Source of the DNA: Acetobacter vaccinii
GTDB taxonomy: Bacteria; Pseudomonadota; Alphaproteobacteria; Acetobacterales; Acetobacteraceae
NCBI RefSeq assembly: GCF_008365315.1
Contig: NZ_CP043506.1
Span: 2,750,619 to 2,814,618, forward strand
Direction: 5' to 3'
Length of the DNA: 64,000 nt
Part shown: piece by piece, positions 1 through 64,000 of the stretch
How positions within the stretch are numbered: position 1 is the first letter of the stretch
Layout of the letters: every line of letters starts with the position of its first letter
Made by a program: the position numbers and the translations under genes
The notes under the pieces: model-generated
Database searches by the model: none
Seen by the model: only the letters and a program-made list of their open reading frames with translations
What the model was told of the DNA's origin: nothing

Positions 1-579
1 GAGGCCGCAGACCGCTACGATGTGCTGTTGATCCTGGACGAAATTTTTACAGGCTTTGGCCGCACCGGCACTTTTTTTGCCTGTGAACAGGCCGGTATTG
101 TGCCCGACATCATCACCCTGTCCAAAGCGCTGACAGGTGGCACCATGGCGCTGGCGGCCACAGTGGCTCGCCGCCATGTTTTTGAGGCTTTTCTGTCCGA
201 CAATCCCGAACACGCGCTGATGCACGGGCCAACCTTTATGGCCAACCCTCTGGCCTGTGCCAGTGCCAATGCATCGCTGGATCTGTTCGACACCGAACCA
301 CGGCTGGAGCAGGTGGCAACCATCAACACCGCCCTGACAGACGGCCTGAAAGCCTGCCGTACATTACCCGGCGTGCGCGATGTACGTACACTCGGGGCCA
401 TAGGCGTTGTCGAACTGGACCGCATCAGCAACCCGGACAGACTCCGGCAGGCCTTTATTGCTCAGGGCTGCTGGGTGCGCCCCTTCCGCAATATCGTCTA
501 TCTGACCCCCGCCTTTACAATTAGCGAGAGCGAACTGCACACGCTGACACGTGGCATCCATACTGTCCTCAGCGCCTGA
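1..579 (+). CDS. bioA: Adenosylmethionine-8-amino-7-oxononanoate aminotransferase, C-terminal part
   Basis: Only the C-terminal ~192 residues lie in the window; the reading frame is open to base 1. It is a PLP-dependent class III aminotransferase that makes 7,8-diaminopelargonate for biotin, using S-adenosylmethionine as amino donor. Visible are ILDEIFTGFGRTG, where the Asp contacts the PLP ring, and the Schiff-base lysine in TLSKALTGG, followed by HGPTFMANPLACA, typical of BioA rather than other class III members. The rest of a bio operon, if present, would lie to the left. The stop codon sits inside a 9-bp inverted repeat. Confidence 0.93.
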   Translation, partial: EAADRYDVLLILDEIFTGFGRTGTFFACEQAGIVPDIITLSKALTGGTMALAATVARRHVFEAFLSDNPEHALMHGPTFMANPLACASANASLDLFDTEPRLEQVATINTALTDGLKACRTLPGVRDVRTLGAIGVVELDRISNPDRLRQAFIAQGCWVRPFRNIVYLTPAFTISESELHTLTRGIHTVLSA

Positions 580-585
580 GGACAG
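563..585 (+). terminator. Perfect 9-bp hairpin across the bioA stop codon
   Basis: CTGTCCTCA, a 5-nt loop, then TGAGGACAG; the first three bases of the right arm are the TGA stop of bioA. No run of T follows, so this could be a Rho-assisted end, an mRNA-stabilising structure, or chance. Confidence 0.45.
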
Positions 586-662
586 GTCTCACTCATATAT
601 GCCCCCAGCATGACGGACGCATGAAGCCAAACAGGCGCAAAAATAGGGAATGTCGCCGTCCC

Positions 663-1196
663 TTAATGACTTGGGGTAATTGTGTGCCCATCACGCACAG
701 TGCTGGCGGTGCCATCAGGGTTGATGACCGTCATTGTGCCGTCCCCATTGGGGATAACAATAGGGGCAGCCGCCCTTAGGCGGGGCGTGGTTGCGCCCTT
801 GGTTGTTTCTGCCGACAGGGGCTGAAGAACGGGGGCATCCGCCAGAGGTGCACCTTTACGGATACTTTCCTTTTCCCCCAGGCTCATTTCCTCCCCATCA
901 TGCAGGAGTGGGCCTGTGGCGGGGCGCGTATCACTTATAGGCAGGCCGTCGCGTTCACGCTCTGCATCTTCCAGCGTGGGCAGGGGTTCGGGCGGGCCGG
1001 GCCAGATATTGCCGTTTTCCGGCAAAATTGGCTGCTCCGCTGCGGACAGTCCCTGCACCCTGCGCATGTTCAACGCCTGCCCCGCAGGCGCGTTGGGGTT
1101 TTCCCCCGGCAGGGTTGCCGTGTCGGAGATAAATTTGTCAAAACCGGTGCAACCGCTCAAGACCACACACATACCCATAAGGGCGGCTTTCCGCAT
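663..1196 (-). CDS. Putative lipoprotein of unknown function
   Basis: 177 aa. The N-terminus MRKAALMGMCVVLSGCTGF is a short lipoprotein signal with lipobox LSGC, cleaved before Cys16, so a lipidated envelope protein is expected. The mature part is Pro/Glu-rich with low predicted order. It ends with a compact motif (VIPNGDGTMTVINPDGT) that looks like a short beta-hairpin repeat. A GGAG sequence about 8 nt upstream supports the ATG. I do not recognise a functional family. It is convergent with bioA and upstream of pgsA on the same strand. Confidence 0.8.
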   Translation of the reverse strand: MRKAALMGMCVVLSGCTGFDKFISDTATLPGENPNAPAGQALNMRRVQGLSAAEQPILPENGNIWPGPPEPLPTLEDAERERDGLPISDTRPATGPLLHDGEEMSLGEKESIRKGAPLADAPVLQPLSAETTKGATTPRLRAAAPIVIPNGDGTMTVINPDGTASTVRDGHTITPSH

Positions 1197-1316
1197 GCCC
1201 TAACTCCGACTCATCCAGCACGCAGCACAGACTGCCTGCTCTGTCCGATATGATAGCGTGAAAAAACTAAGTAACCGTTTGCAGACCCATGCCACAGCAA
1301 GGGCTGGGTCTCAGCC

Positions 1317-1886
1317 TTACAGTTCAACGTAGCGCAGCCCGGTGGTCAGGTAATCCCAACCGGTGATCAGGGTCAGCACCGCTGCGATCCAGAGCAGGCA
1401 GGCCCCCGTCATGGCCACATGCAGCCAAGGCATTTGCAGCAACAGCCCGGTGCCATCCCCCGCAAGCAGGAAGCCTATAGCTGTCATCTGGAAACCGGTT
1501 TTCCATTTGGCAAGACGGGTCACAGGCAGGCTGGCCTTACGCTCAGCCAGGTATTCCCGCATGCCGGACACCAGAATTTCACGGCACAGGATAATAATGG
1601 CTGGCCACAGGCTGGCGTACGGCAAGCGGGCATAACCGGCCAGCACCATCAGGCAGGCCCCCACCAACAGCTTGTCGGCTATGGAATCAAACATCCGGCC
1701 AAAGTCGGACAGTTGCTGGCGTGAACGCGCCAGCTTGCCGTCCAGATAATCTGTAATCCCTGCCAGAATAAACAGGATGCAGGCCAGAGCATCCCCCAGC
1801 GGCGTACCCCACGCAACACAGCCCACCACCACAGGGATGGCGACAATTCGCGACATGGTCAGGACATTGGGCAGATCGGTCAGCAT
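1317..1886 (-). CDS. pgsA: CDP-diacylglycerol--glycerol-3-phosphate 3-phosphatidyltransferase
   Basis: 189 aa from the ATG at 1886; the frame stays open much further upstream but that part overlaps uvrC and is not conserved-looking. It is an integral-membrane enzyme making phosphatidylglycerophosphate, the first committed step to phosphatidylglycerol and cardiolipin. The CDP-alcohol phosphatidyltransferase signature D-G-x2-A-R-x8-G-x3-D-x3-D is visible as DYLDGKLARSRQQLSDFGRMFDSIAD (residues ~46-71). Several hydrophobic helices follow. It lies 85 bp downstream of uvrC on the same strand; uvrC-pgsA pairing is common in Proteobacteria. Confidence 0.95.
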   Translation of the reverse strand: MLTDLPNVLTMSRIVAIPVVVGCVAWGTPLGDALACILFILAGITDYLDGKLARSRQQLSDFGRMFDSIADKLLVGACLMVLAGYARLPYASLWPAIIILCREILVSGMREYLAERKASLPVTRLAKWKTGFQMTAIGFLLAGDGTGLLLQMPWLHVAMTGACLLWIAAVLTLITGWDYLTTGLRYVEL

Positions 1887-1971
1887 CGCGAGTATGCTAG
1901 CGCATTCCGCCGGGAACGGGAATGGCTTGTCCCCCGCGAAAATGCCCATAGGCTCCCATCTCGCTGTTTTT

Positions 1972-3918
1972 TCAATCTGGCGTCCAGTCCGGGTGGAAAT
2001 GCCCATAGACAGCCCGGGCCGTTTCCCGGCTGATCCCCGGTGCAGCTTCCAGCTCTGCCAGCCCGGCCTGACGCACCGCCCGTGCTGACCCGAATGTGTT
2101 GAGCAGAATTTTTTTACGGGCGGGGCCGACACCCGGCACCTCATCCAGTTCAGACCGCACCAGGGTTTTGGAACGCCCGGCCCTGTGGGTGGTAATGGCA
2201 AAGCGATGGGCCTCGTCACGAAGGCGCTGGAGATAGTACAGTACAGGATCACGCAGATCGAGTTGGAAGGGCTCAGAATCCCCCGTGTAAAACCACTCCC
2301 GTCCGGCATCCCGGTCCGGCCCTTTGGCAATCCCCACCAGCTTGACGCCGCTGACACCCAGATCATCCAGCACACTCCGCACGGCGGAATACTGGCCTTG
2401 CCCACCGTCAATCAGCAGCACATCGGGCCAGTTGGCGGTGTTTCCTTCATCCGCTTCCTTCAGGGCACGACCAAAGCGGCGCTCCAGCACTTCGCGCATC
2501 ATCCCGAAGTCATCCCCCGGTGTGACCGGGCCTTTGATGCGGAACTTGCGGTACGCCTTGCGGTCAAACCCCTGCGAGCCTCCGACAATCATGACCCCAT
2601 AGGCGTGAGAGCCCTGAATATGGCTGTTGTCGTATACCTCAATCCGCTCTGGTGGAGCCTCCAGCCCCAGCACCTTTGCCACGCCCTCCAGCAGGCGGGC
2701 CTGTCCGGCACTCTCCGCCAGCTTACGCTTAAGGGCATCGCGCGCATTGGTCACGGCATGGGCCAGAACCTGTTTTTTCTCACCCCGCTGAGGGGTGATA
2801 ATTTCCACTTTCCGTCCCCTCCGCAGGGACAGAGCTTCGGTCAGCAGGTCATGTTCCACCAGTTCATGGCTGACAAGGATGCTCGCAGGGCATGGCTTGT
2901 CATCATAAAACTGGGCGATAAAGGCGCTGAGAATATCCCCTGCGGTTTCATCCTGCGTATGAGCCGGAAAGAATGAGCGGCTGCCATTGTTGCGCCCCCC
3001 ACGGATGAAGAAGACCTGAATACAGGTCTGTCCCCCTTCCTGCCACAGGCCCAGCACATCTGCATCCGGCAGGGAGCCGGGGTTGATCACGCTGGATTCC
3101 TGCATCTGCGCCAGAGCGCGGATACGGTCACGCACCATGGCGGCACGCTCAAAATCCAGCGCCTCGGCCGCCTCGTTCATTTCCCGCCCCAGTGTTTCGC
3201 GCAAGGCCGTGTCCTTGCCGGACAGGAAATCCCGCGCCTGATCGACCAGATGCCCGTAACTGACCCGATCAATCCGATCGACACAGGGGGCCGAGCACCG
3301 CTTGATCTGGTGCAGCAGGCAGGGCCGGGTGCGGCTGCTGAACACAGCATCCGAGCATGAGCGTAGCAAGAATACACGCTGGATCAGGTTAAGGGTCTGG
3401 TCCACCGCCCAGGCCGAGGCAAACGGCCCCCAGAGGGTTGCCCCCTTGGGCGCCTTACCGCGATGGCGGGTAATCTGGGGAAACTCATGCCCATCGGTCA
3501 GCATCAGCCAAGGGTAGCTTTTGTCATCACGCAGCAGAATGTTGAAGCGGGGCTTCATCCGCTTGATGTAGTTGGCCTCCAGCAGCAGGGCTTCGGCCTC
3601 GGTATGGGTGGTGACGATTTCCATCGCCACCGTCTCCGACACCATCCGTCGCAGGCGTTCGGGCAGGCGCGACAGATGCGTATAGGACGCCACCCGTTTT
3701 TTGAGCGCCAGTGCCTTGCCAACGTACAGCACATCCCCCTTCTCACCCAGCATGCGGTAAACACCGGGGGACAGCGGCATGGTCAGCAAGGCGTACCGGA
3801 TGGCCTCCACCCCCTTGAGGGTGGGAGGAGACGGCAGGCTACCATCATCTTGGGGCGTGGGTGTCGGGGGGCTGTTGTCGGTCGTCATACGGCGCTCTGG
3901 AAGGGCTTGTGCTTTCAT
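1972..3918 (-). CDS. uvrC: Excinuclease ABC subunit C
   Basis: Up to 648 aa. It makes the two incisions around DNA damage in nucleotide excision repair with UvrA and UvrB. Domains in order: GIY-YIG nuclease ([21 protein letters not shown], ~50-70), a Cys-containing linker, a UVR domain that binds UvrB (~215-250), the RNase H-like endonuclease ([21 protein letters not shown]) and C-terminal tandem helix-hairpin-helix ([20 protein letters not shown]). The first ATG (3918) gives [15 protein letters not shown]; Met11 is an equally possible start. A DnaA-box-like nonamer lies 11 bp upstream. Confidence 0.96.
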
Positions 3919-3928
3919 CCACCGTTTG

Positions 3929-3937
3929 TGTGGATAA
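3929..3937 (-). promoter_or_regulatory. DnaA-box-like nonamer upstream of uvrC
   Basis: TGTGGATAA on the plus strand is the exact reverse complement of the DnaA-box consensus TTATCCACA. It sits just upstream of the uvrC start, in a 229-bp gap (3919-4147) that is less GC-rich than its surroundings. A TTGACA hexamer occurs on the minus strand at 4107-4112, but no good -10 follows it. A single nonamer does not make an origin; a role in DnaA-linked control of uvrC is only a possibility. Confidence 0.4.
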
Positions 3938-4147
3938 CTCTGTGGAACAGCTGGGGCGGACTCAGCGCAAACCGCAGATTTTCAGCCCTTTCATCGAATT
4001 GCCTTGTTTTTAGGCAGTCCATCTAATCGCTTGATTCTCAATGAAATTCCATGCGTCTGCTTGCAGCCCTCTGATGCGGTTTGAAACTTTTGTTAAAAAC
4101 AGAGGATGTCAAGAGAGAAGTGGACAAAATCTTTTCCCTTTCCCTCT

Positions 4148-5218
4148 TCAATTGATCTCACTTTGTTCTCCGGCCTGCTGCTCGGCCTGTGCCAGAAGCC
4201 GCAGGAAGTTGCCACCCCAGAAGGCTGCTATTTCGCTTTCGTCGTATCCCCGGCGCAGCAGCTCCGCCGTGATGTTCACGCCCTGTGTGGCATCCTGCCA
4301 GTCTTCCAGCGCACCGCCGCCATCGAAGTCGGAGGAAATCCCGACATGCTCAACACCTAACCGGCGCACCACATAGTCGATATGGTCAACAAGGTCGCTG
4401 ACAAACCCTGCCCGCTTGCCTTCCTCCGGCTTGGGTTTGAGAAAAGCAGGCATGGCCGTAATCTGGATCAGCCCGCCACTGGCCCCCAAGGCATCCAACT
4501 GCCCGTCATCCAGATTGCGGGGGTGGTCGCACAGGCTGCGCACGCAGGAATGGCTGGCCACGACGGGGGTGGCTGACACCTCTACCGCCTGCATCATGGT
4601 CTGTCTGGCTGCGTGAGAGACATCAACCAGCAGGCCAAGACGATTCATCTCGGCAACAGCCTCACGGCCCAGAGCAGACAGGCCACCATGCCGCTGTGGT
4701 GTATCCCCAAGGCTGGGGCGGTGAATGGCGGAATCTGCCAGCGCATTGTGCCCGTTATGGGTCAGCGTGACATAACGCGCCCCCTTCTGGCGAAACAGTT
4801 TGAGCATGCCGGGGTCTTCCCCCATGCCATATCCGTTTTCCACCGCCGGGATAACGGCAAGAATACCCGCCGCATGGGCTGCCCGAATGGCAGCAACATC
4901 CGAACAGACCTTGGCCTGCACCCCATTCCGCGTGCCCTGCATACGGTTTATGGCATCCAGCATGTCCAGACACTGCTGTTGCGCCTGGGCGTGGCCCTCC
5001 GCTGTGACTGGCCCCTGCCCCATATAGGCCACAAAGCACCCTGCTGACATGCCGCCCCGCTGCATTTTGGGCAGGTCCACACGGCGGTCAGGAGTATCCT
5101 CAAACGCATCGTCACGGTCTGGCCAGGGAATGTCGATATGGCTGTCCAGAGTCAGCAGCGCATTGTGCAGGTCCTGGGCGGAAGAAAAGCCTACGGCGGC
5201 CGTGGTGCGTGACATCAT
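4148..5218 (-). CDS. Membrane-dipeptidase-type (M19) zinc dipeptidase
   Basis: 356 aa from the ATG at 5218 (the next codon is also ATG). Peptidase family M19, related to renal dipeptidase and bacterial PepD/AcdP proteins; it hydrolyses dipeptides and is a TIM-barrel amidohydrolase relative. Visible zinc-site motifs: LDSHIDIPWP (His-x-Asp), AVENGYG (bridging Glu), LTHNGHN, LLVDVSHA and VVASHSCVRSLCDHPRN, with C-terminal GISSDFDGGG. No signal peptide is evident, so it may be cytoplasmic. It is divergent from xthA across ~110 bp. The substrate cannot be told from sequence. Confidence 0.9.
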   Translation of the reverse strand: MMSRTTAAVGFSSAQDLHNALLTLDSHIDIPWPDRDDAFEDTPDRRVDLPKMQRGGMSAGCFVAYMGQGPVTAEGHAQAQQQCLDMLDAINRMQGTRNGVQAKVCSDVAAIRAAHAAGILAVIPAVENGYGMGEDPGMLKLFRQKGARYVTLTHNGHNALADSAIHRPSLGDTPQRHGGLSALGREAVAEMNRLGLLVDVSHAARQTMMQAVEVSATPVVASHSCVRSLCDHPRNLDDGQLDALGASGGLIQITAMPAFLKPKPEEGKRAGFVSDLVDHIDYVVRRLGVEHVGISSDFDGGGALEDWQDATQGVNITAELLRRGYDESEIAAFWGGNFLRLLAQAEQQAGEQSEIN

Positions 5219-5328
5219 GACGGAAAAATGGTCCTGATCATTTGAATTACAAGAGACTGGGGCTGTCTCTTGCGGGTATTCACCGTTTTTGCTTGCCCTG
5301 CAAACCACAATGAGTCATCCCCCTGCCC

Positions 5329-6123
5329 ATGCGACTTGTCACCTGGAACATCAATTCCCTGCGCCTGCGCCTGCCTTTGCTGGCACGCCTGACCTCCGAC
5401 CTGCGGCCAGATGTGGTCTGCCTGCAGGAAACCAAGGTGCCAGACCCGCTCTTTCCCGCTGACGACCTGCGCGCACTTGGGTTTGAGCACCTGCACTACA
5501 GCGGCATGAAGGGGTATAACGGGGTTGCCATCCTCTCCCGCCACCCGCTTGAGCCTTTATCCGACCTGCCTGTCTGGTACGAAAAAGCCGATTGCCGCCA
5601 TGTTGCGGCCCGTGTGCTGGCCCCGTCTGGCAGCGTGGAACTGCATGACTTCTATGTGCCCGCTGGTGGGGATGAGCCCGACCCGGAAGCCAACCCCAAA
5701 TTTGCCCACAAACTCGCGTTTGTAGAGGAAACAGCCCGCTGGTTTGCCAACCGCCCCAACCAGCGGACCATTCTGGTAGGGGATCTGAACATCGCGCCGC
5801 TGGAACATGATGTCTGGAACCACAAGCAACTGCTGAAAATTGTCAGCCACACCCCGCCTGAAACAGAGCGCCTGCAAACATGGATACAAAGCGGCTTTGT
5901 TGACGCCATGCGCCAGTTTGTACCACCCGAGGAAAAGCTCTACACGTGGTGGTCTTACCGCAACCGGGACTGGAAGGCCTCCAACAGGGGCCGCAGGCTT
6001 GACCATGTGTGGGTCACGCCAGACCTGCTGCCGGAACTGTCAGGCATGACCATTGTCGCCGAGGCTCGAGACTGGCCCTCCCCCTCCGACCATGTTCCTG
6101 TGGTGCTTGACCTCGCAGAGTAA
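5329..6123 (+). CDS. xthA: Exodeoxyribonuclease III (AP endonuclease)
   Basis: 264 aa, the usual length. It cleaves DNA at abasic sites and removes blocked 3' ends in base excision repair. The EEP-fold catalytic residues are present: Asn7 (WNINSLR), Glu34 (CLQETK), Asp152 and Asn154 (VGDLNIAP), Asp229-region (LDHVWVT) and the final Asp254-His255 (PSDHVPVVLDL). It stands alone, divergent from the dipeptidase and convergent with tamB; the ~240 bp downstream holds a row of hairpins. Confidence 0.95.
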   Translation: MRLVTWNINSLRLRLPLLARLTSDLRPDVVCLQETKVPDPLFPADDLRALGFEHLHYSGMKGYNGVAILSRHPLEPLSDLPVWYEKADCRHVAARVLAPSGSVELHDFYVPAGGDEPDPEANPKFAHKLAFVEETARWFANRPNQRTILVGDLNIAPLEHDVWNHKQLLKIVSHTPPETERLQTWIQSGFVDAMRQFVPPEEKLYTWWSYRNRDWKASNRGRRLDHVWVTPDLLPELSGMTIVAEARDWPSPSDHVPVVLDLAE

Positions 6124-6183
6124 ACGCTGTCGGCAGGGAACGAGCGTGTTTTTACGCCAGTTCTCTGCCACATTATCGGTCCT

Positions 6184-6287
6184 GCACTTTAGAGTGCGAT
6201 ACCGCCAGTTGCTCACTGGCCATGGCACCTCAGTAGGGTGCCACTCCCCTGCCGGGCTTCAGGGCAAAATGCCAGAAGAGGTCTGGC
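6184..6287. repeat. Four successive short hairpins between xthA and tamB
   Basis: Four inverted repeats stand in a row: GCACT/AGTGC (6184-6197), GCCAGT/ACTGGC (6204-6220), TGGCACC/GGTGCCA (6223-6243) and GCCAGA/TCTGGC (6271-6287). None has a T-run, so simple intrinsic terminators are unlikely. They may form a Rho-dependent or bidirectional end for the two convergent genes, or a structured RNA. No gene is visible in this 239-bp gap. Confidence 0.5.
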
Positions 6288-6362
6288 TGCTATCTCTCTG
6301 AGTGCCCCGTTCTGGAAAGTCGCCCGATGTCCCGCCTCATAGGCAGGGACAAGGTGCGCCAT

Positions 6363-9300
6363 TTAGTACCGATACTGCCACATCAGCCCAACGCTGCTGC
6401 CCGGATCATTTTCCGGCGTGGTAAAGCCCGTGACCGTGCCGCCTGTGCCAACCGTGGTATTGAGCTTGAGGTGCTTGGTCAGATCGACCTGAACCTGAGC
6501 CTGCGTACCCGAGCCAGAGGTAGACTGCTTGGCACCTACATAGACCCCCTTCATCACGTATTTTCCGGCTTCCACACTGGTGCCGCCATTCCCAACGCCG
6601 GAACCCCCAGCAATGGTCAGGCGGTCCAGATGGAGGGTTTTACGCAAGACCCCCATGGGGTCGAACGGGGTCAGGCCTGTCAGCGTTGCCACTGCGGCCC
6701 CCAGTTCTATCATCTGGGTGGAGGAAAGGGAGCGCGCGTCCGTGCCAAACAGCAGCATGGCCAGAACTTCCTCCTGCGGGCGGGGCGGCAGGGAGTCGAA
6801 ACTGATTTTGGGAGAACTGGCATAACCCTGTACCTTCAAGCGTGCAGTTTCCCCATTCACAGCCCGGTCCGCCTCAAAATCCAGCGTGGGGTCCAGACTG
6901 TGGCCAACACCGGCCCCGTTGAAGGCAACACGACCTTTGGTGAAGTTGAGGGAAATACCCGCCAGATCAAAGTTCCCGCGTTTGAGGTCAAATCCGCCCG
7001 TCAGCAACGGTGCCTGTGCAGTGCCTGTCACATTCAGCCTGCCTGCCATTTCAGCATCCAGACCATGCCCACGCACAAAGAACTTGCCGGGGGAAATGAC
7101 CGCAAGGTCCAGCCCCACCACCATGGCGTGCGCACTGGCGGCGCGTTCCTGATCAACCTTGTCTGTCTTTTCCCCCGGCCAAACCACATCCAGCCGTGCA
7201 ACAGATGTGGGCAGGGAGTTGGGGATATTGACCTCAACACGCCGCAGATTGACCTTGCCAGCCACATCAACGCGGCTCTGCACCTGCCCTTTAACCGCCA
7301 CATCCGCATCCAGCACGGCAGTGATCAGGTCGCTGGAGACCGGCCGCGCCCCACGAGCCGTCAGTTTCAGGTCAACCGGCATGCCGGGGGCGGCAATACC
7401 GAGCGAGCCGGCAACGTCCACCTTGCCTTCCCCCGCTCTGGCACTCAGACCTTCAATAACCAGCCGGTCCTGCGCGCCACGTACCCGGCCATTGATGTCG
7501 GCAAGGTGGATGCCAGAGGCAAAATCCTGAAAATCGGCATTCTGGAGGTCAACCGCACCGCTGACCTGTGGGGACAGCAAAGTGCCCTGCGCCCGCAGGT
7601 CCATTCTAGCCACCCCCGTCACCTGCCGGGCCTGCACCCCCAGCACACCATTGGCAATGGACAGGTCCACCCGGCCATCGGCCCGCAGGTCCAGCGGTCC
7701 TCTGGCCCCAAGAGGGGCCACCCCGGCAACCTGCATGGCCAGCTTTGGCCCGGCCCCAAGCCTGACCTGCACCTTGGCCGCAGTGCGCGCCAGTGTCGCC
7801 GTGGCCTCCAGCCCTAACGCGGGAAAGGACGCCGCAGCGGAACTACCCATGACCCGCAGCCGGTTGCCGTCCAGCCGCACTGTCCCTTCCGGCTGGGCAA
7901 GCGTGCCGGACAGCCGGGCCGAGGCGGAAACCGTTCCTTCTGCATCCAGCTTGGGCATAAAGGGCCGGGCCAGTCCGGGGGTCAGGTTTCTGATATCGGC
8001 ACTCAGCGCCAGAGTGGGTTTGACACGCCCGGCAACATCCACTGTCGCCACCGCACTGCCCCGGCTGGCCAGCGCAAGGCGTAGGCGGTCAACCCCCATG
8101 GTCTGCCCGAAGGATATAAGGGCTGAGCCTTGCAGACGCAGGTTTTCCTCCCTTGCCGTAGCATTCAGCTTTTGCAGCTTAACCTGCTTGTCCTTCAGAT
8201 CCAGCAGTGCCGCCATATCCAGCAACAGGGGGCTGCCCCCCCATTGGGCGGGACCAATGGCGGCTGTCAGCACCATGGCGTTTTCCGGCCCCTTGGCGGT
8301 CATGCGGGCCTGACCTTCCACCCCGGCGACCGATATACCCGTCAGGCGCAGGGCCACGTCGGCATCCGGGTGAGCCACCGGGTCACGCACGCTGCCTGTC
8401 AGGGCCAACGTGCCGACCCGCATGCCCGGCTTGGCCACCGTACCCCCCAGCTTGACGCTGACAACCGGCACATTTTCAACCATCTCGGACTTGAGACCCA
8501 GCGACAGGTTCCCCGTCAAAGCCTGCCCCAGCATGGCGCGAAAATCTGCCAGACGGTCGATGCCGATATCCAGCTTGCCCAACGGCACGACCTGCCCCGC
8601 AGGCAGGGTGAGCGCACCCTGCCCGTGCAGGGTGTTCCAGGACAGGGTGTCGAGCGTCAGACTCCGGTCACCGGCTTCGTTTTCACCCGCAACCAGGTTC
8701 AGCTTCAGCGGTGCACGGTCAACCGTGCCATGCAGGTCAACCTGCCCCTGCGGGGCACTGGGCAGGTGCTTCATGCTGGCCGCCAACGCCACCGGGCCGG
8801 GGGCCATGGTGGCTGTGCCGGGGCTGCCATGAGCCTCCAGCGAAGCTTCAAAATCCTTCAAAGCCCCTTTGGCGGTCAGCGCCAGTGTCGTATCCCCGCG
8901 CAGCGAGGGCAGAAGTTTGGACAAATCCGGCAAGGCCAGGCTGGCGGACAGGTCCATGTCCCTGTCCAGTGTCAGCCCCCCCTGTGTTTTCAGGTGCAGA
9001 GCCTGCCCGTCTACCGTCAGGCTTTTAAGGGCCACATGCTGGGTCGCTGGCGCTGTATGGGTGGCGGCAACCGGCTGCATCCCGACATCCAACGCAAAAT
9101 GCCCAGTCGGGCCGATCAGCCCTGCCGCCTGCGCCTGCCCGCCGGTAACGGCCAGTGTGCCTTCACTGGTCAGGTGGGTTTCACCGTCCGCATGTTCTGG
9201 CCGGGCAAACTGCGCGCTCATACCCGCGTTGCCGTGCAGGATAACACCTCCGGCCTGCCCCACGGGGAACAGGTCTGGCAGGGTCAGGGTCAGCCTGCCC

Positions 9301-10559
9301 TTTTGCGGCGCCGCCGTGCGGGCCGATCCGGCCACAGCAAACACAGGATGCGAAACCGTAAAGTCCAGCGGCATACCCTGCCCCTGGGGTGCCCATGTCG
9401 CATCCAGCACCATCGGGGCCGCAGCCAGCAGAGTCGGGGCTTTGCCCGGCACTTTCAGGCCATCAGCCTCCAGCGTCAGGCGCAGGGCCTGGGCTACACC
9501 CTTATGGGCATCATCCCCCGTAAAACGCAGCTTAATGGTATTGGCAGCAGCCCCACCTGCGGCAAGCTGCGCCACGTCCAGACTGGCCTGCCCCTCTGGC
9601 GCGGCCATACGCCCCTTGAGGGAGGCATCGAGCGCCATGCTCTCCCACCCCAAGGCCGGGCTCAATGTCATGCGCGGCGCCTGAGCCTTGATGGTCAAGC
9701 CTGCCATGGTGTTGCCAATCAGGTCCAGCACACCGGCCATACGTGTGCTGACGTTACCGGCCTTGCCATCTAATCCCAGTTTAGCAGCAGATACCGGACC
9801 TTTGAGGTCAAATTGCAGGGCAACAGGTTCCAGTTGTGGCAACCCGAGTTGGGAAGCCACAAAGCCATCACCCTCCTCTCCAGCGTCCAGATGCAGGGCC
9901 AAAGTCCGCTTGCTGGTATGTGCCGTAACGGACAGATGCCCCGGCTTGTCCAGCCGTCGAACGGCCAGAGCAATATCCGCCCCGGGAAGAGACGGCAGGC
10001 TCAGCCCATTCAGCACAGGGGCAATGCTGGCAACACTGGCATGGCCCGACAGGCCAAAGCTTGCAGCCTCCCCCGCCAGCGGGGCACCGACATTGATACG
10101 CTTGACCGCAACCTGGCGGATGGCAACGCCCAGATTGAGTGATGAGGGCTCACTCGATGTTGTCGTCTGCGCCTCGGACACCGGCAGACGGGGGATATCC
10201 AGTTCCGCCGCCGTAAAGCTGTTGATCCGCGCCGTCAGGCCGACCAGAGCCAGAGGAGACCAGTCCAGCCGGACATCCTTCAGGCTCAGCCACACCCCGT
10301 CCCGGTCGCGCACGTCAATCCGGCCCACACCAAACTTATCGGGAAAGCGACCTTTGATGTCCGCAATGGTCACCATACCGCCGGTCAGCTTGGCGGTTTC
10401 CCGCACCAGATAGTGGCGGCCCGGATCGGTATTGGCAGCGACCAGCAGGCCGGACACCGACAGCACGCCCAGACCAGCCAGCCCACCAGCGACATACAGC
10501 ACAACCCGCCCCACACGGCGCCAGCGGGCACGGGCCGGAACAGTCTCGGATGCGGCCAT
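6363..10559 (-). CDS. tamB: Translocation and assembly module inner-membrane protein TamB
   Basis: 1398 aa from the ATG at 10559, which overlaps the tamA stop as TGATG; an in-frame upstream extension is less likely. AsmA/TamB-family protein: a bridge-like envelope protein anchored in the inner membrane, working with TamA in outer-membrane protein insertion and/or phospholipid transport. Visible are an N-terminal anchor helix (~17-43), a long beta-rich middle of repeated Gly/Ala/Leu-rich segments, and the C-terminal DUF490 domain (FEADRAVNGETARLKVQGY, PPRPQEEVLAMLLFG). It ends in the aromatic VGLMWQYRY, like a beta-signal. Length fits the family. Confidence 0.92.
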   Translation of the reverse strand: MAASETVPARARWRRVGRVVLYVAGGLAGLGVLSVSGLLVAANTDPGRHYLVRETAKLTGGMVTIADIKGRFPDKFGVGRIDVRDRDGVWLSLKDVRLDWSPLALVGLTARINSFTAAELDIPRLPVSEAQTTTSSEPSSLNLGVAIRQVAVKRINVGAPLAGEAASFGLSGHASVASIAPVLNGLSLPSLPGADIALAVRRLDKPGHLSVTAHTSKRTLALHLDAGEEGDGFVASQLGLPQLEPVALQFDLKGPVSAAKLGLDGKAGNVSTRMAGVLDLIGNTMAGLTIKAQAPRMTLSPALGWESMALDASLKGRMAAPEGQASLDVAQLAAGGAAANTIKLRFTGDDAHKGVAQALRLTLEADGLKVPGKAPTLLAAAPMVLDATWAPQGQGMPLDFTVSHPVFAVAGSARTAAPQKGRLTLTLPDLFPVGQAGGVILHGNAGMSAQFARPEHADGETHLTSEGTLAVTGGQAQAAGLIGPTGHFALDVGMQPVAATHTAPATQHVALKSLTVDGQALHLKTQGGLTLDRDMDLSASLALPDLSKLLPSLRGDTTLALTAKGALKDFEASLEAHGSPGTATMAPGPVALAASMKHLPSAPQGQVDLHGTVDRAPLKLNLVAGENEAGDRSLTLDTLSWNTLHGQGALTLPAGQVVPLGKLDIGIDRLADFRAMLGQALTGNLSLGLKSEMVENVPVVSVKLGGTVAKPGMRVGTLALTGSVRDPVAHPDADVALRLTGISVAGVEGQARMTAKGPENAMVLTAAIGPAQWGGSPLLLDMAALLDLKDKQVKLQKLNATAREENLRLQGSALISFGQTMGVDRLRLALASRGSAVATVDVAGRVKPTLALSADIRNLTPGLARPFMPKLDAEGTVSASARLSGTLAQPEGTVRLDGNRLRVMGSSAAASFPALGLEATATLARTAAKVQVRLGAGPKLAMQVAGVAPLGARGPLDLRADGRVDLSIANGVLGVQARQVTGVARMDLRAQGTLLSPQVSGAVDLQNADFQDFASGIHLADINGRVRGAQDRLVIEGLSARAGEGKVDVAGSLGIAAPGMPVDLKLTARGARPVSSDLITAVLDADVAVKGQVQSRVDVAGKVNLRRVEVNIPNSLPTSVARLDVVWPGEKTDKVDQERAASAHAMVVGLDLAVISPGKFFVRGHGLDAEMAGRLNVTGTAQAPLLTGGFDLKRGNFDLAGISLNFTKGRVAFNGAGVGHSLDPTLDFEADRAVNGETARLKVQGYASSPKISFDSLPPRPQEEVLAMLLFGTDARSLSSTQMIELGAAVATLTGLTPFDPMGVLRKTLHLDRLTIAGGSGVGNGGTSVEAGKYVMKGVYVGAKQSTSGSGTQAQVQVDLTKHLKLNTTVGTGGTVTGFTTPENDPGSSVGLMWQYRY

Positions 10560-12508
10560 CAGAATGTCTCCCCCAGCCCGATGTAAAGGTCCCACTTGTC
10601 ACCATAGGCCGCACGGTTGACCGGCACGCCCACATCCAGCCGCACGGGGCCGATGGGTGTATAGTACCGCACACCCCCGCCAACACCGACCCGTAGGGTG
10701 CCTGTCAGCGGTGTGGAGGAATTACCGACCTGCCCGGCATCAACAAACGCTGCCATACCAAAACTGCTGAGTATTCTCTGTCGGTATTCGACCGTGCCCG
10801 CGTCCATGGAGGTACCCCCAATGGCGTAGCGTGTATTGCGGTACTGCGGCCCAACCCCCTGCCAGCGATACCCACGCACCGTAGCACTACCACCGGCGTA
10901 CATGCGCTGGTCAGGCGGGATGCTCCATGTGCTGGCCCCCTGAATACTGCCAACAGTTGCCCTGAACGCCAGAATACTGCGGCCGGGTTTACTCAACCCG
11001 ATATTATGCAGGTCAAAATACGTCGCGGCAGACGCGCTCATGATCGTGAAGAAGGAGACACCCTGCCCCTTGCTGCCAACAGAGAACGAGGGGGTCACAT
11101 TGATATTGCCCCGCACGCCGTGGGTGGCCGGTTCTATGGGGTTATCGACCCCTGTGTTGTCATACATGGCCGCCAGCGGGGCTGAAAAAATTGTATAGTC
11201 GCGGGTCACACCAAACTGTTCGATCTTTTCTTGCTCGGCCATCAGGCCAAAATTGCCTGTCCAGTTTTTGGCCAGAGGCCGCGTAATACCCCCGCGCAGC
11301 AGCACCGCCGTCTGCCGGTAAGACCACAGCAACTGGCGCAGCCCTTCAATCCGCGCACTCAGGTTCTGATTACGCTGGAGGAAATCGGGTTTGAAGAAGT
11401 CCGCATAGACATCATACCCCAACCCTTGCTGGGCCGATCCGCCAAGCCCGGTAATCAGGGCGGTCAGGCGCAGCCGTTCGGCATTGCCCAGCAGGTTATA
11501 ATCGGTCCAGGTCGCCCCCACCCGTGTGCCCAGGTCTGTGGAGTACCCCAGTTCAGCCCCGACAGAGTGCCGCTTGCTGGCCTGAAAAGAAAAATCCAGC
11601 GGCATGGTGCCGTTAACCGCTGTTTCCGAACCATCCTGCACCACAACGGATGAAAACACGCCCAGCGACAGCAGATCCTGCCGGGCGGATTCGATCTTTG
11701 TCGGCTGGTACAGCTCTCCCTCATGCAGGTCCATGCGGCGGCGGACAAAGGCCGGTTTGACGGTTTTGAGGTCTTTGAGCGTAATCTGTCCGATATTGAG
11801 CACCGGCCCCGGAGACACCGGGTAGACAATATCCAGCGTATGGGTTTGCGGGCGCACATAGGCGGTGGGTTTTTCCACCTTGGCCAGAGCATGACCATCT
11901 TCACGCAAAGCTTCCAGCAGTTTGCCGCCTGCCCCCAGTACGGCCTCGGCCACAGCGGGTTGCCCCTTGGCCAGAGCAAACGCTTTTTCCTGCCCGGGGG
12001 TGAGTGCTGGCGGGCTCCCTGCCTTGCCGTTGACCAGGGTGATCCTGCCCAGATGGAACAGCGGCCCTTTTTCTACCGATACATCGGCCGTAATGGTCTT
12101 GCCCTTGGGGATGGCCTCCAGCCATGTGGAGAGTGCTTGCGACCGGCCATCGATCGTCGCAGCCGCAGTTGTTCCGTCCCCTGAGCGCAGCACGATATGC
12201 ACTGTGCCATCGTAATAACCGCAGCTTTCCAGCGCTGTGCGCAGGCGCGTGTAGTCACTGCGCACACGGCCCGCCAGAGCGAACGGCCCGACCGCATGCG
12301 TGGACTGGAGCGACAGCAGATCGGACGAGGCCTGCAACGCCGTGTCCAGACCGGCCTCCCCCGTGCTGGCCAGTTTGGTCACATATGGCTGCGGGTCGGC
12401 TGACCAGCCAGCCCCGGTGCTGACCCCCCACAATGTGGCCCCTGCCAGAATCCGATTCGTCGCCACGACAAGTCTTGTAAGGAAGGCTTTGTTCTTTACC
12501 GTCACCAC
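10559..12508 (-). CDS. tamA: Outer-membrane TamA (BamA/Omp85 family)
   Basis: 649 aa, GTG start (two GTG codons in tandem, with GAGG just upstream). It has a signal peptide of about 35 residues (ends near STGAGWSA), an N-terminal region consistent with POTRA domains (~40-290), then a 16-strand-type barrel. The Omp85 loop-6 motif VRGYRWQGVG is present and the C-terminus ends in Phe (YIGLGETF), as in outer-membrane barrels. It overlaps tamB by one base, so the two are co-translated and form the TAM complex. Confidence 0.9.
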   Translation of the reverse strand: MVTVKNKAFLTRLVVATNRILAGATLWGVSTGAGWSADPQPYVTKLASTGEAGLDTALQASSDLLSLQSTHAVGPFALAGRVRSDYTRLRTALESCGYYDGTVHIVLRSGDGTTAAATIDGRSQALSTWLEAIPKGKTITADVSVEKGPLFHLGRITLVNGKAGSPPALTPGQEKAFALAKGQPAVAEAVLGAGGKLLEALREDGHALAKVEKPTAYVRPQTHTLDIVYPVSPGPVLNIGQITLKDLKTVKPAFVRRRMDLHEGELYQPTKIESARQDLLSLGVFSSVVVQDGSETAVNGTMPLDFSFQASKRHSVGAELGYSTDLGTRVGATWTDYNLLGNAERLRLTALITGLGGSAQQGLGYDVYADFFKPDFLQRNQNLSARIEGLRQLLWSYRQTAVLLRGGITRPLAKNWTGNFGLMAEQEKIEQFGVTRDYTIFSAPLAAMYDNTGVDNPIEPATHGVRGNINVTPSFSVGSKGQGVSFFTIMSASAATYFDLHNIGLSKPGRSILAFRATVGSIQGASTWSIPPDQRMYAGGSATVRGYRWQGVGPQYRNTRYAIGGTSMDAGTVEYRQRILSSFGMAAFVDAGQVGNSSTPLTGTLRVGVGGGVRYYTPIGPVRLDVGVPVNRAAYGDKWDLYIGLGETF

Positions 12509-12751
12509 GCCTCGTCAGTCTGCTGTCAGTCCGGCCTGTAGCATAGTCTGGCCACCGGGCCTCCGTTGCACGCTATTGTGCTTTATTACCCTCATATCAT
12601 GCCAAAAATAGGGTCAGGCAGGAAAAACGGACACAAGACACGGATTGTTCCCACCCCCTGTTCGCGTTATGGAGCAAATGTTTGTGTGTTTTACCAGCCT
12701 GGCCGCCATGGCCTTTGTCCGGCAGACACGCGTCTGGCAGAAACAAGGACC

Positions 12752-13837
12752 ATGATCCGAACTGTATCTGACCGCCCAGGACGGCGCCCGATTTCTGGCA
12801 CGAAAGACCAGGCCACCCTTCCCCCCATGCCCTTACGTCAGCTTTCGCTCCGCTACACGCAGGCCCGTGCAGTGGCGCGCCTGTGCGCGCTTGTTGTCTG
12901 GATTCCGCTGTCTGTTGGGTTCGAGGCCTGCCTGCTGCCGGTACCCGGCACAGCCAAAATCCGCTGGACACGGGTGATCTGGGGCGGATTGTGCAAAATC
13001 CTTGGCCTGCGCACCCGCGTTATCGGCAAACGAGCAGGCACGGTTGGGGGCATTGCGGCGCGCAAGCGCGGGGAAAGACCTGTCATCTATGTCTCCAACC
13101 ACATGTCCTGGCTGGATGTGCCCATTCTGGGCACGTTGCTGCCATCGGTCTTTGTGGCCAAAGGGGATATCGAGAAATGGCCGGTCATGGGGCTGATTTC
13201 CAAAATCGGCCGCACCATTTTTGTCAGCCGCCAGCGCAGCACAACCGGGCGTGAGCGTGATGTGATGATCCGCCGCATGGTCGAAGGGGACAACCTTGTC
13301 CTGTTCCCCGAAGGGACATCCTCCGACGGTTCACGCGTGTTGCCGTTCATGTCCGCGTTTTTTGCCATCGCCAAGCTGCCCAAACTGCGTGATGACCGCG
13401 ACACCGGGCAGTTCCCCCCGCCTTATGCGCCTGGCATGACCCCACTGATCCAGCCCATCTCCCTTGTATACGACCAGTTGGATGGCCTGCCGATCAGCCG
13501 CCTGCGCAGGCCGGTTTTTTCCTGGTACGGGGACATGGACCTTGGCCCCCATGTCTGGCAGTTGCTGCAATGGAAACACGGCCGCGCCACCGTGCTGCTG
13601 CATGAACCGCTGGACCCCGACCTCTTTCCCAGCCGCAAGGCGCTGGCCCAGGCGGCGTGGAAAGCCGTTGTGGATGGTGCGGCAGAACTGCGCCAGAACC
13701 GCGAAGGGCGCATCCAGCCCGGCCGCTTTGACCCCGCCACCCTGCCTGCGGCTTTCCTGCCACCGTATGTCAGAAAAACAAAAGCCTTACTTGACAGGAT
13801 ACGGTCCTTTTTTGCTTCATCTAAAAAGCAGGACTAA
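12752..13837 (+). CDS. 1-acyl-sn-glycerol-3-phosphate acyltransferase-like protein (PlsC family)
   Basis: 361 aa from ATG 12752, preceded by AAGGA; ATG 12827 is an alternative. LPLAT superfamily: acyl transfer to a lysophospholipid or related lipid at the inner membrane. Motif I HX4D is NHMSWLD, motif II is the GRTIFVSRQ region, motif III is FPEGTSSDG. An N-terminal hydrophobic stretch (ALVVWIPLSVGFEACLL) anchors it. The C-terminal ~130 residues are longer than in a minimal PlsC, so the substrate could be ornithine lipid or another lyso-lipid. It is divergent from tamA, which fits an envelope role. Confidence 0.88.
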   Translation: MIRTVSDRPGRRPISGTKDQATLPPMPLRQLSLRYTQARAVARLCALVVWIPLSVGFEACLLPVPGTAKIRWTRVIWGGLCKILGLRTRVIGKRAGTVGGIAARKRGERPVIYVSNHMSWLDVPILGTLLPSVFVAKGDIEKWPVMGLISKIGRTIFVSRQRSTTGRERDVMIRRMVEGDNLVLFPEGTSSDGSRVLPFMSAFFAIAKLPKLRDDRDTGQFPPPYAPGMTPLIQPISLVYDQLDGLPISRLRRPVFSWYGDMDLGPHVWQLLQWKHGRATVLLHEPLDPDLFPSRKALAQAAWKAVVDGAAELRQNREGRIQPGRFDPATLPAAFLPPYVRKTKALLDRIRSFFASSKKQD

Positions 13838-14020
13838 CCTGCCGGAGTGCAGGCCTGAACCTGCCCCCGCAAGCCAGTGGAGGCCTTGTTCTGACCATCC
13901 TGTTCGGCCGCACCCTACCCCCGGTTGTGAGAAAAGAGGCTTGACCTGCGTGGCTTCACGCCCGATTTCCTCCTCCCGCCGTATGGAATGGTCCTGCGGC
14001 AGAGTGGAGTGCCCGCAACC

Positions 14021-15412
14021 ATGACCGCATTACCCGCCGCCGCGCAGACACCCCCCACCCGTGGGCTGCATGTTATCACCTGGGGCTGCCAGATGAACGT
14101 GTATGACAGCGCCCGTATGGGGGACGTGCTGCGCCCGCTGGGTTTCCGGCCCGTGGACACCCCCGATACCGCGGACATGATTATCCTCAACACCTGCCAT
14201 ATCCGTGACAGGGCGGCCGAGAAGGTCTTTTCCGAACTGGGACGCCTGCGCCTGGTCAAGGAAGCGCGCAAGACCTCCGGCCAATCCACCATTATTGCCG
14301 TGGCAGGCTGTGTGGCCCAGGCCGAGGGTGAGGAAATTCTGGCCCGCGCCCCGTATGTTGACATCGTGTTGGGACCGCAGACCTACCACCGCCTGCCCGA
14401 AATGGTCGCCCGCGCGGCCCGTGCTGGCGGCGCAGTGATCGAAACCGATTTCCCCGCCGAACAGAAGTTTGATTTCCTGCCCGAGAGCGAAGCACCACAG
14501 ACACCGGGCAATCTGACCGCTTTCCTGACCATTCAGGAAGGGTGCGACAAGTTCTGCTCCTTCTGCGTCGTGCCCTACACACGCGGGGCCGAGAACAGCC
14601 GCCCGGTCGCCTCGGTCCTGGCCGAAGCCCAGCGCATGGTGGCCAGTGGCGTGCGCGACATCAGCCTGCTGGGGCAGAACGTCAACGCCTATCATGGCGT
14701 GGGGCCGGATGGTGACATCTGGGGTCTGGCCCGCCTGGCCTATGCTCTGGCCGAAATTCCCGGCCTTTCGCGCATCCGCTATACGACCTCCCACCCACGG
14801 GACATGGATGACGCGTTGATTGCGGCCCACCGTGACCTGCCGCAGCTTATGCCGTTCCTGCACCTGCCTGTGCAGTCAGGCTCTGACCGCATCCTGCGCG
14901 CCATGAACCGAGGCCACACCGCCGACGACTATCGCGACATTGTCCGCCGCCTGCGGGATGTCCGGCCTGACCTTGCCTTGTCTTCCGACTTCATCGTCGG
15001 TCACCCCGGTGAAACTGACGAGGATTTTGAGGCCACCATGCAACTGGTGCGCGATGTCGGGTTTGCGCTGGCCTATTCCTTCAAATACTCCCCGCGCCCC
15101 GGCACACCCGCCGCAGGAGCAGGCATGCAGGTGGCCGAGGATATCAAAGACGCTCGCCTGCAGGCGTTGCAGAAACTGCTGCGTGAACAGCAGGATGCCT
15201 TTAACGCAACGCTTGTCGGCCAGACCGTGCCGGTGCTGTTTACCTCCAAGGGCCGCAAACCGGGGCAGATTGCCGGGCGTTCCCCCTGGTTGCAGCCTGT
15301 GCATGTCAGCGGGCCGGAGCACCTGATCGGGCAGGAACTGCCTGTCCGTATTACCGAACGGCTCAGCAATTCGCTGGGCGGTATCTTGGAAGAGAAGAAG
15401 GTTTACGCTTGA
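14021..15412 (+). CDS. miaB: tRNA-2-methylthio-N6-dimethylallyladenosine synthase
   Basis: 463 aa from the ATG at 14021. Radical-SAM methylthiotransferase that modifies i6A37 in tRNAs reading UNN codons. The N-terminal MTTase domain has the three cluster cysteines ([22 protein letters not shown]). The radical-SAM triad is [15 protein letters not shown], and a C-terminal TRAM domain follows. It heads the miaB-phoH-ybeY-corC run and its TGA overlaps the phoH start. The order is widely conserved in Proteobacteria. Confidence 0.96.
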
Positions 15413-16500
15413 ACACAGCGCACACGCCCCATTCCCTCTCCCCCGAAGGTAACGGGTTGGCCGATGCCCCCGTTACCCTTCAGTTTGACAACAACGCCCT
15501 GCTGGCCCGCCTCGTTGGGGACCATGACAGGCACCTCCGCTGCCTGGAAGAAGGGCTGGAGGTCGAGGTGGCCCGCCGCGGTAACCGGATTTCGATCCGC
15601 GGCGTGCCCACCCTGACAGCGCTGGCCAGAACGGCGCTGAGCACCCTTTACCAAAAGCTGGCCAGTGGCGAGACCATTGACATCAGCACCATAGAGGCGG
15701 CCATTCGCATGTCCCGTATGCATGAAACCCGCGCCACGCCCGTAGCCAGCGCCCCCTCGCCCCTGCCCCCCCGCACCGATGACAGCATGCCCGCCCTGCG
15801 CATGCGCCACGGCACAATCGAGCCCCGCTCCCCCGGTCAGGCGGCCTATATGGAGGCACTGGCCAAAAAAGAGCTGGTGTTCGGAATCGGTCCGGCAGGC
15901 ACGGGCAAAACTTACCTGGCGGTGGCCCAGGCCGTGGCCATGCTGCAAGCCGGGTCGGTTGACCGCATCATCCTCTCCCGCCCGGCTGTGGAAGCTGGAG
16001 AGCGCCTTGGCTTTCTGCCCGGTGACATGAAGGACAAGATCGACCCCTACCTGCGCCCGCTGTATGACGCGCTGCACGACATGCTGCCCGGCGAACAGGT
16101 CATGCGCCGCATGAGTGCGGGGGATATTGAAGTCGCACCGCTGGCCTTCATGCGTGGGCGGACACTCTCCCATGCATTCGTCATTCTGGACGAGGCGCAG
16201 AACACCACCATCGCCCAGATGAAAATGTTTCTGACGCGGCTTGGCCCCGGCTCACGCATGGTCATTACCGGCGATCTGACCCAGATTGACCTGCCCGATG
16301 GCACCACATCAGGCCTGCGCGACGCAGTAGAAACCCTGGAAAATGTCAAAGGGGTCACCATTTCGCGCTTTGAGGCAGCAGATGTGGTGCGCCACAGGCT
16401 GGTCGCGCGTATTATTGAAGCCTATGATGCCAAGGCGACGGTCAGCAAGGGACTTCCCCGCAAGAAGGGCCGTCAGGAGAACAATGGAACCGCCAAGTAG
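15409..16500 (+). CDS. ybeZ: PhoH-like ATPase (YbeZ type)
   Basis: 363 aa with an unusual TTG start overlapping the miaB stop as TTGA. AAGAAGG lies 7 nt upstream, and the conserved N-terminal region ([16 protein letters not shown]) requires a start this early. P-loop ATPase: Walker A GPAGTGKT (~165), Walker [10 protein letters not shown], and [10 protein letters not shown]. It is thought to work with YbeY in rRNA maturation or ribosome quality control. Followed by ybeY with a 17-bp overlap. Confidence 0.93.
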
Positions 16501-17023
16501 TTCAGACCACATCCACCCGCAGGATGTGGCGGCCCAGGAAGACAGGTTTTTTCCTGAGGCTCTTTTCTCGGACATTCAGGCCGACGGGCCTGAGATCATG
16601 GTTCAGGACAGGCGCTGGCGCTGTTATGTCCCCGCAGCCGAAAAGCTGGTCTGGCGCACGCTGGCCGCCTGTTCCAGCCATGGGGGGCTGCCTGATACGG
16701 TTGTACTCTCAACCGACAGGGACGTACGCACCCTCAACGGTCGGCACCGGGGCCGCTACAAGCCCACCAATGTGCTGACCTTTGACCCACCACGCGGGAT
16801 GGACGGCGGGGACATTATCCTCGCGCTGGAAACCGTCGTGCGCGAAGCCCAGAAGGCAGACAGACCGGTTGCCGACCATCTGGCCCATCTGATCATCCAC
16901 GGCAGCCTGCATCTGGCCGGGTATGACCACCACCACCCCGGCGATGCCCGCCGCATGGAAATGCTGGAATCCGCCCTGCTGTCACGCATAGGCGTTCCCA
17001 ACCCCTGGAAACCACGGTCATGA
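16484..17023 (+). CDS. ybeY: Endoribonuclease YbeY
   Basis: 179 aa from the ATG at 16484, inside the end of the phoH-like gene. Zinc metalloprotein needed for 16S rRNA 3'-end maturation and 70S quality control. The three-histidine metal motif H-x3-H-x5-H is visible as HGSLHLAGYDH in LAHLIIHGSLHLAGYDHH; NVLTFD is the second family motif. The N-terminus is ~25 residues longer than E. coli YbeY. The stop overlaps the next ATG (ATGA), implying coupling to corC. Confidence 0.95.
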   Translation: MEPPSSSDHIHPQDVAAQEDRFFPEALFSDIQADGPEIMVQDRRWRCYVPAAEKLVWRTLAACSSHGGLPDTVVLSTDRDVRTLNGRHRGRYKPTNVLTFDPPRGMDGGDIILALETVVREAQKADRPVADHLAHLIIHGSLHLAGYDHHHPGDARRMEMLESALLSRIGVPNPWKPRS

Positions 17024-17949
17024 GCGGGTCTGACGGCACGCCCTCCCCCCGCCATGACCAGTCGTCTGGTCGGGGGTTTCTGTCCCTGTTCCACCGCCGC
17101 AAACAGCCTGCCGACCTGCGCAGCTCCATCGCCGCACTGGTCCAGCAGGCCGCCGACGCTGCCGACGTAACCCCCAATGGGGAACAGCCCGAGCTGGACC
17201 GACAGGAACGCGCGCTGATTGCCAACGTGCTGCGGCTCCGCAATATCTCGGCCGATGATGTCATGATCCCACGGGCCGACATCGTGGCCATGCCCGTCTC
17301 CATTAGTCTGGACGAAGCCCTGGCCATGATGCGGCGGGAAAACCATTCCCGCATGCCGGTCTATCGTGACCAGTTGGATAACGTGGTGGGCATGATCCAT
17401 GTGAAGGATCTGATCGCCTATGTGGGCACCAGCGAAGCCTTTGATCTGGAAAAACTGCTGCGCCAGCCCCTGCTGATCGCCCCGCAACTGCCCATCCTCG
17501 ACCTGATGCTGCAAATGCGGCAGCGCCAGACCCATCTGGCGCTGGTGATTGACGAATATGGCGGTATCGACGGCCTTGTGACTATCGAGGACCTGATCGA
17601 AACCATCGTGGGCGATATTTCAGACGAGCATGACGAACCCGCCGCCGTCATGATCACCCCCCGGCAGGATGGGTCGTTTGACGTGGATGCCCGCTGCCCT
17701 GTGGAAGAGTTCGAGCGCCAGATCGGCCCGATTCTGACGCAGGAGGAAAGCGAGGCCGAGATCGAAACCATTGGCGGCCTTGTCTTTCGCATGGCCGGGC
17801 ATGTGCCCACTCGGGGGGAAGTGCTGACACACGCCAACGGCTACCTCTTCCGGGTGCTGGATGCCGATGCACGCCATATCCGCCGGGTGCGGGTACGCCC
17901 TTTGCCAGCACAGGCGGATGAGCCCGGCAGCCCGACCGCGCCCGCATAA
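17020..17949 (+). CDS. corC: CBS-domain protein CorC/HlyC type
   Basis: 309 aa. It has two CBS domains (~70-195; VMIPRADIVAMP, HSRMPVYRDQLDNVVGMIHVKDL) and a C-terminal CorC_HlyC domain (~215-300; TIGGLVFRMAGHVPTRGEV). There is no membrane domain, as in E. coli CorC/YbeX, which is linked to Mg/Co efflux and, by position, to ribosome or envelope functions. It ends the ybeY cluster. The usual next gene, lnt, is absent here and a DsbA-like gene follows 80 bp on. Confidence 0.93.
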   Translation: MSGSDGTPSPRHDQSSGRGFLSLFHRRKQPADLRSSIAALVQQAADAADVTPNGEQPELDRQERALIANVLRLRNISADDVMIPRADIVAMPVSISLDEALAMMRRENHSRMPVYRDQLDNVVGMIHVKDLIAYVGTSEAFDLEKLLRQPLLIAPQLPILDLMLQMRQRQTHLALVIDEYGGIDGLVTIEDLIETIVGDISDEHDEPAAVMITPRQDGSFDVDARCPVEEFERQIGPILTQEESEAEIETIGGLVFRMAGHVPTRGEVLTHANGYLFRVLDADARHIRRVRVRPLPAQADEPGSPTAPA

Positions 17950-18029
17950 ACAATGGGTTGACGCCTTTGGCTTCTGCCGTCATGCCTTTGTAACGTTATC
18001 TGTCACTCTACCTGGAAGGCTTGGGGTTC

Positions 18030-18647
18030 ATGTCTTTTTCACGCCGCACGTTCCTTGCCACCTCCGGGGTGGCTCTGGCCCTAGGCAGCGCCCACCGGGT
18101 GCTGGCGGCAGATGCCGTTGATACAGCCTTTACCCCGCGTGAACTGGGCAATCCGAACGCCCCCATCGTGGTGGAGGAATGGTTTTCCCTGACCTGTATC
18201 CACTGCGCGCATTTTGCTGAAAACACGTTCCCCGAGGTTAAAAAGAACCTCATCGACACCGGCAAGATCCGCTACGTGTTCCATGACTTCCCGACCGACC
18301 AGACAGCCGTTGCCGCTGCCATGGTGGCCCGCACCCTGCCGCCGGAGCGTTATGTGGCGTTCTGCACGTCCCTGCTGACCAATCTGGACCGCTGGGCTTA
18401 CCGTCAGGATGGCAAGCAGGAAGAAGAGCTGAAGAAAATGGCCGCCTTCGCAGGCATGCCTGCCGAAACCTTCGACAAGGCCATCGCCAACCAGAAGCTA
18501 ATGCAGTTTATCCTGAATGGGCAGAATGACGCGCAGGACAAATACCACATCGATTCCACGCCCACCTTCCGTTTCAACAACAAGGTGCAGGTGTCCAGCG
18601 CCCTGACGTATGACGACTTTCTCTCAAACATGAAAAAAGCCGCCTGA
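18030..18647 (+). CDS. DsbA-family thiol:disulfide oxidoreductase with Tat-like signal
   Basis: 205 aa from ATG 18030 (GGAAGG upstream; a TTG three codons earlier is less likely). The N-terminus MSFSRRTFLATSG carries the S-R-R-x-F-L twin-arginine motif, then a hydrophobic stretch and an Ala-Ala-type cleavage site near residue 28, so periplasmic export by Tat is expected. Thioredoxin-fold DSBA domain with active site CIHC and a cis-Pro region (STPTFRFNN). It lies 40 bp before smc, a neighbourhood common in Alphaproteobacteria. Disulfide introduction or isomerisation is likely; partners are unknown. Confidence 0.9.
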   Translation: MSFSRRTFLATSGVALALGSAHRVLAADAVDTAFTPRELGNPNAPIVVEEWFSLTCIHCAHFAENTFPEVKKNLIDTGKIRYVFHDFPTDQTAVAAAMVARTLPPERYVAFCTSLLTNLDRWAYRQDGKQEEELKKMAAFAGMPAETFDKAIANQKLMQFILNGQNDAQDKYHIDSTPTFRFNNKVQVSSALTYDDFLSNMKKAA

Positions 18648-18687
18648 TCCCGCGCGCCAACCCGTTCAGGCCAGAAATTCCACCTCA

Positions 18688-21600
18688 ATGACTGTACGCT
18701 TCACCCGGCTGTCAATCGCCGGTTTCAAGAGCTTTGCCGACCCCGTTACCGTGGATATTCTGCCTGGGCTGACTGGCATTGTCGGCCCCAATGGCTGCGG
18801 TAAATCCAACGTTGTGGAGGCCCTGCGCTGGGCCATGGGCGAATCGTCTGCCCGCTCCCTACGTGGTGGAGAGGCGGATGACCTCATCTTCGCAGGCACC
18901 ACAGGCCGGGCAGCCCGGTCTGTGGCCGAGGTCACCATCACCATTGATGGGGCAAAGGGCCTTGGCCCTGCGCAGTTTGCAGAACTTGATGAACTGCAAA
19001 TTACCCGCAAGGCCGAACGTGGCTCCGGCAGTGACTACCGCATTAATGGCCGCCCTGCCCGCGCGCGTGACGTGCAGACCCTGTTTGCCGACCTTGCCTC
19101 CGGTGCGCGGTCGTCCGCCATGGTCAGTCAGGGCCGGGTTGCGGCACTGGTCAGCGCCAGACCGGAAGAGCGGCGCAGTATTCTGGAAGAAGCCGCAGGC
19201 ATTACCGGCCTGCACGCCCGCCGCCACGAAGCGGAACTGAAACTGCGGGCAACCGAAAGCAACCTGACACGCGCCGAGGACAGACGACAGCAACTGTCCT
19301 CCCGACTGGATGAACTGGCCGACCAGTCCCGCGATGCCGCCCGCTACAGGGAACTGTCGGCCAACCTGCGTGATGCGGAAACCGACCTGCTCGCCCTGCT
19401 GCATGCCCGCGCCCGTCTGGCCGTGGAGCGCACCACCGAGCAGAGCCTGCGCGCCCGCCAGCACCTGACCACGCGCGAAGAAGCAGCCGAAACCAGCATT
19501 ATTGCTGAATTTGAGGCCAACAAAGCCCTCCCCACCGTGCGGGAGCAGACAGATACTGCCCGCACAGCGCTGGAACGCTGCCGCATTCTGGCCGAAGGCA
19601 TGGCGCGGGAGGAAGAACGCGCACAGGCTCTGGCGCAGGAGGCCGCAGCCCGTCTGGCCCAGCAGCAAGCCGACATGCTGGCGGCACAAACCCGCCTGGA
19701 TGACGCCAAGACCACGCTGGAGCGCCTGCAGGCTGAGGCCGCCGAGGCCGCAGAAGCAGCCCGCACCCTGCCCGACCGTCAGGAAGCCGCCAGCCAGCAG
19801 CACAGCCAGACCAGCACACAACTGGCCGAAGCCGAGCAGGCGCTGGCGCAGCTGACCACCACCCTGGCAGAAGCGCGCAGCCGCCACGACCGCGCCGCCT
19901 CGGAGGCCGAACAGGCCCGCCTGCGGCACGAAAAAGCCCAGCAGGCTCTCCAGACCACGCAGGACACTCTGGCAACCCTGCAAGCGCAGATTCCGTCCCA
20001 GCAGGTGCTGCACACTGCCCGGCAGGCCGCCGAGACAGCCGCTGAGGAGGCTCGCAGCGCCGCAACCGCACGTGACGCAGCAGCCCGGCAGCATGCCCAA
20101 TGCACGGTGGACCTGTCCGTTGCCCGCAACAATGCCGAAGCCGCAACCCAGGCCGAGACCGAACTGGCCCATACGCTGGCACAGGCCCGCCAGCGCCACG
20201 ACGCCCTACGTCGGGAGCTGGAACAGGTTGAAAAGCGCCATGCAGAAGCCTTGGCCGCGCGGGTCGAAGCCAGCACCCTCCTCCGCCTGAAACAAGAGGT
20301 AGACGCCGCAGAACTGGCTCTGGCACAAGCGACGGAACAGGTGGACAGCGCCGAACAGGCCCGCCTGAAAGCCGACACCGCCCTTGCCGAAGCCAGCCGC
20401 ACCACGCAGGAGGCCCAGAGCCGCCACAACAGCCTGACCGAAGCTGCACGGGCTGCCGACAACAGGCTGCGCCGCGCCCGGCAGGAAGCAGAAACACTGT
20501 CCCATGCTTTGGCCCAAGCCAAGGCAGCCCTTGTGGACGATGCCCTGCTGGAGCAGGCCCGCGCCGCACGGGCCGAGGCTGAAGCCAAGTTGACCGCCAC
20601 TGGCACTGCGCTGGAAGAAGCCGAACACGCCCAGACCCACAACCGGGACCAACTCAAAGCGGCGTCCGACACTCTAACGGCCATCCAGGCCGAGATCACC
20701 CGCCTGCGCGCTCAGTCCGAAGGGCTGGCGCAGGCACTGGGTGCTGAGGAAAAAGCGGCCTCTTCGGACACGCCCGTTTCAACCCTGATCACGGTTGCCG
20801 AGGACTACGAAACAGCCCTTGCGGCTGCTCTGTCTGACGAGTTGGAAGCCCCCGCCAGCGCCACCAGCCAGCACGGCTGGCGCAAGCTGGAGCCCTGTGT
20901 GGCCCCGCCCCTCCCTGCTGGCACACAGCCGCTGTCATCCTGCGTTACCGCCCCGCCGGAGCTGGAGCGTGTTCTGGCCTTTACCGGGCTGATCCCCGAC
21001 GGTGCCGATGGGGCCGCCCTGCAAACAGCTTTGGCACCGGGACAGAACCTTGTCTCCCGCGCAGGCGACCTATGGCGGTGGGACGGCTTTTACGCACGGT
21101 CCGGCACCGCAGGGGCAGCAGCGGCCCACAAGCTGGCACAACGCCGCCTGCTGCGCGAAACACAGGCCCGCATGGCCGTGATTGAAGCACAGACCCCGGC
21201 TGTGGAAACCCAGGTCCAGAACGCTGCCCAGGCGTTGAAAGAGGCCGAGCAGCACGGCAACACCCTGCGCCAGACCCGCCGCACGCAGGAGCAGGCCCTC
21301 CAGCAGGCCCGCACACACGAAAGCAGTCTGGAACGTAGCCACGCCACAGCCCGCGCCCGGCTGGACACGGTGGCCCCCCAATACGACCGCGCCAATGCTG
21401 CCCAGACCGAGGCACACACCGCCAAGGAACAGGCCGAATCTGCCTTGCAGGCGCTACCCCCTCTGGCCACCCTACAGGACGCGTTAAAACAGGCGCGCCA
21501 CCAGCAGAATACAGCCAAGGACGCTGAACAGACGGCGCTGACCCGCAGGAAACAGGCGCAAGCCCAGCTCCATACCGCGCGGGAGGCCCAGTCCAAAGCC

Positions 21601-23244
21601 GAGCAGCAGAATGCAGCCGCGACAACCCGGCTGGAAACCCTGACCCCGGAACAGGACCGCCTGCGCCAGACACTGGACGGCGAAAGCACAACCCTTGCCC
21701 GCCTGACCGATGCGCTGGCCGCCAGCAAAGCCAATCAGCACCCCCATCAGGCCCTGCTGGCAGCCCAGACAGCCCTGACGGAAGCCACCAGCACCCTGCA
21801 AGCTATGGAGGTGGCCGCCACACAAAGCCAGAACAAGGCCGAAGCAACCAGCCAGCATAACAGGCAGTTGCATGATCAGGCACAGGCCGCCCAAAGCCGC
21901 CTGGACGGTCTGGCCCCCCGGCTTGAGGAAGCCACCCACCAGCATGAGGAAGCCCAGTCCGCTCTGGCTGCGGCACTGGCTACGCTGGAAGCTGCCGCGG
22001 CTGCCATTCCTGCCGACGCGCAGGAGGTGCTGGACCTCAAGCAGCAGGAACGTACCGCACTTCTGGCGCAGTTGGACAACCTGCGCGACCTGCGCGCCGC
22101 CCTACAGGCCGAATCTGCATCACTCGCCAGCAGCCAGATCACCCGCGCCACCGCGCAGGAAGAATGGAGCACCCGCGCCCAGGCTGCCCAGACCGAAGCC
22201 GACACAACACGCCAGCGGCTGGAAGCCATACAGGCCGACTATACCCGGCTGGCCGAACTCCCTGCCGAGACCCAGCACCACAAGCAGGAAACCCTGAAAG
22301 CTCTGGCCGAAGCCCAGGCCCGCTATGAGCAGGCCGATCAGGCCCGCACACAGGCGGAAACAGCCCAGACCGCAGCCGCGGCCCAGCGCCGCGTAGCAGA
22401 AACCGAACTGGCCGAAGCGCGTGAAGGTGTGCTGAAGGCTGAAAGCCGTCAGGAGCAGGCCAACGCTATCCTGAACCAGTTGCTGGTGGAGCACCCCAAC
22501 CCGCCCCTGCGCACACAGATGGATATGACCGACAGCGCCGAATCCAGCCTGCGCCGCAAAATCACGCGCCTTGGCCGCGAGAGGGAGGACATGGGGCCGG
22601 TCAACCTGCGGGCGGACCTGGAAGCGCAGGAGGCCTCGACCCAGGCCCAGACCCTCGCAACCGAGATGGAAGACCTACACGCCGCCATTGCCCGGTTGCG
22701 CGGGTCCATCGGCAGCCTGAACAAGGAAGGGCGCGAGCGGCTGATGGCCGTATTCACGCAGGTTGATCAGCATTTTCAAGCACTTTTCACACGGATGTTC
22801 GGCGGTGGGCGCGCCCACCTGGGCCTTGTCGGCAGTGATGACCCGCTGGAAGCCGGGCTGGAAATTTACGCCCAGCCCCCCGGCAAAAAACTGGCCACAC
22901 TCTCCCTGCTGTCCGGGGGCGAGCAGGCGCTGACCGCACTTTCCTTGATTTTTGCAGTTTTCCGCTGTAACCCTGCGCCTGTTTGTGTACTTGATGAAGT
23001 TGACGCACCGCTTGATGATGCCAATGTCGAACGCTTCAGCGCCCTGCTGAACGACATGACGGCGGAAGCAGGCACACGCTTTCTGGTGGTGACTCACCAC
23101 CAACTGACCATGGCCCACATGGACCGACTGTTTGGCGTTACCATGCAGGAACGCGGTGTCAGCCGCGTTCTGTCAGTCGATCTGGCGCTTGCTGCCTCCA
23201 TGACGGGCCAGAAGGAAAAGGAAACTCCGAATGTCACATCCTGA
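18688..23244 (+). CDS. smc: Chromosome partition protein SMC, extra-long
   Basis: 1518 aa, about 330 longer than typical bacterial SMC (~1190). The ATPase head halves are complete: Walker A GPNGCGKSN (~33-41), signature LSLLSGGEQALTALSL, and Walker B VCVLDEVDAPLDDANVERF. The hinge lies near 692-808 (VAEDYETALAAALSDELEAP ... DLWRWDGFY). The two coiled-coil arms are each roughly 490-505 residues of Ala/Gln/Glu-rich heptads. It acts with ScpA/ScpB in chromosome organisation; those genes are not in the window. The last 14 bases overlap the next gene. Confidence 0.96.
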   Translation: MTVRFTRLSIAGFKSFADPVTVDILPGLTGIVGPNGCGKSNVVEALRWAMGESSARSLRGGEADDLIFAGTTGRAARSVAEVTITIDGAKGLGPAQFAELDELQITRKAERGSGSDYRINGRPARARDVQTLFADLASGARSSAMVSQGRVAALVSARPEERRSILEEAAGITGLHARRHEAELKLRATESNLTRAEDRRQQLSSRLDELADQSRDAARYRELSANLRDAETDLLALLHARARLAVERTTEQSLRARQHLTTREEAAETSIIAEFEANKALPTVREQTDTARTALERCRILAEGMAREEERAQALAQEAAARLAQQQADMLAAQTRLDDAKTTLERLQAEAAEAAEAARTLPDRQEAASQQHSQTSTQLAEAEQALAQLTTTLAEARSRHDRAASEAEQARLRHEKAQQALQTTQDTLATLQAQIPSQQVLHTARQAAETAAEEARSAATARDAAARQHAQCTVDLSVARNNAEAATQAETELAHTLAQARQRHDALRRELEQVEKRHAEALAARVEASTLLRLKQEVDAAELALAQATEQVDSAEQARLKADTALAEASRTTQEAQSRHNSLTEAARAADNRLRRARQEAETLSHALAQAKAALVDDALLEQARAARAEAEAKLTATGTALEEAEHAQTHNRDQLKAASDTLTAIQAEITRLRAQSEGLAQALGAEEKAASSDTPVSTLITVAEDYETALAAALSDELEAPASATSQHGWRKLEPCVAPPLPAGTQPLSSCVTAPPELERVLAFTGLIPDGADGAALQTALAPGQNLVSRAGDLWRWDGFYARSGTAGAAAAHKLAQRRLLRETQARMAVIEAQTPAVETQVQNAAQALKEAEQHGNTLRQTRRTQEQALQQARTHESSLERSHATARARLDTVAPQYDRANAAQTEAHTAKEQAESALQALPPLATLQDALKQARHQQNTAKDAEQTALTRRKQAQAQLHTAREAQSKAEQQNAAATTRLETLTPEQDRLRQTLDGESTTLARLTDALAASKANQHPHQALLAAQTALTEATSTLQAMEVAATQSQNKAEATSQHNRQLHDQAQAAQSRLDGLAPRLEEATHQHEEAQSALAAALATLEAAAAAIPADAQEVLDLKQQERTALLAQLDNLRDLRAALQAESASLASSQITRATAQEEWSTRAQAAQTEADTTRQRLEAIQADYTRLAELPAETQHHKQETLKALAEAQARYEQADQARTQAETAQTAAAAQRRVAETELAEAREGVLKAESRQEQANAILNQLLVEHPNPPLRTQMDMTDSAESSLRRKITRLGREREDMGPVNLRADLEAQEASTQAQTLATEMEDLHAAIARLRGSIGSLNKEGRERLMAVFTQVDQHFQALFTRMFGGGRAHLGLVGSDDPLEAGLEIYAQPPGKKLATLSLLSGGEQALTALSLIFAVFRCNPAPVCVLDEVDAPLDDANVERFSALLNDMTAEAGTRFLVVTHHQLTMAHMDRLFGVTMQERGVSRVLSVDLALAASMTGQKEKETPNVTS

Positions 23245-23983
23245 TAAGGGAGCTGACATCTCAAGTAGTTGCACCAGTGTGTCACCGCGTCGGTGTTTGA
23301 TGGGCATTACCCTTGCCATTACGCTGTGCGTAAGCGGGGGAACGGCGCTGGCTATCCACCACTCACGCTCGCATGGCCTGATGGCCCATATCCACCACGG
23401 GCTGGTTGTCTGCACGGCTGACAGCCGCAATACTCTGGCCCAGACAGTCTCGCAGCCTCACCCGGCAATGGTGCGTATGGCGGTTTCCAGCGGGCCGGAT
23501 GGGCAGATTATCGCCGGACCGCAGGCGGCCCCCCTCGCCTCCGTTCTGACATCAGCCTACAAGGCTGACACATTGCTGATGCTGGACCTGAACCAGGCCA
23601 ACGCTCGCAACGTGACCCAACTGGTCCGCAAGGCGCACATGCGCGACCGCGTGATTTTGGTGACATCAACACGCAAAAGCCTGGAAGATGCCTTTACAGC
23701 AGACTCTCAGGTGATGATCGCAGTGCCCATCCATTCCGAACAGGAAGCCCATGCGGTGCATCGCCTTGCCAAGCACCACCCGTATGCAGCCTATCTGTCC
23801 GCCTCTGCGACACCCGACCTGTTTGCCGCCGCCCATCGTGGCGCGGAAGCCATTATCACCGAGCCCCCGGTAACCTCCAAGGTTTCCACGGCTGATTTCC
23901 TGGCCGACAAGCCTGTGGATATTGTGGTCATGCATCCTTCGGCCACCCTGCCCCGGACAGAAATTGCCAGCAGTCATAGCTGA
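23231..23983 (+). CDS. Exported protein resembling a degenerate glycerophosphodiester phosphodiesterase
   Basis: 250 aa, overlapping the smc end by 14 bp. One N-terminal hydrophobic segment (LMGITLAITLCVSGGTALAI, ~24-43) is a signal or anchor. The rest follows the GDPD TIM-barrel pattern: IHHG ... SRNTLAQTV in place of HRG ... ENT, VRMAVSSGPDGQIIAG in place of E-x-D...DG..V..HD, TLLMLDLNQ in place of a strand ending in E-x-K, and C-terminal GAEAIITEPP. The catalytic His/Glu/Asp positions appear lost, so it is probably a pseudoenzyme. The family assignment is my inference. Confidence 0.6.
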   Translation: MSHPDKGADISSSCTSVSPRRCLMGITLAITLCVSGGTALAIHHSRSHGLMAHIHHGLVVCTADSRNTLAQTVSQPHPAMVRMAVSSGPDGQIIAGPQAAPLASVLTSAYKADTLLMLDLNQANARNVTQLVRKAHMRDRVILVTSTRKSLEDAFTADSQVMIAVPIHSEQEAHAVHRLAKHHPYAAYLSASATPDLFAAAHRGAEAIITEPPVTSKVSTADFLADKPVDIVVMHPSATLPRTEIASSHS

Positions 23984-24022
23984 ACGCGGCGACCCCTGAT
24001 CAGGTTGCACAGTGCCGACAAT

Positions 24023-24064
24023 AAAAAGGCCCGGCCCCAATAGACTGGGGACCGGGCCTTTTTT
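24023..24064. terminator. Bidirectional intrinsic terminator
   Basis: AAAAA, GGCCCGG and CCCA, a 6-base loop, then TGGGG, CCGGGCC and TTTTTT. The stem is strong with a T-run on both strands. It separates the smc cluster from the convergent aarC. Confidence 0.93.
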
Positions 24065-24084
24065 ATGGGCTGTCTGCTACCAGC

Positions 24085-25901
<1,817 letters not shown>

Positions 25902-26645
25902 ATGCCGACAGACACACAGCATAACGGAAACGTGAAAAACGCCATGCGTCATGGACTCCGCATTATCGGCGATGTGCATGGTGACCTGGAGGCTTTCCGC
26001 CATGCCGTAGCCACCAACCGCTTTATCATCCAACTGGGTGATCTGGTGGATTATGGCCCCAGCAGCGCAGGCACCCTGCGCCTGATGCTTGATGTGCTGG
26101 AGGCCGGTCGGGGGCTCTTCCTCATGGGCAACCATGACCGCAAGCTGGGCCGCGCACTGCTGGGCAAAAGACTGCGCTCCACCCCCCATCTGGACGAAAC
26201 CCTGGCCCAGTTGGACCAGCCCGAAAACCACGATGTCCGCGACGCCATACTGCCCGCCCTGGCCACGGCCCCTGCGTGGCTGGTGATGGACCGGACCGTT
26301 TTTGTGCATGGTGCTTTTGACCCGCGCATGCTGCTGGAACCGCCGCCGCCACCGCTGGAGCGGGTTACCTTTCTGCTGTCACGCGCTTTGTTTGGGGAAA
26401 CCACAAGCCGCATGCAGCCTGATGGTTTTCCCGAGCGGACCCTTAACTGGGTCAACACCATTCCGGCTGGCTATACTGTCTATTGCGGGCACGACCAGCG
26501 CTCGACCAATGGCCGCCCCCTGCACCTGCCCGGACGCGCAGGCGGGCAAGCCATTTTTATGGATACAGGCGCCAGCAAGGGAGGACACCTGGCATGGGTG
26601 GACCTGCCCGCGCCGCTTGTGGCAGAACAGGGCAACCCCCTGTAA
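25902..26645 (+). CDS. Calcineurin-like metallophosphoesterase (PP1/ApaH type)
   Basis: 247 aa. It carries the complete metallophosphatase set: GDVHGD (Asp24, His26), GDLVDYGP (Asp47), GNHD (Asn77-Asp79), FVHGAFDP, and YCGHDQ near the C-terminus. These families bind two metals and remove phosphate from proteins or cleave dinucleoside tetraphosphates; the substrate is not predictable. The start is uncertain: ATG 25902 is used, ATG 25944 just before RIIGDVHGD is possible. It is followed by chorismate mutase after 70 bp. Confidence 0.88.
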   Translation: MPTDTQHNGNVKNAMRHGLRIIGDVHGDLEAFRHAVATNRFIIQLGDLVDYGPSSAGTLRLMLDVLEAGRGLFLMGNHDRKLGRALLGKRLRSTPHLDETLAQLDQPENHDVRDAILPALATAPAWLVMDRTVFVHGAFDPRMLLEPPPPPLERVTFLLSRALFGETTSRMQPDGFPERTLNWVNTIPAGYTVYCGHDQRSTNGRPLHLPGRAGGQAIFMDTGASKGGHLAWVDLPAPLVAEQGNPL

Positions 26646-26715
26646 AACCACCCAATACAGGGCATGCAGAGACCGGGCCCAGCCCCACCACACCCAACGC
26701 AGGAAAGCCGACACC

Positions 26716-27033
26716 GTGACAGACCAGCCCTCACCCACCCAAGCTCTTGAGGAACTGCGCCACAGTATCGACAATATCGATGCGGCCCTTGTTTCGATGC
26801 TGGCTGAACGCTTCCGCTGCACCAAGGCCGTTGGCGCACTGAAGGCCAACAACAAAATGCCCCCGGCCGACCCCGCGCGGGAGGCCCGGCAGATTGCCCG
26901 CCTGCGCAAGCTGGCTGCCGATGCCCGGCTTGACCCCGATTTTGCGGAAAAATTCCTCAACTTCATCATTCATGAAGTCATCCGCCATCATGAGGCTATT
27001 GCCGGGGCAACCCAGCCTGGTGAAAAACGCTGA
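26716..27033 (+). CDS. Chorismate mutase, AroQ class
   Basis: 105 aa from a GTG at 26716 with AGGAAAG upstream; the long upstream open frame only shadows the phosphatase gene. All-alpha AroQ fold: LEELRHSIDNIDAALVSMLAERFRCTKAVGALKA, then DPAREARQIARLRKLA and a C-terminal FLNFIIHEVIRHH helix. It converts chorismate to prephenate for Phe/Tyr synthesis. Monofunctional, with no dehydratase or dehydrogenase domain. It sits 11 bp before sixA, probably in one transcript. Confidence 0.92.
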   Translation: MTDQPSPTQALEELRHSIDNIDAALVSMLAERFRCTKAVGALKANNKMPPADPAREARQIARLRKLAADARLDPDFAEKFLNFIIHEVIRHHEAIAGATQPGEKR

Positions 27034-27044
27034 CTGACGCCCCC

Positions 27045-27572
27045 ATGCCGCGCCGCCTGATCCTGCTGCGCCACGCCCAGGCGGCTCCGGCCAGCCTGGA
27101 TGATTTCAGCATTGAGGCGGACATGGCCCGCCCCCTGACTGCTGACGGTCAGGCCGCCGCCCTGCGCTGCGGTCAATGGCTGGCTGCACAGGGGCTACAC
27201 CCCGATGCCATTGTGTGCAGCCCGGCACGCCGCACCCGCCAGACTCTGGACGCCGTGCTGACCGCCTGCCCCCAGACACAGGGGCAGCCCAGCTTCTGCC
27301 CCGATATTTACGAAGCCCAGCCCGAAGCCCTGCTGTCACGCATCCAGCAGACGGAACCGCAGCACCGCACACTGCTGCTTGTCGGGCATAATCCGGGCAT
27401 TTCCCTGCTTGCCCGGCAACTGGACCCGCTGGCCATGGCACTGGATGCAGGATTCGACCCCGGCTCCATTGCCGTTTTCGTTACGCTTGACGCAGGCCCG
27501 CAGTCTGCCACGGCAGACTGGGCCAATGGCGTGCCAGAATGCCTCGTTTTGCACACATTCACGCGACCCTGA
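27045..27572 (+). CDS. sixA: SixA-type phosphohistidine phosphatase
   Basis: 175 aa, histidine phosphatase superfamily. The catalytic RHG-type motif is LLRHAQA (Arg9, His10), followed by CSPARRTRQT (second Arg) and LLVGHNPG (second His). SixA removes phosphate from phosphohistidine, for example on phosphotransfer proteins. Its place next to citrate synthase is a known arrangement around the Acetobacter aar genes, but a role in acetic acid resistance is not shown by sequence. It lies 151 bp upstream of aarA. Confidence 0.9.
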   Translation: MPRRLILLRHAQAAPASLDDFSIEADMARPLTADGQAAALRCGQWLAAQGLHPDAIVCSPARRTRQTLDAVLTACPQTQGQPSFCPDIYEAQPEALLSRIQQTEPQHRTLLLVGHNPGISLLARQLDPLAMALDAGFDPGSIAVFVTLDAGPQSATADWANGVPECLVLHTFTRP

Positions 27573-27578
27573 CACGAG

Positions 27579-27600
27579 AAAGCCCGGTTTTCCGGCCTTT
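27579..27600 (+). terminator. Possible weak terminator after sixA
   Basis: AAAGCCCGG, TTTT loop, CCGGCCTTT: a stem with one mismatch immediately after the sixA stop. There is no T-run beyond the stem, so it may only reduce read-through into aarA. Confidence 0.4.
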
Positions 27601-27723
27601 GCGCGCGCGATAACGCGCGGTTTATCAGGCGGATGCTTCCTGTTTCCTCTGGAATGAGAGACAAAAGGAAACCACCACGAGGCCGCAGTCGCGACCGGAC
27701 CTTTATAGTAAAGAGGAAAGACC

Positions 27724-29034
27724 ATGAGTGTGTCGCTAAGCGAAGGCAAGCAGACTACCGCCACCATTTCACTCGGTGGCCAAACCGCGGAGATGCCTGT
27801 CCTTACGGGCACCCTGGGCCCGGATGTCATTGATATCCGCAAACTTCCGGCGCAACTGAATGTCTTCACCTTCGACCCCGGCTATGGGGAGACAGCGTCC
27901 TGCACCAGCAAGATCACCTTTATTGATGGTGACGAAGGCGTACTGCTGCATCGTGGCTACCCCATTGCCCAGCTTGCTGAAGAAGCCACCTTTGAAGAAG
28001 TGATCTACCTGCTTCTCAACGGTGAACTGCCCACGGCTGAAGAATACAGCACCTTCACGCATACGCTGACCAACCACACCCTGCTGCACGAACAGATCCG
28101 CAACTTCTTCAACGGTTTCCGTCGTGACGCCCACCCCATGGCCATTCTGTGCGGCACGGTTGGCGCTCTGTCCGCCTTCTACCCCGACGCCAACGACATT
28201 GCCGTCCCCGCCAACCGCGACCTGGCCGCCATGCGCCTGATTGCCAAGCTGCCCACAATCGCAGCCTGGGCCTATAAATACACGCAGGGCGAAGCCTTCA
28301 TCTATCCGCGTAACGACCTGAACTACGCGGAAAACTTCCTGTCCATGATGTTTGGCCGCCAGTCCGAGCCTTACAAGATGAACCCCGTTCTGGCCCGCGC
28401 CATGAACCGGATCCTGATCCTGCACGCCGACCACGAGCAGAATGCCTCCACCTCCACCGTGCGTCTGGCCGGGTCCACGGGGGCCAACCCGTTTGCCTGT
28501 ATTGCCGCAGGCATTGCTGCCCTGTGGGGACCCGCCCATGGCGGCGCGAACGAAGCCGTGCTGAAAATGCTGGCCCATATTGGCAAGAAGGAAAACATTC
28601 CTGCCTTTATCGAGCAGGTGAAGGACAAGAACAGCGGCGTCAAGCTGATGGGCTTTGGCCACCGGGTTTACAAAAACTTCGACCCGCGCGCCAAGATCAT
28701 GCAGCAGACCTGCCACGAAGTGCTGTCCGAACTCGGCATCAAGGACGACCCGCTGCTTGACCTGGCGATCGAACTTGAAAACATCGCCCTGAACGACAGC
28801 TACTTTGTCCAGCGCAAGCTGTACCCGAATGTTGACTTCTATTCCGGCATCATTCTCAAGGCCATGGGCATTCCCACCAGCATGTTCACGGTGCTGTTCG
28901 CCCTTGCCCGCACAACCGGCTGGGTCAGCCAGTGGAAAGAAATGATCGAAGAACCCGGCCAGCGGATTTCCCGCCCCCGCCAGCTTTATATTGGCGAGAC
29001 GGAACGCAATTTTGTGCCGTTGAACAAGCGCTGA
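27724..29034 (+). CDS. aarA: Citrate synthase (type II)
   Basis: 436 aa, the length of hexameric bacterial type II citrate synthases. It condenses acetyl-CoA and oxaloacetate; in Acetobacter the gene was named aarA for acetic acid resistance. Catalytic residues by count: His272 (GPAHGGANE), His313 ([14 protein letters not shown]) and Asp371 (PNVDFYSG), matching E. coli His264, His305 and Asp362. GAGGAAAG precedes the ATG. A strong terminator follows. With aarC close by, the product of the CoA-transferase (acetyl-CoA) feeds directly into this enzyme. Confidence 0.97.
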
Positions 29035-29069
29035 ACACACGCCTAACAGTGTCATCCAGCGTTGCATAA

Positions 29070-29105
29070 GGGGGTGCCCACTGGCTTGGTGGGCACCCCG
29101 TTTTG
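29070..29105 (+). terminator. Intrinsic terminator of aarA
   Basis: GGGGGTGCCCAC, TGGCTTG loop, GTGGGCACCCC, then GTTTTGTTT: a long GC stem with a T-rich tail, 36 bp after the stop. Confidence 0.93.
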
Positions 29106-29266
29106 TTTAATACGGTCAACACCCACCCACAGGGCATAAAAAAAACCACTCCTCTTCCACACGGTATGGAAGACAAGCGGTTCCTGAATTCTACGGCCAG
29201 TCCCTGATCAGCGCGCTGGGTGCTTCATCAACAAACCGGCGCTGATAGACTTGCAGGCAGGCAACG

Positions 29267-29524
29267 TTAGCAGTTGCAGCCTGGGGTTTCGCCCGTGCTC
29301 TGGCGCACGATGTGGTGGTCGATCCATTCCGACACAAGACGACGTGCTTCGCTCAGAGAGGCTTCGGGGTGGTGGATACGGTACAAGGTTGTGCATGTAT
29401 CAAACGCCGCGACATCTTCTGTCCCGACATCGCGAAGCTCTCTGTAGGCTGTAATAACCGCCTGTTCGCACCGCCGTGCGATACGGGCTTTCGCGCCCTT
29501 ACGCACGATCTGAACTTGCTCCAT
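29267..29524 (-). CDS. Small conserved-looking hypothetical protein
   Basis: 85 aa from the ATG at 29524 (GGTGG about 9 nt upstream); an in-frame ATG ten codons earlier is less likely. Basic N-terminus (MEQVQIVRKGAKARIARRCEQAV), predicted helical, with HHPEASLSEARRLVSEW and a Cys-Asn-Cys C-terminus. A -35/-10 like pair (TTGCGC, 18 bp, TAGATA) lies upstream on the minus strand. I do not recognise a family; the codon pattern and spacing look genuine. It is convergent with aarA. Confidence 0.7.
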   Translation of the reverse strand: MEQVQIVRKGAKARIARRCEQAVITAYRELRDVGTEDVAAFDTCTTLYRIHHPEASLSEARRLVSEWIDHHIVRQSTGETPGCNC

Positions 29525-29794
29525 GGTCACATACCACCTTTTATTGATAACCACTCTTAACTTGTTTTTATCTAGCGCCTGAACCCCCTGCGGCGCAAGT
29601 TAACAATCCCGTTTCCTGGCCATGACATCATCACAAGTTTTTACACTTTGGTGTTTTTGCAACACTAGACTTGAGCATGCCCGCAAACAGCCCGACAGGC
29701 AGGGACAGCACACAACAGGCATGGATTTTCGGCGCCTGTAAGGCTATGCCAAGCACATAATCTCCTTTTTCCAAGTTATTCCAAGGACCATTCC

Positions 29795-30550
29795 ATGACA
29801 TCACCCGCTGGCATCGGCTCGCCCGCATCCATAGAAAACAGCGAATGGGACCGCGACGCCGCCCTGACGACAGCCCGCCTGCTGCTGGAAATCAAGGCCG
29901 TCAACTTCCGCCCCGAAGACCCGTACACCCTGACATCGGGCTGGAAGTCCCCTGTTTACATCGACTGCCGCCGGATCATCTTCTTCCCTCGCGCCCGCGC
30001 CAAAATCATGGAACTGGGGGTTGAAAAAATTGGCCGCCATGTGGGCTACGAAAGCATAGAAGCCGTTGTGGGGGGTGAAACAGCAGGTATTCCATTTGCT
30101 GCCTGGATGGCCGACCGCATGCTGCTGCCCATGGCCTATGTGCGTAAAAAGCCCAAAGGCTTTGGCCGCAACGCCCAGATTGAAGGCGATGTGCCAGAAG
30201 GCATGCGCACCCTGCTGGTGGAAGACCTGACAACCGACGGCGGCTCCAAGGTGCAGTTTGCCAAAGCCCTGCGCAATGCGGGTGCTGTGGTCAACCATGC
30301 CTTTGTTGTCTTCTACTACGGTGTGTTCCCCGGTGCGCAGCATACGCTGGCGGAAATGGATGTCTCCCTCCATTCCCTGTGCACCTGGTGGGATGTGCTG
30401 GAAGCCTGCTCGACCCGCCCCTACTTCTCCGAGGAAGCCTCGGCCGAGGTGCGCCGCTTCCTTGAAAACCCCTGTGGGTGGTCGGCCCGTCATGGTGGTG
30501 TGGCCAGCCTTGAGGAAGCCGCTGCCTTCAAGGCCAACAAAGACAAGTAA
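29795..30550 (+). CDS. pyrE: Orotate phosphoribosyltransferase
   Basis: 251 aa. It transfers ribose-5-phosphate from PRPP to orotate in pyrimidine synthesis. Type I PRTase with LTSGWKSPVYIDCR at the N-terminus, VVGGETAGIPFAAW, flexible-loop lysines (YVRKKPKGFGRNAQIEG) and PRPP motif TLLVEDLTTDGGSK. The C-terminal ~40 residues (WSARHGGVASLEEAAAF) are an extension usual in this alphaproteobacterial subgroup. AAGGA precedes the ATG. It is followed after 3 bp by murI, so the two form an operon. Confidence 0.95.
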   Translation: MTSPAGIGSPASIENSEWDRDAALTTARLLLEIKAVNFRPEDPYTLTSGWKSPVYIDCRRIIFFPRARAKIMELGVEKIGRHVGYESIEAVVGGETAGIPFAAWMADRMLLPMAYVRKKPKGFGRNAQIEGDVPEGMRTLLVEDLTTDGGSKVQFAKALRNAGAVVNHAFVVFYYGVFPGAQHTLAEMDVSLHSLCTWWDVLEACSTRPYFSEEASAEVRRFLENPCGWSARHGGVASLEEAAAFKANKDK

Positions 30551-30553
30551 GTC

Positions 30554-31426
30554 ATGCAGCTTTCCGGCGTCATGCAGCCCCCTGCTCACCGTATTCTGGC
30601 TTTCGATTCCGGAATCGGGGGGCTGGGTATTGTCCGGGCCTTACGGGCCATGGCGCCGGATGTTGATATTGACTATCTGGCAGATACCGCCGTTTTCCCT
30701 TACGGCGAGCAGGACGATACCGTGCTGATTGCCCGCATTGTGTCCCTGCTGTCCGATGCTATTGCACGGCTCCGGCCTCAGGCCGTTGTGGTGGCCTGCA
30801 ACACCGCCAGCACCCTTGCGCTGGACGCCCTGCGCGCCGCCTGCCCCACCACCCCGTTTATTGGCTGCGTCCCCCCCATCCGTTGGGCAGCGCGGCTGAG
30901 CCACACCCATGTCATCGGGTTACTGGCCACACGGGCCACGGTGCGCCGCCCCTATCTGACACGCCTGCACACACAATATGCGCCGGACTGCACCCTGATT
31001 GCCCACGCGGCCCCCGGTCTGGCAGAACTGGCCGAGCGCGTCTTTCGTGGTCAGCCTGTGCCTGATGCTGATTTTGAGCAAGAATTGCAGGGGCTGTTTG
31101 CCCACCCCGATGCAGCCCGGATGGATATGGTTGGCATTGGCTGCACACACTACACATTTGTGCTGGACCGCCTGCGGGCCCTGTCCCCCACCAGCATCAC
31201 ATGGCTGGACCCGGCAGATGCCGTAGCCCGACAGACCTGCACCATCCTACAGGAATGCCCACCTGCCAGCACCATGCGGCTAGAGCCTCCCCAGGCGTGG
31301 TTTACCGCTCGCCCGCAAGGGGCCAGCACCCTGCTGGCACGGCTACCGTCCTACGGGTTTGACACCATGGCCCTGTGGTCAGAAAAAACGTTCTGTCCGC
31401 AGCCCATAGCCGCAGCAGCCCCCTAA
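30554..31426 (+). CDS. murI: Glutamate racemase
   Basis: 290 aa. It makes D-glutamate for peptidoglycan. Cofactor-independent Asp/Glu racemase fold with FDSGIGGLG (Asp), CNTAST (first catalytic Cys) and GCTHYTFV (second Cys, His). The start at 30554 sits 3 bp after the pyrE stop; Met7 is an alternative. The last ~25 residues are low in conservation. No other cell-wall genes are adjacent. Confidence 0.93.
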   Translation: MQLSGVMQPPAHRILAFDSGIGGLGIVRALRAMAPDVDIDYLADTAVFPYGEQDDTVLIARIVSLLSDAIARLRPQAVVVACNTASTLALDALRAACPTTPFIGCVPPIRWAARLSHTHVIGLLATRATVRRPYLTRLHTQYAPDCTLIAHAAPGLAELAERVFRGQPVPDADFEQELQGLFAHPDAARMDMVGIGCTHYTFVLDRLRALSPTSITWLDPADAVARQTCTILQECPPASTMRLEPPQAWFTARPQGASTLLARLPSYGFDTMALWSEKTFCPQPIAAAAP

Positions 31427-31457
31427 AACACCGGGCCAGATCACGTTCAGTCTGGTC

Positions 31458-31492
31458 AAAAAGAAATGGCCACATCAGAACGATGCGGCCAT
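31458..31492 (-). terminator. Intrinsic terminator of the polyprenyl synthase gene
   Basis: On the minus strand ATGGCCGCATC, GTTCT loop, GATGTGGCCAT (one G-U pair), then TTCTTTTT, placed 38 bp after the stop. Confidence 0.9.
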
Positions 31493-31529
31493 GCCTATGT
31501 TTTTCCTCACCTCCGTGGTCCAAGAACGC

Positions 31530-32534
31530 TTAGCGTTCCCGGCTGACGGAGTAGCTGGCGGTATCACGCAGCAGGTCTTTGAGTTCACTCTGCCGAAACA
31601 GGTCCAGAGCCTCCCGCGCCTTGGCCGCATAATCTTCCGCACGGGCAAGGGTAATGCCGATGGCATCGGTTGCGGCAATACGCTCCAGAGCTGCGGCCAG
31701 ATCACCGTCCTGCTGCTCGCTATCCTCAATCACCCTGCGCCAGAAGACACGGTCTTCCTCACTGCCATGCTCGTAGGCTGCCAGGACAGGCAGGGTCACC
31801 TTGCCTTCACGGAAGTCGTCACCCACTTCCTTGCCCAGCACGGCCTGATCGGCGGCGTAATCCAGCGCGTCATCCACAAGCTGGAAGGCCATGCCGAGGT
31901 TGGCGCCATAAACCCGCAGGGCCTCACGCTGTTCTGCGCTGGCCTCACCAATCACGGCACCGGCCTCACAGGCGGCAGCAAACAGGGCTGCTGTCTTGCC
32001 GTAGATAACCTGAAGATACTGCTCCACCGACGTGGACAGATCATTCTGGGTTGTCATCTGCATGACCTCACCTTCCGCCAGAGTGGCGGAGGCAGCGGAC
32101 AGAATCGCCATGACATCGAGCGAGGCATCAGCCGTCAGGATCTGGAACGAGCGGGCAAACAGGAAGTCCCCCACCAGAACAGATGCCTTGTTGCCAAAAA
32201 TAGCATTGGCGCTGGCAAGCCCGCGCCGGAGCTGGCTTTCATCCACCACATCATCATGCAGCAGCGTGGCAGTGTGGATGAACTCCACACAGGCAGCGAT
32301 TTCAACATGCCGTAACTGCCCATCCCGCGTGTCGTAACCGCACAGGCGGGCTGCCGCCAGTGTCAGCAACGGGCGCAGGCGTTTGCCCCCCGCTGCGACA
32401 AGATGCGCGGCCAACTGCGGAATGAGTGGCACAGAGCTTTGCATGCGCTCGACAATTACGCGGTTGCACGCCTGCATGTCAGAGGCAAGATAATCGGCCA
32501 GCCCCTTAAGACCGGCTTCTCCTGGTTTGGTCAC
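31530..32534 (-). CDS. ispB: Polyprenyl (octaprenyl/decaprenyl) diphosphate synthase
   Basis: 334 aa from a GTG at 32534 with GGAG five bases upstream; a TTG 22 codons earlier has less support. Trans-isoprenyl diphosphate synthase that builds the ubiquinone side chain. First Asp-rich motif LLHDDVVDESQLRRG (~95-110), second QLVDDALDYA (~215), and GGKRLRPLL at the N-terminus. Acetic acid bacteria use UQ9 or UQ10; chain length cannot be read reliably here. It is divergent from a methyltransferase gene, a common alphaproteobacterial arrangement. Confidence 0.93.
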   Translation of the reverse strand: MTKPGEAGLKGLADYLASDMQACNRVIVERMQSSVPLIPQLAAHLVAAGGKRLRPLLTLAAARLCGYDTRDGQLRHVEIAACVEFIHTATLLHDDVVDESQLRRGLASANAIFGNKASVLVGDFLFARSFQILTADASLDVMAILSAASATLAEGEVMQMTTQNDLSTSVEQYLQVIYGKTAALFAAACEAGAVIGEASAEQREALRVYGANLGMAFQLVDDALDYAADQAVLGKEVGDDFREGKVTLPVLAAYEHGSEEDRVFWRRVIEDSEQQDGDLAAALERIAATDAIGITLARAEDYAAKAREALDLFRQSELKDLLRDTASYSVSRER

Positions 32535-32701
32535 TGAAACTCCAGATCCATCCTGGCTTGTGGTTCTGCCTGATTCTGTCAGGCTGACTGCAACACCCAA
32601 ACGCTATTCCCCCAGCCATGGGATGAGTTGACGATCTCTTATATGCGAGGCACCAGAAAAACGGTCAAGCGCCAACAAATTCAAGCCTGCCAGATACAGA
32701 A

Positions 32702-33457
32702 ATGCACACACTCCCCTTGCCCTCCCTTCCTGCCACGACCCGAGGAACACTTCTGCGTGGGCGTCTGTGCTACAGCCAGTTCGCGCAGGGCTACCGTACA
32801 GGCCTGGAACCCGTGCTGATGGCCGCGGCCATTCCCGCCAAACCGGGCCAGAATATCCTGGAAATCGGCTGTGGGGCGGGGGCTGGCCTGCTCTGCCTGT
32901 TCCAGCGTGTTGCCGGGCTGTCCGGCACGGGGGTGGAGCAGGACTCCGCCACAGCCGAACTGGCCCGCCTGAACCTGCATGCCAACGGCCAGCACAATAC
33001 CCGCATCCTCAATGCCTCATTCCCCGATGGGCTGGACCTGCCCGACAGTTTTGACCACTGCATGGCAAACCCGCCGTGGCATCCGGGCAACAGTTCGGCC
33101 TCGCCCACGCCACGGCGCGATCTGGCGCGGCGGCTGGGGCCACAAACGCTTAACCTGTGGGTGCGTGGGAGTGCTGCCGTATTACGCCACAAAGGCAGCC
33201 TGACCCTGGCCCTGCCTGCGGCTCTGGCAGATCAGGCCATGATGGCCATGCTAACTGCCGGTTTTGGAGGGATTATGCTCTACCCCTTCTGGCCAAAAGC
33301 CGGGCGGGAGGCGCGGATCGTGCTGGTGCAGGCGCGGCTGGGTGTCCGCAGCCCGTCACGGGTCATGCCTGGGCTAGTGCTGCATGAAGCGGACGGAGCG
33401 TTTACCACCATAACCCGCAGTGTTCTGGAAGACGCCATGCCCCTTCCAGAGCTTTAA
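32702..33457 (+). CDS. SAM-dependent methyltransferase, TrmN6-like
   Basis: 251 aa. Class I methyltransferase with motif I LEIGCGAGAGLLCL (~52-65), acidic end of beta2 (GVEQD) and the N6-adenine catalytic motif NPPW (ANPPWHPG, ~122-129). These match the tRNA1(Val) adenine-37 N6-methyltransferase (TrmN6/YfiC) group. An N-terminal LLRGRLCYSQFAQGYRTGLEPVLMAA segment is typical. The target RNA is inferred from family only. It stands divergent from ispB. Confidence 0.86.
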   Translation: MHTLPLPSLPATTRGTLLRGRLCYSQFAQGYRTGLEPVLMAAAIPAKPGQNILEIGCGAGAGLLCLFQRVAGLSGTGVEQDSATAELARLNLHANGQHNTRILNASFPDGLDLPDSFDHCMANPPWHPGNSSASPTPRRDLARRLGPQTLNLWVRGSAAVLRHKGSLTLALPAALADQAMMAMLTAGFGGIMLYPFWPKAGREARIVLVQARLGVRSPSRVMPGLVLHEADGAFTTITRSVLEDAMPLPEL

Positions 33458-33569
33458 ACGCGATCAGAGACCCCGCGATGTCAGGGCTGGCGACTCTTGT
33501 CGTTTTGCCCCGACAGACTCCTGACAGGGCAGGCAATACCTACCCCTGCCAGAAGGCATTCACACCGCG

Positions 33570-34586
33570 TTAGCTGAAGACAGAATTTTCAAACGCTTCT
33601 TCCCAGGTACCACTGGTCGAGGCGCGGCTGTATTCCGTCGAGCGGTTTTCAAAGAAATTGGCGTGTTCCACCGCGTTCAGCATATCGTCCAGCCATGGCA
33701 GAGGATTGACCGTGGTGTTGTACACGGGGTCCAGACCAAGCTGAGTCAGGCGGCGATCGGCAATAAAGTGGATGTAGGACTTGACCTGCGCGGCATCGAG
33801 CCCTTCCACAGCGCCCATTTCAAACGCGAGGTCAATAAAGGCCTCTTCATGCTCGACAATGGTTTTGCAGATATCTGTCAGCTCGTTACGGAGCTTCTCT
33901 GTCCAGATTTCCGGGTTTTCCTGAATGAACACATGGAAAAGACGGATGACGGACAGGCAGTGCAGCGTTTCATCACGCACCGACCACGACACAATCTGCC
34001 CCATGCCCTTCAGCTTGTTGAAGCGCGGGAAGTTGAGCAGGATGGCGAAGGACGCAAAAAGCTGCAAGCCTTCGGTAAACGCCCCGAACGCCGCCAGTGT
34101 CTTGGCGATTTCATGCTTACTGTCCACCGTGAACAGCTGCATGTAATCGTATTTGTCCTTCATTTCCTTGTACTGCAGGAAGGCCGAATATTCGGCCTCC
34201 GGCATGCCCAGCGTATCAAGCAGATAGCTGTAAGCGGCAATGTGGATGGTCTCGATGTTGGAGAACGCCGAGAGCATCATCAGCACTTCCGTGGGTTTGA
34301 ACACACGGCTGTAGTGCTTCATGTAGCAGTTGTTCACTTCCACATCGGACTGGGTGAAGAAGCGGAAAATCTGCGTCACCAGGTGGCGCTCGCCTTCGTT
34401 CAGCACCTTGTGCCAGTCCTTGACGTCATCCGCCAGGGGCACTTCCTCTGGCAGCCAGTGCAGCCGCTGCTGGGTCAGCCACGCATCATACGCCCACGGA
34501 TACCGGAAAGGTTTGTAAACCGGGTTTGCCGTTAGCAGGTCAAAATGTTCCTGCGGGCCTTCCTGTGCTGCATTATGCTCGCTCAT
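33570..34586 (-). CDS. nrdB: Ribonucleoside-diphosphate reductase, beta subunit (class I)
   Basis: 338 aa. It carries the metal centre and radical used by NrdA to reduce ribonucleotides. Ferritin-like ligands are visible: EVNNCYMKHYSRV, NIETIHIAAYSYLLDTLG (Glu, His and the candidate radical Tyr three residues after His), EGLQLFASFAILL and DETLHCLSVIRLFH. No N-terminal ATP-cone is present. It lies 73 bp downstream of nrdA on the same strand and is presumably co-transcribed under NrdR. Confidence 0.95.
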   Translation of the reverse strand: MSEHNAAQEGPQEHFDLLTANPVYKPFRYPWAYDAWLTQQRLHWLPEEVPLADDVKDWHKVLNEGERHLVTQIFRFFTQSDVEVNNCYMKHYSRVFKPTEVLMMLSAFSNIETIHIAAYSYLLDTLGMPEAEYSAFLQYKEMKDKYDYMQLFTVDSKHEIAKTLAAFGAFTEGLQLFASFAILLNFPRFNKLKGMGQIVSWSVRDETLHCLSVIRLFHVFIQENPEIWTEKLRNELTDICKTIVEHEEAFIDLAFEMGAVEGLDAAQVKSYIHFIADRRLTQLGLDPVYNTTVNPLPWLDDMLNAVEHANFFENRSTEYSRASTSGTWEEAFENSVFS

Positions 34587-34659
34587 GCCATCCCCCTCTG
34601 GCGGTCCGGGCAGACCGCCAATGTTTTGACTTTAAAAACAGTTGCCAACAGCCAGTGCC

Positions 34660-36588
34660 TTACTGGCAGGCAAGGCATTCCTCATACGTAGGCTCACTCG
34701 GCGCGGCTGGGGCCGAGGCACTGCCATGCTGCTGCACGTCAGACTTGTTCACCACGTTGCTGACCGTATCCGCACGCTGGATGGACAGGCTGCGGCAGTA
34801 GTAGAGGGACTTCAGCCCCTTCTTCCATGCCTGGTAGTGGATCTGGTGCAGGTCGCGCTTATGCACATCCGCAGGCAGGAACAGGTTGACCGACTGCGCC
34901 TGGCACACATAGGGCTGACGGTCGGCCGCATGTTCAACCACCCACCGCTGGTCAAGCTCGAACGCGGTTTTAAAGACATCCTTCTCCTGCTGGGTCAGGA
35001 AGTCGAGGTGCTGCACACTGCCTTTGCTGGTGGTGATGGACGACCAGACATCGGGCGTGTCGTAGCCCTTTTTCTCCAGCAGCTTCTGCAGGTGCCGGTT
35101 ACGCACGGTAAAGGAGCCGGAGAGTGTTTTCTGCAAGAATACATTGGCCGCAATCGGCTCGATCCCAGGGCTTGCATTGCCCGCAATGATCGAGATCGAA
35201 GCCGTGGGTGCGATGGCCATCTTGTTGGAAAACCGTTCCATCACGCCGTATTCTTCCGCATCGGGGCAGGCACCACGCAGTTCGGCCAGATGCCGGGATG
35301 CAGCATCGGCCTGCTCGCGGATATGCTTGAAGATCTTACGGTTCCAGACCTTTGCGATCACGCTTTCAAACGGCACATCACGGGCCTGTAGGAAGGAGTG
35401 GAACCCCATGACACCAAGCCCTACCGAGCGCTCACGCATGGCGGCATATTTGGCGCGTTCCATTTCCTCTGGCGCACGGTCGATAAAGTCCTGCAGGACG
35501 TTATCGAGGAACAGCATCACATCTTCAATAAACTGGGTATCACCCGACCACTCATCCCAGGTTTCCAGGTTGAGGGACGACAGGCAGCACACCGCCGTGC
35601 GGGCCTTGCCGTGGTGGTCGATGCCGGTCGGCAGCGTGATTTCGGAGCACAGGTTAGAGGTTTTAACCTCCAGACCCGCCAGCTTGTGGTGTTCGGGCCG
35701 GGCGTTGTTCACATGGTCGGAGAAAACAATGTAGGGCTCACCCTGTTCCATCCGCGCGGTCAGAATACGGATCCACAAGCCACGGGCCGAAACCTTGCGA
35801 ATGACCGAGCTATCCTTGGGGGAGAGCAGCGCCCATTCCTCATCCGCTTCCACCGCACGCATAAAGGCATCGGGCACCAGCACGCCATGGTGCAGGTTCA
35901 GCGCCTTGCGGTTGGGGTCGCCCCCGGTGGGGCGGCGAATCTCGACAAATTCTTCAATCTCGGGGTGCCAGACGGGCAGATAGACAGCCGCAGACCCACG
36001 CCGCAGCGACCCCTGAGAGATGGCCAGCGTCAGGCTGTCCATAACCCGGATGAACGGGATAACGCCGGAGGTCTTGCCGTTGCGGCCGACATTTTCCCCA
36101 ATGGAGCGCAGGTTGCCCCAATAGGAGCCAATGCCGCCGCCCTTGCTGGCCAGCCACACGTTCTCGTTCCACAGGTCAACAATGCCCTTCAGGCTGTCGT
36201 TGGCCTCGTTCAGAAAGCACGAAATGGGCAGACCGCGCGTGGTGCCGCCATTGGACAGCACAGGCGTTGCGGGCATGAACCAGTGCTTGCTGATATAGTC
36301 ATAAATACGCTGGGCATGCGCCTGATCGGCCCCGTAGCGCGATGCCACGCGGCCAAACAGATCCTGATAGCTCTCATCAGGCAGCAGGTAGCGGTTGTCG
36401 AGTGTGGCCTTGCCAAACGGTGTCAGCAGAGAATCCCGCGACCGGTTGACGTGAACCTGAAAATATCCGGGCAGTTGCACCATATCCTGTGTGCTGCTGC
36501 CTTCGAACAGGTCGCCCTCACCCACCAGGTCTGCACCACCTGCGAGCGGGCGATGGATGTCATTCTCATGCGCATCACTCAGACTCAT
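34660..36588 (-). CDS. nrdA: Ribonucleoside-diphosphate reductase, alpha subunit (class I), without ATP-cone
   Basis: 642 aa, about 120 shorter than E. coli NrdA. The protein begins almost directly with the catalytic core (LTPFGKATLDNRYLLPDESY), so the N-terminal ATP-cone that sets overall activity is missing. The active-site Cys pair is in PISCFLN and NLCSEI (with Asn and Glu), the radical-transfer tyrosines are in LKSLYYCRS, and the C-terminal redox pair is ECLACQ. It makes dNDPs with NrdB. Two NrdR-box-like sites lie 82-129 bp upstream. Confidence 0.95.
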   Translation of the reverse strand: MSLSDAHENDIHRPLAGGADLVGEGDLFEGSSTQDMVQLPGYFQVHVNRSRDSLLTPFGKATLDNRYLLPDESYQDLFGRVASRYGADQAHAQRIYDYISKHWFMPATPVLSNGGTTRGLPISCFLNEANDSLKGIVDLWNENVWLASKGGGIGSYWGNLRSIGENVGRNGKTSGVIPFIRVMDSLTLAISQGSLRRGSAAVYLPVWHPEIEEFVEIRRPTGGDPNRKALNLHHGVLVPDAFMRAVEADEEWALLSPKDSSVIRKVSARGLWIRILTARMEQGEPYIVFSDHVNNARPEHHKLAGLEVKTSNLCSEITLPTGIDHHGKARTAVCCLSSLNLETWDEWSGDTQFIEDVMLFLDNVLQDFIDRAPEEMERAKYAAMRERSVGLGVMGFHSFLQARDVPFESVIAKVWNRKIFKHIREQADAASRHLAELRGACPDAEEYGVMERFSNKMAIAPTASISIIAGNASPGIEPIAANVFLQKTLSGSFTVRNRHLQKLLEKKGYDTPDVWSSITTSKGSVQHLDFLTQQEKDVFKTAFELDQRWVVEHAADRQPYVCQAQSVNLFLPADVHKRDLHQIHYQAWKKGLKSLYYCRSLSIQRADTVSNVVNKSDVQQHGSASAPAAPSEPTYEECLACQ

Positions 36589-36669
36589 GGCTTGGGCTCT
36601 CCACGTTATAATGTTCAGATTCAGGGTAACAGTGCGCTTATGGGCTGCTGATCCGCAGCACGTCGGCAG

Positions 36670-36717
36670 CCACTACATTTCGCGCTTTTGCTCCATTCGG
36701 CACACCATATCTAGCGT
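36670..36717 (-). promoter_or_regulatory. Pair of NrdR boxes upstream of nrdA
   Basis: Against the consensus ACACTATATATAGTGT, the site at 36702-36717 (ACACCATATCTAGCGT) matches 13 of 16 and the site at 36670-36685 (CCACTACATTTCGCGC) matches 10 of 16. Their starts are 32 bp apart, about three helical turns, the spacing typical for NrdR. NrdR, a zinc-finger plus ATP-cone repressor, would shut off nrdAB when dATP is high. The nrdR gene is not in the window. Confidence 0.75.
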
Positions 36718-36783
36718 TTTTTTTGCTCTCAGGCATCGAAAAAAAGCTTGTATTCGCCAATGCCCCGGATTTTCCTCGGTTTT

Positions 36784-37767
36784 TCAGACCGATCGTATCA
36801 GACCCGAAATTTCCATCAGCCGACGGGAGTCGGATATCCCCTGCGTGACCGCCAGCGCCGCCGCCAGGGCCCGCCGACCGGCCATGGCATCGACCACCAC
36901 AGGTGCGCCATGCAGGCAGGACGCCACAAAAGCCTGATGCTCCGCCAATAGCGAATCCTGTTCCTTCCAGCTCACGTGTTCGCGCCGGAATCCACCCGTG
37001 CCCGGCAGGGGCAGACCACGCTCCCGCCCGATCATGCTCAGCTCGCGCTTGACGAAGTCAGCGGACAGGTAACCCTCCTCCGAGAACAGGCGCATCCGCC
37101 GTTCGGTCTTGAGGGAGATACGGCTGGCCGTAATGGTGGCCACACATCCGTTTTCAAAACGGACACGGGCGTTGGCAATATCCTCATGCGCGGAGCTGAC
37201 AGCAGCCCCCAGCGCATCCACCTGCACAATGGTGCTGTCCACAATGGCCAGCACCAGGTCCAGATCATGGATCATGAGGTCGAGAATAACCGACACATCG
37301 GTCCCACGCGGCTTGTAGGGGGCAATCCGTGTGGCCTCGATATACAGCGGGCGGGTAATGCGCTGGGTTATGGCATCATGCTCCGCCGAATAGCGCAGAA
37401 GATGCCCCACCTGACAGACAAGCCCTGTCTGCCCTGCCAGCGCCACCAACTGGTCAGCCTGCTCCAGCGTGGCAGCCACCGGCTTTTCCACCAGCACATG
37501 CTTGCCAGCCTGCAATGCCCGCACTGCCAGATCAAAATGGAACTCCGCCGGAGCCGCAACAACGACCGCATCGGACATGGCCAGCAGGCTGTCTACATCC
37601 GGGGCCACGGGGCAGCCTGCCTCAGCCGCAACAACGGCCGCACGGGCCGCGTCGGGGTCATACACCCCACTGAGCACCTCCTGGGGGACCAGACCGATCT
37701 TGAGGGCATGGTAGCGCCCGAAATGCCCGGCCCCGATCACACCCACACGCAGAATTCCGCTCATCAT
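36784..37767 (-). CDS. Gfo/Idh/MocA-family NAD(P)-dependent oxidoreductase
   Basis: 327 aa from the first of two tandem ATGs at 37767, preceded by AAGGCAGGGA. N-terminal Rossmann domain (VGVIGAGHFGRYHA, ~8-21), EKPVA (~94-98, the conserved Lys-Pro) and a C-terminal domain with VILDLMIHDLDLVLAI, the usual Asp/His substrate region. Members oxidise sugars, inositols or nucleotide-sugars; nothing nearby tells which. It is divergent from secD and upstream of nrdAB on the same strand but separated from it by the NrdR boxes. Confidence 0.87.
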   Translation of the reverse strand: MMSGILRVGVIGAGHFGRYHALKIGLVPQEVLSGVYDPDAARAAVVAAEAGCPVAPDVDSLLAMSDAVVVAAPAEFHFDLAVRALQAGKHVLVEKPVAATLEQADQLVALAGQTGLVCQVGHLLRYSAEHDAITQRITRPLYIEATRIAPYKPRGTDVSVILDLMIHDLDLVLAIVDSTIVQVDALGAAVSSAHEDIANARVRFENGCVATITASRISLKTERRMRLFSEEGYLSADFVKRELSMIGRERGLPLPGTGGFRREHVSWKEQDSLLAEHQAFVASCLHGAPVVVDAMAGRRALAAALAVTQGISDSRRLMEISGLIRSV

Positions 37768-38013
37768 TCCCTGCCTTTGCCATGGTGGCCGACATAGCCG
37801 CACCCGGCCTGCCCTGCCGCCCGCAAGGGGTAGCAGGCCCACACCGGAATGCAAACCAACGCCCCCCGCCAAGACGGCCCGGCAGGTGTGCTCCCCCCGC
37901 GACATGGGGCCACCAACTCGGCCCCGGACATGCGTGCGTGACAGTGAACAGTTGCAACATGCCAGCCGGAACGGCATGTTCCGGGCAACTGAACTGCAAG
38001 TGATCTGGTGAGA

Positions 38014-39573
38014 ATGTATTACAGCCGCCTCAAACTGGCCTCGGTGCTGGGTGTGTGCCTGCTGGGCCTGCTGCTATGCTTGCCCAACGGCCTGCGCAGG
38101 CCCCTTCCCTCGATACCGTGGCGACAGGTCCATCTTGGGCTGGACCTGCGCGGTGGTTCCTACCTGCTGCTCCAGGTTGATCTCAAGAGCCTGACGCATG
38201 ACAGACTCCAGACACTGTCCGAGGCTGTGCGCGACGCGTTGCTGAAGGAACACCTTGGCTACCGCGATATTGCGGTCAATGCTGATCAGGCCAGCATTAC
38301 CTTCCAGCCGCGTGACCCGTCGGAAACACAGGCTGATCTGGATGCGCTGAAGGCGCTCCCCCATGCCACGGCCAATGAATTCAGCATTACCCGGCAGGAC
38401 AATGGTGCCATTGTGCTGGCCCTGTCGCCCGAATCCATTCGCCAACGGGCGCATGACGCCATTACCCAGTCCATCGAGATCGTGCGCCGCCGTATTGACG
38501 GCACTGGTGCTGTCGATCCGCAGATTACCCGCCAGGGTGATGACCGGATTGTGGTGGAACTGCCCGGCATTAGCGACCCTGACCGCATCAAGGCGCTACT
38601 GGGCACCACCGCGCGCATGACCTTCCGTCTGGTTGACCCCAACGCCCTGCACGCCACCTACCCGCCGCCGGGTGTCAGCCTGCTGCCCATGGCCAGCCCT
38701 GCCGACGGCGGCCCGCTGCCCGTGTTTGACCACGTGGATGTGGATGGCAGCGACCTGACCAACGCGGGCGCCGTCATTGATCAGCAGACCGGGGAATGGG
38801 CTGTCAGCTTCTCCTTCGATTCTGTAGGCACCCATGCCTTTGCCACGGTGACCAAAGCCAATGTCGGCCACCGCTTTGCCATTGTGCTGGACAACAAGGT
38901 GATCGAAGCCCCCGTCATCCGCACCGCCATTACCGGCGGCAATGGCCAGATTACCGGCGGGTTTGACGCCCAGAAAGCCACCGACCTTGCGCTGATGCTG
39001 CGTGCAGGCGCCCTGCCTGCCCCGCTGAGTGTTATTGAGCAGCGCACCATTGGCCCGTCACTGGGGGCGGATTCCATCCGTGCAGGCATGATCAGCCTTG
39101 CGGCTGGCTTCCTGATGGTGGTTGTGTTCATGGCGCTGTTTTATGGGCGCTTTGGATGGTACGCCAACGCCGCCCTGCTGGCCAACCTGGTGCTGATGAT
39201 CGCGATCCTGTCGCTGTTTGAGGCCACACTGACCCTGCCGGGCATGGCGGGCATGCTGCTGACACTGGGTATGGCGGTGGATGCCAATATCCTCATCAAC
39301 GAGCGTATCCGTGAAGAGGTAAACCGTGGGCGCACGCCCCTTGCCGCCATGCAGGCAGGCTTTGAGCGTGCCACATCCACCATTGTGGACAGTAACGCCA
39401 CGGCCCTGCTGGCCCATGTCATGCTGTTTGTGTTTGGCACCGGCCCGGTACGGGGCTTTGCCCTGACCATTACCATCGGCATCGTGACAACCCTGTTCAC
39501 GACCCTTCTGCTTTCCCGCATGCTCATGACCCGCTGGTACGCGCGCACGCGCCCCACCAGCCTGCCGGTCTGA
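38014..39573 (+). CDS. secD: Protein translocase subunit SecD
   Basis: 519 aa from ATG 38014; a GTG two codons earlier is the alternative. Inner-membrane RND-type partner of SecYEG that uses the proton gradient to pull proteins into the periplasm. One N-terminal helix, LGLDLRGGSYLLLQVD, a large periplasmic P1 domain (SIEIVRRRIDGTG), then five helices with the SecD motif GMAVDANILINERIREE. 14 bp before secF. No yajC gene is adjacent, unlike in many Proteobacteria. Confidence 0.96.
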   Translation: MYYSRLKLASVLGVCLLGLLLCLPNGLRRPLPSIPWRQVHLGLDLRGGSYLLLQVDLKSLTHDRLQTLSEAVRDALLKEHLGYRDIAVNADQASITFQPRDPSETQADLDALKALPHATANEFSITRQDNGAIVLALSPESIRQRAHDAITQSIEIVRRRIDGTGAVDPQITRQGDDRIVVELPGISDPDRIKALLGTTARMTFRLVDPNALHATYPPPGVSLLPMASPADGGPLPVFDHVDVDGSDLTNAGAVIDQQTGEWAVSFSFDSVGTHAFATVTKANVGHRFAIVLDNKVIEAPVIRTAITGGNGQITGGFDAQKATDLALMLRAGALPAPLSVIEQRTIGPSLGADSIRAGMISLAAGFLMVVVFMALFYGRFGWYANAALLANLVLMIAILSLFEATLTLPGMAGMLLTLGMAVDANILINERIREEVNRGRTPLAAMQAGFERATSTIVDSNATALLAHVMLFVFGTGPVRGFALTITIGIVTTLFTTLLLSRMLMTRWYARTRPTSLPV

Positions 39574-39587
39574 AACGAGAGGCGCAT

Positions 39588-40529
39588 ATGTTCGGACGAC
39601 CTCTTCTGCGCTTTGTCCGCAAGGACACGCATATCAACTTCATGCGCGGCCGCCATATGGGGCTGATCGTTTCTGCCGTGCTGTCCGTGGCTTCGCTGAT
39701 CCTGTTCTTCCACCCTGGGCTGACCCTGGGGCTGGATTTCAGGGGCGGCATTGTCGTGGAGGCCAAGACCTCTGGCCCGGCAGACTTTGCCAAGCTGCGT
39801 GCAGCTCTGGCCAGCCACGGCATCCAGCATGCCTCGCTCCAGTCCTTTGGCGGCGCGGATGATGTGCTGATCCGGCTGGACACGGGGGAAGGCCAGAATA
39901 CGCAGGCCATTGTGGACCAGGTACGCCACACGCTGGACCAGACCCTGCCGGGCACCACCATCCTGCGGGCCGATGCGGTGGGCGCTTCCGTCTCGGCCGA
40001 GCTGTTCCGCAACGGTATTCTCGCCCTTGTGCTCAGTCTGGCGATGATCCTGGTTTACATCTGGGTCCGCTTTGAATGGGAGTTTGCGCTCAGCGCCGTT
40101 GTCACTCTGGTGCTGGACCTGACCAAGACCATGGGCTTTCTGGTGCTGACCGGCTTTGAGTTTGACCTGGTCATGGTGGCCGCAATCCTGACCATTCTTG
40201 GCTATTCCACCAACGACAAAGTGGTGGTTTACGACAGGGTGCGTGAGAACCTGCGCCGTTACCGCAGCATGCCGCTGATTGACCTGATCAACCTGTCCAT
40301 CAACGAAACGCTAAACCGTACACTGGGCACATCCTCCACCGTTTTCCTCGCCTCATTGCCACTGGCCTTGTGGGGGGGCAGCACACTGTCAGGCTTTGCC
40401 TGGACCATGCTGTTCGGCATTGTGGTTGGCACATCGTCATCCATTTTCATTGCCGCGCCACTGCTGCTGTTCATGGGGGAAGGCCGCCTGAAGCGCGATG
40501 CCAAAGCCCCCGCAGCCAGCAAAGCCTGA
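39588..40529 (+). CDS. secF: Protein translocase subunit SecF
   Basis: 313 aa. It has an N-terminal helix, LGLDFRGGIVVEAK, a small periplasmic domain, and five further helices with the SecF motif GYSTNDKVVVYDRVREN. It forms the SecDF complex with the preceding gene. GAGAGG precedes the ATG. A GC-rich hairpin follows the stop. Confidence 0.96.
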   Translation: MFGRPLLRFVRKDTHINFMRGRHMGLIVSAVLSVASLILFFHPGLTLGLDFRGGIVVEAKTSGPADFAKLRAALASHGIQHASLQSFGGADDVLIRLDTGEGQNTQAIVDQVRHTLDQTLPGTTILRADAVGASVSAELFRNGILALVLSLAMILVYIWVRFEWEFALSAVVTLVLDLTKTMGFLVLTGFEFDLVMVAAILTILGYSTNDKVVVYDRVRENLRRYRSMPLIDLINLSINETLNRTLGTSSTVFLASLPLALWGGSTLSGFAWTMLFGIVVGTSSSIFIAAPLLLFMGEGRLKRDAKAPAASKA

Positions 40530-40536
40530 CAATAAC

Positions 40537-40569
40537 AAAGGCATCTGCCACACAACTGGCAGATGCCTT
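40537..40569. terminator. Hairpin terminator between secF and a convergent gene
   Basis: AAAGGCATCTGCCA, CACAAC loop, TGGCAGATGCCTT: a 13-bp perfect stem followed by TTGTCT. It probably ends secF, and the convergent lipoprotein gene from the other side. Confidence 0.75.
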
Positions 40570-40628
40570 GTCTAGCACCCGAACACCCTGCCCCGCCCGA
40601 CGGAACTACGCCGGCTATAACGCCTGTA

Positions 40629-41000
40629 TTAGCGGGCTACGGCCTGTGGCTGCGGCACGGTGCCTACCGGTGCTTCTATAACCCCAATAAAATCTTCCAC
40701 CTTCTGCCCTGCCTGCAACAGGGTAAACTGGCTTGGATGGTCCTGAAAAAGCAGGAGCGCGCCCAGGGTCTCCCGATCCGCCTTCAGGATCGCCTGCACC
40801 TGTGCGTTGGGTAACGGCCCGGCCATAAGTCGCCCCCGTGCCATGCCGTTTGTAATGACATAGCTGTACAGGACGGTATGCGGGGTCTGATAAAGGGGGA
40901 GCCCCTGCGGCACGGCCTGGCAGGCTGCCACACACCCCACAAAACCAAACAGGACAAGCCCCCGCATAAGGGGCCGGAAGCGAAGGACAGGATACTGCAT
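40629..41000 (-). CDS. Small putative lipoprotein
   Basis: 123 aa from ATG 41000. Signal sequence MRGLVLFGFVGCVAAC (internal residues 12-27) ends in a lipobox-like VAAC. The body is a single small domain with HTVLYSYVITNGMARGRLM, then an acidic and hydrophobic helix (NAQVQAILKADRETLGALLLF). I do not recognise a family. It is convergent with secF. Coding character looks real but the evidence is moderate. Confidence 0.65.
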   Translation of the reverse strand: MQYPVLRFRPLMRGLVLFGFVGCVAACQAVPQGLPLYQTPHTVLYSYVITNGMARGRLMAGPLPNAQVQAILKADRETLGALLLFQDHPSQFTLLQAGQKVEDFIGVIEAPVGTVPQPQAVAR

Positions 41001-41164
41001 AGGCAAATGCTAGCCTATCTCTCGCCGTCCTCAAATACAGCCTCTGCTCTGACTGTGCGTCTTGTGATGGGGATACCCGGACTGGCCGGAGAGAGCCCTC
41101 GGTTTGAGGGTGTGCCCCATGGGGGCCTGTTACCCTACGCGCCTGCTCCGGGAGCACCGTGCTG

Positions 41165-41193
41165 AAAACCCGGAAGGGGCTTGTGGCCCCTTC
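41165..41193 (-). terminator. Intrinsic terminator of mscL
   Basis: On the minus strand GAAGGGGC, CACAA loop, GCCCCTTC, then CGGGTTTTC; about 70 bp after the mscL stop. Confidence 0.75.
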
Positions 41194-41262
41194 TCCCCGA
41201 TTCAGGCGCGGTGGCTTGCACGAGGCAATGCCCGATTCAGGGTTGGTCTGTGGTGTCGTGGT

Positions 41263-41739
41263 TTATTTGGTGCTGGCGGCGTTTTTGGCAGCCAGTTCAT
41301 CGCGAATCTGCTCCAGCAGCACTTCGGTGCGGCTCGGCTCAGCCGGGGCTGCGGGCTTGGCGTCTTCACGCACATGCAGGCGGGTCAGCGCCTTGACCAG
41401 CCAGAAAATAGCCAGAGCAACGATCAGAAACTGGATAACAGCGTTCACGAACATCCCGATATTAAGGGTAACGGCCCCTGCCTTCTGGGCTTCGGCCAGG
41501 GTTGCCATGTGTTCACCCTTGAGGGTGATGAACAGATTCGAGAAATCAATGCCCCCGATCAGCAAGCCCAGCAGCGGGTTGAAAATATCCTTGACCAGAC
41601 TGTTGACGATGGAGGTAAACGCCGCACCGACGATAACACCCACCGCCAGATCAACAACATTGCCGCGCATGATAAAGCCGCGAAACTCAGCAATCCATGC
41701 GGGCGTGCGCACGTGTGAGGTAAGATCAACCATTCCCAT
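41263..41739 (-). CDS. mscL: Large-conductance mechanosensitive channel
   Basis: 158 aa. Pentameric channel that opens under extreme membrane tension during osmotic downshock. Family core: EFRGFIMRGNVVDLAVGVIVGAAFTSIV (TM1), a periplasmic loop, and TM2 (FVNAVIQFLIVALAIFWLV), then a charged C-terminal helix. The N-terminus has about 17 residues before the conserved FRGF, slightly longer than E. coli. AGGA sits 4 nt before the first ATG; a second ATG follows two codons later. Confidence 0.95.
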   Translation of the reverse strand: MGMVDLTSHVRTPAWIAEFRGFIMRGNVVDLAVGVIVGAAFTSIVNSLVKDIFNPLLGLLIGGIDFSNLFITLKGEHMATLAEAQKAGAVTLNIGMFVNAVIQFLIVALAIFWLVKALTRLHVREDAKPAAPAEPSRTEVLLEQIRDELAAKNAASTK

Positions 41740-41780
41740 AAATTCCTATTTTCAAAAACTTGTGGCTCCAGACACTTCAT

Positions 41781-41810
41781 TATGTATCCGCGCTGTCACC
41801 AATTCCTCAA
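41781..41810 (-). promoter_or_regulatory. Possible mscL promoter
   Basis: On the minus strand TTGAGG (-35), 18-bp spacer, TACATA (-10), ending 42 bp before the mscL ATG. Confidence 0.4.
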
Positions 41811-41896
41811 CGCGGAAAGGTCATGGTCCACATTATTTCTTTTCTATGGTGCGGTTTTGTCATTCCGTCCACGACCCATGTGGGTGAAATGAAGTG

Positions 41897-41925
41897 TTGA
41901 TCCTGCGCAGCCGTGCCGTTATATG
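41897..41925 (+). promoter_or_regulatory. Likely sigma-70 promoter of rpmE
   Basis: TTGATC (-35), exactly 17 bp, TATATG (-10). The -10 ends 60 bp before the rpmE ATG. Confidence 0.65.
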
Positions 41926-41985
41926 CTCGGCCAATATGGCCCGGTCGGTATCGGGCCCTTTCCGCTGTAAAGAAAGACCAGTTGC

Positions 41986-42216
41986 ATGAAACCCGGCATT
42001 CACCCCGACTACCACGAGATCACCGTCATCATGACCGATGGCACGGAATACACGACGCACTCCTGCTACGGCCAGCCTGGCGACACCCTGCGCCTGGACG
42101 TTGACACCAAGTCCCACCCGGCGTGGACGGGCGTGCAGCGTATTCTCGACACCGGGGGCCAGGTTGCCAAGTTCAACAAGCGCTTTGCTGGTATCGGCAC
42201 CCGCACAAAGGGCTGA
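41986..42216 (+). CDS. rpmE: 50S ribosomal protein L31
   Basis: 76 aa. Recognised by [26 protein letters not shown] and a C-terminal [10 protein letters not shown]. The four zinc-binding cysteines of the C+ form are absent (only one Cys, in SCYGQPGD), so this is a zinc-independent type. It has its own promoter and terminator, so it is a single-gene unit. Confidence 0.95.
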
Positions 42217-42237
42217 TCTTACAGCCACGGCGTGCAG

Positions 42238-42273
42238 AAAGCCCCGCACTCTTGAAAGAGGGTGCGGGGCTTT
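42238..42273 (+). terminator. Intrinsic terminator of rpmE
   Basis: AAAGCCCCGCAC, loop, GTGCGGGGCTTT: an 11-12 bp GC stem 22 bp after the stop. The loop and right arm overlap a sigma-32-like promoter for the next gene. Confidence 0.88.
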
Positions 42274-42279
42274 CCATGT
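42251..42279 (+). promoter_or_regulatory. Candidate heat-shock (sigma-32) promoter of the small heat-shock gene
   Basis: CTTGAA (exact -35 consensus), 15-bp spacer, TTCCATGT (6 of 8 to CCCCATNT). It predicts a transcript start near 42286 and a leader of about 108 nt. The element is embedded in the rpmE terminator. Confidence 0.55.
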
Positions 42280-42300
42280 TCAGGGTATGCCAGTGCCCAA

Positions 42301-42394
42301 CCGGGGCTGGCGACACACCTGCCCTGTCAGGCTGCCGACCCGGAGCCTGCCGCATGAAGGGCAGAACCTTGCCGAGTAAAGAAGGTTCCTGACC
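42301..42394 (+). promoter_or_regulatory. Candidate ROSE-like RNA thermometer in the small heat-shock gene leader
   Basis: Three stems can form. Stem 1 closes CCGGG (from 42301) with CCCGG (to ~42343), with GACA/TGTC inside. Stem 2 is CTGCC (42347-42351) with GGCAG (42360-42364). Stem 3 is GAACCTT (42364-42370) with AAGGTTC (42382-42388), sharing base 42364 with stem 2. Stem 3 buries the ribosome-binding site GAAGG (42381-42385), 9 nt before the ATG, and contains CCTTGCC, close to the U-U/C-G-C-rich anti-SD of ROSE elements. It should melt on heating. Confidence 0.6.
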
Positions 42395-42904
42395 ATGACA
42401 TATGACTTTACCCCCCTTTTCCGCACCGCCATCGGCTTTGACCGCCTGGCCCAGGTGATGGACACCGCGGCACGCACCGCAGGCACGTCCAGCTACCCTC
42501 CCTATGACATCGCCAAAACCGGGAGCGACAGCTACGCCCTGACCATGGCCGTGGCAGGCTTTGGCCCCGATGACATTGAGCTGGTCGTGCAGGACAACAC
42601 GCTGGTTGTGTCCGGCCGTGTCAACGCACCACTGGAGGAAGGGGAAATCCTCCACCGGGGAATTGCCCGCCGCGCCTTTGAGCGGCGCTTTGCCCTGGCC
42701 GACCATGTGGAAGTCACCAGCGCCGACATGCACAATGGTCTGCTGCGGATCATGGTGCGCCAGATTGTGCCCGACGCCCTCAAGCCCCGCCGTATTCCCG
42801 TCGGGGTTGGTCAAAACCGCAGTGCCAATGTCGCACCTGCCAGCGCCCAGCCCAACCTGGCAGCGCAGGTCGAGAACACACCGCCAGTCGCCACCGCGGC
42901 CTGA
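42395..42904 (+). CDS. Small heat-shock protein (Hsp20/IbpA class A)
   Basis: 169 aa. ATP-independent chaperone that holds unfolding proteins. N-terminus FTPLFRTAIGFDRLAQVMD and YPPYDIAKTG are typical of IbpA-type class A proteins. The alpha-crystallin domain spans ~40-130 (YALTMAVAGFGPDDIELVVQ, RGIARRAFERRFALADHVEV, NGLLRI). A long Ala/Pro/Asn-rich tail follows. It is apparently controlled both by a sigma-32 promoter and by a thermosensing leader. Confidence 0.94.
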   Translation: MTYDFTPLFRTAIGFDRLAQVMDTAARTAGTSSYPPYDIAKTGSDSYALTMAVAGFGPDDIELVVQDNTLVVSGRVNAPLEEGEILHRGIARRAFERRFALADHVEVTSADMHNGLLRIMVRQIVPDALKPRRIPVGVGQNRSANVAPASAQPNLAAQVENTPPVATAA

Positions 42905-42928
42905 CACACGCCCCCGGCGCCACCAAAA

Positions 42929-42952
42929 GAGGGAAAGCCCCGGCTTTCCCTC
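42929..42952. terminator. Perfect 11-bp hairpin after the small heat-shock gene
   Basis: GAGGGAAAGCC, CC, GGCTTTCCCTC, placed 25 bp after the stop, without a T-run on the plus strand. It probably ends or stabilises the transcript. Confidence 0.65.
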
Positions 42953-43111
42953 CCCCGCCTGTGCATTTGCAGCTTGACCTGCATAGGCCGCACCCGCCAT
43001 ACCGTGGGCAATGATTGCGCGTCGGCAGGCACGCAGGCTTCCGGGGCGGTGCCCCTGGCCATCAACTCTCGGGTGCCTGCGTGAATGCGGCCCGATGACA
43101 GGATGGAAGCC

Positions 43112-43714
43112 ATGACAACCTTACCGTTGATGCCCAAAGCGACCGCTGTGTGGCTCATTGAAAAGACCGCTCTGAGCTTTGAGCAGATCGCCGCCTTCTG
43201 CGGCATGCATCCGCTGGAAGTACAGGCTATTGCCGATGGCGAAGTCGCGCAGGGCATTGTCGGCTACGACCCCATTGCCAACCATCAGCTCACGCGTGAG
43301 GAAATCCGCCGGTGTGAAGGCACACCTACCGCGCGCCTCAAGATCATGACCGTCAGCAACCCTGTGCGCCGTCGCTCCAAAGGGGCACGCTATACCCCTG
43401 TGGCCAAGCGCCATGACCGGCCCGATGGGATTGCCTTCCTGCTGCGTAACTACCCGCAGCTGAGCGACCCGCAGATTGTCAAGCTGCTGGGCACCACCAA
43501 GGACACCATTGCCAAGGTGCGTGACAAGCAGCACTGGAACACGCCCAACATCAAGCCGCGTGACCCCGTGACAGTTGGCCTGTGCAGCCAGACGGACCTG
43601 AACGCCGCCGTGCACGACGCCAATACCCGGCTTGAGCGTGAAGGCGCAGACATTCCAACCCCTGTCATCGACAGTGTGGATGTGGGCGCTGGCGTGGAAT
43701 TTTCTGAAGACTGA
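43112..43714 (+). CDS. trcR: DUF1013 cell-cycle transcriptional regulator (TrcR type)
   Basis: 200 aa from ATG 43112 (GGATGGAAG upstream). It matches the alphaproteobacterial DUF1013 pattern: LMPKATAVWLIEKTALSFEQIAAFCGMHPLEVQAIADGEVAQGI, then YDPIANHQLT and a second helix-turn-helix-like part (LSDPQIVKLLGTTKDTIAKVRDKQHWN). TrcR in Sinorhizobium activates cell-cycle genes such as gcrA; a similar role is inferred here. It stands alone, closed by a hairpin. Confidence 0.9.
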   Translation: MTTLPLMPKATAVWLIEKTALSFEQIAAFCGMHPLEVQAIADGEVAQGIVGYDPIANHQLTREEIRRCEGTPTARLKIMTVSNPVRRRSKGARYTPVAKRHDRPDGIAFLLRNYPQLSDPQIVKLLGTTKDTIAKVRDKQHWNTPNIKPRDPVTVGLCSQTDLNAAVHDANTRLEREGADIPTPVIDSVDVGAGVEFSED

Positions 43715-43720
43715 TAACAA

Positions 43721-43754
43721 CACACGCGGCCAGCACTCAGCATGGCCGCGTGTG
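43721..43754. terminator. Hairpin terminator between trcR and a convergent DUF465 gene
   Basis: CACACGCGGCC, 12-nt loop, GGCCGCGTGTG; 7 bp after the trcR stop and 12 bp from the stop of the opposite gene. No clear T-run. Confidence 0.7.
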
Positions 43755-43765
43755 GGACTAGCGGC

Positions 43766-43930
43766 TTAGTCCGCCAGCCTTTCTATTTCTTCCTTGATAC
43801 GCAGCTTCTGTAGCTTCAGGCACATCAGGACACGTTCGTCAGGTCTTGGTCTGCCACCTTCGGTACTGATTTTCTGATCAACCCGAAAATGACGGTTCTT
43901 GAGACTTTCAATCCTTGCAAGGCGCGACAT
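43766..43930 (-). CDS. DUF465 (YdcH-like) small protein
   Basis: Only 54 aa: it starts MSRLARIESLKNRHFRVDQK and ends KEEIERLAD. It has a near-perfect ribosome-binding site, TAAGGAGG, about 5 nt before the ATG. One amphipathic helical hairpin with L-K-x-x-H-x-x-V-D-x-x-I and L-K-x-x-K-L-R-I-K-E-E-I is the DUF465 pattern. Function of the family is unknown; it may mediate helix-helix contacts. A second DUF465 gene lies divergently 227 bp away. Confidence 0.88.
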   Translation of the reverse strand: MSRLARIESLKNRHFRVDQKISTEGGRPRPDERVLMCLKLQKLRIKEEIERLAD

Positions 43931-44157
43931 GGCTACCTCCTTACGGTTGACGACCCGATGACGGTAGCGTACAGCCTGTCAAAAATTTCATGCTAATTTC
44001 ATATCTCCCCACATGCTGACATGCGCTGTACACATGCAACTTTTTTCGCACGCCGGGTCTGGCCTCGCGCAGAAGGTTGGTGAACACTCGCAACCACATG
44101 GATCAAACGCCCATAACAGCGTAAACGAGTCCTATTGTGCCAGGGGGAAATACCATC

Positions 44158-44364
44158 ATGCTGACTGATCGGAACATTGTGCTGGGCCAGCTTCATGAAC
44201 TCCGCAGCGAACATCGTGACCTGGATACCATCATCTACCGCATGACATGCGAGCCCGCTTTTATCGACCAGCTGTACCTCCAGCGCCTGAAAAAACGGAA
44301 ACTTCTTCTCAAGGACCGTATAACAAAGCTTGAAAGCCAGCTGATCCCCGACAATATTGCCTGA
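44158..44364 (+). CDS. DUF465 (YdcH-like) small protein
   Basis: 68 aa from ATG 44158 (AGGGGG upstream); an in-frame ATG-less extension to 44137 is unlikely. Sequence pattern LHELRSEHRDLDTIIYRM then QLYLQRLKKRKLLLKDRITKLES is the DUF465 helical hairpin, here with an insertion compared with its 54-aa neighbour. It lies 87 bp upstream of purE. Function unknown. Confidence 0.85.
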   Translation: MLTDRNIVLGQLHELRSEHRDLDTIIYRMTCEPAFIDQLYLQRLKKRKLLLKDRITKLESQLIPDNIA

Positions 44365-44451
44365 GTTTTCAGCCAATACAGACTGACCGGACACACTGCG
44401 ACCGTGAGCACACCAGACCCCCAGCCATCCGCCCCCCTTCCGACACAAGAC

Positions 44452-44955
44452 ATGGCCACGACCACCAGCCCCCGGGTTGGTGTGATCATGGGCAGCCAGT
44501 CCGACTGGGAAACCATGCGCCATGCTCAGGATATCCTGAACACGCTGGAAATCCCGCACGAGGTCAGCATTGTCTCGGCCCACCGCACCCCTGACAGGCT
44601 GGCGGACTATGCCCGCAATGCCGCAGGCCGTGGGCTGTCGGTCATTATCGCGGGGGCGGGCGGGGCTGCCCATCTGCCGGGCATGTGCGCGGCCTGGACC
44701 TGCCTGCCTGTGCTGGGCGTGCCGGTGGAATCCCGCACGCTCAAAGGCATGGACAGCCTACTATCCATTGTGCAGATGCCCGGTGGCGTGCCTGTGGGCA
44801 CACTGGCCATTGGCTCAGCCGGAGCCAAGAACGCAGCCCTGCTGGCGGCCTCCATCCTGGCCCTACAGGACCCTGCCCTGTCCGCCCGCCTGGAAACATG
44901 GCGCGCTCTCCAGACCGCCTCGGTCGCCAACACTCCTGTTACCGAAAACGAATGA
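44452..44955 (+). CDS. purE: N5-carboxyaminoimidazole ribonucleotide mutase
   Basis: 167 aa from ATG 44452, matching the usual class I PurE length; a GTG at 44404 would add 16 residues and cannot be excluded, as neither start has a clear ribosome-binding site. It moves the carboxylate from N5 to C4 of AIR in purine synthesis. Motifs: [18 protein letters not shown] (catalytic His) and [18 protein letters not shown]. Its stop overlaps the purK start (ATGA). Confidence 0.94.
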
Positions 44956-46127
44956 CCCAGAGCACAACCGCACTGGCCCCCGGCGCAGTCATCGGCATTA
45001 TGGGCGGTGGCCAGTTGGGCCGCATGTCCGCTGTGGCTGCCGCCAAGCTTGGCTTCAAGGTGCATGTTTTCACCCAGAATGTCACCGACCCGGCGGTAGA
45101 AGTGGCGCACGCCGTCACGCTCGCCCCCTATGACTCCCCCGAAGCGCTGGAAAGCTTTGCCCGCGCGGTGGATGTTGTCACCTTCGAGTTCGAGAACATT
45201 ACTGCCGATGCGCTGGACCTGCTGGCGCGCCACTGCCCTGTCCGCCCGTCGGGCCGGGTTTTGCGGACGAGTCAGGACCGGCTGGAAGAAAAAACTTTTC
45301 TGGCGTCCATCGGCATCCCTCTGGCCCCCTGGCACCCGGTCACGGCACGGGCCGACCTCCAGACCGCCATGGACACGCTGGGCCTGCCGCTGATCCTCAA
45401 GACCGCGCAGGAAGGGTATGACGGCAAAGGCCAGCGCCGCGTACACCACCCCGATGACCTGAACACCGCGTTTGATGAGCTTGCCCCCCACCCGCTGGTG
45501 GCGGAAGGTATGGTCGACTTTGCCTGCGAGCTGAGCGTGATGGTCATACGCGGGGTTGATGGCACCATCCGCTGCTTTGACACGGTGCAGAACCGCCACT
45601 GGCACGGTATTCTGGACATGACCCTGGCTCCGGCCCCGGTCATGGAAGAAACCGCCCGCAAGGCGCAGGAACTGGCCTGCCGTGTGGCCGAGGCCTTTGA
45701 CCTTGTTGGTATTATGGGCGTGGAAATGTTCCTCGACCACACCGGCGCGCTGCTGGTCAACGAGGTTGCCCCCCGGCCGCATAATTCCGGCCACTGGACC
45801 ATGAATGCCTGCCCGCAGGACCAGTTTGACATGCATATCCGCGCCGTTGCGGGCCTGCCGTTGCCACAGGCCACACGCCACGCCGATGCTGTCATGAAAA
45901 ATCTGGTCGGCCCGGAAGATATGGCTCTCTGGCCAGAAATCCTGAAAACACCCGGCCATATCCCACATCTGTATGGCAAGGCGGATGCCCGTCCTGGCCG
46001 CAAGATGGGCCATGTGAACGTACTGTTTCCCTTTGGCGCACTGCCGGGGGAATTCGGCGTGCAGGATGCTCTGGGCGCATTGGCCACAAAAACAGCAGCC
46101 CCCGCTGATATGGAAGCCATAGACTGA
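44952..46127 (+). CDS. purK: N5-carboxyaminoimidazole ribonucleotide synthase
   Basis: 391 aa. ATP-grasp enzyme that carboxylates AIR with bicarbonate, giving the substrate of PurE. Visible: [11 protein letters not shown] (N-terminal Rossmann-like), [13 protein letters not shown] (ATP loop), [10 protein letters not shown] and [14 protein letters not shown]. The four-base overlap with purE gives translational coupling. Confidence 0.95.
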
Positions 46128-46155
46128 CACATTGTCTGAAGGAGGAAGGGCGGCC

Positions 46156-46884
46156 CTAAAGCAGTCCTTCCTCCTTCATGCTCAGCATCCGTCCTGCCCC
46201 AATAATCACGTGGTCCCACACGGTCAGGCCGACAACGCCCGCAGCCGCTACAATGCGGGCAGTCATGACAATATCTGCCTCTGACGGCGTAGGGTTGCCG
46301 CTGGGGTGGTTATGGGCCAGCACAAACCCTGCGGCCCCCAACTGCAAAGCACGGCGGACCAACTCCCGCGGGTAAACAGGGGCCTGATCCACAGTCCCGC
46401 GCGCCATGACTTCGTCCCGCAGAAGATACTGCTGGTCATTGAGGAACAGAACACGGATCTGCTCCACTTTTTCATGCCCCATGACACTTTGCAGGTAGGC
46501 ATGCACCTGCGCCCTACCAGACAGAAGATGCCGCTGGCGCATGGCCTCCCGGTGCAAGCGCTGCACCGCCTCACGCACAAGCAGGAGCAAGACACGCACG
46601 GCTTCGGGCTGGCGCTCCAGCACCTCCACCCCCTGACCGGCCGCAGCCAGAAGGGCGAACAGGCTCCCCGCTTCCGCCAGCAACTGCGCTGCCAGAACCT
46701 GCTCGGTGCCAGATGGAACAACCGCCGCCAGCAGTTCTGTCAAAAGCTGACTGTCCTGCCCGGAGGTAGCCTTGCCTGCCGCCACTTTTTCCGGCCAAGT
46801 CCGCAGCAACACCTCCAAACTGCCCGTAAGCATACCCCCGGCATCCTCCAACCCTGTGCCATCAGTGCCTTTGCCTGCGTTCAT
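46156..46884 (-). CDS. RadC-like JAB-domain protein with intact catalytic motif
   Basis: 242 aa from an ATG overlapping the upstream stop (ATGA). The C-terminal RadC/JAB (MPN+) domain is complete: DEVMARGTVDQAPVYPRE (Glu), AHNHPSGNPTPSEAD (His-x-His-Pro...Asp), DHVIIG. The N-terminal ~120 residues align only loosely with the RadC helix-hairpin-helix half (LLTELLAAVVPSGTEQVLAAQLL ... GSLFALL), and that motif is degraded. JAB proteins are zinc proteases or isopeptidases, but the biochemical role of bacterial RadC is unsettled. It is paired with a second RadC that has lost this motif. Confidence 0.88.
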   Translation of the reverse strand: MNAGKGTDGTGLEDAGGMLTGSLEVLLRTWPEKVAAGKATSGQDSQLLTELLAAVVPSGTEQVLAAQLLAEAGSLFALLAAAGQGVEVLERQPEAVRVLLLLVREAVQRLHREAMRQRHLLSGRAQVHAYLQSVMGHEKVEQIRVLFLNDQQYLLRDEVMARGTVDQAPVYPRELVRRALQLGAAGFVLAHNHPSGNPTPSEADIVMTARIVAAAGVVGLTVWDHVIIGAGRMLSMKEEGLL

Positions 46885-47645
46885 CCCCCAGCCCCATCGT
46901 GGGTAAAGCTGCGCCAACCCCCTTGCCCGATCACAAGGTGGCCATAGGCATCCAACGCCAGCAAGGGGGCTGCCTCTGCCACACCAGTGGCAAAGGCTTT
47001 GTCATGCGCCATCATGGCATCAACCCCTTTCCCCCCGCAGCCCAGCCGCACTGTCACCACAGCACAAGCCTGATGCACCAAGGCGCGCCGGATAATCTCG
47101 GTTACACTCTGCTCAAGACTTGCCCCTACCTCAGGCTCTGACAGAGCATCGTCTGCCAGCAGATGGTTCTGACTGTTCAGAAACAGAACACGCAGGTGCG
47201 ACCCCACCACGTCACCGTGTCGGGCTGTGCAATAGCGGACAATGCTGTCCCAGTTTTCCAGCGCCGTGCGTTCAGGCTCGGCCCCCTGCGTGCTGTTGCG
47301 TGCGATGGTCGCCACCACGCCAAACAGGCGGGCACTTGCAGCATTTGCCCCTGCCGCGCGCAACTGATCGGCCGACGCCCCCAGCACAGCCGACAGAGAG
47401 CCAAACTGGTTGATCAACGCCTTGGCCAGCGGTTTGGTGTCCCGCCGGGGTACTCCGGCAAACAGCAGCATTTCCAGCACCTCGTAATCCGCCAGCCCGG
47501 ATGTGCCATTATCCAGCACCCTGCGGCGCATACGCTGCCTGTGCCCACGCGGGCCAGTGCTTGCAAAAACCGGCCGACCAGCCCCCGAGGGAGGCACTGC
47601 TTTGCCCCGCACCTCTGAACGCTCTTTTGGTGGCCCCTGTTCCAT
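46881..47645 (-). CDS. RadC-like protein with intact HhH half and lost JAB motif
   Basis: 254 aa; ATG 47645 with GGAG 8 nt upstream. The N-terminal half is a textbook RadC: LADYEVLEMLLFAGVPRRDTKPLAKALINQFGSLSAVLGA (~51-90). The C-terminal half still aligns (HLRVLFLNSQNHLLADD ... IIRRALVHQACAVVTV). However, the HNHPSG-x-x-P-S-x-x-D site is replaced by RLGCGGKGVDAMMAHD, and the catalytic Glu region is DDALSEPE. It should lack metal-dependent activity. It is translationally coupled to the following RadC gene and 21 bp from divergent uvrD. Confidence 0.87.
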   Translation of the reverse strand: MEQGPPKERSEVRGKAVPPSGAGRPVFASTGPRGHRQRMRRRVLDNGTSGLADYEVLEMLLFAGVPRRDTKPLAKALINQFGSLSAVLGASADQLRAAGANAASARLFGVVATIARNSTQGAEPERTALENWDSIVRYCTARHGDVVGSHLRVLFLNSQNHLLADDALSEPEVGASLEQSVTEIIRRALVHQACAVVTVRLGCGGKGVDAMMAHDKAFATGVAEAAPLLALDAYGHLVIGQGGWRSFTHDGAGG

Positions 47646-47666
47646 CGCCCTACTCCGATTGGCTTA

Positions 47667-49922
47667 ATGCCCGCATCATTCTATAAGGAAGGGGTGTCAA
47701 CTTCAGAACCCTTTTCCGACCCGTCGTTCCCGGCGGCGGCAGGCAGCGATGACAGCTATCTCGCCCGCCTGAACCCCGAACAGCGCGCCGCCATCGAAAC
47801 CACCGATGGCCCCCTGCTGGTTCTTGCCGGTGCGGGCACTGGCAAAACGCGCGTGCTGACAACCCGCTTTGCCCACATCCTGCTGACAGGCCGCGCCAGA
47901 CCATGGCAGATTCTGGCTGTCACCTTTACCAACAAGGCCGCGCGGGAAATGCGTGAGCGCATTGGCACCCTGCTGGGCAGCCCGGCCGAAGGGTTGTGGC
48001 TGGGCACCTTCCACGCCCTGTGCGCGCGCATGCTGCGCCGCCATGCGGAAGTCGTCGGGCTGACACAGAGCTTTACCATCCTGGATACCGATGACCAGCT
48101 GCGCCTGCTCAAGCAAGTTATGGAGCCCTGGCGTATTGACACCAAACGCTGGCCCGCCCCTGGGCTGCTGGGGGCTATCCAGCGCTGGAAGGACCGGGGG
48201 TTAACCCCCGCCCGGGTCACCCCGGCAGAAGACACGGACTTTGCCAATGGTCATGCCCGCGCCATTTACGAGGCGTATCAGACCCGTCTGCGCCAGCTTA
48301 ACGCCTGCGACTTTGGCGACCTGATGTTGCATGTGACGGAAATACTGCGCTCACAGCCCGATATTCTGGCGCAGTACCACCGCCTGTTCCGCTATATCCT
48401 GGTTGACGAATACCAGGACACCAACACCATCCAGTACCTCTGGCTGCGTCTTCTGGCCAAAAACTCCTCCGGCCAGTCCAACATCTGCTGCGTGGGGGAT
48501 GACGACCAGTCGATTTATTCCTGGCGTGGGGCGGAGGTGGAAAATATCCTCCGTTTTGAAAAAGACTTCCCCGGCGCGCAGATTGTCCGCCTTGAGCGCA
48601 ATTATCGCTCTACCCGGCATATTCTGGGGGCTGCCGCAGGCCTGATTGCCCATAATGGGGAAAGGCTGGGCAAAACCCTGCGCTCCGGCCGGGATGATGC
48701 CGAAGGGGACAAGGTTTCCGTCACCGCTGTGTGGGATTCCGACGCCGAGGCCCGGGCTGTTTGTGACACTGCCGAACGCCTGCGTGGGCAGGGACATTCG
48801 CTGGCTGAAATGGCCATTCTTGTCCGGGCGGGCTTTCAGACCCGCGCGTTTGAAGAACAACTGATCCAGAGCGGTCTGCCTTACAGGATTGTCGGCGGCA
48901 CGCGCTTTTACGAACGCTCCGAAATCCGCGATGCCATGGCCTACCTGCGGGTGCTGGCCCAGCCTGCGGATGATCTGGCGTTTGAGCGTATCGTCAACGT
49001 GCCCAAACGTGGCATGGGGCCTGCGGCCCTGCAAAAACTGCATGCTGCCGCCCGGGCTGATGGAGTGTCGCTGGCAATCGTCACCCCTCGCCTGCTGGAC
49101 AACGGCACCCTCAAGGGCCGCTCGGGCGAGCAGGTCCGTGCGCTCATGAACGCCTATGCCAGCACGCATGACATCCTTGCGCGCGAGGGCCATGTGGTTG
49201 CCGCCGAACACCTGCTGGAAGAAAGCGGCTATCTGGACATGTGGCGGCAGGACCGCTCGCCCGAAGCGCCGGGGCGGCTGGAAAACATCAAGGAACTTAT
49301 TCAGGCCCTCGCAGATTTTCCCACCCTTGAAGCCTTTTTGGAACATGTCGCCCTGGTGATGGAAAAGGATGAAAATGCGCAGGATGCGCGCCTGTCCATC
49401 ATGACCCTGCACGGTGCCAAAGGGCTGGAGTTTGACTGTGTGTTTCTGCCCGGTTGGGAGGAAGGGGTTTTCCCCTCCCAGCGCACCCTTGATGAAGGGG
49501 GGCTGAAAGGCCTGGAGGAGGAACGCAGGCTGGCCTATGTGGGCATAACCCGCGCACGCAAGCTGGCCATGATCTTTCACGCGGGCAGCCGCCGCATTTA
49601 TGCCAACTGGCAGCCCTCGATGCCCAGCCGCTTCCTTGAAGAACTGCCTGACGAGCATGTCAGCCGCCACACATCAGGGGGCAGGCAGCAACGCGGCTTG
49701 CAGGCGGCACAGTCCCTCTTTTCCGACGGGCCGGTTGTCGCCAGCCGCACCAGACGGCCCAGCAACGCTGATACCCCTGCTCCTTTCCAACCTGGTGACC
49801 ATGTCCGCCACGCCCGCTTTGGCGTTGGCATTGTCCTGTCCGCCGACCGCCACCAGGTCGAAATCGTGTTTGAAACCGCAGGCACCAAACGACTTCTGTC
49901 CTCTTTTATCGAGAAACTGTAA
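47667..49922 (+). CDS. uvrD: ATP-dependent DNA helicase UvrD/PcrA
   Basis: 751 aa. SF1A 3'-5' helicase for excision repair, mismatch repair and clearing replication blocks. Walker A AGAGTGKTR (~50), GTFHALCARMLRR, YILVDEYQDTN (motif II), GDDDQSIYSWRGA (motif III), MTLHGAKGLEFD (motif V), YVGITRARK (motif VI). The C-terminal Tudor-like segment (FQPGDHVRHARFGVGIVL) is the usual RNA polymerase-contact region. ATG 47667 has no ribosome-binding site; a GTG at 47694, just after AAGGAAGG, is a strong alternative start. Confidence 0.95.
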   Translation: MPASFYKEGVSTSEPFSDPSFPAAAGSDDSYLARLNPEQRAAIETTDGPLLVLAGAGTGKTRVLTTRFAHILLTGRARPWQILAVTFTNKAAREMRERIGTLLGSPAEGLWLGTFHALCARMLRRHAEVVGLTQSFTILDTDDQLRLLKQVMEPWRIDTKRWPAPGLLGAIQRWKDRGLTPARVTPAEDTDFANGHARAIYEAYQTRLRQLNACDFGDLMLHVTEILRSQPDILAQYHRLFRYILVDEYQDTNTIQYLWLRLLAKNSSGQSNICCVGDDDQSIYSWRGAEVENILRFEKDFPGAQIVRLERNYRSTRHILGAAAGLIAHNGERLGKTLRSGRDDAEGDKVSVTAVWDSDAEARAVCDTAERLRGQGHSLAEMAILVRAGFQTRAFEEQLIQSGLPYRIVGGTRFYERSEIRDAMAYLRVLAQPADDLAFERIVNVPKRGMGPAALQKLHAAARADGVSLAIVTPRLLDNGTLKGRSGEQVRALMNAYASTHDILAREGHVVAAEHLLEESGYLDMWRQDRSPEAPGRLENIKELIQALADFPTLEAFLEHVALVMEKDENAQDARLSIMTLHGAKGLEFDCVFLPGWEEGVFPSQRTLDEGGLKGLEEERRLAYVGITRARKLAMIFHAGSRRIYANWQPSMPSRFLEELPDEHVSRHTSGGRQQRGLQAAQSLFSDGPVVASRTRRPSNADTPAPFQPGDHVRHARFGVGIVLSADRHQVEIVFETAGTKRLLSSFIEKL

Positions 49923-50827
49923 TGGCCCTTTCCACCCGCCGTCATGCCACCACACTTGAGACCATTGCCGTCACCGTTCCTGAAGCGGCTGTTGAGTTTT
50001 ATGAAAACGCCATTGGCAGCATCTGCGCCACGGTTGGCCTGTTTGAAGCCAACCCGGAAGGCACGCTGTGGCGGGTTGAAGGTGTAAAGGACAGCGGCCA
50101 TAAGGAAGAAGAACTGGCCGCAGCCCTGATGCTGGCCGCACTGGCCAGTGGTGAGAACGCCACACTGGAACGCACGGAAACCGAGGCCGAAGGCTGGCTG
50201 GCCCGCACCTACGAGGCTTTTCCCGAACAGAAGGTCGGTCGCCGTTTTGTCGTGCGCGGCACTCATTTGCCCGATGCCACCGACCACACACGCATTGCCC
50301 TGACACTGGATGCAGGCGTGGCCTTTGGGTCGGGCGAGCATGGGTCCACCCGCGGGTGCCTGCGCGCGCTTGAGCGCATGGCCTACCGCCGCCCCCGCCG
50401 TATTCTCGACCTTGGCTGCGGCACCGGTATTCTGGCCATGGCCGGGGCGGCCCTGCTACACAAGCCTGTGCTGGCGGTGGATATTGAACCCTGGTCCGTG
50501 CGGGTCGCTGCGGAAAACGCACAGCGCAACCAGCTTGGCCGCCTGCTGACATGCCGCCTGGGCAATGGCTGGCGCACCCCCGCCATACGCCGTGCCGCAC
50601 CGTTTGACCTTGTATTTGCCAATATTCTGGCCCGCCCCCTGTGCCTGATGGCCAAGGACCTGGCCCAGAACCTGAGCCCCGGCGGCACGGTTATTCTGGC
50701 AGGGCTGCTGCGGACCCAGGTCCGTATGGTGCTTGCCGCCCACCGCAGGCAGGGACTGCTGCTGGAGCAAACCCTGACCGAGGGCGACTGGGCCACTCTT
50801 GTCCTGCGCAAGCCGGGCACTCCGTAA
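49922..50827 (+). CDS. prmA: Ribosomal protein L11 methyltransferase
   Basis: 301 aa. It methylates L11 on lysines and the N-terminus. The start overlaps the uvrD stop as TAATG. SAM motif I LDLGCGTGILAMAGA (~160-174), AFGSGEHGSTRGCL just before it, and DLVFANILARPL (motif IV) identify PrmA. The N-terminal ~90 residues are the L11-recognition domain. It is probably co-transcribed with uvrD. Confidence 0.93.
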   Translation: MALSTRRHATTLETIAVTVPEAAVEFYENAIGSICATVGLFEANPEGTLWRVEGVKDSGHKEEELAAALMLAALASGENATLERTETEAEGWLARTYEAFPEQKVGRRFVVRGTHLPDATDHTRIALTLDAGVAFGSGEHGSTRGCLRALERMAYRRPRRILDLGCGTGILAMAGAALLHKPVLAVDIEPWSVRVAAENAQRNQLGRLLTCRLGNGWRTPAIRRAAPFDLVFANILARPLCLMAKDLAQNLSPGGTVILAGLLRTQVRMVLAAHRRQGLLLEQTLTEGDWATLVLRKPGTP

Positions 50828-50861
50828 CCCTCCCCCACCCACCGAGGAAAAGCGCCACACC

Positions 50862-52643
50862 ATGACAGCCCCTACCAGCCCCCACCTGACAGCCCTGCGG
50901 ACCCTGCTGGAGCAGGAAGGGCTGGATGGGCTTATCATCCCCCATGGTGATGAATATCTGGGCGAATACACGCCCGACTGCGCCCAGAGGCTGGCATGGC
51001 TGACAGGGTTTACCGGCAGTGCAGGCACCGCCATTGTGCTGAGCAATACAGCCGCTGTTTTTTCTGACGGGCGCTACACAACCCAGCTTGCCCAGCAGGT
51101 TGATCAGGCTAGCTGGCAGTGCCTGCATAGCCTGAATACGCCCCCAGCCACATGGCTGGGCCAAACTGCCCCGGCCCACAGCCGGATCGGCTACGACCCA
51201 AGGCTGATGAGCCAGGCAGAACTGGCTCCCTATCAGGCTATTACCAGCATAGAGCTTGTACCCACCCCCGATAACCTGACAGACAGGCTCTGGGTGGACC
51301 GGCCTGCCCAGCCCATGGCACCGGCCTGTATCCACACTCTGGACCATGCGGGAGAAAGTGCCACCAGCAAACGCACCCGCTTGGCGCAGGGGCTGGCAGA
51401 CGCGGGTGTGGCAGCGGCAGTGATCAGCGACAGTGCCTCCATCGCGTGGCTGCTGAATATCCGGGGCAGCGATATCCCCTGTACGCCTGTCGTGCTGGCG
51501 TTTGCCATCCTGCATGCTGACAGCACGGTGGACCTTTTCCTGCCCCTGGAGAAAATCCCCCCCACCGTGCAGGCATGGCTGGGGGCAGAAGTACGCCTGC
51601 ATGCCCCCGAGGCGCTGGAACACAGGCTGGCAGAGCTGGCTGGCCAGACCGTTGGTGTGGACCCCGCCAGCAATGCGGTCTGGTTCAGCCAGACCCTGAC
51701 CCGGCACGGCGCACAGGCCCGCCCCCTGCCCGACCCCTGCCTGTTGCCAAAAGCCTGCAAGAACACCACCGAGCAGCACGGCATGCGTACCGCCCACCTG
51801 CGCGATGGTGTGGCCCTGTGCCGCTTCCTGCACTGGTTGGACACACAGGGCCGCGGCACGACGGAAATAGCGGCAAGCGAGCGTCTGGCTGCCTTCCGCG
51901 CAGAGCAGGAGGGCTACCGCGAGGACTCATTCCCCGCCATTTCCGGCGCGGGGCCCAATGGTGCCATCATCCACTACCACGCCACCCCCCAGAGCAACCG
52001 TATTCTGGCGGAAAACGAGGTCTATCTGATCGACAGTGGCGGTCAGTACCCCGAGGGCACGACGGATGTCACACGCACCATCTGGACCGGGCCGGGGTCT
52101 GCCCCCGCCCCTTTGCGTGATGCGTTTACCCGTGTTCTCAAAGGCAATCTTGCTCTGGGCCGGGCGCGTTTTCCTGCTGGCACCAAGGGCTTTGCGCTGG
52201 ATGTGCTGGCCCGCAATGCCCTGTGGCAGGCCGGGCTGGATTATGACCACGGCACTGGCCACGGGGTTGGCAGTTTTCTGTCGGTGCATGAAGGCCCGGC
52301 ACGTATTTCCAAGGCGGCAAACCCTATTGCCCTGGAAAGCGGCATGGTGCTGTCCAACGAACCCGGTTTTTACAAACCCGGTGCCTATGGCATCCGGCTT
52401 GAAACACTGGTGCTGGTCAAACCCGCCGCAACACCGGACTCCGACCGTGTGTTTCTGGAGTTCGAAACCCTGACCCTGGCCCCATTCGACCGGCGGATGA
52501 TCGACCCCACCCTGCTGGGGCCGGAAGATACAACCACACTCGATACCTACCATGCGCGCATCGTGCAGCTTATCGGGCCGCACCTGCCAGTAGACGTCAG
52601 AAACTGGCTGCACGCGGCCTGCGCCCCCCTCACTACCCCGTGA
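50862..52643 (+). CDS. Xaa-Pro aminopeptidase (aminopeptidase P, three-domain type)
   Basis: 593 aa from ATG 50862 (GAGGAAAA upstream). Peptidase M24B that removes the first residue before proline. Two creatinase-like N-terminal domains (~1-290), then the pita-bread catalytic domain with metal ligands in YLIDSGGQYPEGTTDVTR (two Asp), GTGHGVGSFLSVHEG (His), LSNEPGFYKPGAYGIR and the next Glu. The length matches the eukaryotic XPNPEP1-like long form common in Alphaproteobacteria. Cytoplasmic. Confidence 0.93.
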   Translation: MTAPTSPHLTALRTLLEQEGLDGLIIPHGDEYLGEYTPDCAQRLAWLTGFTGSAGTAIVLSNTAAVFSDGRYTTQLAQQVDQASWQCLHSLNTPPATWLGQTAPAHSRIGYDPRLMSQAELAPYQAITSIELVPTPDNLTDRLWVDRPAQPMAPACIHTLDHAGESATSKRTRLAQGLADAGVAAAVISDSASIAWLLNIRGSDIPCTPVVLAFAILHADSTVDLFLPLEKIPPTVQAWLGAEVRLHAPEALEHRLAELAGQTVGVDPASNAVWFSQTLTRHGAQARPLPDPCLLPKACKNTTEQHGMRTAHLRDGVALCRFLHWLDTQGRGTTEIAASERLAAFRAEQEGYREDSFPAISGAGPNGAIIHYHATPQSNRILAENEVYLIDSGGQYPEGTTDVTRTIWTGPGSAPAPLRDAFTRVLKGNLALGRARFPAGTKGFALDVLARNALWQAGLDYDHGTGHGVGSFLSVHEGPARISKAANPIALESGMVLSNEPGFYKPGAYGIRLETLVLVKPAATPDSDRVFLEFETLTLAPFDRRMIDPTLLGPEDTTTLDTYHARIVQLIGPHLPVDVRNWLHAACAPLTTP

Positions 52644-52741
52644 AAAGCCGGGCCGCCCGGCCACGGTCACGTAATTGGGAATCGCAACACGCGCCAAACA
52701 GGCGCAGAACAGGCAACGAAGTTGATAGGGAGCTTCTCAGT

Positions 52742-53773
52742 ATGACAGCAGACAGCAAGACCATTCCCGCCACGCTTATTCCTGGCGATGGCATTGGCCC
52801 TGAAATTGTTGAATCGGTTACAGAGATCCTAGACGCCGTCGGCGCCCCATTCTCGTGGGACAGCCAGTTGGCCGGGATGGCGGGCGTGGACGCCGTAAAC
52901 GACCCCCTGCCCAAGCAGACCATCGAGAGCATCCGCCGCACCGGGCTTGCCCTCAAAGGCCCGCTGACAACCCCGGTTGGTGGCGGTTTCAAGTCCATCA
53001 ACGTCACGCTGCGTCAGGAATTTGGCCTTTTTGCCAACCTGCGCCCGACCAAGACCATTGTCCCCGGCGGCAAGTTCGAAGACATCGACCTTGTGCTCTT
53101 CCGTGAAAATCTGGAAGGCTACTACGCGGCGATGGAGCACTACATTCCCGTCGGGAATGACCCCAAGGGCATTGCTCTGAGCTCGGGCTTCAACTCCCGC
53201 GCGGAATGCCGCCGCATTGTCAAATACGCCTTTGAATACGCAGTGCAGAACAACCGCAAGACGGTTACGATTGTGCACAAGGCCAACATCCTCAAGCTGC
53301 TGACCGGCCTGTTCCTTGAAGAAGGCCGCAAGGTTGCTGAAGAATACAAGGGCCGCATTGCGTTTAACGAACGTATTGTTGACGCCTGCGCCATGCAGCT
53401 TGTCATCAACCCCTGGCAGTTTGACGTGATCGTAACCACCAACCTGTTTGGTGACATCCTGTCCGACCTGACCGCCGGTCTGGTGGGTGGGCTTGGCATG
53501 GCACCGGGCGCCAACATTGGTGACAACGCAGCCGTGTTCGAAGCCGTGCATGGCTCCGCACCCGACATTGCTGGCAAGGGCATTGCCAACCCGCTGGCAC
53601 TGCTGCTGGCTGCTGTCATGATGCTGCGTCACGTTGGCCGCAAGGATCTGGCAGACCGTATCGACAGCGCCATTGCCAAGGTTATTACCTCCGGCAAGGT
53701 CCGCACCAAGGACCTGGGTGGCGACGCCAGCACAAAAGACCTGACCGCAGCACTGAAACAGGCTCTGTCCTGA
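52742..53773 (+). CDS. Isocitrate dehydrogenase, NAD-type
   Basis: 343 aa from ATG 52742; GGGAG lies about 10 nt upstream. Beta-decarboxylating dehydrogenase family. IPGDGIGPEI, FRENLEGYYAAMEH (substrate-binding Arg/Glu), the family signature NLFGDILSDLTAGLVGGLG, and EAVHGSAPDIAGKGIANP point to an IDH3-like, NAD-preferring enzyme; homoisocitrate or isopropylmalate dehydrogenase is less likely because the substrate loop (TTPVGGGFKSINVTLRQ) is IDH-like. It turns isocitrate to 2-oxoglutarate. A strong terminator follows. Confidence 0.9.
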   Translation: MTADSKTIPATLIPGDGIGPEIVESVTEILDAVGAPFSWDSQLAGMAGVDAVNDPLPKQTIESIRRTGLALKGPLTTPVGGGFKSINVTLRQEFGLFANLRPTKTIVPGGKFEDIDLVLFRENLEGYYAAMEHYIPVGNDPKGIALSSGFNSRAECRRIVKYAFEYAVQNNRKTVTIVHKANILKLLTGLFLEEGRKVAEEYKGRIAFNERIVDACAMQLVINPWQFDVIVTTNLFGDILSDLTAGLVGGLGMAPGANIGDNAAVFEAVHGSAPDIAGKGIANPLALLLAAVMMLRHVGRKDLADRIDSAIAKVITSGKVRTKDLGGDASTKDLTAALKQALS

Positions 53774-53800
53774 TTTTTTGCACCACGGTCCAAGACGTGG

Positions 53801-53828
53801 AAAAGGGGGCTTTTCAGCCCCCTTTTTT
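53801..53828. terminator. Bidirectional intrinsic terminator
   Basis: AAAAGGGGGCT, TTTC loop, AGCCCCCTTTTTT: shared by the convergent isocitrate dehydrogenase and prfC genes. Confidence 0.95.
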
Positions 53829-53836
53829 CATGCCTG

Positions 53837-55384
53837 CTAGGCGATATCGATCCCGATCTGCTTGATGTCATGGAAGCGGATATCCGGGTTCTGCTCTTCC
53901 GTCCGCCGCATCATGAACGAAGATGTCGCGAGGAACACCGGGTCATCATCCAGATCATCAGCCATGGCGTTGCGGTTGGCCATGGCGAAGGCCTCGATCT
54001 TGTCACGCGGGCCAGTCACCCAGCGTGCGAGAGAAAAGGGCGTGGAGTCAAAACCGATAGCCACACCATATTCCGCCTGCAACCGCGCCTGAAGCACATC
54101 AAGCTGCAAGGTACCCACAACCCCGACAATGGGTGACGCCCCATCCTGCGGGCGGAAAAGCTGCACCACGCCTTCCTCAGCCAGTTGCACCAGCGCCTGC
54201 TTGAGCTTCTTGGCCTTCATCGCGTCATCCAGCCGCACACGACGCAGGATTTCGGGCGCAAAATGCGGCACCCCTGTAAAGCGGATTTCCTCACCCTCGG
54301 TCAGGGTGTCGCCAATACGCAATGTCCCGTGGTTGGGAATACCCACCACGTCGCCTGCAAAGGCCTCCTCCGCCAGATGCCTGTCCTGCGCGAAGAAGAA
54401 CTGGGGCGTATGCACCGCAAAGCTCTTGCCTGTGCGCGTGTGCCTGAGCTTCATCCCCCGTGTCAGCCTACCTGAGCATATCCGGGCAAAGGCAATACGG
54501 TCGCGGTGGTTGGGGTCCATGTTGGCCTGAATCTTGAAGACCAGAGCGGTCATGGCGGGTTCATCCGCAGTCACCGTCCGGCTTTCGGCCGCCTGAGCAC
54601 GGGGGGACGGGCCAAACGCCACAAGGGCGTCCAGCAGGTCTGTCACCCCGATTTCCTTGATCGCACTCCCGAAGAAAACCGGTGTCAGGTGGCCCGCATC
54701 AAACGCCTCGCGCTCAAACGGCGGCAGGGCGGCTTCGGCCAGTTCCAGCTCCTCGCGCATCTGCACAAGGCGGGGGTCATCCTCAGCCACTGGGGTTGCT
54801 GTCTTCAGCGCGCCATTCAGCAGGTCATACGTGCCCACAAAGGTCGCTGCACGACCAATCGGCCATGTGGCAGGGGTCGTATCCAGCGCCAGCGAGGAGG
54901 CAATTTCATCCAGCAGGGCAAAAGGGTCCTGCGCCTCACGGTCCATCTTGTTGATGAAGGTGACAATGGGGATATCGCGCAGGCGGCAGATTTCAAACAG
55001 CTTGCGGGTTCGATCTTCGATCCCCTTGGCCGCGTCGATCACCATCACTGCTGCGTCAACAGCTGTCAGCGTACGGTAGGTATCTTCCGAGAAGTCTTCA
55101 TGGCCTGGGGTGTCAAGCAAGTTGAACACGCAGCCACCGTAATCGAACGTCATGACCGAGCTGACAACCGAAATACCACGGTCACGCTCAATGGCCATCC
55201 AGTCGGACCGGGTGCGGCGTCGCTCGCCCTTGGCACGCACATTGCCTGCAAGCTGAATAGCCCCACCTGCGCGCAAAATCCGCTCGGTCAGCGTTGTCTT
55301 ACCGGCGTCCGGATGGGAAATGATCGCAAAAGTGCGGCGACGGGCAATTTCCTTACCCAGATCAGAAGCGGAGGGGTCAGACAT
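53837..55384 (-). CDS. prfC: Peptide chain release factor 3
   Basis: 515 aa. Translational GTPase that recycles RF1 and RF2 after termination. G1 SHPDAGKTTLTERIL (~20-34), G3 DTPGHEDFSEDTYR (the EDTYR distinguishes RF3 from EF-G), G4 FINKMDREAQDP. Length is close to E. coli RF3 (529). It is 105 bp downstream of rpsD on the same strand but separated from it by a terminator. Confidence 0.95.
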   Translation of the reverse strand: MSDPSASDLGKEIARRRTFAIISHPDAGKTTLTERILRAGGAIQLAGNVRAKGERRRTRSDWMAIERDRGISVVSSVMTFDYGGCVFNLLDTPGHEDFSEDTYRTLTAVDAAVMVIDAAKGIEDRTRKLFEICRLRDIPIVTFINKMDREAQDPFALLDEIASSLALDTTPATWPIGRAATFVGTYDLLNGALKTATPVAEDDPRLVQMREELELAEAALPPFEREAFDAGHLTPVFFGSAIKEIGVTDLLDALVAFGPSPRAQAAESRTVTADEPAMTALVFKIQANMDPNHRDRIAFARICSGRLTRGMKLRHTRTGKSFAVHTPQFFFAQDRHLAEEAFAGDVVGIPNHGTLRIGDTLTEGEEIRFTGVPHFAPEILRRVRLDDAMKAKKLKQALVQLAEEGVVQLFRPQDGASPIVGVVGTLQLDVLQARLQAEYGVAIGFDSTPFSLARWVTGPRDKIEAFAMANRNAMADDLDDDPVFLATSSFMMRRTEEQNPDIRFHDIKQIGIDIA

Positions 55385-55431
55385 GAAGGCACTGTTCCCA
55401 AGCGATGGAGGCAGGATTTAAAAACGGCAAA

Positions 55432-55462
55432 CGCCGGGTGGAGAAAAACTCTCCACCCGGCG
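55432..55462 (-). terminator. Intrinsic terminator of rpsD
   Basis: On the minus strand CGCCGGGTGGAGA, GTTTT loop, TCTCCACCCGGCG, then TTTGCCGTTTTT; 27 bp after the rpsD stop. A 13-bp stem. Confidence 0.9.
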
Positions 55463-55489
55463 CAGCACAGATCGAACCGAAGAACCCGA

Positions 55490-56107
55490 TTAGCGGGAGT
55501 AGAATTCGACCACCAGGTTCGGTTCCATCTGCACCGGATACGGTACATCGGAAAGCTGCGGGCCACGCAGGAACGTGCCCTTCATCTGGCGGTGGTCCAC
55601 TTCCATGTATTCCGGCACATCGCGCTCGGCGGACTGGGTGGCGTCCAGCACGATAGCAAGCTGCTTGGACTTTTCACGCACTTCGATCACATCACCATCC
55701 TGCACCAGGTAGGACGGAATGTTCATCTTGCGGCCGTTGACCAGGATGTGGCCATGGCTGATGAACTGACGTGCAGCGAACGGGGTGATCGCAAACTTCA
55801 TGCGGTAGATGACCGCATCCAGCCGGCGTTCCAGCAGGTTGATCAGGTTTTCAGACGTATCGCCCTTGCGACGCACGGCTTCCTGATAATAACGACGGAA
55901 CTGCTTTTCCGTGATGTTGCCGTAGTAGCCCTTGAGCTTCTGCTTGGCCATCAGCTGCACGGAGAAGTCGGAGGGCTTGCCCTTGCGGCGCTGGCCGTGC
56001 TGACCGGGGCCATATTCACGACGGTTGACCGGGGACTTTGCACGGCCCCACAGGTTAACGCCAAGGCGGCGGTTGATTTTGTACTTGCTCTCGAGGCGCT
56101 TGCTCAT
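55490..56107 (-). CDS. rpsD: 30S ribosomal protein S4
   Basis: 205 aa. Primary 16S rRNA-binding protein and translation repressor in many bacteria. N-terminal [21 protein letters not shown] lacks the zinc cysteines (C- form). The S4 RNA-binding domain is [42 protein letters not shown] (~93-134). As usual in Alphaproteobacteria it stands apart from the alpha operon. It has its own promoter and a leader of about 150 nt. Confidence 0.97.
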
Positions 56108-56414
56108 GGTGCGCTCTAATCTCTCATCAGGCGGTGTACGCTGTGGCGTGCACCGTCATTACACCGGTAGTCCCCGTCCACCGTGGATCGGAGCGGGCGC
56201 AGACTGTATCACCGACGTGGCAACCGCCAGCCAGCCTGTCCTCATTCCCGGCAATGGTCGCAGCCTTTACGAAAAGCGCAGCCCAATGTCAAGGAAGGCA
56301 GAAAAACAGGCTGCACCCGTATGCACCTTGCATGCGTTGGATATTTTTCTTCCGCCTTACGGTCTGGCCATACTATCGAAGAGCCCAGTCCACAGATTTA
56401 CAAGGATTCATACC
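56108..56414. other. 307-bp divergent intergenic region between rpsD and an hdeD-like gene
   Basis: It holds the rpsD promoter (56264-56292) and the rpsD leader. No gene of its own is visible; a long plus-strand frame through it is the upstream extension of the hdeD frame. The leader could carry S4 autoregulation, but I could not fold a clear pseudoknot by eye. No clear promoter was found for the plus-strand gene. Confidence 0.6.
56264..56292 (-). promoter_or_regulatory. Sigma-70 promoter of rpsD
   Basis: On the minus strand a perfect TTGACA (-35, 56287-56292), 17-bp spacer, TAAAGG (-10, 56264-56269). It predicts a leader of about 150 nt before the rpsD ATG. Confidence 0.7.
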
Positions 56415-56969
56415 ATGCCGTTTACCCGCAAATGGGGTCTTTTCGTCGGGATCGGGCTTTTGCTGATCGTTTTGGGTTTTGTCGCCTGTATTGAGGCCGT
56501 TTCGGTCACACTGGCCAGCACCATCTTTATCGGGGCACTACTGATTTTTGCCGGTGTCATGCAAGGGGCCCACGCCTTTGCCGTGCGTGACTGGGGTGGC
56601 TTCCTGTTCTCGCTGCTTGGTGGGGTGCTTTACGTTATCGCGGGCGCACTGCTGATTGAAGAGCCTGTCTCAGGCTCTCTGGCCATTACCATCTTTGCCA
56701 GTGCCTGTTTTGTGGTGGTCGGTATTGCCCGTATCATCATGGCGCTCCAGCACCGTGCGCTGGCGGGCTGGGGGCTGATCCTGGGGAGCGGGGTTATCAG
56801 CCTTGTTGTCGGGCTTTGCCTGTATCTCAGCCTGCCCTGGTCCGGCCTGTGGCTGCTGGGCACGTTTATTGCGGTGGAACTGATCGCCAGTGGCGTAAGC
56901 TGGGTGCAGTTTGGTCTGGCACTGCGCGCCAGCAACACCACCATCCCTCCGTTTGGTGGGCAGGGCTAA
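56415..56969 (+). CDS. HdeD-family acid-resistance membrane protein (DUF308)
   Basis: 184 aa from ATG 56415 (AAGGA upstream). Six predicted membrane helices in three pairs: WGLFVGIGLLLIVLGFVA, TIFIGALLIFAGVMQ, SLLGGVLYVIAGALLI, ITIFASACFVVVGIARII, WGLILGSGVISLVVGL and LWLLGTFIAVELIASG. This repeated pattern is DUF308/HdeD. E. coli HdeD supports acid resistance at high cell density; a similar role is plausible in an acid-producing bacterium but unproven. Confidence 0.88.
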   Translation: MPFTRKWGLFVGIGLLLIVLGFVACIEAVSVTLASTIFIGALLIFAGVMQGAHAFAVRDWGGFLFSLLGGVLYVIAGALLIEEPVSGSLAITIFASACFVVVGIARIIMALQHRALAGWGLILGSGVISLVVGLCLYLSLPWSGLWLLGTFIAVELIASGVSWVQFGLALRASNTTIPPFGGQG

Positions 56970-57025
56970 CGCCCTCTGGCAGGCCCGCAAGAGCCTGCCA
57001 GCATCACCTGCCAGTGGCTAATGGC

Positions 57026-59650
57026 TCAACTGGCTTCGGTGCTTTCCTCGACCGGTGTGACAGGCGGCTCCTCCGCAGCTGTGTCGCTCTGCTTTGTCAG
57101 CAGCGGCGGAGTGCCTTCTTCCTTTGTCTGTCCCAGCAGTTTCTGGCGCGGCAGCAGGGTTACCGGGCGCTCCCCGGCCTCACGCCGTCGCAGGCTGGTC
57201 TGGATATTATCCAGCACCACGGGATAATCCTCCACCAGCCGCCGGAAGCGTGACGCCTTGATGGCCATGAAGTGCCCAAACTGCACGGCACGCATGGTCC
57301 CGACACAGCGCCATTTATGCAGCGCTTCCTGTGCGCCCAGCAGGTCGCCCGCGCCATACATGACATCCACCCCGGCCACATGGGTTTCAACCTGCCCTGC
57401 GCTGATAAAATACACATAGCGCATGCGGCTGCCCTTGCGGCTGATGATTTCCTGCGGCGCTACAAACCGCAGTGAGGTCGTGGTGGCCAGATCATGCAGT
57501 TCCGCCCCCGGCAACCCTTTGAAGACCGATGCTGCCTTGATGCGCTCTTCTATCCCGCTGCGCAGGTCAAAGCTCAGCCGCTTGTCCAGACGGTGGCGGC
57601 GGCGTTCAAGCTCCTTGAGCAGTTCACGGTTGAGCTCATCACTAATCAGGGATTCGGACAGCAGGGTATTATATTCCTCGCCTTCCAACCGCACGACAAT
57701 CTGGCGGAAAATGCGGTTTTCCAGCGCCTCTGCATAACCGTGATAGTGCAGCCGCAAGGTGGCCAGAGCTTCATCCAGCAGTTTGCTCTGGCGGGACAGC
57801 ACCTCGGCCACAATTTCCCCAATACGGCTGCCCAGTGTGGGCTCCAGCCGCTCGTGCATGAAGCGCATGAGCGATGTGGACGTAAAATGCGCAACCATGA
57901 GCATTTCAAACCGCTCAGCCATACACAGCATCAAAGGCCGCTCGAGGTGCAGGTAGTTGTGAATCCACTGCGCCAGACGGAAGCGGAAAGACGGGCTAAG
58001 CCGCCGCCGCATGGCCCGCACATAGCCCAGGCGCCCTTCCAGCCGCGCACCATCAATAGCGGCCTCCGCCGAGCGCAGCAGGGTTTCCATCACCCTGCGT
58101 GAAAGCCCCTGCATACGGAACAGGTCAAGCAGGAGGGAACGCTCCTGACTGGCAATGGTGATCAGCGCCAGATTGATCCGCTGCGTATCGGACATGGCAC
58201 TGTCAAACTCATTGACTTCCTTTTCCTCATCCGAGCGCCGCTGGATCTGATCCAGCACGGGCCGCGTGGCCTCCTTGTGAAAGCCCAGTTGCTCGGCCAC
58301 TTCCTTCGCGCGGTCACGCACATTGTGCAGACCAATGCCCAGCACCTGATGGCGCATGGCCTCATCAATAGGCGACAGCCGGTCAAGCTTGAGAAACAGC
58401 ACCAGCGACCGCAAGGTGGTACCATTGACCAGCAGGGTGATGAGCACAAAGCCCGTGGCAATAATACCGACAAAATGCGCAACCGGGGTGGAGACATGCT
58501 CGTTCTCGGTCACTGCCAGCGCCAGCGCCAGAGTAATGGCCCCGCGTAACCCACCCCAGACCATGGTGATCTTGAACGGCGTGGGCACCGGGGGGGACAG
58601 GCGTGTCCATGCCAGCAGGGGCAACATGCCAAACACCACCGCCGCACGCGCCACCATCCCCGCCACACTGGCAATCAGAATCAGTACCCAGTCCCACCGG
58701 GTCATGCCCACCAGCAGGTGCGGCACCAGCATGGAGGCCAGCACGAACACCAAAGACCCGGCCCAGAACACAAGCTGCTGCCACAACTGGTTCAGGAACA
58801 GCCATGTCTGCGGCCGGATCATGGACGGCCCGTATACCGAAAGGGTCAGCCCGCTGGCTGCCGTCGCCACCACGCCCGACACATTCAGGAATTCATCACT
58901 GATAATATAGACAACATAGGGCAGCGCGACGGTCAGCGTAATTTCAGCAGCGGAACTGCCGATGGCCGACATCATGAACAGGGTCAGCCGCCCGACCACC
59001 ACGCCGACAACAACCGCCCCGGCGAAGGAGATGAAAAACGACACAGCCGCCTCACCCACATGCAGGGCATGGTGCAGCGTGACCGAGGGCAGCAGGAGCG
59101 AGAAAATGGAAATGGCGGCGGCATCGTTCAGCAGTGCCTCGCCCTCAATCAGGCGGGTCAGCCGGGTTGTAGCCCCAATATCGCGGAAGATACCGGCCAC
59201 AGCGGAAGGGTCCGTGGTGGCCACGATCGCCCCCAGCAGCAGGCAGACCACCAGCGGCATCTGGGCGAACGGAAACAGCGCAAAGCCGATCATGGCCGTA
59301 GAAAGGGCTACGGCCACCACCGCCAGCAGCAGCACGGTTGCGGTTTCATGCGCCAGACGCCGGACATCAATGGCCAATGCCCCCTGAAACACCAGAACGG
59401 GCAGGAAGATCAGCAAAAATGCTTCACTGTTGACGGGAAAGTCCAGCAAGGCTTCCGCAATGCCGCTGAACGCCGAGGAATGGGATGTCCGCAGCCCGAA
59501 ATCTGCCAGCGAGCCGATAATAATGCCGACAATAGCCAGCAGCACCGTTTCGGACAGTTCCAGCTTGCGGGCAATGGGCTGCACCGCACTCACCACAACA
59601 AGGAGAAGCGCAATAACAAGCAGTACCGCAGCCAGACCCATTACCGCCAT
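57026..59650 (-). CDS. CPA1 Na+(K+)/H+ antiporter with long cytoplasmic tail and cNMP-binding-like domain
   Basis: 874 aa from ATG 59650, preceded by AGGGGGAG; a GTG eight codons upstream is possible. The N-terminal ~420 residues are the exchanger with about 12 helices and the ion-binding motifs TTDPSAVAGIF and EGEALLNDAAAI. A helical cytoplasmic region of ~270 residues follows, then a cyclic-nucleotide-binding-like domain (~690-805; VFKGLPGAELHDLATTTSL, YVYFISAGQVETHVAG, GAGDLLGAQEAL). The architecture recalls plant SOS1 and eukaryotic sperm NHE. It probably controls cytoplasmic pH or Na+; convergent with hdeD. Confidence 0.9.
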   Translation of the reverse strand: MAVMGLAAVLLVIALLLVVVSAVQPIARKLELSETVLLAIVGIIIGSLADFGLRTSHSSAFSGIAEALLDFPVNSEAFLLIFLPVLVFQGALAIDVRRLAHETATVLLLAVVAVALSTAMIGFALFPFAQMPLVVCLLLGAIVATTDPSAVAGIFRDIGATTRLTRLIEGEALLNDAAAISIFSLLLPSVTLHHALHVGEAAVSFFISFAGAVVVGVVVGRLTLFMMSAIGSSAAEITLTVALPYVVYIISDEFLNVSGVVATAASGLTLSVYGPSMIRPQTWLFLNQLWQQLVFWAGSLVFVLASMLVPHLLVGMTRWDWVLILIASVAGMVARAAVVFGMLPLLAWTRLSPPVPTPFKITMVWGGLRGAITLALALAVTENEHVSTPVAHFVGIIATGFVLITLLVNGTTLRSLVLFLKLDRLSPIDEAMRHQVLGIGLHNVRDRAKEVAEQLGFHKEATRPVLDQIQRRSDEEKEVNEFDSAMSDTQRINLALITIASQERSLLLDLFRMQGLSRRVMETLLRSAEAAIDGARLEGRLGYVRAMRRRLSPSFRFRLAQWIHNYLHLERPLMLCMAERFEMLMVAHFTSTSLMRFMHERLEPTLGSRIGEIVAEVLSRQSKLLDEALATLRLHYHGYAEALENRIFRQIVVRLEGEEYNTLLSESLISDELNRELLKELERRRHRLDKRLSFDLRSGIEERIKAASVFKGLPGAELHDLATTTSLRFVAPQEIISRKGSRMRYVYFISAGQVETHVAGVDVMYGAGDLLGAQEALHKWRCVGTMRAVQFGHFMAIKASRFRRLVEDYPVVLDNIQTSLRRREAGERPVTLLPRQKLLGQTKEEGTPPLLTKQSDTAAEEPPVTPVEESTEAS

Positions 59651-59891
59651 GCCATCACTCCCCCTTATTGTCACGCCTAACCGCCAGGCCCCTGCTTCAT
59701 GCCCATTTGGTACGGCAAAGAAATGGCAGCGCGCTATTTTTTTCGCCTCTTTCTAACAGGCCGGGCGCGCCCAGACTACTCCCAAAGGTGCAGAAGACCG
59801 GGTGCAAGCATGTCAGCCCTCCACCGCGCGCGGGGAACATTAGCCTCTGCCCGCCGTTCTGACAGAAGCCACCCATGCGGAGAAACACGCC

Positions 59892-61346
59892 ATGTCAGCG
59901 CAACCCACCCCGACCATGACCCCCTGCCCCATTGGCATCAACGCCACAGGCTCGCGGCAGGAGGAGGACTCACTGGGCAGTATGTCCATTCCCGCTGATC
60001 GGTACTGGGGCGCACAGACACAGCGCAGCCTGATCCATTTTTCCATCGGGGGCGACCACATGCCCCTGTCGCTCTACCATGCCTATGGCACCGTCAAAAA
60101 AGCAGCAGCACTGGTCAACGCGGCAGAGGGCAGGCTACCGGCCTGGAAGGCAGAACTGATTGCCCAGGTTGCGGATGAAGTCAGTGCAGGCAAGCTGGAC
60201 GCCCATTTCCCGCTGTCTGTCTGGCAAACCGGGTCCGGCACCCAGACCAACATGAACGTGAACGAGGTGATCGCCAACCGGGCCATCCAGTTAGCGGGTG
60301 GGGTTATTGGCAGCAAAACGCCTGTCCACCCCAATGATGATGTCAACATGGGGCAGTCCAGCAATGACTCCTTCCCCACCGCCATGCATGTTGCCACCTT
60401 GCTGGAAATTGAGGACAGGCTGATCCCCTCCGTCCAGCACCTGGTTGACGCGCTGTCCAGCAAGGCGGCCGCCTGGAAGGATGTTGTCAAAATCGGTCGC
60501 ACCCATTTGCAGGATGCCGTGCCGCTGACCGTCGGGCAGGAATGGTCTGGCTGGGCCTGCCTGCTGCAAGATGCGCTGGATGTGCTGAAAACCTCGCGGG
60601 AAGGCCTGTATGCTCTGGCCGCAGGCGGGACGGCCGTTGGGACGGGGCTGAATGCACCCCCCGGCTTTAGTGTGGCCATGGCGCAGCAGATTGCACAGTT
60701 GACGGGCCGTCCGTTTATAACCGCGCCCAACAAGTTTGCCGCACTCTCGGGGCTTGATGCCATGGCACGGGCATCAGCCGGGTTGCGGGCTGTGGCCATC
60801 CCCCTGCTCAAGATCGCCAACGACATGCGCTGGCTGGCCTCCGGCCCTCGCTGTGGTCTGGGCGAGTTGATCCTGCCCGAAAATGAACCCGGCTCCTCCA
60901 TCATGCCCGGTAAGGTCAACCCCACCCAGTGCGAAGCGCTGGTCATGATTGCAACGCAGGTTCTGGGCCATGATAACACCGTGGCCTTTGCCGCAAGCCA
61001 GGGCCAGCTTGACCTGAATGTCATGCGCCCGCTCATTCTGGCCAACTGCCTGCACAGTATCCGTATTCTGGCCGATGGGTGCCATAATTTCCGGGTCTTT
61101 TCAGTGGAAGGCACGCAACTGAACACCGCGCGTATCGAACAGTACGTGGCAGGTTCGGTCATGCTGGTTACAGCCCTTAACCCCGTCATCGGGTACGACA
61201 AGGCTGCCCAGATCGCGCATATCGCCATGGAGCATGACCTGCCCCTGCGCGAGGCAGCACTGCGTTCAGGCTTTGTAGATGCCCAGACCTTTGACAGCGC
61301 CGTCAACCCGCTAGCCATGGTCGGGCATGGGGTTGGTGGGGCGTAA
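59892..61346 (+). CDS. fumC: Fumarate hydratase class II
   Basis: 484 aa. Oxygen-stable, iron-free fumarase that hydrates fumarate to malate. Motifs: SIPADRYWGAQTQRS, TGSGTQTNMNVNEVIANRA, HPNDDVNMGQSSND (catalytic His region) and the superfamily signature GSSIMPGKVNPTQCE. About 25 extra N-terminal residues precede the conserved part compared with E. coli FumC. GGAG lies ~10 nt upstream. With AarA, isocitrate dehydrogenase and AarC it adds to the citric acid cycle genes here. Confidence 0.95.
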   Translation: MSAQPTPTMTPCPIGINATGSRQEEDSLGSMSIPADRYWGAQTQRSLIHFSIGGDHMPLSLYHAYGTVKKAAALVNAAEGRLPAWKAELIAQVADEVSAGKLDAHFPLSVWQTGSGTQTNMNVNEVIANRAIQLAGGVIGSKTPVHPNDDVNMGQSSNDSFPTAMHVATLLEIEDRLIPSVQHLVDALSSKAAAWKDVVKIGRTHLQDAVPLTVGQEWSGWACLLQDALDVLKTSREGLYALAAGGTAVGTGLNAPPGFSVAMAQQIAQLTGRPFITAPNKFAALSGLDAMARASAGLRAVAIPLLKIANDMRWLASGPRCGLGELILPENEPGSSIMPGKVNPTQCEALVMIATQVLGHDNTVAFAASQGQLDLNVMRPLILANCLHSIRILADGCHNFRVFSVEGTQLNTARIEQYVAGSVMLVTALNPVIGYDKAAQIAHIAMEHDLPLREAALRSGFVDAQTFDSAVNPLAMVGHGVGGA

Positions 61347-61526
61347 ACGCTTTGCCCTAAACCGGATCGGCAGTATGCTGGGGTTGTACACCCGCTTTCA
61401 GCCTGTGCGTGACAGCCCGATACAAGCCTTGCTTTAGTAAGGCTGGCTGGAGTGGCCTTTTTCCATAGAGGCCTTGCACCCTGTCCCTACGTGCAGGCAG
61501 CCCCTTTAGCAGGACCCCGCGCTATC

Positions 61527-61673
61527 ATGACTGAAAAGGTTATCCGCATTGCCATAGTCGCCGGCACCGTCATGGTGGCTATTATTGTTTTCTGCACCAT
61601 GTTTTCCAACTTCTCGGCCCTCATGCGGGGGCAGACCCCTCCGGGTGCCATCAGCCACGACAGCCGCAGCTAA
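61527..61673 (+). CDS. 48-aa single-span membrane protein
   Basis: Begins MTEKVIRIAIVAGTVMVAIIVFCTMF and ends GAISHDSRS; one helix (~7-27) with a short polar tail. AGGA about 12 nt upstream of ATG 61527. A longer start at 61452 would add a Pro/Ala-rich segment unlike a real N-terminus. It lies 6 bp before the peptide-binding protein gene, so probably co-transcribed. No recognised family; the reading frame is short, so confidence is moderate. Confidence 0.6.
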   Translation: MTEKVIRIAIVAGTVMVAIIVFCTMFSNFSALMRGQTPPGAISHDSRS

Positions 61674-61679
61674 ACCCAT

Positions 61680-63365
61680 ATGGCCGCGGCGGGGAGGCTG
61701 TTAGTGCAAGCGCCTTGGCGCACGGCAGCCGCACTCTTACTGTGTGCCCTGCCGCCGACGGCCCATGCCAGTGCAGAAGATACAGCCACCCACCGGGGCG
61801 GCACACTGCGGCTTGTAGCGTCGTCCTCTGCCGGGACACTGGACCCGCAGATCAACTACTCCGGGCAGTACATCAACCTTTTCGCGAATGTGTATGATGG
61901 GCTGACAACCTTCCGCAAAGCGACTGGCCCCAGCGGGACCGAGGTTGTGGCGGATCTGGCTGAGGCCATTCCTACCCCCACCGACAACGGCCTCAGCTAC
62001 ACGTTTATACTGCGCGACGGGTTACGGTTTTCCAACGGTCAACCCGTGACTGTGGCGGATGTGGCGGCGTCTTTCCGGCGCATCTTCCGTGTCGGCTCCC
62101 CCACGGCCGGGGCATTCTACGGGGCCATCAAAGGGGCGGATGCCTGCCTGGCCCAGCCCACACACTGCACTTTGCAGGACGGGTTAAGCATAGACCCCGC
62201 CCGTCGCAGCATTACCTTCCACTTGCAGCACCCCGATGCCGAGTTCATGCAAAAGCTGGCCTTCACCCATGCTGTGATCCTGCCCGCCAGCAGCCCCGAC
62301 CATGACACCGGCACAACACCCCTGCCCGGCACCGGCCCTTACAGGCTGGCAGACTATGCCCCTGCCACCCACCTGACCCTTGAGCGCAACCCGTATTTCC
62401 ACCCCTGGAACCCACAGGCCCAGCCCGAGGGGTTTCCTGACAGGATAAGCTATACGTTTGGTATTCCTGATGAAGCGGCCGTGACGGCGGTCGAGAACGG
62501 GCAATATGACTGGATGGCAGACCCCATCCCCATGGACAGGCTAGGGGAACTGGGCAGCCATTATATTGCCCAGACCCATGTCATGCCGCATCCCTCCATC
62601 CTGTTCCTGACCATGAACATGCACGAGCCACCGTTTGACAGCCTGCTGGTACGTCAGGCTGTCAATTATGCGCTGGACCGCAGGGCGCTGGTTATTCTCA
62701 ACGGTGGGCCGGGCACTACCCGCCCTCTGTGTGGGCTGGTGCCCTCTTTTCTCCCACCCGGCAGCGGGCCTTGCCTTTATACGACCGGCACGGGTGAACG
62801 CTGGCGGGCACCCAACCTACAAAAAGCCCGCCAACTGGTGCATGACAGCGGCACATGGGGGCAGAAAGTGACATTGATCACAGCCAATACCAGTGTGGCC
62901 ATGGCCATGGGCAACTGGGTGCGCGACATGCTGGAAGCCCTGGGCTACAAAGCCACGCTACACCCATTGGCCAGCAATGTAGCTTTTTCCTACATCCAGA
63001 ATACCGATAACCATATGCAAATTGCCCTGGCAGGCTGGTCGGCGGATTATCCCTCCCCCTCCAACTTTCTGGATGCCTTGCTGGGGTGCGAGAACTTCCA
63101 CCCTCACTCCGACAGTTCCATCAACAGCCCCGGCTTTTGTGATGCAACGACCCAGAGACTGATGGATCAGGCCAAGACCGATGTCTCCCTGACCCTGCAG
63201 GAGCGCAACGCGCTGTGGGGCCAGGCGCAGCAGCGCATTATGGAACTCGCCCCCATGGCCCCCGTGATAGAAAAAGACAACGTGGTGCTGACCTCACCCC
63301 GCCTACAAAATTTTTTCTATACCCCGGTCAATCAGCTTCTGTTCTCCCAGGTCTGGCTGCACTGA
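61680..63365 (+). CDS. ABC transporter solute-binding protein, family 5 (peptide/nickel type)
   Basis: 561 aa. Signal peptide ~1-31 (APWRTAAALLLCALPPTAHASA). SBP_bac_5 features: GGTLRLVASSSAGTLDPQ, a YDGLTTF segment, LRDGLRFSNGQPVTVADVAASFRR, NPYFHPWNPQAQPEGFPDRISY, and AGWSADYPSPSNFLDALL near the C-terminus. It would bind di- or oligopeptides or related ligands in the periplasm. No permease or ATPase gene is adjacent, so it is an orphan binding protein, or its transporter is encoded elsewhere. Confidence 0.9.
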   Translation: MAAAGRLLVQAPWRTAAALLLCALPPTAHASAEDTATHRGGTLRLVASSSAGTLDPQINYSGQYINLFANVYDGLTTFRKATGPSGTEVVADLAEAIPTPTDNGLSYTFILRDGLRFSNGQPVTVADVAASFRRIFRVGSPTAGAFYGAIKGADACLAQPTHCTLQDGLSIDPARRSITFHLQHPDAEFMQKLAFTHAVILPASSPDHDTGTTPLPGTGPYRLADYAPATHLTLERNPYFHPWNPQAQPEGFPDRISYTFGIPDEAAVTAVENGQYDWMADPIPMDRLGELGSHYIAQTHVMPHPSILFLTMNMHEPPFDSLLVRQAVNYALDRRALVILNGGPGTTRPLCGLVPSFLPPGSGPCLYTTGTGERWRAPNLQKARQLVHDSGTWGQKVTLITANTSVAMAMGNWVRDMLEALGYKATLHPLASNVAFSYIQNTDNHMQIALAGWSADYPSPSNFLDALLGCENFHPHSDSSINSPGFCDATTQRLMDQAKTDVSLTLQERNALWGQAQQRIMELAPMAPVIEKDNVVLTSPRLQNFFYTPVNQLLFSQVWLH

Positions 63366-63403
63366 TCAGCCAGAACGGAGGTTAGCTTCCCGACGACCCC
63401 ACG

Positions 63404-63426
63404 TTATCCACAGAATCTGTGGATGA
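63404..63426. promoter_or_regulatory. Inverted pair of DnaA-box-like nonamers
   Basis: TTATCCACA (63404-63412, exact consensus) faces TGTGGATGA (63418-63426, one mismatch from TGTGGATAA). Together they give the palindrome ATCCACAG/CTGTGGAT with a 3-nt centre. It lies between convergent genes, so it could instead be a small transcription-ending hairpin. The rest of this ~205-bp gap shows no credible gene. Confidence 0.45.
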
Positions 63427-63570
63427 AACACAGGACAACAGGAGGATGAGTGCTTAAAACCATGGGATAAACCCGTGCGCTCGGCCAAAACCCTGCCCGC
63501 TGCCAGTGTACAACTTCCAACGCAGGCGGGCGCAGTCAGCCCGCACAGAAACTGGACTGCCCCGATGGCC

Positions 63571-64000
63571 TTAATCAGTAGCAATACGCTTTAAAACATC
63601 GTCCCGTACGCTTGCGGGCAGTGGCACATAGTCCAGAGTGTGGGCGATAGCGCCCCCCTGCGTCAGCCCCCACTGAAAAAACTGGCGCACACCCTTGCCG
63701 TTGTTTTTATCGGTGCTTACCGCAGGCATAAGCACATAGGTGGTGGTCACAATCGGCCAACTGCCTGTGCCTGCAGTATCGCACAGGCTTGCAGTCATGT
63801 CCTGAGGGTCCCAGTGGGCATTTTCTGCCGCATGGGCAAAGTTTTCTGCCGATGGCTTAACAAACTCCCCCTCCCTGTTCTGCAACTGTACGGTCGGCAA
63901 GTGGTTACGGCGGGCATAGGCATATTCCAGATAACCGATGCTTCCGTCAGTATTGCGCACGTAAATGGCAATACCGTCATTTCCCCGTGCACCGGCCCCC
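63571..64000 (-). CDS. pstS: Phosphate ABC transporter substrate-binding protein PstS, C-terminal part
   Basis: The last ~142 residues; the frame runs off the right edge of the window. The segment GNDGIAIYVRNTDGSIGYLEYAYA is diagnostic for PstS (phosphate-binding loop and following strand), followed by WPIVTTTYVLM and FFQWGLTQGGAIAHTLDYVPLP at the C-terminus. It binds phosphate in the periplasm for PstCAB. Convergent with the family 5 binding protein. Confidence 0.92.
   Translation of the reverse strand, partial: GAGARGNDGIAIYVRNTDGSIGYLEYAYARRNHLPTVQLQNREGEFVKPSAENFAHAAENAHWDPQDMTASLCDTAGTGSWPIVTTTYVLMPAVSTDKNNGKGVRQFFQWGLTQGGAIAHTLDYVPLPASVRDDVLKRIATD

What the first reader, a model, noticed from the sequence alone, without database searches (positions are those of the whole stretch)
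46156..47645. Two coupled RadC-like genes with complementary losses
Two adjacent RadC-family genes overlap as ATGA. The first keeps a full helix-hairpin-helix half but has lost the JAB metal site: HNHPSG...D is replaced by RLGCGGKGVDAMMAHD and the Glu region is altered. The second keeps a perfect JAB site (AHNHPSGNPTPSEAD) but its N-terminal DNA-binding half is eroded. This looks like duplication followed by splitting of functions, perhaps an obligate heterodimer with one DNA-binding and one catalytic subunit, like MPN+/MPN- pairs in eukaryotes. The start of the first is 21 bp from divergent uvrD, suggesting a DNA-repair link.
Basis: partly seen in the sequence, partly recalled or inferred. 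Interest (0 to 1): 0.78.

Follow-up and report, generated by a model that had tools for sequence, protein, structure and literature searches.

The report
Split RadC: docking and catalytic paralogues
In acetic acid bacteria the poorly understood RadC protein exists as two separate proteins, one that kept the conserved front end and one that kept the metal-dependent active site, which probably work together as a pair and offer a way to find out what RadC does.

Summary
Window 46881-47645(-) encodes a RadC paralogue (N) that has lost the JAMM ligands HxH..D; 46156-46884(-) encodes one (C) with a perfect HNHPSG..D site but no UPF0758 N-block. They overlap as ATGA. Both copies are found in 48 of 48 other Acetobacter genomes (a few broken), HxHP in 0 of 48 N and 48 of 48 C, and in at least 29 of 91 Acetobacteraceae genera sampled. 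Each type has one origin (100/99 each). Residue losses are complementary, and each protein is most constrained where the other is loosest. Two lineages carry N and C fused. Of 49 genomes checked by profile, 44 have both, one the fusion, four neither, none one alone; outside this set one genome has a C-like gene without N. Best reading: tandem duplication, then complementary loss, giving a two-subunit RadC that works like eukaryotic MPN+/MPN- pairs. Contact and activity are inferred, not shown.

The parts
46881..47645 (-). radC-N gene, MPN- paralogue, 254 aa (first gene of the pair)
46156..46884 (-). radC-C gene, MPN+ paralogue, 242 aa from the overlapping ATG
46881..46884 (-). ATGA stop/start overlap (probable translational coupling)
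   Evidence: a start codon overlapping N's stop by 4 bases is possible in 24 of 45 related pair loci read
47421..47546 (-). N-block of N (GHRQRMR...DYEVLEM...RRDTKPLAK, residues 34-75), not kept in C
   Evidence: H35, R36, R38, R40, D53, E55, E58, D69, K71 in 111 of 111 N
47001..47048 (-). degenerate JAMM site of N (RLGCGGKGVDAMMAHD, residues 200-215)
   Evidence: first His kept in 11 of 111 N; second His not among the five commonest residues at its column
46273..46317 (-). intact JAMM site of C (AHNHPSGNPTPSEAD, residues 190-204)
   Evidence: H191, N192, H193, P194, S195, G196, S201, D204 invariant in 53 of 53 C
46393..46425 (-). C segment LLRDEVMARGT (residues 154-164) carrying the JAMM glutamate E158
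   Evidence: Glu in 50 of 53 C and 102 of 111 N
47646..47666 (.). 21-bp divergent intergenic region between radC-N and uvrD
47667..49922 (+). uvrD, conserved divergent neighbour in many acetic acid bacteria (named by similarity)
   Evidence: ORF; synteny
44952..46127 (+). purK, conserved convergent neighbour of radC-C (named by similarity)
   Evidence: start located; synteny

Best explanation
The two genes are one functional RadC split over two polypeptides. An Acetobacteraceae RadC duplicated in tandem. One copy (N) kept the Arg-rich UPF0758 N-block and the MPN fold but lost the zinc ligands. The other (C) kept a perfect JAMM zinc site but lost the N-block. In most carriers the pair stands in place of single-chain RadC. 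Most likely they form an MPN+/MPN- heteromer in which C hydrolyses a still unknown bond and N docks DNA or a partner and supports the active subunit, as the MPN- protein KIAA0157 does for BRCC36. Shown here: sequences, complementary losses, single origins, constraint, co-occurrence, coupling and natural fusions. Inferred: physical contact, docking by N, catalysis by C.
For: Both copies in 48 of 48 genus genomes, HxHP in 0 of 48 N and 48 of 48 C, assignment by overall similarity. Nine N-block residues in 111 of 111 N and 76-77 of 77 canonical RadC; JAMM H, H, P, S, G, S, D in 53 of 53 C and 77 of 77 canonical but mostly replaced in N. Single origins: N 100/99, C 100/99 bootstrap/SH-aLRT, on 11 N and 12 C rows; 100 and 98 SH-aLRT on 49 and 48 rows. 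Pooled dN/dS of 9 disjoint Acetobacter pairs: N 0.074 N-block, 0.134 second hairpin, 0.168 JAB; C 0.202 front part, 0.080 JAB; uvrD 0.062, purK 0.068. Of 49 genomes 44 both, 1 fused, 4 neither, 0 single, by profile scores. Fusions in Formicincola oecophyllae, 621 aa, and a 523-aa frame of G185; their halves fall in the N clade (100) and C clade (99). 17 of 48 Acetobacter genomes have N and C on separate fetched loci, yet keep both (G016 has them at two contig ends, so possibly one locus). Start/stop overlap of 4 bases possible in 24 of 45 loci. MPN fold predicted for both.
Against: No interface was modelled (searches failed to give a joint alignment). Mirror-tree signal is modest: N-C partial r 0.447, N-purE 0.409. 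G174 has a C-like copy without N beside two canonical copies. G104, G127, G142, G160 and G202 have a further strong PF04002 match besides the pair, and G185 a second, fused pair, so replacement is not complete. The G185 fusion coexists with an ordinary pair and its N half is very divergent. Broken copies: C in G005 and G029, both in G010, C in two frames in G104; the match holds an in-frame stop in G240 N and G198 C. The quick tree put C weakly (73) apart from the canonical type that one search gives. RadC has no agreed activity, so the division of labour cannot be tied to an assay.
Confidence: 0.65

Rival explanations
1. Subfunctionalised but separate proteins: N acts alone as a DNA- or partner-binding factor and C alone as an enzyme. 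Both are kept because both halves of the old function are needed, without touching each other.
For: In 17 of 48 Acetobacter genomes the genes are on separate fetched loci and both persist; C keeps its own helical front domain in the AF2 model.
Against: Two N-C fusions in different lineages, stop/start coupling in several lineages, and N still keeps the MPN fold under purifying selection, which a lone N-block binder would not need.
Confidence: 0.22
2. N is a pseudo-MPN regulator or decoy that tunes or blocks C rather than adding a missing function.
For: Pseudoenzyme paralogues often regulate their active relative (established knowledge, not searched); N's MPN fold is predicted without ligands.
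Against: C itself lacks the N-block that all 77 canonical sequences keep, so C looks incomplete without N, which a mere inhibitor does not explain.
Confidence: 0.1
3. N is a decaying duplicate and C the only functional RadC; adjacency is a leftover of the tandem duplication.
For: N's JAB half evolves faster than its N-block (0.168 against 0.074); N is in two frames in G010.
Against: N present in 48 of 48 genus genomes, N-block dN/dS close to uvrD's (0.074 against 0.062), nine residues invariant in 111 sequences, no genome of the 49 checked has C without N; G174 is an exception outside that set.
Confidence: 0.03

Closest known systems
Canonical RadC (TIGR00608 / NF000642; PF20582 + PF04002)
   Same: Both proteins are homologous to it over most of their length; C keeps the JAMM motif, N the UPF0758 block; single-chain relatives in the same family carry both
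   Different: The two conserved halves sit on two polypeptides; N lacks the zinc site, C lacks the N-block
Eukaryotic MPN+/MPN- pairs: BRCC36-KIAA0157/Abraxas, Rpn11-Rpn8, CSN5-CSN6 (PMC4579573: summary and 12 passages seen)
XPF-ERCC1 / Mus81-Eme1 / FANCM-FAAP24 (pairs of a catalytic and a non-catalytic paralogue with (HhH)2 domains: recalled, not from a call)

Membership tests
RadC (N protein) | PF04002 over curated cut-off | tested here: met
   40.0 bits against 22.1
RadC (N protein) | PF20582 UPF0758_N over cut-off | tested here: met
   27.7 bits against 27.1
RadC (N protein) | TIGR00608 / NF000642 full-length RadC cut-offs | tested here: not met
   88.2 against 133.85 and 91.2 against 180
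RadC (N protein) | JAMM ligands HxHPSG...D | tested here: not met
   RLGCGGKGVDAMMAHD in the window; HxHP in 0 of 48 genus N
RadC (C protein) | PF04002 and TIGR00608 over cut-off | tested here: met
   134.8 against 22.1 and 158 against 133.85 bits
RadC (C protein) | NF000642 equivalog cut-off | tested here: not met
   163.7 against 180
RadC (C protein) | UPF0758_N block | tested here: not met
   no PF20582 hit listed up to E 10
MPN+/MPN- heterodimer | one intact and one ligand-less MPN subunit, paralogous | tested here: met
   sequence and predicted fold
MPN+/MPN- heterodimer | direct MPN-MPN contact | not testable with these tools
   no multimer modelling; fusions and coupling are indirect
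MPN+/MPN- heterodimer | hydrolase activity that needs the MPN- partner | not testable with these tools
   bench assay needed
(HhH)2 DNA-binding domain (N) | two HhH hairpins with GxG | tested here: inconclusive

The most novel reading that the evidence does not exclude
A bacterial MPN+/MPN- heterodimer: RadC became an obligate two-subunit enzyme by tandem duplication and complementary loss, with the pseudo-MPN subunit carrying the DNA- or partner-docking block in trans. It parallels the eukaryotic proteasome-lid, signalosome and BRISC pairs and arose within one bacterial family.
Probability: 0.55. Interest if true: 0.75.

Novelty: new variant of a known kind. Interest (0 to 1): 0.62.

Why it matters
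RadC is widely distributed (PMC5512222, passage; PF04002 rings in 8 of 14 control genomes), yet its role is disputed: a passage of PMC11981726 says that E. coli radC mutants show normal sensitivity to DNA damage, and PMC5512222 (passage) offers nucleic-acid processing as a hypothesis. A natural split separates the two conserved halves of RadC into proteins that can be deleted, mixed and assayed one by one, with natural fusions and canonical single-chain relatives as controls. It would also be an MPN+/MPN- pairing reached independently in bacteria.

Tried and rejected
Heterodimer model. I tried to build one alignment for a linked N-C chain (L113, where N and C are in one frame separated by one stop, with L181, L125 and the natural fusion P0241 as further linked rows in the second attempt). 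MAFFT laid the N and C MPN halves on each other in both attempts (A3, A4), so nothing linked was folded; the two AF2 jobs went to N and C alone.

Mirror-tree: N-C partial r 0.447 (0 of 2000 permutations as high given uvrD, purK, purE), but N-purE 0.409 and C-purK 0.324, so it is not used as proof. The 230-pair dN/dS table has high dS (medians 0.96-1.65) and non-independent pairs; I rely on the 9 disjoint pairs. Both use the 27 genomes of the coupled group that have all five genes.

Pseudogene and sporadic-pair readings were set aside. That the uvrD neighbourhood is ancestral was set aside: none of the loci labelled canonical (X) showed uvrD, except L248, which is the fusion.

Rows dropped or chosen. 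Tree 1 left out N_L084, C_L041, C_L037, N_L041, C_L071 (fragments or broken). Tree 2 left out the L248, L254, L255, L256 rows and C_L223; its X_L235 is really C (identical to C_L145). Tree 3 used only 11 N, 12 C and 64 canonical rows, with 11 chosen outgroup rows. In one search the whole fusion C_L248 was left in by mistake and captured FN_L248; repeated without it and without N_L286, C_L245, C_L253. dN/dS left out L037, L041, L050. A5 holds 102 of the 111 database proteins sorted as N, A6 37 of the 50 sorted as C: of the 13 left out, 11 were canonical by eye and 2 long. Sorting used the motifs themselves, so the JAMM contrast is partly built in; one search is not sorted that way. Fifteen A6 rows were cut to their last 235 residues and several others start late, so gaps at the N-block columns of C (38 of 53 at His35) overstate loss there; the uncut C rows show no N-block either.

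Literature (listings): I saw no title or abstract start that describes such a RadC pair; the library holds few subscription papers and PMC2519389 is not held, so absence from print is not claimed. PMC5571576 (passages) lists a Zymomonas radC among thermotolerance genes.

Full report
WHAT IS THERE. The minus strand carries two overlapping RadC-family genes: N, 46881-47645 (254 aa), and C, 46156-46884 (242 aa), which starts inside N's stop as ATGA. uvrD starts 21 bp upstream of N on the other strand; 28 bp separate C's stop from the end of purK. Pfam finds the RadC JAB domain in both (C 134.8 bits, N 40.0) and the UPF0758 N-terminal domain in N only (27.7 bits, cut-off 27.1). The own genome has no other PF04002 match.

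IS IT GENERAL? In 48 of 48 other genomes of the genus both genes are detectable; the HxHP motif is in none of the 48 N and in all 48 C. C is in pieces in G005 and G029; in G010 N is in two frames and C's JAB is disrupted, with part of it on another contig; in G030 N is cut by a contig end. In 31 of 48 the two were found in one locus, in 17 on two fetched loci, G016 probably only because of a contig gap. Among one genome for each of 79 further genera (G100-G178), 25 have an N and a C, one of them fused; with g1, g2, g9 and g10 this makes at least 29 of 91 genera. In G057 the N is a fragment at a contig end and in G104 C lies in two frames. Four of the 79 have no match. Most of the rest show only strong matches; those whose sequence I read from such genomes (L257-L262, L263-L282) carry both halves. 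L254, L255 and L256 are partial or odd and were not classed. Named carriers: Acetobacter, Gluconobacter, Asaia, Acidomonas, Tanticharoenia, Roseomonas mucosa, R. acroporae. Of 40 genomes from other families of the class, six have no match, 32 a single match, and two a second one (G071, 92 bits, fragment; G078, 19.7 bits); no clear pair.

COMPLEMENTARY LOSS. In an alignment of 111 N, 53 C and 77 canonical proteins, His35, Arg36, Arg38, Arg40, Asp53, Glu55, Glu58, Asp69 and Lys71 of the N-block are in 111 of 111 N and 76-77 of 77 canonical. In C, His35 and Arg36 remain in 2 of 53 each, Asp69 in 13, Asp53 in 40; 38 of 53 have a gap at His35, partly because rows were cut or start late. Both JAMM histidines, P, S, G, S and D are in 53 of 53 C and 77 of 77 canonical. 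In N the first His remains in 11 of 111, the second is not among the five commonest residues, G remains in 69, D in 40. The JAMM Glu is kept in 102 of 111 N. The second hairpin keeps its second Gly in 21 of 111 N and 26 of 53 C; neither window protein has it. The sequences were sorted by these motifs, which builds in part of the contrast; the 48-genome count, sorted by overall similarity, is free of that.

ORIGIN. N and C each form one clade: SH-aLRT 100 and 98 on 49 and 48 rows, bootstrap/SH-aLRT 100/99 each on 11 and 12 rows, 100 and 99 with the fusion halves added. In one search C lies within one of two canonical RadC types of Acetobacteraceae (fork 97/97) and N beside the same group (fork 95/94); in the quick tree the split was weak and different (73), so the parent type is likely, not certain. 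Intact tandem copies exist in G174 (L252). A tandem duplication followed by complementary loss is the simplest history.

SELECTION. For nine disjoint Acetobacter pairs, pooled dN/dS is 0.074 in N's N-block, 0.134 in its second-hairpin stretch, 0.168 in its JAB half; 0.202 in C's front part, 0.080 in C's JAB; uvrD 0.062, purK 0.068. Each protein is tight where the other is looser, and all parts are far below 1.

LINKAGE. In many acetic acid bacteria the order prmA-uvrD | N, (gph-like gene on the other strand), C, purK-purE is conserved; where that gene was not found, N and C are directly adjacent, as in the Acetobacter core group, Gluconobacter and small-genome genera such as L226, L237, L244 and L247. 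A start overlapping N's stop by 4 bases is possible in 24 of 45 loci, and others have a start within about 10 bases; L145 and L235 are one sequence, and three loci list none. In Roseomonas-type loci (L130, L145, L181) the pair is adjacent without uvrD. In L241 and L249 the two are on opposite strands.

FUSIONS AND CO-OCCURRENCE. A Formicincola oecophyllae protein of 621 aa (annotated hypothetical / MPN domain) carries an N-block and a ligand-less MPN, then an intact C JAB; the 27 other hits cover at most 25% of it. A 523-aa frame in G185 holds N-like and C-like parts (118.7 and 259.9 bits); the same genome also has an ordinary pair. The four halves fall in the N clade (100) or C clade (99), the two C halves near different lineages, on long branches. 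Of 49 genomes chosen from pair-bearing genera plus some without RadC, 44 have both, one the fusion, four neither, none one alone, judged by profile scores and mostly not read; in G240 N and G198 C the match holds an in-frame stop. Exceptions and limits: G174, outside this set, has a C-like gene without N beside two canonical copies; G104, G127, G142, G160 and G202 have a further strong match besides the pair.

MECHANISM. Most likely C is the zinc hydrolase, and N supplies the N-block in trans and holds C, in a heteromer like BRCC36-KIAA0157, where the MPN- protein is needed for activity (PMC4579573, summary and passages). The docking target (DNA or protein) and the bond cut are unknown. PMC5512222 (passages) proposes nucleic-acid processing for RadC JABs; PMC11981726 (passages) notes normal damage sensitivity of E. 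coli radC mutants. Contact between N and C is not shown here.

VERDICT. Observation confirmed and widened; interpretation right in direction, unproven in its central claim. Filed as a new variant of a known kind.

Noticed in passing
L188:4935-5687 (Sphingomonadales Ga0077531): A RadC with N-block and HhH but with the HNHPSG segment shortened to HNR: a JAMM-less RadC outside Acetobacteraceae; a partner was not looked for.
   Followed up: no
L284 and L283 (genome G185): One genome has an ordinary adjacent N-C pair (TAG directly followed by ATG) and also a fused N-C gene.
   Followed up: partly
L166:5677-6375, L131:6306-7109, L062:5426-6127: A HAD phosphatase-like gene (called gph-like here by the look of its sequence) sits on the opposite strand between N and C in several genera and was not found where N and C are coupled.
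   Followed up: partly
P0242, P0243, P0247: Some RadC-family proteins carry an extra precomputed PF13541 domain besides the RadC domains.
   Followed up: no
L136:3006-5714 and 4003-4758 (Elioraea tepidiphila); L252 (G174): Two intact canonical RadC reading frames side by side or overlapping, which may resemble the state before the split.
   Followed up: partly
L152:4338-5687: Otherwise canonical RadC with HNPPSG instead of HNHPSG.
   Followed up: no
G116, G190 (genus g69), G113, G157: Acetobacteraceae genomes without a detectable RadC, two of them in one or two contigs, so RadC seems dispensable there.
   Followed up: partly
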